Shown piece after piece: positions 1-32,652 of a DNA stretch of 32,652 nt. The stretch's first letter is position 1; each line of letters opens with the position of its first letter. This stretch comes from Hassallia byssoidea VB512170. GTDB taxonomy: Bacteria; Cyanobacteriota; Cyanobacteriia; Cyanobacteriales; Nostocaceae. The stretch spans positions 1-32,652 of the forward strand of contig NZ_JTCM02000071.1 in the NCBI RefSeq assembly GCF_000817785.2, read 5' to 3'. The notes below the pieces were generated by a model that ran no database searches, was not told the DNA's origin, and saw nothing but the letters and a program-made list of their open reading frames with translations. The position numbers and the translations under genes were made by a program.

Positions 1-98
1 TTGCATTGTTAATGCATCGGCTTGCATTGTTAATGCATCGGCTTGCATTGTTAATGCATCGGCTTGCATTGTTAATGCATCGGCTTGCATTGTTAATA
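1..98. repeat. Tandem 21-bp palindromic repeat array
   Basis: Four identical 21-bp units (starts 1, 22, 43, 64) are followed by a partial fifth at 85-98. Each unit contains the inverted repeat TGCATT-gtt-AATGCA followed by tcggct, so each could form a small hairpin. There is no spacer between units, so this is not a CRISPR array. It begins at the window edge and may continue to the left. It lies downstream of the minus-strand lyase gene; no gene is seen in 1-187. Confidence 0.9.
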
Positions 99-187
99 CT
101 AAGTACTGAGACAAAATTAATTACACACATTGAAATCCTACTCCGTATTCCCCGACTCCACGAATGAATTTAATTTTGTCCAACTAC

Positions 188-1417
188 TTAAGCTTCTCCC
201 ACCGCATCGATCGCTGCTTCTAAGGCGATCGCCACATGGGTCCAATGAGTCCCCCCTTGACAATAAACCACATACGGCTCCCGCAATGGACCATCGGCGG
301 AAAACTCCGAAGTACTACCCTCAATAAACGTTCCTCCAGCCATCACTACCTGGCTTGAGTACCCAGGCATTTCATCGGGAACGGGGTCGAGGTAGGAACC
401 GATGGGAGAATGCTGTTGTATCGCTTTACAAAAGGCAATCAGCTTTTTCGCGGAACCCAGTTTAATTGATTGAATCACATCGCGGCGGGGCGCAAAAGGT
501 GCGGGATTCACCGGATAACCGAGTTTATCAAACACATAACCGGTGAGGTGAGTGCCTTTCATTGCCTCTCCTACCATTTGCGGAGCGAGAAATAAGCCTT
601 GGAAGAGAATGCGATTTTGGTCGAAAGTCGCACCACCATAACTACCAATTCCCGGTGCGGTAAGGCGACATGCGGCTGCTTCTACTAAGTCGGCGCGACC
701 GGCGACGTATCCGCCAGCGTTGACAATTGTACCACCAGGATTTTTAATTAATGACCCCGCCATCAAATCAGCACCTACGGCTGTGGGTTCTTGAGTTTCG
801 ATAAATTCGCCATAGCAATTATCTACAAAACAAATGGTGTTGGGATTTTGCTGTTTGACTATGTGGATAATTTTTTCAATCTCCGCAATTGATAAACTTG
901 GACGCCACGAATAGCCACAAGAACGTTGAATTAATACTAAGCGAGTATTTTCTTCTACCCCTTGGCTTAAAGCTTGCCAATCGATTGTTCCTTCAGGGGT
1001 TAGATTCAATTGTCGGTAATTTATGCCAAAATCAAGAAGAGAACCTTGATTTTCACTGCGTAAACCAATGACTTCTTCGAGAGTATCGTAGGGTGCCCCG
1101 ACTACAGCAAGCATTTCATCTCCAGGACGGAGGACACCATATAAAGCACAAGCGATCGCATGGGTTCCGGATACAAACTGCACCCGCACCACCGACGCCT
1201 CAGCACCCATCACATCCGCAAAAACTTTATCTAAAGTTTCTCGTCCTAAATCATCATGACCATAACCACTTACACCAGCAAAATGGTGTGCCCCTACACG
1301 GCGATCGCGAAATGCATCCAGCACTCGTTTCAGATTATGCTTGACCTGAGCGTCAATTCCAGAAAAAATCTGTAACAGTGCCTGTTCTGCTTCTTGCAGC
1401 ACATCAAAGCTGTTCAT
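188..1417 (-). CDS. Methionine gamma-lyase family (aluminium-resistance type) PLP protein
   Basis: A fold-type I PLP-dependent enzyme of 409 residues, of the family annotated as methionine gamma-lyase family or aluminium resistance protein. These proteins are related to cystathionine beta/gamma-lyases, and their physiological substrate is not firmly established. The glycine-rich GYGHDDLGR segment is at about 51-59, the cofactor-binding FVSGTHA at 81-87, the PLP-ring aspartate in FVDNCYGEF near 199, and the Schiff-base lysine is expected to be K225 in SLIKNPGG. Length is normal and there is no signal peptide or membrane segment, so it should be cytosolic. The ATG at 1417 gives MNSFDVLQEAE, with purine-rich AAGAGGAAC just upstream. 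It is transcribed divergently from desC across an 88-bp gap that must hold both promoters. Confidence 0.88.
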   Translation of the reverse strand: MNSFDVLQEAEQALLQIFSGIDAQVKHNLKRVLDAFRDRRVGAHHFAGVSGYGHDDLGRETLDKVFADVMGAEASVVRVQFVSGTHAIACALYGVLRPGDEMLAVVGAPYDTLEEVIGLRSENQGSLLDFGINYRQLNLTPEGTIDWQALSQGVEENTRLVLIQRSCGYSWRPSLSIAEIEKIIHIVKQQNPNTICFVDNCYGEFIETQEPTAVGADLMAGSLIKNPGGTIVNAGGYVAGRADLVEAAACRLTAPGIGSYGGATFDQNRILFQGLFLAPQMVGEAMKGTHLTGYVFDKLGYPVNPAPFAPRRDVIQSIKLGSAKKLIAFCKAIQQHSPIGSYLDPVPDEMPGYSSQVVMAGGTFIEGSTSEFSADGPLREPYVVYCQGGTHWTHVAIALEAAIDAVGEA

Positions 1418-1505
1418 CTGTTCCTCTTAAAAAAAAATACACATGCGGATCTTTCGATCTCGCGGTTCCTAACGTTCATTCATTTCCTACTCAGGTGATT
1501 ACTGC

Positions 1506-2321
1506 ATGACAATTGCTGCCTCAACTAAATCTCAAATTAACTGGGTTAACACCCTCTTTTTCCTTGCTCTGCACATCGGAGCTTTATTTGCACTGCTTCC
1601 TAGTAACTTTAGCTGGAAAGCTGTTGGCGTCGCTTTATTTCTTTACTGGGTGACTGGTGGCTTAGGTGTTACTCTCGGATTTCACCGTCTTGTGACTCAC
1701 CGCAGTTTTCAAACTCCCAAGTGGCTAGAATATTTTCTCGTATTTTGCGGGACACTCGCCTGTCAAGGTGGACCCATTGAGTGGATCGGTACACACAGGA
1801 TACACCATTTGCACTCTGACCAAACCGCCGATCCGCATGATTCCAATAAAGGCTTTTGGTGGAGTCATATGGGTTGGCTAATTTATCATTCCCCCGCTCA
1901 TGCGGAAGCTCATCGCTTTACTAAAGACCTCAACGACGACCCAGTTTATCAGTTTTTACAAAAATATTTTATTCTCATCCAATTTGGGCTGGGTGGACTG
2001 CTTTTGTTAATCGGTGGTTGGTCGTTTGTTGTTTGGGGAATTTTTGTTCGCATTGTCTGGGTTTATCACTGCACTTGGTTGGTAAACAGCGCTACGCACA
2101 AATTTGGCTACCGCACGCACGATAGTGGCGATCGCTCAACTAATTGCTGGTGGGTAGCTGTTTTAGTATTTGGCGAAGGTTGGCACAATAACCACCACGC
2201 TTATCAATACTCGGCTCGTCACGGGCTGGAATGGTGGGAAATCGATTTAACATGGATGACAATTCAACTGCTGCAAGCACTTGGTCTAGCTACGAATGTA
2301 AAGCTGGCACCTGGAAAGTAG
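1506..2321 (+). CDS. desC: Acyl-lipid delta-9 desaturase
   Basis: A membrane di-iron acyl-lipid desaturase of 271 residues that puts the first (delta-9) double bond into fatty acids esterified to glycerolipids, using ferredoxin in cyanobacteria. The three histidine boxes typical of the delta-9 family are intact: HRLVTH (60-65), HRIHH (97-101) and HNNHH (227-231). Hydrophobic pairs lie around 15-55, 75-90 and 155-195. The short length and the HRxxxH/HRxHH boxes separate it from the two 350-residue desaturases downstream. The start ATG follows AGGTGA (spacing about 7). It heads the desC-desA-desB cluster on one strand, an arrangement known in Nostoc-type genomes. The 270-bp gap to desA holds a long hairpin, so desA may have its own promoter. 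Confidence 0.95.
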   Translation: MTIAASTKSQINWVNTLFFLALHIGALFALLPSNFSWKAVGVALFLYWVTGGLGVTLGFHRLVTHRSFQTPKWLEYFLVFCGTLACQGGPIEWIGTHRIHHLHSDQTADPHDSNKGFWWSHMGWLIYHSPAHAEAHRFTKDLNDDPVYQFLQKYFILIQFGLGGLLLLIGGWSFVVWGIFVRIVWVYHCTWLVNSATHKFGYRTHDSGDRSTNCWWVAVLVFGEGWHNNHHAYQYSARHGLEWWEIDLTWMTIQLLQALGLATNVKLAPGK

Positions 2322-2327
2322 CAAGTC

Positions 2328-2388
2328 AGTCATTAGTCAATGATTAATAGTCAATAAACTCTTGACTTTTGACGCTTGACTAATGACT
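2328..2388 (+). terminator. Hairpin after desC
   Basis: A 13-bp perfect inverted repeat, AGTCATTAGTCAA (2328-2340) with TTGACTAATGACT (2376-2388), surrounds a loop itself made of TAGTCAAT/TTGACTTTTGAC heptamer variants. It begins just after the desC stop. It may end transcription or stabilise the desC 3' end, and it is built from the short repeats typical of filamentous cyanobacteria. There is no clear U-tract, so the terminator role is uncertain. Confidence 0.5.
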
Positions 2389-2529
2389 AATAATAAAAGA
2401 CTTTCACCAATATAGATTCGTAAATACCGAAAAAGCGGACAAAAGCGATTTACTGGTGCGCTATGCTCAGTTAGGTTGCTATAATCCTAAGCGATTATGT
2501 AATGTTACGAAACTTTGCAATCAGTCTGT

Positions 2530-2553
2530 AGAGACATGAAAACTCGTGTCTCT
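2530..2553 (+). promoter_or_regulatory. Hairpin in the desA leader
   Basis: AGAGACA (2530-2536) pairs with TGTCTCT (2547-2553), with TG/CG extending the stem, 39 nt before the desA ATG. It could be a 5'-UTR structure. The arms resemble those of the dispersed GTAGAGACG repeats elsewhere in the window (9927, 15394). A role in cold regulation of desA is only a possibility. Confidence 0.35.
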
Positions 2554-2591
2554 TAATCGGTAGTGTGAGGTTTGTTGTCTATCAGGTATTC

Positions 2592-3644
2592 ATGACTACA
2601 TCAACAATCAGCAGCCAACAAGAAGCTCGTGACTTTGATAATTCCGACCTGAAGCTTAAAGATATTATCAAAACCCTGCCACGAGAATGTTTTGTACAGA
2701 ATCGTCGCAAAGCTTGGACAACAGCAATAATCAGTGTCTTGATGGTAAGCCTTGGCTACTTAAGCCTGATATTTTCTCCTTGGTTTCTCTTACCCGTAGC
2801 GTGGCTTTTCACAGGAACCGCGTTGACGGGTTTTTTTGTGATCGGACATGATTGTGGTCATCGTTCATTTGCCAAACGTCGTTGGGTAAATGATGTGGTA
2901 GGGCATTTATTTATGATGCCGTTGATTTACCCGTTCCACAGTTGGCGGATTAAGCATAATTATCATCACACTCATACCAATAAGCTAGACGAAGACAACG
3001 CTTGGCATCCCATCAGAACAGAAGTGTTTGAAGGTTGGGATAAAACCCGACAGTCTGCCTTTGAGGTATTCATCACTAAACGCTTGTGGTGGGTAGGTTC
3101 AGTTGGACATTGGGCGGTTGTACACTTTGATTGGCGAAAGTTCCAAACAAAAGAGCATAACAGTGTTAAACTTTCTGTGGCTGTAGTAGCTATTTTTGCT
3201 GCGATCGCTTTCCCGACTCTCATCGCTACAACCGGTATTTGGGGTTTTGTCAAATTTTGGCTGATACCCTGGCTGGTCTACCATTTCTGGATGAGTACCT
3301 TTACTATTGTTCACCATACCGCTTCAGATGTTCCTTTTGTGGAAGCTTCTAAGTGGAATGCTGGAATAGCACAGCTATTTGGCTCAATTCACTGCGATTA
3401 CCCACGCTGGGTAGAATTCCTTTGCCACGATATTAATGTTCACGTCCCCCATCACATTTCTACTGCTATTCCCTCTTATAATTTGCGGATGGCTTATCGC
3501 AGTATCCAAGAAAATTGGGGCACGTATCTACATGATGAATGTCGGTTTTCTTGGTCTTTAATGAAGCAAATTACAGACCAATGTCAACTGTATAGAACCG
3601 ATAGTGGCTATAAGTCTTTTAACGACTATTACGCAGGACGATAA
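2592..3644 (+). CDS. desA: Acyl-lipid delta-12 desaturase
   Basis: A membrane di-iron desaturase of 350 residues, expected to add the delta-12 double bond to 18:1 chains on thylakoid and plasma membrane lipids. Histidine boxes: HDCGH (86-90), HNYHH (122-126) and HVPHH (284-288). The HNYHH-x-HTN form with DEDNAWHP after box 2 fits DesA rather than DesB. Membrane pairs lie near 44-85 and 192-240. The ATG at 2592 (MTTSTISSQQ) is preferred to an upstream GTG at 2565 because the extra nine residues are unlike the family and sit right after the leader hairpin. It lies between desC and desB on the same strand. A hairpin at 3664-3698 follows the stop. Confidence 0.93.
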   Translation: MTTSTISSQQEARDFDNSDLKLKDIIKTLPRECFVQNRRKAWTTAIISVLMVSLGYLSLIFSPWFLLPVAWLFTGTALTGFFVIGHDCGHRSFAKRRWVNDVVGHLFMMPLIYPFHSWRIKHNYHHTHTNKLDEDNAWHPIRTEVFEGWDKTRQSAFEVFITKRLWWVGSVGHWAVVHFDWRKFQTKEHNSVKLSVAVVAIFAAIAFPTLIATTGIWGFVKFWLIPWLVYHFWMSTFTIVHHTASDVPFVEASKWNAGIAQLFGSIHCDYPRWVEFLCHDINVHVPHHISTAIPSYNLRMAYRSIQENWGTYLHDECRFSWSLMKQITDQCQLYRTDSGYKSFNDYYAGR

Positions 3645-3663
3645 AAAAGCCTGAAGTATCAAG

Positions 3664-3698
3664 ATAAAGCATGATAAGTTTAGATTTTCATGCTTTAT
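3664..3698 (+). terminator. Hairpin after desA
   Basis: ATAAAGCATGA (3664-3674) pairs perfectly with TCATGCTTTAT (3688-3698) across a 13-nt loop, 20 nt after the desA stop. It is a plausible terminator or mRNA 3'-end stabiliser separating desA from desB. It lacks a strong T-run. Confidence 0.5.
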
Positions 3699-3833
3699 TC
3701 TTCATGCTTTCAAATAGATTCTGGCAATCATCCATACACGCAAAGTGTTAGATACATTGCCAGATATATTCATCCTGCAAACAAACAAAAACTGAAACAT
3801 ACCTCAAACAGTTCGTTGAGGAGGTTAAATTTC

Positions 3834-3896
3834 ATGCGTCCAAAAATGTCCGGTTCATTGACTACAACAAAATCAAGTGCAATTAGATACAATTAA
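3834..3896 (+). CDS. Putative 20-residue leader peptide overlapping desB
   Basis: A 20-codon ORF starts at ATG 3834 and is preceded by GAGGAGG (3818-3824) with 9-nt spacing, the strongest Shine-Dalgarno in this stretch. It ends at TAA 3894-3896, inside the 5' end of desB in another frame (the desB GTG is at 3877). The desB GTG has no visible ribosome site of its own. The arrangement fits translational coupling or leader-peptide control of desB. Alternatively, a frameshift may have separated the original desB start from its reading frame. The peptide (starts MRPKMSGSL) has no recognisable function. Confidence 0.4.
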   Translation: MRPKMSGSLTTTKSSAIRYN

Positions 3897-4950
3897 ATTA
3901 GATAATCCTCAGAACTCGAATGAGGATACAACCAACCTGCCCTTCACTCTTGGTGATTTGAAAGCGGCAATACCCGCTGAATGTTTTCAGCCTAATGTTG
4001 GCAAATCACTTTATTATTTTTTTCAAGACATCTTGATTATTGGTCTGCTTTATGCAGTAGCTCATTACCTGGACTCTTGGTATTTCTTTCCGATTTTCTG
4101 GGTAATGCAAGGAACGATGTTTTGGGCTTTATTTGTAGTTGGACATGACTGCGGACACCAATCTTTTTCTAAAAAGAAATGGCTGAATGATTTGATTGGT
4201 CATCTTTCGCACACACCGATACTCGTTCCTTATCATGGTTGGCGAATTAGTCATAGAACTCACCACTTAAATACTGCCAGTCTGGAAAATGATGAAAGCT
4301 GGTATCCTGTGAGTGAATCGCAGTACAAAGCGATGCCTTGGGATGAAAAGATAGGTCGATATTATGTGTTTTTATTGGCTTATCCGGTGTATTTATTTAT
4401 GCGGAGTCCTAATAAAGAGGGTTCCCACTTTCACCCCAACAGCCCACTTTTTAAACCTTCAGAAAAATGGGATGTCATCACCAGCAGTATCTGGTTAATT
4501 TGCATGGTGAGTTTACTAGCTTTAGGAACTTACCAATGGGGTTGGATGTGGTTGTTGAAATACTATGCTGTACCCTATCTTGTGTTTATCATGTGGCTCG
4601 ACTTGGTGACATTTTTGCACCACACCGAAGCAGATATTCCCTGGTATCGTGGCGAAAATTGGACTTTTCTTAAAGGTGCTATTTCCACCATTGACCGCGA
4701 TTATGGTTTTATTAACCATATCCATCATGATATCGGTACTCATGTAGCTCACCACATTTTCTTGAATATGCCTCACTACAATTTGAAAAAGGCTACTGAG
4801 GCTATTAAACCAATTTTGGGTGACTACTACCGCAAATCTGAAGAGCCAATTTGGAAATCAGTTTGGCGCTCATCTCTTAGTTGTCATTTTGTCCCGGATA
4901 CTGGAGATAAGGTTTACTATACTTCTAATAAGAAATTAGCGAAAAGCTAA
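3877..4950 (+). CDS. desB: Acyl-lipid omega-3 (delta-15) desaturase
   Basis: A membrane di-iron desaturase of 357 residues that converts 18:2 to 18:3 chains on membrane lipids, classically the cold-induced step. Histidine boxes: HDCGH (90-94), HRTHH (126-130) and HVAHH (289-293). The HRTHH box and the FVVGHDCGHQSF and WDLITF-like LDLVTFLHHTE segments match the omega-3 branch rather than DesA. Membrane segments lie around 50-90 and 200-245. The start is uncertain: GTG 3877 is the first in-frame start after a TGA at 3859 but lacks a Shine-Dalgarno, while the strong site upstream serves the overlapping 20-codon ORF. It is third in the desC-desA-desB cluster and is followed by a strong hairpin. 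Confidence 0.93.
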   Translation: MQLDTIKLDNPQNSNEDTTNLPFTLGDLKAAIPAECFQPNVGKSLYYFFQDILIIGLLYAVAHYLDSWYFFPIFWVMQGTMFWALFVVGHDCGHQSFSKKKWLNDLIGHLSHTPILVPYHGWRISHRTHHLNTASLENDESWYPVSESQYKAMPWDEKIGRYYVFLLAYPVYLFMRSPNKEGSHFHPNSPLFKPSEKWDVITSSIWLICMVSLLALGTYQWGWMWLLKYYAVPYLVFIMWLDLVTFLHHTEADIPWYRGENWTFLKGAISTIDRDYGFINHIHHDIGTHVAHHIFLNMPHYNLKKATEAIKPILGDYYRKSEEPIWKSVWRSSLSCHFVPDTGDKVYYTSNKKLAKS

Positions 4951-4969
4951 TACTATTTTGGAGCCATAG

Positions 4970-5005
4970 AAGTAGGGTGCGTTACTTCGTTAACGCACCC
5001 TACTT
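4970..5005 (+). terminator. Strong hairpin after desB (GTAGGGTGCGTTA repeat)
   Basis: GTAGGGTGCGTTA (4972-4984) pairs with TAACGCACCCTAC (4991-5003), extended by A:T pairs at the base and followed by TTTT. This has the form of an intrinsic terminator for desB. The same palindrome recurs at 5831-5860, so it is also a dispersed repeat. A partial copy (GTAGGGTGCG) lies at about 27053. Confidence 0.7.
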
Positions 5006-5040
5006 TTAACTTTTCTTATCGACATGTACATATAACGTAT

Positions 5041-5814
5041 ATGAAATTAATTATCAACCAATCTTCACTCTCGAAAGTTAAGCCAGAATATCAAAAACTG
5101 CTTAACGACTTGCGAGAAAAAGTAGAAAATCGCTTTGGTGTTGACTTGTGTGCTTATTATCTTTTGGGTAGTGTTGGACGTGGGGAAGACCGTCCAGGAA
5201 TTTCAGATATGGATACAGTAGTTATTCTGCGACGTGGTATCACTGATGACGATGAAGTATGGGAAAAAGAAATCAAAGACGAATTTGAACCACAGTATCC
5301 TAAACTTGAGCGTCTTGACATCAGTTCTATGGAAGAAAAAGAATTTGATGACCCAAAAGCAGAACGATTGAGATTTATCTTCAAAACGGATAGTGTGTTG
5401 ATTTGCGGTGAAGATATTACAGCCAACTTTTCATCATATCCGCCAGGATTAAAATTAGCAAAACTTTTGAATGGTAATTACTACAAAGCATTAGAGGAGA
5501 TACAAAAAAATATTATAGAACCAGATGAAGATGACCGAAAGAATCCTAAATATCTAATGGAATACGTGCGGTGGTTCTCAAAAAAAGTGTTGCGTTTGTG
5601 TTTGGGTATTGTCATGGTAGATGAGCCATTCTACACCAGAAATATGCAGGAAATGACGCAAAAGTTTTCGGAATATTATCCGTATTATCAGCCGCAAGCA
5701 GAAACAGCTTTACGTCAATATGTGGAACCAACTAATGATGTAGGCGAAGCACTTGATTTTCTTAACGAAATGAGGGCAACTATATATCAACTGGCGGATG
5801 AAAAGTTAGCATAA
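5041..5814 (+). CDS. Nucleotidyltransferase-fold protein (Pol beta superfamily)
   Basis: A 257-residue protein with an N-terminal nucleotidyltransferase domain. LLGSVGRGE (41-49) supplies the GS motif, and SDMD (55-58) gives two metal-binding acidic residues. A helical C-terminal half follows (about 140-255). Such proteins transfer a nucleotide to a small molecule, protein or RNA; relatives include aminoglycoside nucleotidyltransferases and MNT-type antitoxins. The target cannot be read from sequence. No HEPN partner gene lies next to it. It is cytosolic, with no signal peptide. The ATG at 5041 is preceded by weak purines only. It is bracketed by two copies of the GTAGGGTGCGTTA palindrome and followed by the divergent carbamoyltransferase, so the pair may be an acquired patch. 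Confidence 0.7.
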   Translation: MKLIINQSSLSKVKPEYQKLLNDLREKVENRFGVDLCAYYLLGSVGRGEDRPGISDMDTVVILRRGITDDDEVWEKEIKDEFEPQYPKLERLDISSMEEKEFDDPKAERLRFIFKTDSVLICGEDITANFSSYPPGLKLAKLLNGNYYKALEEIQKNIIEPDEDDRKNPKYLMEYVRWFSKKVLRLCLGIVMVDEPFYTRNMQEMTQKFSEYYPYYQPQAETALRQYVEPTNDVGEALDFLNEMRATIYQLADEKLA

Positions 5815-5830
5815 AAGTAGAAAGTATAAA

Positions 5831-5860
5831 GTAGGGTGCGTTACACTGCGTTAACGCACC
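5831..5860 (+). repeat. Second GTAGGGTGCGTTA palindrome
   Basis: GGTGCGTTA (5835-5843) pairs with TAACGCACC (5852-5860), and GTTTTATTAT follows. It lies 17 bp after the nucleotidyltransferase stop and is related to the hairpin at 4970-5005. A further half-copy (ATGGTGCGTTAC) starts at 5869. It may terminate the nucleotidyltransferase transcript. It also makes any start of the next gene inside it unlikely. Confidence 0.7.
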
Positions 5861-5884
5861 GTTTTATTATGGTGCGTTACGGCG

Positions 5885-5897
5885 CAAAAGCCTCAAA
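5885..5897 (+). repeat. 13-bp direct repeat, left copy
   Basis: CAAAAGCCTCAAA occurs here, immediately before the carbamoyltransferase ATG, and again at 6933-6945 about 100 bp after its stop. The two copies bracket a gene whose base composition differs from its neighbours. Confidence 0.7.
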
Positions 5898-5898
5898 T

Positions 5899-6831
5899 AT
5901 GCATATCATTAGAGCGAGTTTGAAAGGACACCATCTTCTCTCAATCCGCGACCTTACGACTAAAGACATTAAATCCATATTTTCTCTAACCAGCGACATG
6001 GAGAAAATCGTGCGCGATCGCCGTTGCATCGATTTTCTTCACGGCAAGATCATGGCTACCATATTCTTTCAACCGAGTACGCGAACGCGCTTGAGCTTTG
6101 AATCGGCGATGTTTCGTCTCGGCGGTTCGGTCTTGACTTTCGGTAATCCGGAGGCAACGCGGGCTGGCACGAAATGCGGCGAGACTTTAGCCGATACTGC
6201 CCGCGTGATAAACAACTACGCCGATTTAGTAGTTATTCGTCATCCCTTGGTCGGGTCCGCAAACTCCTTCGCGCAATACGCTGATGTTCCAGTCATCAAT
6301 GGTGGTGATGGTGAAGGTCCGGGATCTGAACATCCAACTCAAGCGCTGATCGATCTCTACACCATCTCGAAGGTCTTTGGACAGATTAACGGGATTACAA
6401 TGCTGATCGTAGGGGGGATGCAAATACGTGTTGGGCACTCGCTCTTGCTGGCGATCGCCAGATTTTTTCATGTGCGGATTCTTATCCATTGTCCAGATTC
6501 ATTGTGGCTTTCAAAAGACGAAGAAGCGGAACTGAGGATGCTAGGTCTCAATTATCACCGTGTCGAGTCAATGGAAGAAGCGCTGCTGGAAGCCGATGTC
6601 ATCTACCATAATGGTTGGAAGGAAAGCACTCCGGAGCCGATTCCAGATGAGTATCAGATCACGGCAGCAAAGCTTACTCGTGTTCCCAAACACGCGATTG
6701 TGATGGACGCTTTGCCTCGAACAGGTGCGATTTCACCCGATGTTGATACAACACCTTATGCTTGCTATTTCAAGCAAGCATCGAATGGTGTGCCTATTCG
6801 GATGGCGCTCTTGGCGCATCTCTTAGGATAA
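5899..6831 (+). CDS. Divergent aspartate/ornithine carbamoyltransferase family protein
   Basis: 310 residues, close to the length of E. coli PyrB. The carbamoyl-phosphate site is intact: STRTR (60-64), R114 in VIRHP, HPTQ (145-148) and LPR (272-274). The rest of the active site is not that of a standard aspartate carbamoyltransferase. The residue before GET, the catalytic Lys84 of PyrB, is C93. The segment matching TRVQ (Arg229/Gln231, aspartate binding) reads NGWK (238-241). This suggests carbamoyl transfer to another substrate, or an inactive paralog. ATG 5899 is preferred to GTG 5836 or ATG 5869, which lie in repeat DNA, but no Shine-Dalgarno is clear. The gene looks GC-richer than its surroundings and is flanked by 13-bp direct repeats, consistent with transfer. 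It is unlikely to be the housekeeping pyrB. Confidence 0.8.
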   Translation: MHIIRASLKGHHLLSIRDLTTKDIKSIFSLTSDMEKIVRDRRCIDFLHGKIMATIFFQPSTRTRLSFESAMFRLGGSVLTFGNPEATRAGTKCGETLADTARVINNYADLVVIRHPLVGSANSFAQYADVPVINGGDGEGPGSEHPTQALIDLYTISKVFGQINGITMLIVGGMQIRVGHSLLLAIARFFHVRILIHCPDSLWLSKDEEAELRMLGLNYHRVESMEEALLEADVIYHNGWKESTPEPIPDEYQITAAKLTRVPKHAIVMDALPRTGAISPDVDTTPYACYFKQASNGVPIRMALLAHLLG

Positions 6832-6918
6832 TGAAATATATAATAAATCTCTGCGTGGGCTAAATACAGACAAAGCCTATTTGCGTGGGCGTGCATTAGG
6901 CGCATCTTCATACAGAAA

Positions 6919-6945
6919 TGGCATTACAATGCCAAAAGCCTCAAA
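6919..6945 (+). repeat. Palindrome plus right copy of the 13-bp direct repeat
   Basis: TGGCATT-ac-AATGCCA (6919-6934) is a perfect 7-bp inverted repeat. It overlaps the second CAAAAGCCTCAAA copy at 6933-6945. The 6832-6918 stretch also holds two imperfect GCGTGGGC copies. No gene is seen in 6832-7000. Confidence 0.6.
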
Positions 6946-7000
6946 ACTGCTTAGATTTTCTTACACTATGCACAAGAGCGGATTTTACTTTTAAATCATA

Positions 7001-7465
7001 TTAAACAAGCTTTTTCTCAAAGAAAAGACTCAACGAATCTGGTTTATAATCACCGAATGCAGGAATTCTGTAAAAGCCAAGCTTTTCATACAATCCAATA
7101 GCTTCTAGTTGATAGATACCTGTTTCTATACGCAGTGTGTAAATATTCGCTTGCTTTGCGGATAGTTCTATCTCATTAAGGATTTTCTTACCAATTCCTT
7201 TACCGCGAAAGGCTGGTTTAATATACATCCGCTTTACTTCAGCATAAAGGGGTGCAAATAACTTTAAAGCACCACAGCCTACTGGCTTATCGTCTAATTT
7301 AGCAAGAAAAACGGTAACAGATTTATTAAGCAAAGCCTGAATATTAAGACCGTGCCTACTCTCAGGAGGATAAAGAGCCGCCAAATGATTGTCAAGTTCT
7401 GTAATCAATTCTTGAATAGCAGCACAAGTCGGATTTTCTGGATAAATTACCAATTTGGAACTCAT
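7001..7465 (-). CDS. GNAT family N-acetyltransferase
   Basis: A 154-residue protein of the Gcn5-related acetyltransferase fold. FLAKLDDKPVGCGALK (about 53-68) forms the central strands and AEVKRMYI the next strand. RGKGIGKKIL (about 88-97) is the acetyl-CoA pyrophosphate-binding loop, and GLYEKLGFYRI is the conserved C-terminal strand-helix. The acceptor (amine, amino acid or protein) cannot be deduced. The ATG at 7465 (MSSKLVIYPEN) is chosen over a TTG at 7498, whose extra 11 residues do not fit the domain. It is cytosolic. It lies 60 bp downstream of proA on the same strand and may be co-transcribed. Confidence 0.85.
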   Translation of the reverse strand: MSSKLVIYPENPTCAAIQELITELDNHLAALYPPESRHGLNIQALLNKSVTVFLAKLDDKPVGCGALKLFAPLYAEVKRMYIKPAFRGKGIGKKILNEIELSAKQANIYTLRIETGIYQLEAIGLYEKLGFYRIPAFGDYKPDSLSLFFEKKLV

Positions 7466-7525
7466 AACTAAATAATTCCGCAAAGATAGGAAACCCAACC
7501 TACAATTATTCTTAACTCCTAACTT

Positions 7526-8791
7526 TTAAAACCGTCCATTTCCCTGGACAATATGCTTGACAGTCGTCAAAGTTTCTAAACTAATCAAACCGCGTCGATG
7601 ACCTTTTTGATTAGACATTCCTAAAAATACTGAGTCTCCCCGCGAGGGGTTGCGAGAAAAACGCGGGGAAGCGTTGATGTAGGTAGAAGCGCTGTTGACT
7701 CCTAAAGCAAATTGCCGACTTTCCTGATAAGATTCGGTGACAATGCAATCGGCATGACCGCTGCTGTATTGATTAATCCAGGCGATCGCTACTTCTAAAC
7801 TATCCACCAATTTAAAGGCTACTGTCTTAGTTAAATAAGCACTTCCCCACTCAGTATCTTTAGCTAGCTGCAACTGAGGAAAGGCTTCTACTAGTTCGGC
7901 ATCTGCTTTAATTTCAAAGCCTTTTTCTTTCAAGCTGTTCCACAAAACTGCTAAGGATGACGGTAAAGCTTGGCGATGAATTAATACTTTTTCTATGGCG
8001 TTTACTGGGTCTGGTTCGCTTTGATAGCTGTCTAAAATCACTCCCCGCACCATTTCCAAACTGCCATTCAGCGACCAGTAAAGGTAACAGTTGCCCATTC
8101 CTGATTTTAACACAGGAACGGTTGACTGTCGCACTACTTGTTGTACTAAGCTAGAACGTCCGTAGGGAATGACTAAATTCAGGTATTGGTCTTGGTTGAC
8201 TAAATCTCGAATTGAAGCTCCATGTTCGGCGCTGACTAATTCTAAACAGCCTGATGGTAAATTAACTTCGGCGATCGCACTTTGCAAGGCGTTAGCGATC
8301 GCCGCGTTAGAATGACTAGCTTCAGCACCACCTTTGAGAATGATACTGTTGCCGGTTTTGATGCATAAACCTGCGGCGATCGCTCCTAAATCGGGAAACG
8401 CCTCATAAATAAATGCAATCACTCCCAAAGGCATTAACTGCGAGTAAGTTTGGGAATCGTCTAATTGATAGTCGGCGTTTCTCACCCGTCGCAGCGGATC
8501 TGGCAATTCCCCCAACCTTTGCAAAATCTCCACTGTCGTTTCTAAGCGTTGTGGAGTTAGCTTCAGCCAGTCCAAAATCAACTCAGGCACCGCCATTTCC
8601 CGACTTGCTTCTAGATCCAAGGTATTTGCCTCTAGAATGTCATCAAACGAGCGGTTAAGCGCCTCTGCCATCGCCAACACAGCGCGACTGCGATCTGCTC
8701 CCCTGGTGATGCCCAATTTGAGGGAAGCTAGATAAGCGCGAAAAGCGCTTTTCATGGGTTCGGGGCGATCGTCAAAAACTTCAATCACCAT
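7526..8791 (-). CDS. proA: Gamma-glutamyl phosphate reductase
   Basis: Catalyses the NADPH-dependent reduction of gamma-glutamyl phosphate to glutamate semialdehyde, the second step of proline synthesis in the cytosol. It has 421 residues, normal for ProA. The aldehyde-dehydrogenase-type fold shows PLGVIAFIYEAFPD (121-134), the substrate loop ILKGGAEASHSN (151-162), the catalytic cysteine C235 in KSGMGNCYLY, and the C-terminal region with ASTYINASPRFSRN. The ATG at 8791 (MVIEVFDDRPE) is chosen. A longer reading to 8989 would overlap the upstream membrane protein and add 66 residues foreign to ProA. Only 2 bp separate this ATG from the upstream stop, so translational coupling is likely. No proB is in the window. 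Confidence 0.93.
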   Translation of the reverse strand: MVIEVFDDRPEPMKSAFRAYLASLKLGITRGADRSRAVLAMAEALNRSFDDILEANTLDLEASREMAVPELILDWLKLTPQRLETTVEILQRLGELPDPLRRVRNADYQLDDSQTYSQLMPLGVIAFIYEAFPDLGAIAAGLCIKTGNSIILKGGAEASHSNAAIANALQSAIAEVNLPSGCLELVSAEHGASIRDLVNQDQYLNLVIPYGRSSLVQQVVRQSTVPVLKSGMGNCYLYWSLNGSLEMVRGVILDSYQSEPDPVNAIEKVLIHRQALPSSLAVLWNSLKEKGFEIKADAELVEAFPQLQLAKDTEWGSAYLTKTVAFKLVDSLEVAIAWINQYSSGHADCIVTESYQESRQFALGVNSASTYINASPRFSRNPSRGDSVFLGMSNQKGHRRGLISLETLTTVKHIVQGNGRF

Positions 8792-8793
8792 TG

Positions 8794-9270
8794 TTAACGT
8801 CTGTAGGTTAGCCAGACCATCAGTGCGGGTAAGATAGCCAAAAGCACCGCGACCATTGCCCAAGCAATTATGCTGGAACCATTTGCCAATTTTAGTGCTA
8901 ATGGCAGCCATATAATCACTAGCACGAAAATGATACTTAGCGCTATGGGCAGATAACTTTCTCCAAACCGAGGATGCACAACATGCCAACTAGAACCTGT
9001 CCAGCGCCAAGCTCGCTTGTAAGGATAGGTGGTGGAAAGTTGCTCTAGCACAATACCATTATCTTGCACTACAAAGATTTGCTGACAGCGATCGCAACCA
9101 AAGGCATCCGTCAACGTAATCGGAATTAAGCGTCCCCGACGACGACAGGGACACGGATATTCATTGTTAAAGTCTATTTTTTCGGCTTTTTGGGATTGCA
9201 CAACCGACTTAATAACTTGAGCGTGTTTATCAAAATATACGAGAATAACTTTCTTTATGGCAAATGCCAT
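8794..9270 (-). CDS. Zinc-ribbon membrane protein of unknown function
   Basis: A 158-residue protein not assignable to a named family. The N-terminal part has a CPC...CDRC cysteine pattern (about 40-42 and 60-63) around the short strand RRGRLIPITLTDAFG, a likely zinc ribbon. The middle (70-105) is Trp/Tyr-rich (WRWTGSSWHVVHPRFG). Two strongly hydrophobic helices lie at about 106-127 and 134-154, ending in TYRR, so the protein probably sits in a membrane with the ribbon in the cytosol. Its stop is 2 bp before the proA start, which makes a two-gene operon likely. That does not prove a role in proline synthesis. The start is ATG 9270. Confidence 0.75.
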   Translation of the reverse strand: MAFAIKKVILVYFDKHAQVIKSVVQSQKAEKIDFNNEYPCPCRRRGRLIPITLTDAFGCDRCQQIFVVQDNGIVLEQLSTTYPYKRAWRWTGSSWHVVHPRFGESYLPIALSIIFVLVIIWLPLALKLANGSSIIAWAMVAVLLAILPALMVWLTYRR

Positions 9271-9990
9271 AGGGGGTAGCTATTTTCGTAACAACTTTTT
9301 ATATCAATAGCGTAGGTAGAGAAAACTTGCCACAATTTATCTTAATGGATTTGCCTATTCACACAAATCGGACATCTGACAGCAAAGTTTTAAGAAATTC
9401 TTTCATTTGTGGCTTTCAAAGTAATGCACGTTGCCTTTTTCGCACATTTATTGTATGGGGGATATCTAGTATTGTAACGCGATCGCCAAAACTTTGTTCC
9501 GGCAACTCAATTGTGGTAGGTGTGAGCAATGTGCCGTGAATAATCTTTATTGCTAACCTTGGATTTTCTCAATATCAGTCAGTTGGTGTTAATGATTGCC
9601 CCCACATATCTTTTCTTTAATTTTATTCTCAATCAAGCGATTTGCACTCTTTAAGAATTTAATTTAACTTTCGTTACCTTTAATTAAGTCTAATACACCC
9701 TACACAAAACATGTTATCTATAATTTGACTCTTGGGCAAGAGCGATCGCCCTATAAATCAAATTGATATACCCAGGCTAAAGTTATCTAGGTTAGTGCAG
9801 ATATGGATAACGCCGCAGACATCAAAAAAATCCCCATCCTCCCTGAGTTCACGATGGGTTAAGTTGAGTCACACACTGCGTTTGACTGTATCATAAGACA
9901 GCAAATTCTTGCTCTCATTAACCCTCGTAGAGACGTTCGGTCCGGAACGTCTCTACAATATGTGTAATTTCCCAAACATGATGTAATATG
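9271..9990. other. 720-bp intergenic region
   Basis: No convincing gene. A 70-codon frame from TTG 9327 and a 19-codon frame from ATG 9803 lack ribosome sites and family resemblance. The left part must carry the promoter of the zinc-ribbon/proA operon on the minus strand. The right part holds a hairpin repeat at 9927-9956. The DNA around 9600-9760 is AT-rich. Confidence 0.6.
9927..9956. terminator. GTAGAGACG hairpin downstream of the subtilase
   Basis: GTAGAGACGTTC (9927-9938) pairs perfectly with GAACGTCTCTAC (9945-9956) around a 6-nt loop. It lies 35 bp beyond the stop of the minus-strand protease and could terminate it. A near copy lies at 15391-15417 next to the gyrA stop, so this is a dispersed palindrome used at gene ends. 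Confidence 0.65.
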
Positions 9991-11733
9991 TCATCCCAAT
10001 TTTGTCTTGAAAACTTCAGACACATTCTGCAACAACATCTCGCGCACCGAATCCAAATTATTTGGTTTTGATGACTCAGTTAAAGTTCTTGTTTTCAACT
10101 GATTTGGATCTGACTTTTCGCTCTTTAAAGCTTCGGCTAATTGCTGATAAAGTTCCGGGTTTGTCGCAAAATAAAAAGCTAACTCTTGTCCCACCTCTTT
10201 CAATCGCTGTGGTAATTGAGTTTCTGTTGTTTGCAACAGTTCAGCAAGACTAGCTTGCAGTTTCTTGTTATCTTCAACCACTTCCATAAAATTAGTTTCT
10301 TCTTGACTGTCAAATACTTGCTCCTCAAACAGATGAGCGAAAGTATCGAGTTTTCCGCTGTCTATAGCCGGATGTTGTTCTACTTGCGCTGGGGCAATAA
10401 TTGAACGAGTAATATCATCAGGTAATGGTGCTGCGAGGACTTTTTCTGCATTAACAATTCCTGCACCAAATTTATTCGGCTTCCATGTAGGAAATTGCTC
10501 GCAACTATCACGCAAAATTTGATTAAAGATAAAAGGAATTTTTTCGGCTCCATAGCGTTGGATGAGTTGATCTCTTCCATGATATGACAACCATAAAGCC
10601 GCTATACCCGCGACTTGGGGAGTACATAAAGAAGTGCCGGTACCTGGTTCAACGTCATATTCAATTTCACCGTTTTTCTTTTTAGTTTTTGCACACCAAA
10701 CTCCATCACAAGGCGCCGTGACATCAACTTGCTGTCCCCGCGCTGAACCCTTCCAGATTTCACGCTGCACATCACAGCCAGTAACAGCAATCACTTCTTC
10801 ATAGGCAGCGGGCCAAACTACGTAAGGAACAAAGTTACCAGCAGCTGCTACTATAATTAAACCTCGTTTTTGAGCATAAGTTATCGCACTTCGCAGCCGT
10901 TTGTTGAACAAACCACTACCCAAGCTAATTGAGAGGACATGAGCACCATTATCCGCTGCATACTCGATCGCTTTAGCTAGATTAACTACGCTCAACAGTA
11001 TAACTGAGTAACATACTCGTAAAGGTATTATTTTCGCGCCCGGAGCTACTCCCGTCATTCCTTTTCCGCTTGGATAATTGCGTTGTGCTCCTCTTGGACT
11101 ACTCATCAAACTAGATGTGTATGTACCGTGACTTGGAGCGGGTAACAATACCCCTGAAGGTGCTTCGAGTTCGTCTTTAGCGTCTTTGTCGTTCTTGAGA
11201 AAATCGTAGCCTTTTTTTACAAGTATATTGGTAATAATTTCCGGGTGTTGGGTATAACCTGTATCCGGTAGCCCGATAATAATTCCGTGTCCTGGTGGTC
11301 GATTCGGGTCAGGGAAAAAGCGTGACCATGCCTCAAATACGCGCATCTGTTTGAGACTCCATTCGACATCAGTGTTAAGATTATCTATTGAGCGTTCCAT
11401 GACAACTTCAGGCTCAAGATTGAAGTCTTGGCGATCGCTTAAAGGAACTGCAAACAATGGCTGTGCATCCACAACTCCTGGTTGAGAACGCAGATTATAA
11501 GACTTATCCCAAGCATCTTTGACTGACAAAACTTCTTTGTTAAGAGTGACTTCAAACTCAGTCAGATTATCACCGATTTCTTCAACATTCCAATCTAAAC
11601 CAAATGCTTCGGTGACGATTTCCTGGACTCTTTGCTTTTGTCCCGGCATTGCCATCTCTAGAAAAAATCCTTCAAACTTAGGACTTAAGTCATTTGGATT
11701 GTTTAGGCGATCGCTAATATCCATAAAATTCAC
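9991..11733 (-). CDS. Subtilisin-like serine protease (S8 family)
   Basis: A 580-residue subtilase with a complete triad: D157 in GLPDTG, H202 in SHGTYTSS and S368 in GTGTSLCTPQVAG; N300 in AAAGN is the oxyanion asparagine. A domain of about 120 residues precedes the catalytic core and may act as an inhibitor or propeptide-like domain. There is no signal peptide or membrane helix. The enzyme should therefore be cytosolic unless exported by another route. After the core (to about 430) comes a charged helical tail of about 150 residues. GTSLCTP replaces the usual GTSMATP, with a Cys next to the nucleophile loop. The ATG at 11733 follows AAAGGTG at good spacing. It stands alone, with the promoter expected in 11734-12159. 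Confidence 0.88.
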   Translation of the reverse strand: MNFMDISDRLNNPNDLSPKFEGFFLEMAMPGQKQRVQEIVTEAFGLDWNVEEIGDNLTEFEVTLNKEVLSVKDAWDKSYNLRSQPGVVDAQPLFAVPLSDRQDFNLEPEVVMERSIDNLNTDVEWSLKQMRVFEAWSRFFPDPNRPPGHGIIIGLPDTGYTQHPEIITNILVKKGYDFLKNDKDAKDELEAPSGVLLPAPSHGTYTSSLMSSPRGAQRNYPSGKGMTGVAPGAKIIPLRVCYSVILLSVVNLAKAIEYAADNGAHVLSISLGSGLFNKRLRSAITYAQKRGLIIVAAAGNFVPYVVWPAAYEEVIAVTGCDVQREIWKGSARGQQVDVTAPCDGVWCAKTKKKNGEIEYDVEPGTGTSLCTPQVAGIAALWLSYHGRDQLIQRYGAEKIPFIFNQILRDSCEQFPTWKPNKFGAGIVNAEKVLAAPLPDDITRSIIAPAQVEQHPAIDSGKLDTFAHLFEEQVFDSQEETNFMEVVEDNKKLQASLAELLQTTETQLPQRLKEVGQELAFYFATNPELYQQLAEALKSEKSDPNQLKTRTLTESSKPNNLDSVREMLLQNVSEVFKTKLG

Positions 11734-12159
11734 CTTTAGTAATATAGCAGATACAAGACTTACGTAACTGTTGCAGCACCCACGAGTTGAAAAAAGACTG
11801 GAGAAGTCAGTGGTTCATCTAAGCGTGAGATAACCGCCTATTACATGCTAAAAACATCTGCATTTTAACCGTTTTTAGGTTCTGATTTGACAAATTACTA
11901 CGTATATTTACATTTTGCAAAGTATGTGCATTTAGAAAAAATTAACTTTTACACTGCATAATCTTGCATAATTTCCATTGCTCAGTCGTTAACTTAACAA
12001 TCGGCTACTATCTACTGAATGCGCTGATAATATTTTTGAGAATGCAAATACAAGCCATCAACTGCTAGAAATATTAATTATTTTTAAATCTTAATAATTG
12101 AATCCAAGATTATTGTTAATATTTATGAGTAACATTTTGTTTAATTAGGGTAATAAAAG
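11734..12159. promoter_or_regulatory. Divergent intergenic region, subtilase / Mop gene
   Basis: 426 bp without a credible ORF and AT-rich, especially 12040-12159. It separates the minus-strand protease from the plus-strand Mop gene, so it should contain both promoters. No well-formed regulator site was recognised. Confidence 0.5.
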
Positions 12160-12369
12160 ATGAAAATTAGCGCACGCAATGCTATCAAAGCTACTGTGAA
12201 AAAAATTGAACCAGGCTCTATTAATACTGAAGTAGTATTAGAAATAGCACCTGGAGTAGAAATAACAGCAATAATTACAAAACATTCAGGAGAGACGCTA
12301 GGACTTGCAGAAGGCAAAGAAGCTTATGCAGTAATTAAATCAACCGATGTAATGGTAGCTGTAGAATAG
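12160..12369 (+). CDS. Molbindin (single Mop/TOBE domain)
   Basis: A 69-residue protein made of one Mop/TOBE domain. It begins MKISARNAIKATVKKIEPG and ends AYAVIKSTDVMVAVE, the hallmark first strand and last helix-strand of molbindins. These small cytosolic proteins oligomerise and bind molybdate or tungstate at subunit interfaces, serving as storage or buffering. The length fits a single-domain molbindin. AGGG lies about 12 nt before the ATG, a weak ribosome site. It converges with a second Mop-containing gene 164 bp away, and a shared hairpin sits between them. No molybdate transporter (modABC) is in the window. Confidence 0.85.
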   Translation: MKISARNAIKATVKKIEPGSINTEVVLEIAPGVEITAIITKHSGETLGLAEGKEAYAVIKSTDVMVAVE

Positions 12370-12405
12370 ATATTTAGCGACTAGATCAACAAACGATTTA
12401 GATTT

Positions 12406-12438
12406 AGAAACCCGACTTATTAAAGAAGTCGGGTTTCT
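12406..12438. terminator. Bidirectional terminator between the two Mop genes
   Basis: AGAAACCCGACTT (12406-12418) pairs perfectly with AAGTCGGGTTTCT (12426-12438) across a 7-nt loop. It sits between the converging molbindin and RHH-TOBE genes. The AAA/TTT arms at the stem base allow termination in either direction. Confidence 0.75.
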
Positions 12439-12533
12439 GGGCATGGTTGTCACTTTGAGAAAATACAAAATTAAATTTTGCTGCCAATATTTAAATTCTT
12501 AATTATTAGAAACTCAAAGAAATTAACGGTTCT

Positions 12534-12974
12534 TCAGTCCTTAGCGATCGCAATATCGCTGGACTTAATCAGCGCATATGCTTCTGTTCCCTCATATAGT
12601 TCTAAATCATCCGCTGATGCTGTAGTAATAACCGATGTTAACTCAACTTCGTGAATTACCTTTATCGTCACTTGACTGTTAACTTCTCCGCGAATAACTT
12701 GTTTTACCACACCTTTAAGAATATTGCGAGAGCTAACTTTTAAAGGTTTCTTTTGAGTACTAATTTCTATGCGTGGAGTATCAGCACCTTTTTTCTTTGT
12801 TTGCTTGGTTGGTGGTGGTGCTGACGGTGGAGAGGAAAGCGTATTTAAACCCCGCACTAGTTCCCGCAAAATCTCCGTCTTAGTGCGCTGAGACTGCTGA
12901 CAGAACTCTTCGAGAATTTTCCGTTCCTCGTCAGATGTTTGAAAAGTGATCCATCCTTGTTCTTTTCTTGGCAT
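12534..12974 (-). CDS. Ribbon-helix-helix / Mop (TOBE) fusion, candidate oxyanion-responsive regulator
   Basis: 146 residues in two parts. Residues 1-45 (MPRKEQGWITFQTSDEERK...) look like a ribbon-helix-helix DNA-binding unit: a short strand WITFQTS, a helix DEERKILEEFCQQSQ, then TKTEILRELVRGL. A Pro/Lys-rich linker follows (48-75). Residues 78-146 form a Mop/TOBE domain beginning KVSSRNILKGVVKQV and ending EAYALIKSSDIAIAKD, similar to the neighbouring molbindin. The inferred role is a molybdate- or tungstate-sensing transcription factor with a different DNA-binding part from ModE, which has a winged helix. The ATG at 12974 is preferred to GTG 13028, whose extension would run through operator-like palindromes. 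No Shine-Dalgarno is visible, because a palindrome occupies that position. Confidence 0.75.
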   Translation of the reverse strand: MPRKEQGWITFQTSDEERKILEEFCQQSQRTKTEILRELVRGLNTLSSPPSAPPPTKQTKKKGADTPRIEISTQKKPLKVSSRNILKGVVKQVIRGEVNSQVTIKVIHEVELTSVITTASADDLELYEGTEAYALIKSSDIAIAKD

Positions 12975-12979
12975 ATTTA

Positions 12980-13027
12980 TACCAATTTTATTGGTAATTT
13001 TTTCGTTGTGCTGGTAAGATACTACCA
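12980..13027 (-). promoter_or_regulatory. Two TGGTA/TACCA palindromes, candidate operators
   Basis: TACCAAT-ttt-ATTGGTA (12980-12996) and TGGTA-agatac-TACCA (13012-13027) lie just upstream of the RHH-TOBE start. Their centres are 31.5 bp apart, three helical turns, so two dimers would sit on the same face of the DNA. The first palindrome occupies the ribosome-binding position. Autoregulation by the RHH protein is inferred. Confidence 0.5.
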
Positions 13028-13065
13028 AGCGTTAATTTTACGCAAAAAGTTTCTTTAATTACAAT

Positions 13066-13239
13066 TTGACCATAAAAAGCAGACGAATTCTGGCTTTCAT
13101 TAGCATAATGCTGGCAATTAACTTGCCGCTGCTAACTCCATCTTCTGTAGTAGCACAATTTAACTGCACCTTGCTGGTATCAGGTGGATACTTTCAAGCT
13201 AGCAGGACAGGTAGTTCTGTGGTACTCGCAGCATTTTAG
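13066..13239 (+). CDS. Possible secreted 57-residue peptide or gene remnant
   Basis: An open frame from TTG 13066 to TAG 13237 encodes a basic start (TIKSRR), a hydrophobic stretch (ILAFISIMLAINLPLL) and SSVVAQF, which looks like a signal peptidase site after VVA. Only about 25 residues follow. There is no visible ribosome site, and the first ATG lies inside the hydrophobic core. It may be the broken 5' end of an exported-protein gene rather than a working one. Confidence 0.25.
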   Translation: MTIKSRRILAFISIMLAINLPLLTPSSVVAQFNCTLLVSGGYFQASRTGSSVVLAAF

Positions 13240-13303
13240 CAAAAAACGGTCTAGTCTTGATAGTGCCAAAGAAAGTTGGCGGTATAACGATTTGATTTGA
13301 TTG

Positions 13304-13465
13304 CTAGCTTCTGTCTGCTTCCCAAAATAGTAATAAACCACCGATAAAAACCACAAGGAAAGCGACTGGAAATATATTTCCATTTACTATTGCTGAACTA
13401 AATACGGCTGCTATTAAACTGATACCAAACACGATAATTACCAAACCTAAAGATTTTCTTACCAT
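13304..13465 (-). CDS. Small two-helix membrane protein (53 residues)
   Basis: A 53-codon frame from ATG 13465 to TAG 13304. It encodes MVRKSLG, a hydrophobic helix (about 6-26), a short NGN turn (28-30), a second hydrophobic helix (about 31-49) and a charged end, EADRS. AAGGG lies 13 nt upstream of the ATG, a slightly distant ribosome site. The positive N-terminus, two clean helices and polar turn argue that it is coded. It resembles the many unnamed small membrane proteins of cyanobacteria; no function is recognised. It stands alone between the RHH-TOBE gene and lnt. Confidence 0.55.
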   Translation of the reverse strand: MVRKSLGLVIIVFGISLIAAVFSSAIVNGNIFPVAFLVVFIGGLLLFWEADRS

Positions 13466-13676
13466 AGATTTCAAACACCCTTGAAATATTTATGCAAGTT
13501 TTAGCTTTTCATCAGCTAGCGATATAATTAAACCTTCATATGAGAGCGCAAACATTATCAAATTGAAATGGTAACATCACTCGTCACATCTGTTGAAATC
13601 TGCAAACCTGGATTTTAATTGTGCAAGTTGAAAAATATCTGAAATAAAAGATACAATTTTCTATGCTTATTTGTAG

Positions 13677-13694
13677 TAAGGGCTTCAGCCCTTA
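13677..13694. repeat. Short palindrome TAAGGGC-ttca-GCCCTTA
   Basis: A perfect 7-bp stem (13677-13683 with 13688-13694) in the GTAGTAAGGGC context. It lies about 70 bp beyond the lnt stop and could help end lnt transcription. The same GTAGTAAG lead-in starts the repeat at about 21187. The rest of 13466-13762 shows no gene. Confidence 0.55.
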
Positions 13695-13762
13695 AAACCG
13701 AAGTTATGAGGGATAGAGCTGCTCACTACCAATCAAGAGAGTATTTTCTGTTTACAGATAAT

Positions 13763-15355
13763 TCAATCTGTTTTTACCTGTCTTTCTAGAAACCACGCTA
13801 ACGCGGCTAATCCTAATAATAATGGTGTCAACCAATCGCCCCAACGTACATAAAAAGTCTGCGTTTGTCGGCGATAAATTGTTTCGACGTGAGTTTCGTA
13901 AGTATTGTGTCCAGATATCCACAAAGTTCTGCCGTGAGGATCAACAAAAGCTGAATATCCCGTATTCGTTGCCCGCACTCCCCATCTATCAGTTTCAATT
14001 GCCCGCATGATATCTTGGGCATGGTGTTGAGCGGGCATGGCAGCGCTGTAATGGGCATCGTTAGAAGGGCTAAGTATAAATTGTCCACCTGCGGCAGCTT
14101 GACGGCGGAATTGTTCGGAAAAAGCAGATTCGTAACAAATACCAACAATAGCACGACCAAAAGGTGTGTTAAATACTTGATTTGATGAGCCGGGAACTTG
14201 GTGTTCGTCTAAAGGTGATAACCGCTGAATAATACCACCTAAAATTTCCTCAAAGGGAACATACTCGCCAATAGGAACTAACTTTGCTTTGTCGTAACGG
14301 CTGAAAATTTCTCCGTTACCAGTAAAGGTAAATAAGCTATTTGTATAACTGCGTCCTCGTTCTCCAAAAGCGCCAATCCAAGCAACTACGCCTTTTTCTC
14401 GTATTGCTGAGATGAGGGAAGTATTCTTTAAGTCACGCTGGAAAAAAGGTAAAGCTCCTTCTGGAGTTAAAACTGCATTTATACCTTGATTTGCTAATGT
14501 TAAATATCCAGTAGTGTAACCTTCAATAGCGCGACGAAAACCTTCAGGGTAAAGCTTGATTTCGTTGGGGACATTCCCCTGAATAATTCCTACTTTTAAG
14601 GCGGTTTCTGGTGGTTGCGTGAGGGGACGGCTGTATAAACTAAAGCCGATGAGGTGGATAATAAGGCAAAAGGCAAAAGGTAGAAGGTAGAAGAAAGAAT
14701 TTTTACTTCTACCTTCTACCTTTTTACTTTTTCCTTGTATCCAAGCTTCGGCAACCAAGCCATTCACGGCGACAATTGCCGCTGTCACCGCACTTGAGCC
14801 TGAAAGTTGACCTAAATGTAAAATTACGAGATTATACGGAGCTTGAGTGTAAGAAATAGTAGTCCACCACAAAGCGCCATTACTCCAAAGTGATTCTAAC
14901 CCGCACCAAAGGGCTGTGCCAATGAGAAGGCGAGTAAATTTATTTTGGCTGGAAATCGTTCTCATGGCGATCGCCCAAATAGCGACTAATGCGGCACCCC
15001 ACAAAGTTATGAATGTCCAACAAAATAAGGCTATTCCCAAACTCGCCAACCAAGGAACGCCCATCCAAGTCATCGGATGAATTCCAGTAATCCAGGATAG
15101 GGCAAGACCGTGATAACCTATACCCCACAATAAAGGGGAAAGGGGAAAGGGGAAAGGGGAAAGGGGAAAATTCTTTCTTTTCCCTTCTAACTTTTTACTT
15201 TCTTCTATAACTAATACCCATAGGGGGGCTAGGGCTATCCAAGCTAAGAACCATGCATTAAATGGGGCAACGGTAAGCCCCATAAAAATACCGCTAATTA
15301 AAGCAGCTATGAGTTTTGAGTTATGAGTTTTGAATTGGAAATTTTTTAAACTCAT
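13763..15355 (-). CDS. lnt: Apolipoprotein N-acyltransferase
   Basis: Adds the third acyl chain to the N-terminal cysteine of lipoproteins in the plasma membrane. It has 530 residues. The N-terminal half is membrane helices, and the C-terminal half is a nitrilase-like domain with the full triad: E299 in TPEGALPFF, K358 in YDKAKLVPIGEY and C407 in GICYES. Two stretches look foreign: about 52-74 (KKLEGKRKNFPLSPFPFP) and about 208-228 (KSKKVEGRSKNSFF). They are read in frame from heptamer-type repeats, fall in loops between helices, and keep the frame open. The N-terminus also derives from repeat-like DNA, so GGAG 12 nt before ATG 15355 is the main support for the start. It is followed upstream by gyrA on the same strand, with a hairpin between. 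Confidence 0.9.
   Translation of the reverse strand: MSLKNFQFKTHNSKLIAALISGIFMGLTVAPFNAWFLAWIALAPLWVLVIEESKKLEGKRKNFPLSPFPFPLSPLLWGIGYHGLALSWITGIHPMTWMGVPWLASLGIALFCWTFITLWGAALVAIWAIAMRTISSQNKFTRLLIGTALWCGLESLWSNGALWWTTISYTQAPYNLVILHLGQLSGSSAVTAAIVAVNGLVAEAWIQGKSKKVEGRSKNSFFYLLPFAFCLIIHLIGFSLYSRPLTQPPETALKVGIIQGNVPNEIKLYPEGFRRAIEGYTTGYLTLANQGINAVLTPEGALPFFQRDLKNTSLISAIREKGVVAWIGAFGERGRSYTNSLFTFTGNGEIFSRYDKAKLVPIGEYVPFEEILGGIIQRLSPLDEHQVPGSSNQVFNTPFGRAIVGICYESAFSEQFRRQAAAGGQFILSPSNDAHYSAAMPAQHHAQDIMRAIETDRWGVRATNTGYSAFVDPHGRTLWISGHNTYETHVETIYRRQTQTFYVRWGDWLTPLLLGLAALAWFLERQVKTD
14675..14724 (-). repeat. 19-bp inverted repeat inside lnt
   Basis: AAAAGGTAGAAGGTAGAAG (14675-14693) and its exact complement (14706-14724) lie within the lnt coding region and are made of AAGGTAG heptamers. 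Read in frame they give the extra loop around residues 208-228. Confidence 0.85.
15134..15202 (-). repeat. GGGGAAA heptamer array inside lnt
   Basis: Five GGGGAAA units (15134-15169) plus adjoining AAGTTAGAAGG-type sequence are read through in frame by lnt as the FPLSPFPFPLSP segment. A multiple of seven bases can shift frame, so copy number here would decide whether lnt is intact. Confidence 0.85.
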
Positions 15356-15390
15356 AACTCTTACTCCGTTCTTTTAACTCCTAACTTTTG

Positions 15391-15419
15391 TACAGACGTT
15401 CGGTGTGGAACGTCTCTAC
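15391..15419 (-). terminator. Hairpin after gyrA
   Basis: AGACGTTC (15394-15401) pairs with GAACGTCT (15408-15415), a variant of the repeat at 9927-9956. It lies 7 bp beyond the gyrA stop on the minus strand, so it may terminate gyrA before lnt. Confidence 0.55.
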
Positions 15420-15425
15420 TCCCAA

Positions 15426-18041
15426 CTATTCCACCTCTGCTACATCAACAGTATCGGGTGTGACATCACCACTATCGGGGGGAACGATCGCTACTCCGGT
15501 AATTGCGTCCTCTTCGTCTAAACGCTGCACTCGCACTCCAGTGGCAGATCGCGATTGGACAGAAATGGCATTTGTCGCCTGTCGGATAATAATACCGCGA
15601 TTAGTAACCATCATGATTTCGTCGTCGCTGTTGACAATGTGCAAAGCCGCCAATTTGTCTTTGGTTTTGCGGTTTTTGAACTTGGTTGCCATTAAACCTT
15701 GACCGGCACGATTTTGCAAGCGGAATTGAGCAACTGGGACGCGCTTGCCATATCCTCCCATTGTAATGACCAACACCCAAGGACCAATACTGCCGTTAGC
15801 GGGAATTTCTTGTGATTCTTCTTCAGGGATGATTTCTTCTGTTTCGATATCCTCGCTCAGGTCAACTTCTGTCTCTGTAACCGTATCCAAGGTGTCAAGA
15901 ATTGCGGCTGGTAAAATTGCCATACCCACCAGTTCGTCGTCCTTCTTCAGCTTCATGGCTTTGACTCCACGAGTTGCCCTACCTAGAGGACGCAATTGCT
16001 CATGGGTACAGCGAAAGTGAATTGCCATACCGAGACGAGAACCAATGATGATGCTGTCTTCTACTCTAGCGCGTCCTACCCAGCGGAGTTGGTCGCCTTC
16101 TTCGAGAGATATGGCTATTAAGCCGTTGGCGCGAATGTTGCTAAATGCTTCTAATGCGGTTTTCTTGATGTTGCCGCCTTTGGTGAGCATTACCAGATAT
16201 TCATCGTTGCTAAACTCGGAAACGGGGACGATAGAAGTGATTTTTTCCTCTTTGGGAATCGGCAGCATTTGCACGATTGGTGTACCGCGTGAGGTGCGGG
16301 AACTCACGGGAATTTGATATGCTTTGACGCAGTAAACAACTCCGCGATCGCTAAAAAATAAAACACTGTCGTGATCGCAACAACTCAAGAAATGCTCAAC
16401 GGTGTCATCATCTTTCACTTTGGCAGCAGCTTTACCTCTGGTAGCACGATTTTGTGCTTCAAAGGTATTCACTGGCATTCGTTTGATGTAACCTTGTTTA
16501 GTAATCAAAATAATCGCTTTTTCATTGGCGATCAAATCAAGGTCATCTAATTCGCCTTCACCTAATGAAATTACCGTGCGGCGCGGTGTGGCATGAGTTG
16601 CTTTTATTTGGGTGATTTCGGTTTCAATGATTTCTAAAATCCGTTCCCGCCGTGCCAATATATCTTGCAAGTCGGCAATTTGATTTTGTAAATCTTCGTG
16701 TTCCAGGCGAATTTTATCTGCTTCTAGTGCTGTTAAACGTCGCAGTTGCATTTGCAAAATTGCGTCCGCTTGCACTTCTGAAAGTCCGTAAGTTGTGATT
16801 AACTCACCTTTTGCCGTAGGTGCATCCGGTGCATGACGAATTAAGTTAATAATTGCATCTAAATGTGATAGGGCAATTAATAACCCTTGTAAGAGATGGT
16901 CGCGTTCTTCGGCTTTTCGCAGTTCGTATTGCGTTCTTCTAGTAATCGCTTGAATGCGAAAATCTAAAAAGACGCTTAAGAACTGTTTGAGGGTCAGAAC
17001 TTGGGGTTCGGAATTTACCAACGCCAGCATATTTGCGCCAAAGTTGGCTTGCAAAGGCGTTTGTTTGTAGAGATTGTTTAAGACGACGCGGGGATAAGCA
17101 TCGCGTTTGAGTTCGATGACGATTCGCATTCCATCGCGATCGCTTTCATCTCGAATATCTGCAATTCCCTCTAAGCGCTTTTCGTTCACCATTTCGGCGA
17201 TTCTTTCAATTAACGCCGCTTTGTTGGTTTGGTAGGGCAGTTCGGTGATGATAATCGCTTCTCTATCCGGGCGTCCGCGCTGTTCTACGGTTTCAATTGT
17301 AGCTACGCCCCGCATGGTTATCGAACCGCGTCCGGTGGTGTAAGCTTCTTTAATTGCTGCTGTTCCCAGAATCTGCGCTCCCGTAGGAAAGTCGGGACCG
17401 TGGATATATTGCATTAACTGGATATCAGTGATTTCCGGGTTGTGAATCAGCGCTACAAAACCATCAATCAATTCGCCCAAGTTGTGGGGAGGGATGTTAG
17501 TTGCCATCCCTACGGCAATCCCAGAAGAACCGTTGAGGAGTAACTGGGGAATACGTGCGGGTAAAACTGTCGGTTCTTGTTGGGAACCGTCGAAGTTATC
17601 GATAAAGTCTACCGTTTCCGATTCGATGTCTTGTAGTAAAGCGGCGCTGGTTAAGGCTTGCAAGCGACATTCAGTGTAACGCATTGCCGCTGGCGGGTCG
17701 TTGTCTACTGAACCGAAGTTACCATGCCCGTTGACGAGAGGCGATCGCATCGAAAAATCTTGCGCCATCCGCACCAAAGCATCATACACTGCCGTGTCGC
17801 CGTGGGGGTGATATTTACCCAACACTTCCCCGACTACACGGGCGCATTTTTTAAAAGGACGGTCTGCTGTCAACCCCAACTCATGCATGGCATAAAGGAT
17901 GCGGCGATGCACAGGTTTCAGACCATCCCTGGCATCTGGCAATGCCCTACCTACAATTACGCTCATCGCGTATTCCAGATAAGACCGGGACATTTCGTTC
18001 CGCAGATCGGTGGGGATTATCCTATCCTGGGAATAAGTCAT
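15426..18041 (-). CDS. gyrA: DNA gyrase subunit A
   Basis: The breakage-reunion subunit of the type IIA topoisomerase that supercoils the chromosome together with GyrB (not in this window). It has 871 residues. The catalytic tyrosine is Y122 in AAMRYTE. The quinolone-resistance region reads [10 protein letters not shown], so position 83 is Thr rather than the Ser of E. coli while D87 is kept. A glutamine-rich coiled coil lies at about 430-500. The C-terminal beta-pinwheel (about 520-830) carries a GyrA-box-like [12 protein letters not shown] and several IK(K/R)-type repeats. An acidic stretch, about 740-770, is rich in E, T and D. The GyrA box favours gyrase over topoisomerase IV, although cyanobacteria can carry a second paralog. 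The start is ATG 18041. Confidence 0.93.
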
Positions 18042-18180
18042 ATAACCTTAAAAAACTCCAAAAGTGGCAGATTTTCGCTTTTTTAATTCAGTAAACGCCG
18101 AATTATTCTAAATTTGTCTTGAATAATGGCAATTATTTGTTAAAATTCTAGCACATTTTGCCTTCGTTTGCCGGGATTAG

Positions 18181-18345
18181 GGACTGGGGAGTGGGGAGTG
18201 GGGAGCGGGGAGTGGGGAGTGGGGAGTGGGGAGTGGGGAGTGGGGAGTGGGGGGACAAGGGGGACAAGGAGGACAAGGAGGACAAGGGGGAATTTCTCCC
18301 TCATCTCCCCCATCTCCCTCATCCCCCCCTCCCCCCCTCTCCCTA
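18181..18345. repeat. Low-complexity heptamer and 9-mer repeats between gyrA and the ClC gene
   Basis: About ten GTGGGGA heptamers (18181-18253) are followed by four GGACAAGG(G/A) 9-mers (18253-18288) and then CT-rich sequence complementary to them (18296-18345), so the whole could fold. Open frames across it are artefacts of the repeat. The same GGGGACTGGGG and GGACAAGGA units recur at 24284-24327. The array is a short-tandem-repeat family typical of filamentous cyanobacteria. Confidence 0.9.
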
Positions 18346-19635
18346 GTCTTCTTGACGGGATTCCTCAGACTTGAGTTGAGATGCAATTAAGGGAACTTTA
18401 GGGGCAAGAAAAAATCCCATCAAACTCGCAAAGAGAATCGGTGTCATGGGACTGAAGTTAGTTAATTTTGACAGCAGCAAAGTTGTACTTACAGGTGTGC
18501 GCGTCACTGCTGCATTGATAGCTGCCATTGTACAAATCATTGCCAGCGCCGGATTAATTCCTGGAATTAAAATTGCGATCGCTTTGCCGATACAAGCACC
18601 AGTAAAGAATAAAGGTATGATAAATCCACCACGCCATCCACCTGTAACGGTAAGGCTAATCGCAGCCATTTTGCCCAAAGCAAGAGTTAAGAGGAAAACA
18701 GCATCCAAGTTAGTATTAACGACAGATTCTAACTCTTCATGTCCAAAATAACGAGTTAGCGGGAATATTGCGGCTAAACAGCCTAATGCGAATCCTGCTA
18801 GTGTTGTGCGTAAATAAATTGGTCCGGGAATCTGGGTGTATAGGCGATCGCAAGAGCGAAAAATGCCGATGAAAATCCATCCTGCGACTGCCCCAATCAT
18901 CCCAAACAAGATAGCCAAAGCAAAATCATCAATGTTTTCTAGCTGGTAGTTGGGGAAATGCCAAGTTGGGGCAATTCCCAAGTGTGTAATTGCCGCAAAC
19001 ACCACATAACTAGCACAACTCGAAACAATCGCTGGCATCAACGCTTCGTAGTACTCCACGATATGCTGATGGTGTAAGATTTCTAAAGCGAACATCGCAC
19101 CACCAAGAGGTGCGCCAAACAAAGCTGTAAAACCCGCAGCCATTGCTGCTAAACTCATGGTTCTGAGGTCTTCACCTTGAAGTTGCCAGCGATCGCCAAT
19201 CCAAGTACCAAAAGAACCTGTTACCTGTACCAGTGGTGCTTCAGGTCCTGCACTGCCGCCTGCCGATATACTCACTAAAGAAGCCAGAATCATCGAAGGA
19301 TTTTTGCGAGCATCCAGCCGTCCGCCGCGAAAATGGATATTATCGACAATTACGGCGATTTCACCAGGATTTCCCAAAAAATGAATCACCAGCCCAATAA
19401 CTAAACCGGCTAATGGCATCACTATCAACAAACTCAGACCGTTAAATCGTTGCAGTTGGTGAGTAATTAGTTCTAAAACATTCCAGTACAAAGCAGCAAA
19501 TAGACCACAAACAGTCCCCACACCTGCCCAGCGTAAAACCCACCGCGAAATCATCAGCGGATTACGTCTTAGCAGTCCAAAAAGCTGAGGTGTCCAACGT
19601 TGAGTTTGATCGGAATTGTTACGCTTTGGTAGCAC
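18343..19635 (-). CDS. ClC-family anion channel/transporter
   Basis: A 430-residue polytopic membrane protein of the ClC family, which moves chloride or other anions, often by proton antiport. Roughly ten hydrophobic segments are visible. The region before helix F reads AGGSAGPEAPLVQ (125-137), where the classical exchanger motif is GREGPxxQ, so the gating glutamate is not at its usual place. GGWRGGFIIP (about 340) matches the GxFxP chloride-binding motif. No CBS domains follow. The canonical GSGIP motif is replaced by NPGEIAV (about 89-95). It belongs to a variant branch whose transported ion cannot be assigned from sequence. The start ATG 19635 (MLPKRNNSDQ) is the only reasonable one. Confidence 0.85.
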   Translation of the reverse strand: MLPKRNNSDQTQRWTPQLFGLLRRNPLMISRWVLRWAGVGTVCGLFAALYWNVLELITHQLQRFNGLSLLIVMPLAGLVIGLVIHFLGNPGEIAVIVDNIHFRGGRLDARKNPSMILASLVSISAGGSAGPEAPLVQVTGSFGTWIGDRWQLQGEDLRTMSLAAMAAGFTALFGAPLGGAMFALEILHHQHIVEYYEALMPAIVSSCASYVVFAAITHLGIAPTWHFPNYQLENIDDFALAILFGMIGAVAGWIFIGIFRSCDRLYTQIPGPIYLRTTLAGFALGCLAAIFPLTRYFGHEELESVVNTNLDAVFLLTLALGKMAAISLTVTGGWRGGFIIPLFFTGACIGKAIAILIPGINPALAMICTMAAINAAVTRTPVSTTLLLSKLTNFSPMTPILFASLMGFFLAPKVPLIASQLKSEESRQED

Positions 19636-19855
19636 TGCTGATTTCCTATTTAAATAAAAAAATGTAACGTAAACTACTGAATCTTTCTGCTTTTTATGAG
19701 TAATAGCATTGATTTTGGTGTATTATCTTCCAGCCAAAGGAAGGTTGACTTTCTGTGCCTTGTCCGCTCAATCTTAGTAATTTAAGCCCCAAGATAGTGT
19801 GTGTGCGATCGCAGCAGAGTTTAAGCTGAGGCGTAAGTTCTATAGGGCAAAAATT

Positions 19856-20056
19856 ATGACTGAGGAAAAACATATTAATCAAGCTGAAAAGATGAATCCA
19901 GAGGAGGATGCGCCAGAATTAAGTCCAGAGGTGTTGGACATGATCAAACATCCGCCCAATATTGAAGATGTGTTACGGGAACTACCCCCAGAAGAACTTC
20001 GAGGTATGCCCGGTGTAGTACCGGAAATGCTTGATGAACCAAACGATGAAAGATGA
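19856..20056 (+). CDS. Small acidic protein of unknown function
   Basis: A 66-residue acidic protein starting MTEEKHINQAEKMN at ATG 19856, with AGGG 10 nt upstream. A longer reading from GTG 19799 adds a basic segment unlike the rest and is not preferred. The composition (many E, P and D; the repeated phrases LSPEVLDMIKHPP and LRELPPEELRGMPG) suggests a partly disordered, soluble protein. No family is recognised. It lies between the divergent ClC gene and the histone-deacetylase-fold gene, with a MITE-like element between it and the latter. Confidence 0.6.
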   Translation: MTEEKHINQAEKMNPEEDAPELSPEVLDMIKHPPNIEDVLRELPPEELRGMPGVVPEMLDEPNDER

Positions 20057-20110
20057 AATGAGTGGTATGAGCTAAGAATAGTTGATTAATGCGATTTTTC
20101 AATCAATAGG

Positions 20111-20221
20111 GCTTTAAATTCCCCCCTTCCCTACTCTGGGAAGGGGAGCCAGCCGCGTGCGGAGGTTCCCTCCGTTGAGCGGACTGGCGTGGGTTAGGTC
20201 TGCGGGAATTATGGTTTAAAG
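20111..20221. repeat. MITE-like palindromic element
   Basis: About 110 bp bounded by imperfect inverted ends, CTTTAAATTCCC (from 20112) and GGGAATTATGGTTTAAA (to 20220). It contains two internal hairpins: CCCCTTCC-ctactct-GGGAAGGGG-like (20122-20146) and GGAGG-ttc-CCTCC (20161-20173). It encodes nothing and lies just before the next gene. It resembles dispersed non-coding palindromic elements; mobility is inferred only. Confidence 0.55.
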
Positions 20222-20267
20222 GATACAATTGAAACCGCTGTATCCTGCTGCCCAGTTTGCTGACGCT

Positions 20268-21185
20268 ATGTTCCCAGTTATCTATAGTAGCGAGTTTTTG
20301 GAACACAAAACTGGATATCTCCATCCAGAGAAGCCAGAAAGGTTAACAGCGATCGCTTCCGCTATCAAAGCAGCTGCGTTTGCAGAACACATTGAATGGC
20401 GATCGCCTACACCAACATCCCAAGCGCTTGATTTGATGTCTGTTCTGCAACAAGCACACACTCCGCGCTACATTCAAAAAGTCCAACAAATCGCTTCTAC
20501 CGGCGGTGGTTATTTGGATGGAGATACGCCAATTTCCCCGCGCAGTTATGATGTAGCGTTATTGGCAGCGAGTGCTTGGGTGGATGGAATTAATGCTGTG
20601 TTAGCAACTGAAAATCCCGCTTTTGTGCTAGCGCGTCCACCGGGACACCACGCCGAAAGTGATACGGGGATGGGGTTTTGCTTATTTTCTAATGCAGCGA
20701 TCGCCGCTTTTTACGCTTTACAACAACCGGAAATTCAACGTGTCGCCATTCTCGATTGGGATGTGCATCATGGTAATGGTACACAGGCGATCGTTGAAAC
20801 GACTGAACAGATTGCTTACTGTTCTTTGCATCAATACCCCTGCTATCCCGGTACTGGCAGAGCCACAGAACGCGGTTTTCATGATAACGTGTTAAACTTA
20901 CCCGTTCCTCCGGGTAGCGATGTGGCAGTATATCAGCCACTATTTGAAAAAAAGATAATTCCCTTTTTAGCCAACTTTCAGCCAGATTTACTGATTGTCA
21001 GTGCTGGTTATGATGGTAACGCTGACGATCCTTTAGCAATGATTAATTTACAACCAAAAGATTATGGTTTATTTACCGATTATTGTTTGGGATTAACTCG
21101 GAAAATTCTTTTTGGCTTAGAAGGTGGCTATGATTTTAAAACACTTTCTCAATCAGTAGTCGCCACAATAGAACGTTGTTTATAA
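20268..21185 (+). CDS. Histone-deacetylase-superfamily hydrolase
   Basis: A 305-residue zinc-dependent amidohydrolase of the histone deacetylase / acetoin utilisation / acetylpolyamine amidohydrolase superfamily. All catalytic parts are present: HPEKPERL (19-26), RPPGHH (H127/H128), the zinc ligands in DWDVHHGNG (D165, H167) and D254 in NADDP, and the closing LEGGYD (284-289). The likely substrate is an acetylated lysine or polyamine in the cytosol; which one is not clear. ATG 20268 (MFPVIYSSEF) is chosen over TTG 20229, whose extra residues precede the family start. The last codons lie in a 68-bp tandem duplication. Confidence 0.9.
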   Translation: MFPVIYSSEFLEHKTGYLHPEKPERLTAIASAIKAAAFAEHIEWRSPTPTSQALDLMSVLQQAHTPRYIQKVQQIASTGGGYLDGDTPISPRSYDVALLAASAWVDGINAVLATENPAFVLARPPGHHAESDTGMGFCLFSNAAIAAFYALQQPEIQRVAILDWDVHHGNGTQAIVETTEQIAYCSLHQYPCYPGTGRATERGFHDNVLNLPVPPGSDVAVYQPLFEKKIIPFLANFQPDLLIVSAGYDGNADDPLAMINLQPKDYGLFTDYCLGLTRKILFGLEGGYDFKTLSQSVVATIERCL

Positions 21186-21300
21186 CCGTAGTAAGCGTTG
21201 AAACGCTTATTTTGGGCACTTAAGTGCCCACTACAATAGAACGTTGTTTATTACCGTAGTAAGCGTTGAAACGCTTATTTTGGGCACTTAAGTGCCCACT
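21165..21300. repeat. 68-bp tandem duplication with palindromes
   Basis: Two nearly identical 68-bp units, 21165-21232 and 21233-21300. The first includes the last six codons and stop of the preceding gene; the second carries a copy of that gene end with TAA changed to TTA. Each unit contains AAGCGT-tgaa-ACGCTT and the perfect palindrome GGGCACTTAAGTGCCC. The hairpins could terminate both converging genes. Confidence 0.9.
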
Positions 21301-21315
21301 ACAAATACTTTCGCG

Positions 21316-22629
21316 TCAGCGATCTACAAAGCTAGATTCATTAACAGGAACATTGCCAAGTTTTGACTCGCCCAAATAGTTATAAACCGCTCTTGACACT
21401 TGACGAATAAAGCTTACAGCCCCATCATCGTAATTAGGTCTGCGTACCAAAATACCCGCTAAATAGCTTTTCCCGTTTGGCATTTGAATTATGCCAGCAT
21501 CGCCCAATATAAATCTGAGTGTACCAGTTTTGTGAGAAATTATAGCTTTCTTATCTATACCAGCGGGAAGTAAAGACCTATTGCGAGTCCCGCGCATAAT
21601 GGCTAAAACTTGATTGCGGCTTTGTGGTGATAGCAAACGATTGTTACTAAGTAACGCTGACAGTCTTACCAAATCTTTCGGGCTAGTTGTATTCGTACCA
21701 CCGACATCGGGAAGATTATTACGAATTACTGTATTTTGCAAGCCCCAATTACGAAAGCGTTGATTTAGTTTAGTTTCTCCGCCCAAACGGTCGATAATCA
21801 TATTTGTCGCCGTATTGTCGCTAATAACTATCATATTAGTTATAGTTTGCAAAACGCTGAATTTTGTGCCTACAGGCTTGTATTGCATTGTTCCAGATTC
21901 ACCTGCAATTAAGCCACGACGCATCACCAGTTTTTCATTCAGCTTAATTCTACCTGCGTCTATTTCTTCAAACAAAGCTACCAAAACCGGAAACTTGATA
22001 GTACTAGCTGCTGAAAATATCTTTTCACCATTAATATCTACATAGTTACCTGTTTGTAAATCTAAGAAAAACATTCCCGGATTTAAAGAACGATAACGAT
22101 TCATTAATGCTTTTATTTGCGAATTTAAAACTGGTATTTCTTGACCTAAATTCACAACTCCCGCAAACGTCGAAGCATCAGTTGGGGCGATCGCAATATC
22201 TTGGCGGTTTTCACCAGCCGAAAATGAGACATCATTTGGCTGACGGTTAATTGATGAAAAATTCACCACCCAATGCGATCGCGAATCGCCTTTAATTGAA
22301 AGACCTTGAGGAGAAATATTGTAACCAGGTGCTAATTCAATTACTAATCGAGTGCTTTTTTCATCAGGTTGTCCAATGCGAATTTCTTTAATAGCTTTGC
22401 CAAAGCTTTTTCGCATAGTTGTAGTGTCAATAGTCGTTCCAGGTAAGTCAATTACTAATCGTTTAGGGTTATCAAGTAAAAAAGCTTTAGGCTGTATACC
22501 AGAATCGGTGGTGATATGTAACTGATTTTGAGCTTGGTCAAAATACCAAGATTCTAATTTAGCTGCATTTGCTTGCTCAGACATTAACACTAAACTAGCC
22601 AAGCTTGCCAAAAATAAGCGACATTTCAT
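21316..22629 (-). CDS. AMIN-domain protein with class A beta-lactamase-like domain
   Basis: 437 residues. A signal peptide (1-22, MKCRLFLASLASLVLMSEQANA) directs it to the periplasm. Residues about 24-128 form an AMIN domain, a beta-sandwich that attaches proteins to peptidoglycan or the division site. Residues about 165-425 match the serine beta-lactamase/transpeptidase-like fold: S209-TI-K212, S270-D-N272 and K367-TG. The omega-loop region reads RNNLPDVGGTNTTSP without the Glu-x-x-Leu-Asn that supplies deacylating Glu166 in class A enzymes. It may therefore bind penicillin poorly or act as a peptidoglycan peptidase rather than give resistance. It converges with the HDAC-fold gene; its promoter should be in 22630-22885. 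Confidence 0.87.
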   Translation of the reverse strand: MKCRLFLASLASLVLMSEQANAAKLESWYFDQAQNQLHITTDSGIQPKAFLLDNPKRLVIDLPGTTIDTTTMRKSFGKAIKEIRIGQPDEKSTRLVIELAPGYNISPQGLSIKGDSRSHWVVNFSSINRQPNDVSFSAGENRQDIAIAPTDASTFAGVVNLGQEIPVLNSQIKALMNRYRSLNPGMFFLDLQTGNYVDINGEKIFSAASTIKFPVLVALFEEIDAGRIKLNEKLVMRRGLIAGESGTMQYKPVGTKFSVLQTITNMIVISDNTATNMIIDRLGGETKLNQRFRNWGLQNTVIRNNLPDVGGTNTTSPKDLVRLSALLSNNRLLSPQSRNQVLAIMRGTRNRSLLPAGIDKKAIISHKTGTLRFILGDAGIIQMPNGKSYLAGILVRRPNYDDGAVSFIRQVSRAVYNYLGESKLGNVPVNESSFVDR

Positions 22630-22885
22630 GTGCGTGTTTAAAATGTATTTACATTTACTTAAACTTTATTTACCAGAATTTTGCTTTGCATCAGGATAAT
22701 AAAATGTCAAAAAACTCAATAAACATTTAATAATTAAAATATACAAATACAAAAAATTGTGCCATTGCCATTGGCAAAAGCAATTAAAATCATTTAATAA
22801 TAAAAGGGTGGAAAACACCCACCACCTAGACGAAGAGATGATAATTGATGTTTCCACCCTGCCGAAAAATTTTGGTCAGCGTTTT

Positions 22886-24244
22886 TCAAGTTAAAACATA
22901 AGGCGTTGCAATCATCTGCATTCCTGCTGGTGCGGCTAAAGTCAAACCACGACGCACAGGACGCACAGGACGCTTATTTACTAGCGAGACTTGAAACTGA
23001 GAAAGAATTGTTGCCAATACCAGTTTCATTTCATACTGAGCAAAAGCCATACCAATACAGCGACGATTACCACCACCAAAGGGTAAATACTCGTATTGAG
23101 AAAATTGTCTTTCTAAAAAGCGTTCTGGTTTGAATTGCTTCGGTTGTGGGTAGACTTGTTCGCGGTGGTGCGCTAAATAGATACTGGGAACTACTATAGT
23201 TTTTGCTGGTAGATGATAGCCCATAATTTTAATTGGCGATTTGACTACCCGAATAAAACCATTCATTGCGATCGGATAAATTCGCAATGTTTCTTGGCAT
23301 ACTGCATTTAAATAAGGCAGTTTAGCAATAATACTTGGATCTGGGTTGTTACCAAAAAAAGCAAGTTCTTTTAGTAGTTTGTCGCGCACTTCCGGTAAAG
23401 AATCAATCCAGTAAAAAGCCCAAGTTAATGCAGAAGCTGTAGTTTCATGTCCCGCAACCAGCAGCGTCATTAACTCATCGCGTAACTCTTGATTTGACAT
23501 CGGCTGTCCGTCATCATAACGAGCAGACATCATCAAACTGAGGATATCTTGGCGATTTTGGTTTGATTCAGTTCTTCGTTCTTCAATTAAAGCATAAACA
23601 AGCTTATCAATTCGTTCCATCAAGCGCAACACTCGACCCCACGGACTCCATGTGCCAAAATCGTTTTGGATGAACCGAAAAAAGAAGGCAGCGGACATAA
23701 ATGGGGAACCCATGAAATCCAGCACGGATGTTAGAAGCTGACGAAGTTCTTGAAAACGCTGTCCTTCATTTAAGCCAAAAACAACTCGTAAAATGACGCG
23801 CATGGTGATTTCTTGCATCGACGAACGAATATTAAAAGACTTGTTAATTTTCCATTCGTCGCTTACTTGCTGGGTGATTTGGCGAATAGTTTCACCATAA
23901 GCCCGCATTCTATCACCATGAAAGGGAGGGGTTAATAATTGGCGTTGGCGGTGGTGGCGATCGCCATCCAGTAAAATTAAAGAATTATCCCCTAGCAAAA
24001 ATCTTAAACCCCGATTTCCCCTTCCACTCTCAAAATGGCTAGAATCAGCAGCAAAAATCTCTTGTAGTGCTTGCGGATGACTAAAGTAGACAATAACAGA
24101 ATCACTTGTATTTGAAAGAGTGAAAGTGTCACCATAAGAAGACGCAAAATTATCAGCGTATTCCAACGGCTGAAGAATAAATTTCATCCGCCGCAGAAAT
24201 ATCGGCATTTTTGGTCCATCAGGTAGATTTACGTTTGCGGTCAT
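22886..24244 (-). CDS. Cytochrome P450 (CYP110-like)
   Basis: A 452-residue soluble-type P450 mono-oxygenase. Landmarks: the I-helix oxygen-activation AGHETTA (264-270), E318/R321 of the K-helix ETLRIYP, the PERF segment near 373, and the heme loop FGGGNRRCIG with cysteine C396. The N-terminus MTANVNLPDGP resembles CYP110-type cyanobacterial P450s, often fatty-acid or terpene hydroxylases; the substrate is unknown. The ATG at 24244 is chosen because the longer reading to 24376 translates repeat DNA (24284-24376) into an artefactual PSPQSP segment. A 9-bp repeat (ACGCACAGG) near 22950-22970 gives RPVRPVR near the C-terminus. Confidence 0.9.
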   Translation of the reverse strand: MTANVNLPDGPKMPIFLRRMKFILQPLEYADNFASSYGDTFTLSNTSDSVIVYFSHPQALQEIFAADSSHFESGRGNRGLRFLLGDNSLILLDGDRHHRQRQLLTPPFHGDRMRAYGETIRQITQQVSDEWKINKSFNIRSSMQEITMRVILRVVFGLNEGQRFQELRQLLTSVLDFMGSPFMSAAFFFRFIQNDFGTWSPWGRVLRLMERIDKLVYALIEERRTESNQNRQDILSLMMSARYDDGQPMSNQELRDELMTLLVAGHETTASALTWAFYWIDSLPEVRDKLLKELAFFGNNPDPSIIAKLPYLNAVCQETLRIYPIAMNGFIRVVKSPIKIMGYHLPAKTIVVPSIYLAHHREQVYPQPKQFKPERFLERQFSQYEYLPFGGGNRRCIGMAFAQYEMKLVLATILSQFQVSLVNKRPVRPVRRGLTLAAPAGMQMIATPYVLT

Positions 24245-24283
24245 ATCTGCTTCTAAAGTTGATGGCTTCTCGATTCTATCTTT

Positions 24284-24388
24284 TGGGGACTGGGGACTGG
24301 GGAGATGGGGGGACAAGGAGGACAAGGAAGAATTTATCCGATTCCCATTACCCATTACCCATTCCCCATTACCCATTACCCATTCCCA
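24284..24388. repeat. Repeat block upstream of the P450 gene
   Basis: GGGGACT units with GGACAAGGA 9-mers (24284-24327) are followed by six CCCATTA-type heptamers (24342-24388). The first part matches the family at 18181-18290. It occupies the space between the P450 start and the divergent parA-like gene, so both promoters must lie near or within it. Confidence 0.85.
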
Positions 24389-24453
24389 GAGCGTGCTTTT
24401 ATGTCACATAAAGATGTATAGTCTTGTAAGGTAGCGTCAGTAGCAAAAAGTAA

Positions 24454-25104
24454 GTGGCAAAAATCATCGCTATCCTCAATGGCAAAGGTGGCGTGGGTAA
24501 AACCACTACCGCCGTCAATCTGGCTGCAACATTTGCTCAACAGAAAAAGGTTCTTCTCATTGATGCAGATATTCAAGGTTCTGCTAGTTGGTGGTATAGC
24601 CGCAGTCAGAATGATATGGGGTTCGACCTATCCCAAGAGACAGATCCTCAACTTTTAGGTAATTTAGGAAAGATAACAGGTTACGATTTAGTAGTGGTAG
24701 ATACGCCCCCGGCGCTGCGGTCTGAAGCTTTAGCGGCGGTATTGGCGATCGCAAACTATTTAGTTTTGCCTACACCCCCAGCACCAATGGATTTAGCTGT
24801 CCTAATTGACACAATTCAAAAAGCCGTCACTCCCTTGGGAACACCCCATCGAGTGTTGCTAACTAAAGTGGATACACGGAGTTTGGCAGAAGCACAGGAA
24901 GCTAAAAATACCTTGGTACAGTTAGGAATACCTGCTTGCAATAACTTTATTCGTGCTTACAAAGCACACGAACGAGCAGCGCTGGATGGTATGGCAATTA
25001 CTCAATGGCGAGGAAATAATGCACGCGAAGCGGAGTCAGACTACCGCCGCGTAGCTGATGAATTAAAGCGTGATTGGAGGAAATTATGGTTAAGAGACGT
25101 GTAG
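24454..25104 (+). CDS. ParA-type ATPase, candidate McdA
   Basis: A 216-residue deviant Walker ATPase of the ParA/MinD group. [10 protein letters not shown] (9-18) has the signature lysine K11 and the P-loop K16; [13 protein letters not shown] is the switch I region and VVVDTPP the Walker B strand. Such proteins coat the nucleoid in the ATP form and are displaced by a partner, moving DNA or protein cargo. In beta-cyanobacteria the McdA version spaces carboxysomes. The start is GTG 24454 with a weak ribosome site. Its 3' end overlaps the next gene by 19 bp, which implies co-translation. Assignment to McdA is inferred from the partner protein and the nearby ccmK genes. No parB or plasmid gene is nearby. 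Confidence 0.85.
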
Positions 25105-25826
25105 CCGACGTGCTACAAGAACAAGCACAAAAATTTACACCAGATGAAGGTGAATCTGCAATCGAAGTTCCTGCTGAGGCAATTGTAGAAGATGCCGAAT
25201 CATCTGAGGAATTGTCAACACATACACCCGAGCAAACTCCGGCTAGACGCACTCCAACCAAGGCTGATTTAGAAGCAATGGTCAAAGAGTTGCAAGAAAA
25301 AGACGAACGATCGCGCCAGAGAGAAAAACAATTACAGCAACAAAATAGTGATTTGCAGTCAGCTTTGTCTAAAGAACAATCGCTTTTGTCAGAACAAAAA
25401 GCATTAGTAGAACGATTGACAAAAGAGCTTTACGATGCTAAGAAAGCTGCACTACAACTTGCAGAAGCTAATTCCCAACTTATAGAAGAAAGCAAAGTTC
25501 TCAAAAAAGAAAAGGAAAAGGAAAAGGAAAGTATTGTTGTCAAACAAGAAAAGGAAATTATCCCAGCTAGCAGCTACAGAAAATCATATCAGCCATTAGA
25601 AAAAGCACCGCAACACCAACCGGAGCAAAATCAATTTAAACCAGCCGCTAGCTACTACAAAAAATCATATTACTCATCCCAAAAGCCACCGCAACCACAA
25701 CCGGAACATAAAGAATTTAAACCAGCCGATAGTTACAAAAAATCACACCGCTCATCGGTAGATTTAGCGCAAAATCAACCGGATGAAGGTGAGGATAATT
25801 CTTCTCAAATGTGGTTACTTGATTAA
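25086..25826 (+). CDS. Coiled-coil, repeat-rich partner of the ParA ATPase, candidate McdB
   Basis: 246 residues, not matching ParB. It has a basic start ([11 protein letters not shown]), an acidic disordered stretch (18-50), a coiled coil rich in K, E and Q (about 58-150), then three degenerate repeats: [11 protein letters not shown] (160-170), [13 protein letters not shown] (186-198) and [12 protein letters not shown] (213-224), separated by Gln/Pro-rich linkers. It ends QMWLLD with tryptophan W243 four residues from the end. A disordered, Gln-rich McdB with a near-terminal Trp is what is known for carboxysome positioning partners. GGAGG four bases before ATG 25086 is a strong ribosome site inside the parA-like 3' end, so the two are coupled. 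The cargo is inferred, not shown. Confidence 0.6.
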
Positions 25827-26076
25827 ATGATTAAAAGAAAGCGCATATGATTGCTTTAGTAGCTCAAGCCTTTTTGGGATGCGGCTATAAAGGTTTATAC
25901 TTGTGAGCCAGTGTTTTTGCGATAGTAAGGAATAGTTGATAATAGCGATCGCCAGATTTATAAATACTTAATAAAAAGTAAGCTTTGTTTGACTAAAAAT
26001 CTCAGAAACGCATATATTATTAATTAAATCAAAGTAATCTTTGCGGTTACTGGGAGTATTAGGTGCTTATTTTTGG

Positions 26077-26991
26077 ATGTACAACTTTTTAGCGATCGCC
26101 TACTTTCAAAATCAATTCTTACCTTTTGCAGAAGCGAAAATTTCCATCGCAACTCATGCTTTGCACTATGGAACCGGCGCTTTTGGCGGACTACGAGGTA
26201 TCCTAGATCCACAAGAAGCTAAACAAATCTTATTATTTAGATTAGACCGCCATTGTCAAAGATTAAGTGACAGTGCAAAATTTCTACACTACAACTTACC
26301 AGCCGAGAAAATCGAAGAAATTATAATTGAATTTGTTAAAAGAAATAAGCCTACCAAGTCTTTTTATATTCGACCTTTTGTCTACACCTCAGATTTGGGA
26401 ATTTTACCCAGACTTCATAACATTGAGAAAGATTTCTTTGTTTATGGTTTAGAATTAGGAGATTATTTATCTCCTGAAGGAGTCAGTTGTCGATTTAGTT
26501 CTTGGTATCGACAAGAAGACCGCAGTTTACCATTAAGAGGGAAAATTAGTGCAGCGTATATTACTTCTTCTCTTGCTAAAACCGAAGCTGTCGAATCTGG
26601 TTTTGACGAAGCGATTTTAATGAATTCTCAGGGTAAAGTAAGTGAAGCCTCCGGGATGAATATTTTTATCGTCAGGAATGGGCAAATATTTACCCCAGCA
26701 AGCGATCAAGATATTCTAGAAGGAATTACCAGAGATACCATTCTGACAATTGCAAAAGACTTAGGTATTAAAACCGTAGAACGCTCTATTGATAAATCTG
26801 AACTTTTAATTGCTGATGAAGTTTTCTTAAGTGGTACAGCAGCAAAAATTGTTCCAGTAACAAGAATTGAAAGTTATAAATTACCAGAAAATAGACCGAT
26901 AACTGAAAAGCTCACAGAAAAACTCATAGCAATTACAGAAAATCGAGAATCCAATTATCGAGATTGGGTGTATCCGATTTCTATTATTTAG
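26077..26991 (+). CDS. ilvE: Branched-chain amino acid aminotransferase
   Basis: A fold-type IV PLP aminotransferase of 304 residues that interconverts branched-chain 2-oxo acids and Leu/Ile/Val with glutamate in the cytosol. Seen: ATHALHYGTGAFGGLRG (27-43, substrate loop), FYIRPFVYTSD (about 97-107), RGKISAAYITSSLAKTEA with the PLP lysine expected in RGK, and ASGMNIFIVRNG. The last block, LSGTAAKIVPV, binds phosphate. D-amino-acid transaminase and aminodeoxychorismate lyase share the fold, but length and motifs favour IlvE. The start ATG 26077 (MYNFLAIAYFQ) replaces the TTG-led longer reading. It stands alone; 25827-26076 shows no gene and should hold its promoter. Confidence 0.85.
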   Translation: MYNFLAIAYFQNQFLPFAEAKISIATHALHYGTGAFGGLRGILDPQEAKQILLFRLDRHCQRLSDSAKFLHYNLPAEKIEEIIIEFVKRNKPTKSFYIRPFVYTSDLGILPRLHNIEKDFFVYGLELGDYLSPEGVSCRFSSWYRQEDRSLPLRGKISAAYITSSLAKTEAVESGFDEAILMNSQGKVSEASGMNIFIVRNGQIFTPASDQDILEGITRDTILTIAKDLGIKTVERSIDKSELLIADEVFLSGTAAKIVPVTRIESYKLPENRPITEKLTEKLIAITENRESNYRDWVYPISII

Positions 26992-27210
26992 TGATTAATC
27001 AATGACAAATAACAAAGGGCAAACGAGAGCAGTCATTCATAAAGTAGGGTGCGCGATCGCCATACTCGCAGTGAATTTTTAAAAATTACACAACTAGAAA
27101 GCACCGTGATGCACCAATATAAGGTGGTGAGTTACACTTCGGGCTTCCCACTCTACACGCGAATGGTGCTTGCTGTGCTGGAACTGAAAGTTAATATTTA
27201 CTGATTTAGA

Positions 27211-27486
27211 CTAGCCTAAACTCGCCTCTACAAACGCCACATAAGGACAACTCGAATAAGGATGTGTACAAGTTGCTTTTATGCCAACGCTGCGAGCATT
27301 CTGAACATTAATGTTCAAAACTTCCTTTGCCGCTACTTTCAAATCTTTTGTAGCTACTACAAAGTTTGGGACAGGAATGATTGCACGCTCATGTAGCTTT
27401 TTCAACCAGCAATCAACAAAATCCGGAAGGAGGGCAAAAAATTTTACTCTTTTAGGAATGATGACACTTAAGGGTAGAGTGAGCAA
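27211..27486 (-). CDS. Hypothetical protein or gene fragment
   Basis: A 91-codon frame with TTG as its only available start and no ribosome site. The part from HERAIIPVPNFVVATKDLKV to the C-terminal CTHPYSSCPYVAFVE reads like coding sequence, with two cysteines eight residues apart. No family is recognised. It ends 6 bp before the alpha/beta hydrolase stop, on the same strand and downstream of it, and could be a small co-transcribed gene or the remains of one. Confidence 0.35.
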   Translation of the reverse strand: MLTLPLSVIIPKRVKFFALLPDFVDCWLKKLHERAIIPVPNFVVATKDLKVAAKEVLNINVQNARSVGIKATCTHPYSSCPYVAFVEASLG

Positions 27487-27492
27487 TAGCTG

Positions 27493-28395
27493 TTAGACTA
27501 ATTGCAAGACATCCTGAAATTCTAAAATATGTTGTGCCGTAATTTGCGGCTGTTCTAAATGAGGGACATGACCGCAATCTTTAATCCAGATAAGTTTACT
27601 ATTGGGAATTGCCCTCTTAAATCTCTTAGCATCCTCGATACCTAAAATCTTGTCAGAATCGCCCCACAAAATCAGCGTAGGTTGGACAATTTCTGATAGT
27701 TTCTTAAATCTAAAACCACCGTAACCACCACTTTTAGTAAAAGCAATCAAAGCTAATTCCCAACTAGGCATTTCTAAATGTAAAGCTGCACAAATTTGAG
27801 CATCACTGTCAGCGAGGCTTTTGTTTTTGTAAGCAGCGCGAGAAATACTTTGGCGTATCTTTGGGTTACGTAAAAACTGAGTAGCCAAATAATCCAACGG
27901 GGGAAACATCAACTTACTTAACGGTGAACTACCCCCTAAACCAGCACTATCAATTAACACTAGCTTTTGTACCACTTCCGGGTAAGTCAGAGTGAAATCA
28001 ATCGCTGCTGCACCACCCATCGAAGCACCCACCAAAATTACAGGTTGATTAATTAGAGTTTTCCAGAAACAATAAAGATGAGTTTTAATTGCAGTAGGAC
28101 TAAACTGTATTCCCGAAACCCTATGAGTAAACCCAAAACCCAACAAATCTACTGCCCAAGTATCATTATTTTCTGCTAAGAATGGTAAAAGGCGACGAAA
28201 TTCTAACAAAGAACTGTCAAAGCCATGAATTAATAAAATCGGCGTTCCACCACTTCCCTTATGTACATAACTTGTAGTAATAGATTGAGTACTCAAAGGA
28301 GTACTTATCGCTATTTGCTCAATACTTTGAGCGAGTGCGATCGCACTTGCTTCTCTTAATTGCCCAACTGCCGCAGGAAGAAAACTAGCAAACAT
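27493..28395 (-). CDS. Alpha/beta-fold hydrolase
   Basis: A 300-residue hydrolase with a complete triad: LLIHGFDSS (54-62, oxyanion region), nucleophile S125 in GASMGG, D248 in GDSDKI and H276 in CGHVPHLEQ. The cap region (about 150-220) is helical. The fold covers esterases, haloalkane dehalogenases and C-C hydrolases; the substrate cannot be told. There is no signal peptide, although the start MFASFLPAAVG is mildly hydrophobic. The ATG at 28395 is the only sensible start. It is divergent from the rhodanese gene across 190 bp. Confidence 0.85.
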   Translation of the reverse strand: MFASFLPAAVGQLREASAIALAQSIEQIAISTPLSTQSITTSYVHKGSGGTPILLIHGFDSSLLEFRRLLPFLAENNDTWAVDLLGFGFTHRVSGIQFSPTAIKTHLYCFWKTLINQPVILVGASMGGAAAIDFTLTYPEVVQKLVLIDSAGLGGSSPLSKLMFPPLDYLATQFLRNPKIRQSISRAAYKNKSLADSDAQICAALHLEMPSWELALIAFTKSGGYGGFRFKKLSEIVQPTLILWGDSDKILGIEDAKRFKRAIPNSKLIWIKDCGHVPHLEQPQITAQHILEFQDVLQLV

Positions 28396-28585
28396 AAATT
28401 TTAGCTTACCTTATAAAACTAAAGATAGCAATTCTATCCCTCAAACTAAAAAACCTATATCAATGCATTCTCTAGCTATTATAAATAGCTTGTGAACATA
28501 TACTTTCCTTTCTTCTCTTGGCGCTCTTGGTTTCTTGGCGGTTCGTTTAAAAAAATTTCTCACAACTCATCTACTATTACTATAT

Positions 28586-29410
28586 ATGAACCAATGGATA
28601 CTCACCCCCAACCAAGCCAAACAATTAATATCCCAAAGCGCAACAATTCTTGACACCCGCAACAAATTAGCATGGTTTCTGGGACATATACCAGACGCTA
28701 TTCACGTCACCTGGCAAGAATTTTCGCAACCAGAAAAACCTTATCGAGGCAACCTCCTAAAAGACGAAAAACTTCTTCAACAAAAACTGCGTAAATTAGG
28801 CATTTCCAACTCAAAACCTGTAATTGTAATTGGCAATCCCGCTCATAACTTTGGTGAAGAAGGACGCATTGTTTGGATGTTACGCACCTTGGGACATAAC
28901 AGCGCAGCTTTCGTTGATGGCGGATATAATGCACTTGTAAAAGCAGGTATTCAAACTACTTTTGGAGGAAATCAACCTCAACAAATCGGAGATTTTGTAG
29001 TCAACCGCACCGCATTATGGGAAATTCAGCGCGATGAACTTAAAGCAAATCTAGCAGAAAATAAGTTAATAGTAATTGATACTCGCGAAAAGCGAGAATA
29101 TAATGGGGCAACTCCTTACGGTGAAAAGCGCGGAGGACATATCCCTGGTGCAGTGCATTTCTATTTCAAAGATTTAATAGATAATAAAGGTAACTTACTT
29201 CCAGCTGAAGAAATTATCACAAAACTAGCAAAATTAGGAATTCAATCTGATACTCCCATTGCTACTTATTGTACAGGTGGTATTCGTTCGGCTTTTTTTG
29301 TCAGCGTTATGGCAAATTTAGGCTTGACTAATGTCAAAAACTATGCTGGTTCAATGTGGGAATGGTCAGCCGAAGGTGCAAATAGCTATCCACTAAAAGA
29401 AAATTTGTAG
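28586..29410 (+). CDS. Thiosulfate/3-mercaptopyruvate sulfurtransferase (tandem rhodanese)
   Basis: A 274-residue protein with two rhodanese domains. The N-terminal, non-catalytic one spans about 5-120 (ILDTRNKLAWFLGHIPDAIHV). The catalytic one spans about 140-270 (VIDTREKREYNGA) and has active-site cysteine C229 in YCTGGIRS. It transfers sulfane sulfur to cyanide or thiols in the cytosol. The CTGGIR loop is nearer to thiosulfate sulfurtransferases than to CGSGVT-type mercaptopyruvate enzymes. ATG 28586 (MNQWILTPNQA) is chosen over GTG 28535, because the longer form adds a hydrophobic stretch not found in the family. Confidence 0.9.
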   Translation: MNQWILTPNQAKQLISQSATILDTRNKLAWFLGHIPDAIHVTWQEFSQPEKPYRGNLLKDEKLLQQKLRKLGISNSKPVIVIGNPAHNFGEEGRIVWMLRTLGHNSAAFVDGGYNALVKAGIQTTFGGNQPQQIGDFVVNRTALWEIQRDELKANLAENKLIVIDTREKREYNGATPYGEKRGGHIPGAVHFYFKDLIDNKGNLLPAEEIITKLAKLGIQSDTPIATYCTGGIRSAFFVSVMANLGLTNVKNYAGSMWEWSAEGANSYPLKENL

Positions 29411-29424
29411 TCAGCTTTTTAGCG

Positions 29425-30165
29425 CTAAAGCGCTGAGTTGATTGCCTTACCAATATACATTAAAGAAGTATTGTTAGTAATTTTTGCTTTAAATCCTCCA
29501 GTTTTTTTATAGTGGATGTAGGCAAGGATGTTATCGAATAAACCTTCACCAAATAAGTCAAATCCGTTAATTTCTATGCTGGCAAAGTTATGATTATGCA
29601 GTAAATTAGTCAGTTCTTCTGGCTTAATAAACTTTTTCCAATCGTGAATACCGCAGGGAATCTCGCGCAAAATATTTTCTAAAAGCCAAATCATGACAAA
29701 TTGAGATTTTACAGTTCTATTGATAGTGTCAAATAAAAATAATCCGTTAGGTTGTAAAACTCTAGAAATTTCGGAAATTGTTTTTCTTAAATCGGCAACA
29801 TGTTCTAAGACATCAACACATACAACAATATCAAAAGAGTTTGCCTGATAAGGCAGATTTTCAGCAAATCCGTGTTGATATTCAATCGGTAATTTGCTGA
29901 TTGCTGCATGTTCTTGAGCTTGTTTAATACATTTTGCTGATTGATCTACCCCGCTGGCGATCGCTCCCCTTCTTGCCATAAATTCGCAAGAAAACCCGCC
30001 GCCACAGCCAATGTCCAATACTCGCAATCCCTGCCAAGAAGGTACGTACCGATCAAAAAAATCAAATCGGGGTTGATTTAAGTAATAGAGAGCGTAGATT
30101 TTAGCATCTGACTGCCACCAAATATCTGCACTCAAGTCATAAAATTGCAAGTCATTTTTTTTCAT
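29425..30165 (-). CDS. UbiG-like SAM-dependent methyltransferase
   Basis: A 246-residue class I methyltransferase. VLDIGCGGGF (49-58) is the SAM-binding motif I, ASGVDQS is motif II, and VCVDVLEHVADL the motif after strand 4. The start FYDLSADIWW and the INRTVKSQF segment are like UbiG, the ubiquinone O-methyltransferase. Cyanobacteria make plastoquinone instead, so the actual acceptor is uncertain. ATG 30165 (MKKNDLQFYDL) is preferred. The longer reading to 30264 would overlap the ccmK3 start on the other strand. The 97-bp gap to ccmK3 is a shared divergent promoter region. Confidence 0.85.
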   Translation of the reverse strand: MKKNDLQFYDLSADIWWQSDAKIYALYYLNQPRFDFFDRYVPSWQGLRVLDIGCGGGFSCEFMARRGAIASGVDQSAKCIKQAQEHAAISKLPIEYQHGFAENLPYQANSFDIVVCVDVLEHVADLRKTISEISRVLQPNGLFLFDTINRTVKSQFVMIWLLENILREIPCGIHDWKKFIKPEELTNLLHNHNFASIEINGFDLFGEGLFDNILAYIHYKKTGGFKAKITNNTSLMYIGKAINSAL

Positions 30166-30262
30166 CTTTCCATACCCAAACGAACTGGGCGAATTATAAG
30201 ATGCTAACGTAACAACATCGTACAATTGATAACACCCATCCCTTGACTTAGGAGTTGATGCC

Positions 30263-30574
30263 ATGCCGATGGCGGTTGGAGTAATTGAAACTTTAGGTTT
30301 TCCAGCTGTGTTAGCAGCAGCAGATGCAATGGTGAAAGCTGCCGGCGTAACATTGGTATACTACGGTCTAGCGGAAAGCGCTCGCTTCGTAGTCGCAGTC
30401 AGGGGACACGTAGCTGAGGTGAAAACAGCGGTTGCAGCCGGAATCGCTGCCGGAGAGGAAGCTTACGGTGGTCAAGTAATCACCCACTACATCGTTCCCA
30501 ACCCTCCGGAGAATGTGGAAAGCATTTTGCCCATCCACTTTACCGAAAAATCAGAACCATACCGTATCTTCTAA
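30263..30574 (+). CDS. ccmK3: Carboxysome shell protein CcmK3
   Basis: A 103-residue bacterial microcompartment (BMC) domain protein beginning [20 protein letters not shown], with HYIVPNPPENVESILPI near the end. The pore-facing loop reads YGLAESARF, where CcmK1/2/4 carry a Gly-Ser type. The YGLAESA loop and the NP-ENVE tail match CcmK3 of other beta-cyanobacteria. CcmK3 is known to form mixed hexamers with CcmK4 and to tune shell permeability. TAGGAG sits 9 nt before the ATG. It is followed 85 bp later by ccmK4 in the same direction, the usual satellite operon apart from the main ccm cluster. Confidence 0.93.
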   Translation: MPMAVGVIETLGFPAVLAAADAMVKAAGVTLVYYGLAESARFVVAVRGHVAEVKTAVAAGIAAGEEAYGGQVITHYIVPNPPENVESILPIHFTEKSEPYRIF

Positions 30575-30659
30575 CCAAGTTCGCCATCAAAATCGGTAGC
30601 GAACATTCGTACAATTATTGAGTAGCGCCACATACGTTTACTTATACAGGAGATCAATT

Positions 30660-31013
30660 ATGTCATCATCACAGGCAGTTGGAGCATTGGAAACTAAAGG
30701 TTTTCCCGCTGTGCTAGCAGCAGCAGATGCAATGGTGAAAGCCGGTCGAGTCACCCTCGTCGGTTATATCAGAGTTGGTAGCGCTCGCTTTACAGTCAAT
30801 ATTCGCGGAGATGTTTCGGAAGTAAAAGCCGCTATGGCTGCTGGTGTTGATGCGGTCGAAAATGTTCATGGTGGTACTTTGGAATCTTGGGTAATTATTC
30901 CTCGTCCCCATGAAAACGTTGAAGCTGTTTTGCCCATAGGCTACACAGACCAAGTCCAAGAGTATCGCGAATCTGTCGAAAACCCGATTGTTAGGTCTTC
31001 TAACGGCAGATAG
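30660..31013 (+). CDS. ccmK4: Carboxysome shell protein CcmK4
   Basis: A 117-residue BMC-domain shell hexamer protein ([26 protein letters not shown] in pieces). The pore loop is RVGSARF and the C-terminal half [19 protein letters not shown] is diagnostic of CcmK4. The hexamer tiles the carboxysome facets and passes bicarbonate. The ATG at 30660 has AGGAG 7 nt upstream and is chosen over an upstream GTG at 30618, whose extra 14 residues are not BMC sequence. It forms an operon with ccmK3. The basic tail [11 protein letters not shown] extends past the BMC fold. Confidence 0.94.
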
Positions 31014-31020
31014 AGTTAAA

Positions 31021-31130
31021 GTTATTTGTTAATTGTTAGTTGTTAGTTGTTAGTTGATAGTTGATAGTTGGTTATTTTACTAACTGACGACCAATTACCA
31101 ATTACCAATTACCAATTACCAATTACCAAT
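31021..31130. repeat. Two heptamer arrays between ccmK4 and the glycosyltransferase
   Basis: GTTAGTT/GATAGTT units (31026-31071) and five or more ATTACCA units (31090-31130) are separated by about 18 bp. The second array, CCAATTA, partly complements the first, so a hairpin is possible. They are short tandemly repeated sequences of the kind common in filamentous cyanobacteria, and they fill the gap up to 10 bp before the next start codon. Confidence 0.9.
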
Positions 31131-31139
31131 AACTAATCT

Positions 31140-31871
31140 ATGTCCCGCGTCTCGATTATCATCCCCACTTTAAATGAGGCAAAGTGTCTGGGACGCACCT
31201 TGCGTCATCTCAGTTTACTCACACCCCCAGCTTGGGAGGTGCTGGTTGTGGATGGCGGTAGTTCTGACGAAACGATCGCCATCGCCCAAACAGCAGGTGT
31301 ACAAGTCATTTCTGCCAAACAATGCGGACGCGCTGCCCAATCAAATCAAGGTGCAGAAGTCGCAACTGGAGAAATCCTCTGCTTTCTGCACGCAGACACT
31401 TTGGTAAGCGACGACTTGGTAACAGTTATTGAGCAGACACTAGCAGACAAAACTGTTGTTGCTGGCGGTTTTATTTCCCTGATGGCAGGTGAAAAAACAA
31501 CGCGCTGGGGAGTTTCACTGCACAACTGGCTGAAAACTTATTACGCACCGTTGCTTTTTCGCCCACATTTGTTTTTTCAAGGACTGCGTTTATTGTTTGG
31601 CGATCAAGTAATTTTCGCACGCCGCGCTGATTTCTGGGAATGTGGCGGTTTTGACAGCAACCTCCCAATTATGGAAGAAGCCGACTTGTGCATAAAAATA
31701 GTACGACGGGGAAAAATTCGCTTGGTGAATCGTATCGTCCAAAGTAGCGATCGCCGTGTCGCAAAATGGGGCTTCTTCAAAGCCACCGCAATATATCTTT
31801 ACATCGGCTTTCTTTGGGGTGTTGGTGTGTCCCCACAATACCTGAAGCAATTTTATAAAGACATTCGGTGA
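31140..31871 (+). CDS. Family 2 glycosyltransferase
   Basis: A 243-residue GT-A fold glycosyltransferase. SIIIPTLNEA (5-14) starts the nucleotide-binding fold, VVDGGSSDET (36-45) binds the sugar nucleotide, and FLHADT (82-87) carries the metal-binding acidic residue. GGFDSNLPIMEEADLCIKIVRRGKI (in pieces, about 177-200) holds the acceptor-site ED-type pair. It fits the small GT2 branch found next to phosphoesterase-type proteins in some bacteria. Donor and acceptor are unknown. A C-terminal hydrophobic segment (about 218-234, IYLYIGFLWGVGVS) may touch the membrane. The ATG at 31140 follows repeat DNA without a clear Shine-Dalgarno. Confidence 0.85.
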   Translation: MSRVSIIIPTLNEAKCLGRTLRHLSLLTPPAWEVLVVDGGSSDETIAIAQTAGVQVISAKQCGRAAQSNQGAEVATGEILCFLHADTLVSDDLVTVIEQTLADKTVVAGGFISLMAGEKTTRWGVSLHNWLKTYYAPLLFRPHLFFQGLRLLFGDQVIFARRADFWECGGFDSNLPIMEEADLCIKIVRRGKIRLVNRIVQSSDRRVAKWGFFKATAIYLYIGFLWGVGVSPQYLKQFYKDIR

Positions 31872-31964
31872 AAATATTTAGCGCCTCGTGTCCTGATTGT
31901 AGTCAGCGCAGAGAGCGCGAAAATATCAAAATATAAACAGAAATTGTTGCAAGGAGAACCTTTA

Positions 31965-32420
31965 TTAACTCAAAATACTAAGCCAGTAGTCAGCCATCTG
32001 ACCACGCCCTTCTAAGCTTGCACTCAGCAAATCTTTGCAGGGTAAGCTTGTATTTTTGTTTTCGTCTAAAAATTTTCTGAGCGCTTGCCCCTCGTTTTCA
32101 AGTACCGCATCGAAGTAATAATCAGTTATTGAATAATAGTATGGCAGCATCCATTTTAATTCTTTGTCTAGCTTGTTTGTGGATGCAAGGGCTTCAAGCT
32201 GTTCTAATACCTCCCACCCATCCAATTGGTGCAATCCAGTCAGGAATGATGGCTCTGCAAAATCAAACCACCACAGGAACAATGCTCGTTTAAGTGCTTC
32301 GATATCACCCTGGACAGCAAGATCCACATATTTGTTATAAACACGACGTGTGTTGTCGAATATACCGCTGCTTTCTAACTCAGCCTCCTTCTGTTCAATT
32401 AGTCCTTCGATACCGCGCAC
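31965..32420 (-). CDS. Acidic helical protein of unknown function
   Basis: A 151-residue acidic, helix-rich protein with many W and Y residues (LFLWWFDFAEPSFLTG; KWMLPYYYSITDYYFD). No signal peptide and no recognised domain, although the composition resembles immunity-type proteins found after toxin genes. The called start is GTG 32420. AGGAG lies about 20 nt upstream, nearer to in-frame ATA and CTT codons than to the GTG, so the true start is unclear. It follows, on the same strand, a gene that runs off the window. Confidence 0.6.
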   Translation of the reverse strand: MRGIEGLIEQKEAELESSGIFDNTRRVYNKYVDLAVQGDIEALKRALFLWWFDFAEPSFLTGLHQLDGWEVLEQLEALASTNKLDKELKWMLPYYYSITDYYFDAVLENEGQALRKFLDENKNTSLPCKDLLSASLEGRGQMADYWLSILS

Positions 32421-32476
32421 TTTGTCAAGTATATGAAACTCCTATAAAGCAAGTTCATTCAAATTCATTTGCATTT

Positions 32477-32652
32477 TCACTCTAGACCCTCGACTAGTTT
32501 TTTAAATAGTAACTTTGCAGCTTTGGCACTAATGCGCGATCGCACTAACCTTACTGGACGCCCCTGAGACTTTTCAGCGTCCAACTGACTACCGAGAATT
32601 TCACCAATTTCATTATCAAGGCGGCAGCGCTTAACCTCGATGCGGGTGAAGA
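32477..32652 (-). CDS. Partial gene, C-terminal end only
   Basis: An uninterrupted frame enters from the right edge and stops at TGA 32477-32479 after 57 residues. The visible end includes TRIEVKRCRLDNEIGEILG, RPVRLVRSRISAKA and KKLVEGLE. It is basic and looks coded, with an in-frame GCGATCGC. No family is recognised. Its stop is 57 bp before the next gene's GTG, so the two may be one operon; the rest lies outside the window. Confidence 0.55.
   Translation of the reverse strand, partial: FTRIEVKRCRLDNEIGEILGSQLDAEKSQGRPVRLVRSRISAKAAKLLFKKLVEGLE

Follow-up and report, generated by a model that had tools for sequence, protein, structure and literature searches.

The window, as we call the whole stretch of 32,652 nucleotides of Hassallia byssoidea VB512170 DNA analyzed here, carries on its minus strand a gene (12534–12974; ATG at 12974, TGA at 12534–12536) for a protein of 146 amino acids, referred to below as RHH-Mop. 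From its N-terminus, this protein is composed of a predicted ribbon-helix-helix (RHH) head (residues 1–48; 12831–12974, minus strand), a variable Pro/Lys-rich linker (approximately residues 49–76; 12747–12830, minus strand) and a single Mop/TOBE domain (residues 78–145; 12540–12743, minus strand). The preliminary description of this DNA had read head, linker and Mop domain as parts of one protein, which is borne out by the domain matches and the model of the head. It had also followed an open reading frame first listed as 12534–13028, and here the reading had to be changed: a start at TTG 13028 does not hold, as the ATG at 12974 is conserved and common to the orthologs and as, in 39 of 88 orthologs, the reading frame can be followed for no more than five codons upstream of the homologous ATG. 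Were the TTG the start, both palindromes considered below would fall within the gene.

A free-standing Mop gene lies at 12160–12369, on the strand opposite to that of the RHH-Mop gene, in agreement with the molbindin reported earlier next door. This is a minority arrangement, as such a gene is found within 1.5 kb of RHH-Mop in 11 of 81 loci, which come from four families. In L091, L092 and L095 (family f33) and in L074 (f15), a Mop gene is located some 0.4 kb downstream of RHH-Mop and on the same strand, in what looks, from the sequences, like an operon-like order in deep branches. Open reading frames of the cluster that we read as ModA are present in 36 of the 81 loci and those of the cluster read as ModBC in 31, and modA stands divergently beside the RHH-Mop gene in 23 of 40 regulator-bearing genomes. 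Elsewhere in the window, the open reading frames at 9991–11733, 13763–15355 and 15426–18041 presumably encode a subtilisin-type protease, an apolipoprotein N-acyltransferase and the DNA gyrase A subunit, respectively. An inverted repeat, AGACGTTC/GAACGTCT, occurs twice (9931–9952 and 15394–15415), and a similar stretch is found upstream of the L007 ortholog; by its letters, it looks like a dispersed repeat.

RHH-Mop is matched (E ≤ 1e-20) in 84 of the 388 genomes of its order, that of the window included, and in a wider survey 63 of 386 genomes gave some match at the same threshold. The full-length protein was seen in the order and in two genomes outside it but of the same class (G432 and G601); two genomes of other classes in the wider survey match through the Mop part alone. 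In PLSDB, no plasmid record covers 80% of the protein, while 44 records match, through the Mop part in the 20 listed. The set of 88 orthologs used below is free of duplicates and limited to matches that begin at residue 10 or earlier and reach residue 120 or beyond, and it should be considered throughout that these orthologs are related by descent and that counts among them are not independent events. Two RHH-Mop genes per genome were seen in G056 and in the genus g7 genomes G240, G265, G356, G374, G378 and G384; in this genus, one RHH-Mop type retains operator 2 (see below), with operator 1 decayed. At L075, two RHH-Mop genes of equal match score (5001–5432 and 7583–8014) stand in tandem, 2.6 kb apart, and a neighboring open reading frame is also repeated.

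A single Mop domain behind a predicted RHH head

The C-terminal part is assigned with confidence, as TIGR00638 matches it above its cut-off (65.3 bits against 55; E = 3.7e-18) and Pfam TOBE matches residues 81–142 (E = 5.9e-14). Among 51 aligned sequences, S81, R83, N84, T117, K137 and S138 are invariant, and we take these residues to have a ligand-binding role. In molbindins, Mop domains hold molybdate or tungstate between subunits. Both in sequence and in fold, the Mop part of RHH-Mop resembles ModG, MopII, the Eubacterium limosum tungstate-binding protein and ModE. The 146 amino acids contain only one such domain, however, rather than a tandem pair as in ModE, and the ModE family model PRK10676 matches residues 77–146 only, far under its cut-off. 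The preceding linker was delimited by the alignment and by the low pLDDT values at residues 47–53 and 56–73.

For the head, the full-length AlphaFold2 model is poor, showing both helices and no strand (mean pLDDT 63.6), and the head was therefore modelled separately. Alone, as a monomer, it yielded a strand-helix-helix arrangement with a mean pLDDT of 83.5, and the predicted head contains strands at residues 3–5 and 8–10 and helices at residues 15–28 and 32–47. The earlier RHH assignment thus survived separate modelling, with fold matches that are weak: a Foldseek search with the head model returned five matches in total, every one with an E value above 3, of which four (CopG, AmrZ, AtaR and a chain of the MazEF complex) are RHH proteins. 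A profile search of the PDB with the head found no RHH protein. Turning to families, 35 of 43 diverse members match Pfam RHH_1 at E ≤ 1 (best 2.7e-4), the head in the window scoring 14.8 bits (E = 0.029), that is, below the cut-off of 20.5, and it should be noted that other, unrelated Pfam families match the heads about as weakly. All 43 heads match the PHROGs transcriptional-repressor family 876 (best 1e-4), and 17 of the 48 head positions are invariant among these members. Short free-standing proteins in RHH-Mop genomes, moreover, have residues 9–51 in common with the head, and one of six such proteins scanned passes the RHH_1 cut-off. The model, the family matches and the short relatives together suggest that the head probably adopts the RHH fold.

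Conserved palindromes upstream of the gene

Two putative operators, both conserved in orthologs, lie upstream of the gene. Operator 1 (TACCAA-N5-TTGGTA; 12980–12996), 5 bp upstream of the ATG, reads TACCAATTTTATTGGTA in the window, i.e. TACCAAT-ttt-ATTGGTA. Operator 2 (13011–13028) reads TTGGTA-N6-TACCAG on the minus strand and has the core TGGTA-agatac-TACCA at 13012–13027. Within it, the hexamer TAGTAT (13019–13024, minus strand) may represent a −10-like element, and letters resembling TAGGAT or TAGTAT are found within operator 2 in many orthologs. The operator centers are at 12988 and 13019.5 and hence 31.5 bp apart, so that both palindromes and their distance are as first described.

Within the window alone, these palindromes are unremarkable against chance, whereas across orthologs they are far beyond it. 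Perfect 7-bp inverted repeats with gaps of 0–8 number 59 in the window when nested ones are counted separately; TGGTA-N6-TACCA with up to one mismatch occurs twice in the window and likewise in 20 of 100 shuffles, and TACCAAT-N3-ATTGGTA with up to two mismatches occurs once, as it does in 12 of 100 shuffles. In the 150 bases upstream of the 88 orthologs, by comparison, operator 1 is present in exact form in 50 and with one mismatch in 6, as opposed to no exact and a single one-mismatch copy in 880 dinucleotide-shuffled upstream regions. Operator 2 (TTGGTA-N6-TACCAA, up to two mismatches) precedes 46 of the 88 orthologs, as opposed to 15 of 1760 letter-shuffled regions; in 18 orthologs it occurs without operator 1, and 14 of the 88 have neither palindrome. 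The palindromes are accordingly kept upstream of orthologs, as self-repression proposed in the preliminary description would have it. Exact copies of operator 1 persist down to 38% protein identity and occur in seven of the eight RHH-Mop-bearing families of the order. Its position is also well kept, with a start 22–24 bases before the ATG in 54 of the 62 orthologs that have it with up to two mismatches. When 55 operator 1 sites were aligned, the hexamers carried 1.6–2.0 bits per position, the middle 0.5–1.4 and the flanks less than 0.8.

The spacing of the two sites was analyzed in 87 orthologs, the one with fewer than 60 bases upstream being excluded, by scanning for a second inverted pair with a gap of 3–9 and up to two mismatches. 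Of the 55 orthologs that carry operator 1, 33 have such a pair further up (control 4.3%), and in 31 of them the distance from center to center is 29.0–34.5 bp. The helical phasing claimed earlier thus stands for the 31.5 bp of the window but not as a strict rule for the orthologs, and with this range of distances three helical turns should be regarded as a fair, not a strict, description.

Sites before modA and other genes

A search beyond the orthologs covered samples of 40 genomes with RHH-Mop and 40 without. These were chosen by hand from the 83 genomes with a match, the own genome apart, and the 304 without one; G010 (86% complete) was left out and the less complete G027 and G030 were kept in. 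The modA genes regarded as unlinked, that is, not adjacent to the regulator, were likewise hand-chosen (20 from 18 genomes with RHH-Mop and 20 from 20 genomes without), their starts were set by a simple rule and 350 bases upstream were searched. The operator, with up to one mismatch, was found before 14 of the 20 unlinked modA genes in genomes with RHH-Mop and before 2 of the 20 in genomes without (Fisher p = 2.4e-4); for the exact operator, these numbers are 8 of 20 and 0 of 20 (Fisher p = 3.3e-3). Counted from the assigned modA starts, the sites with up to one mismatch begin 61 to 336 bases upstream, and six of the 20 unlinked modA genes in RHH-Mop genomes have no such site. The palindrome is thus found where the preliminary description had suggested looking for it, and, as RHH-Mop and modA have the operator in common, the data point to a Mo-uptake regulon beyond autoregulation. 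In two genomes in which no full RHH-Mop was found, modA carries a one-mismatch operator (L245 in G333 and L253 in G286), which may reflect a recent loss of RHH-Mop or another binder.

These numbers should be read against the background of the palindrome. Exact copies number 153 in the genomes with the protein, being present in 40 of 40, and 41 in those without, being present in 26 of 40; individual exact sites were listed for 22 genomes. The 7.5 Mb of the own genome contain 42 sites with up to one mismatch, where a reversed control pattern yields 23. Four of the 42 fall within about 14 kb of contig C47, together with three modA-type genes and a modBC fusion: one between modA and a divergent porin, one (with one mismatch) 6 bases before the start of a Crp/Fnr-type gene, one upstream of a PRK03537-type binding protein gene and one after a nifN-like gene, the nif name being read from the sequence. 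The region of contig C47 at 70191–85857 (L134 and L135) comprises, side by side, two modA genes, a modBC fusion, a PRK03537-type binding protein, a Crp/Fnr-type gene and a SOMB porin, as well as a Mop gene, a VnfR-like regulator and nifH-, nifE- and nifN-like genes (again named from sequence). The Crp/Fnr-type gene itself (72258–73019) sits between modBC and the binding-protein gene and is possibly a second-tier regulator.

A survey of eleven loci (ten chosen for their richness in sites and one tandem) showed exact sites also in front of porins, PRK03537-type genes, a ModA2-type gene and VnfR-like genes. The last were sampled at 22 places in 16 RHH-Mop genomes and at 10 places in 10 genomes without the protein, excluding G094 and one G361 fragment. 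An exact site precedes 7 of the 22 and none of the 10 (p = 0.07), with mismatch counts that are either 0 or at least 3. The seven exact operators lie 287–418 bases upstream of the VnfR-like genes, each in a different RHH-Mop genome (L316, L317, L320, L321, L323, L330 and L331). Upstream of the VnfR-like gene of the own genome, no operator site was found.

Alternative explanations

The repressor reading of these data should be weighed against others. One holds the opposite sign to that of ModE, with RHH-Mop binding the operator when free of Mo, or activating the transport genes in starvation. The sequence itself does not fix the sign of control, and the distances of 61 to 336 bases between the modA sites and the assigned starts leave room for activation. 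The own-gene operators, however, lie over a −10-like hexamer and beside the start codon, which suits repression, and repression of a transport gene by Mo and W is on record for Anabaena variabilis (PMC4284476); we therefore judge the opposite sign to be unlikely. A different view is that the palindrome belongs to another regulator, chiefly a VnfR-like protein of XRE/PBP-like type, the RHH-Mop gene being merely one of its targets. The exact sites before 7 of the 22 VnfR-like genes in RHH-Mop genomes would fit such an owner, as would one of the two modA genes that have a one-mismatch site without RHH-Mop, since its genome, G333, has a VnfR-like protein. When unlinked modA genes are sorted by the regulators present, however, the site is present before 10 of the 12 genes whose genome has RHH-Mop alone, 4 of the 8 with both regulators, 1 of the 7 with just the VnfR-like protein and 1 of the 13 lacking both. 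The site at modA thus tracks RHH-Mop (RHH-Mop alone versus VnfR-like alone, Fisher p = 0.006), and none of the 10 VnfR-like genes in genomes without RHH-Mop has one, which disfavors VnfR as owner of the operator and makes this view very improbable.

The palindrome could also work at the RNA level, as a hairpin ahead of the start codon that controls translation rather than transcription, and its regular place 22–24 bases before the ATG in 54 of 62 orthologs would speak for this. Yet the same palindrome lies farther out at other genes (61 to 336 bases at modA, 287 to 418 at VnfR-like genes), and, as the window is without any Rfam family at gathering score, the RNA reading was rejected and is given next to no weight. 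We give just as little to the view that RHH-Mop stores molybdate and takes no part in regulation, its helical N-terminus being unrelated. Mop proteins have indeed been implicated in Mo storage (PMC5943405), but a head as highly conserved as the one described above, and an operator at modA that follows the presence of the RHH-Mop gene, both argue against it.

Comparison with known regulators

ModE of Escherichia coli is built of a winged-helix head and two Mop domains. RHH-Mop resembles it in placing a Mop-type oxyanion domain behind a DNA-binding head, in its link to Mo transport genes and in a probable Mo/W co-repressor logic, and differs from it in the predicted RHH head, the single Mop domain and the operator. 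As it has neither a winged-helix head nor tandem Mop domains, RHH-Mop is not a ModE; ModE structures match it through the Mop part only, and the ModE N-domain model (TIGR00637) gave no match to its head. In a survey of 80 genomes, with the own genome in place of G303, this N-domain was over its cut-off in none, with weak matches below the cut-off in 48 (best E = 8e-7, mostly in open reading frames of more than 300 residues); as for sensitivity, the same search detected the domain in 7 of 14 controls and over the cut-off in 2. The domain matches and this survey support the earlier claim of a design distinct from ModE, although, to judge from sequence, RHH-Mop probably works like it.

An RHH head joined to a C-terminal metal-sensing domain is also found in the nickel-responsive repressor NikR, which differs in having an ACT-like Ni domain, rather than a Mop domain for an oxyanion, and another operator. 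With the molbindins, ModG and the Eubacterium limosum tungstate-binding protein, the Mop domain is common, while the putative DNA-binding head is present only in RHH-Mop. Among cyanobacterial proteins, PMC10272220 describes TrcR of Anabaena sp. PCC 7120 as an autoregulated RHH repressor with sites at or near −10 boxes. RHH-Mop would be similar as a cyanobacterial RHH repressor with sites near such boxes, whereas TrcR has an 8-bp consensus site and a translation-related regulon, with a Mop domain unmentioned in its description there.

According to PMC4284476, a Mo-transport gene of Anabaena variabilis can be repressed by tungstate in place of molybdate, and a modE homolog located just upstream of modA is named as the likely regulator. 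The position of this homolog, as given there, matches that of the RHH-Mop gene in 23 of 40 genomes, and a response to Mo and W is what one would expect of RHH-Mop. By analogy in position and response, the homolog is probably an RHH-Mop. No RHH-Mop regulator was found in the titles and abstract openings of the literature matches listed, and the Anabaena variabilis papers of 2004, 2006 and 2013 may mention one. PMC4284476 also presents VnfR1 and VnfR2 as Mo-dependent repressors in a related network. In the own genome, the gene in the vnfR2 position, where a helix-turn-helix regulator would be expected upstream of vnfH, encodes an XRE-type HTH with a PBP-like part, a family other than RHH-Mop, and it is on this position and head that we read it as VnfR.

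Proposed function

We hold it likely that RHH-Mop is a one-component molybdate/tungstate-responsive regulator, which most likely represses itself and Mo uptake via TACCAA-N5-TTGGTA. The predicted RHH head would grip these operators, in which the starts of the half-sites lie 11 bp apart in operator 1 and 12 bp apart in operator 2, each half-site presumably taking one RHH dimer, and the single Mop domain would sense molybdate or tungstate by taking up the oxyanion between subunits, as in molbindins. The oxyanion-loaded protein would then most likely repress its own promoter, since both the −10-like box and the start region lie under the sites at its own gene; the sign of control is the least certain point of this reading. 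In trans, repression may extend to modA and the linked modBC, to porins and to oxyanion-binding proteins, and in some genomes to the VnfR-like regulator gene as well. The regulator–operator system is real and conserved, and it appears new among Mo-responsive one-component regulators.

A bolder reading, which we regard as rather doubtful, makes RHH-Mop the master Mo switch in many cyanobacteria, placed above the V-nitrogenase repressor. Molybdate at the Mop-domain interfaces would join several RHH dimers into one particle, which would grip arrays of TACCAA half-sites with their 11–12 bp and approximately 31 bp spacing and shut Mo transport, porins and vnfR together. Were this the case, an oxyanion-built complex would help to choose between Mo and V nitrogen fixation.

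The likelier reading, self-repression with control of Mo uptake, offers a defined operator and a testable regulon that includes outer-membrane porins and, possibly, a layer above the V-nitrogenase repressors. If true, a Mo regulator has been built twice in bacteria, from the same sensing domain and two unrelated DNA-binding heads. Many cyanobacteria appear to use RHH-Mop to control itself and Mo uptake, the job that ModE does elsewhere, and the protein is thereby a candidate Mo sensor for the heterocyst-forming cyanobacteria and their relatives, which are central to nitrogen fixation.
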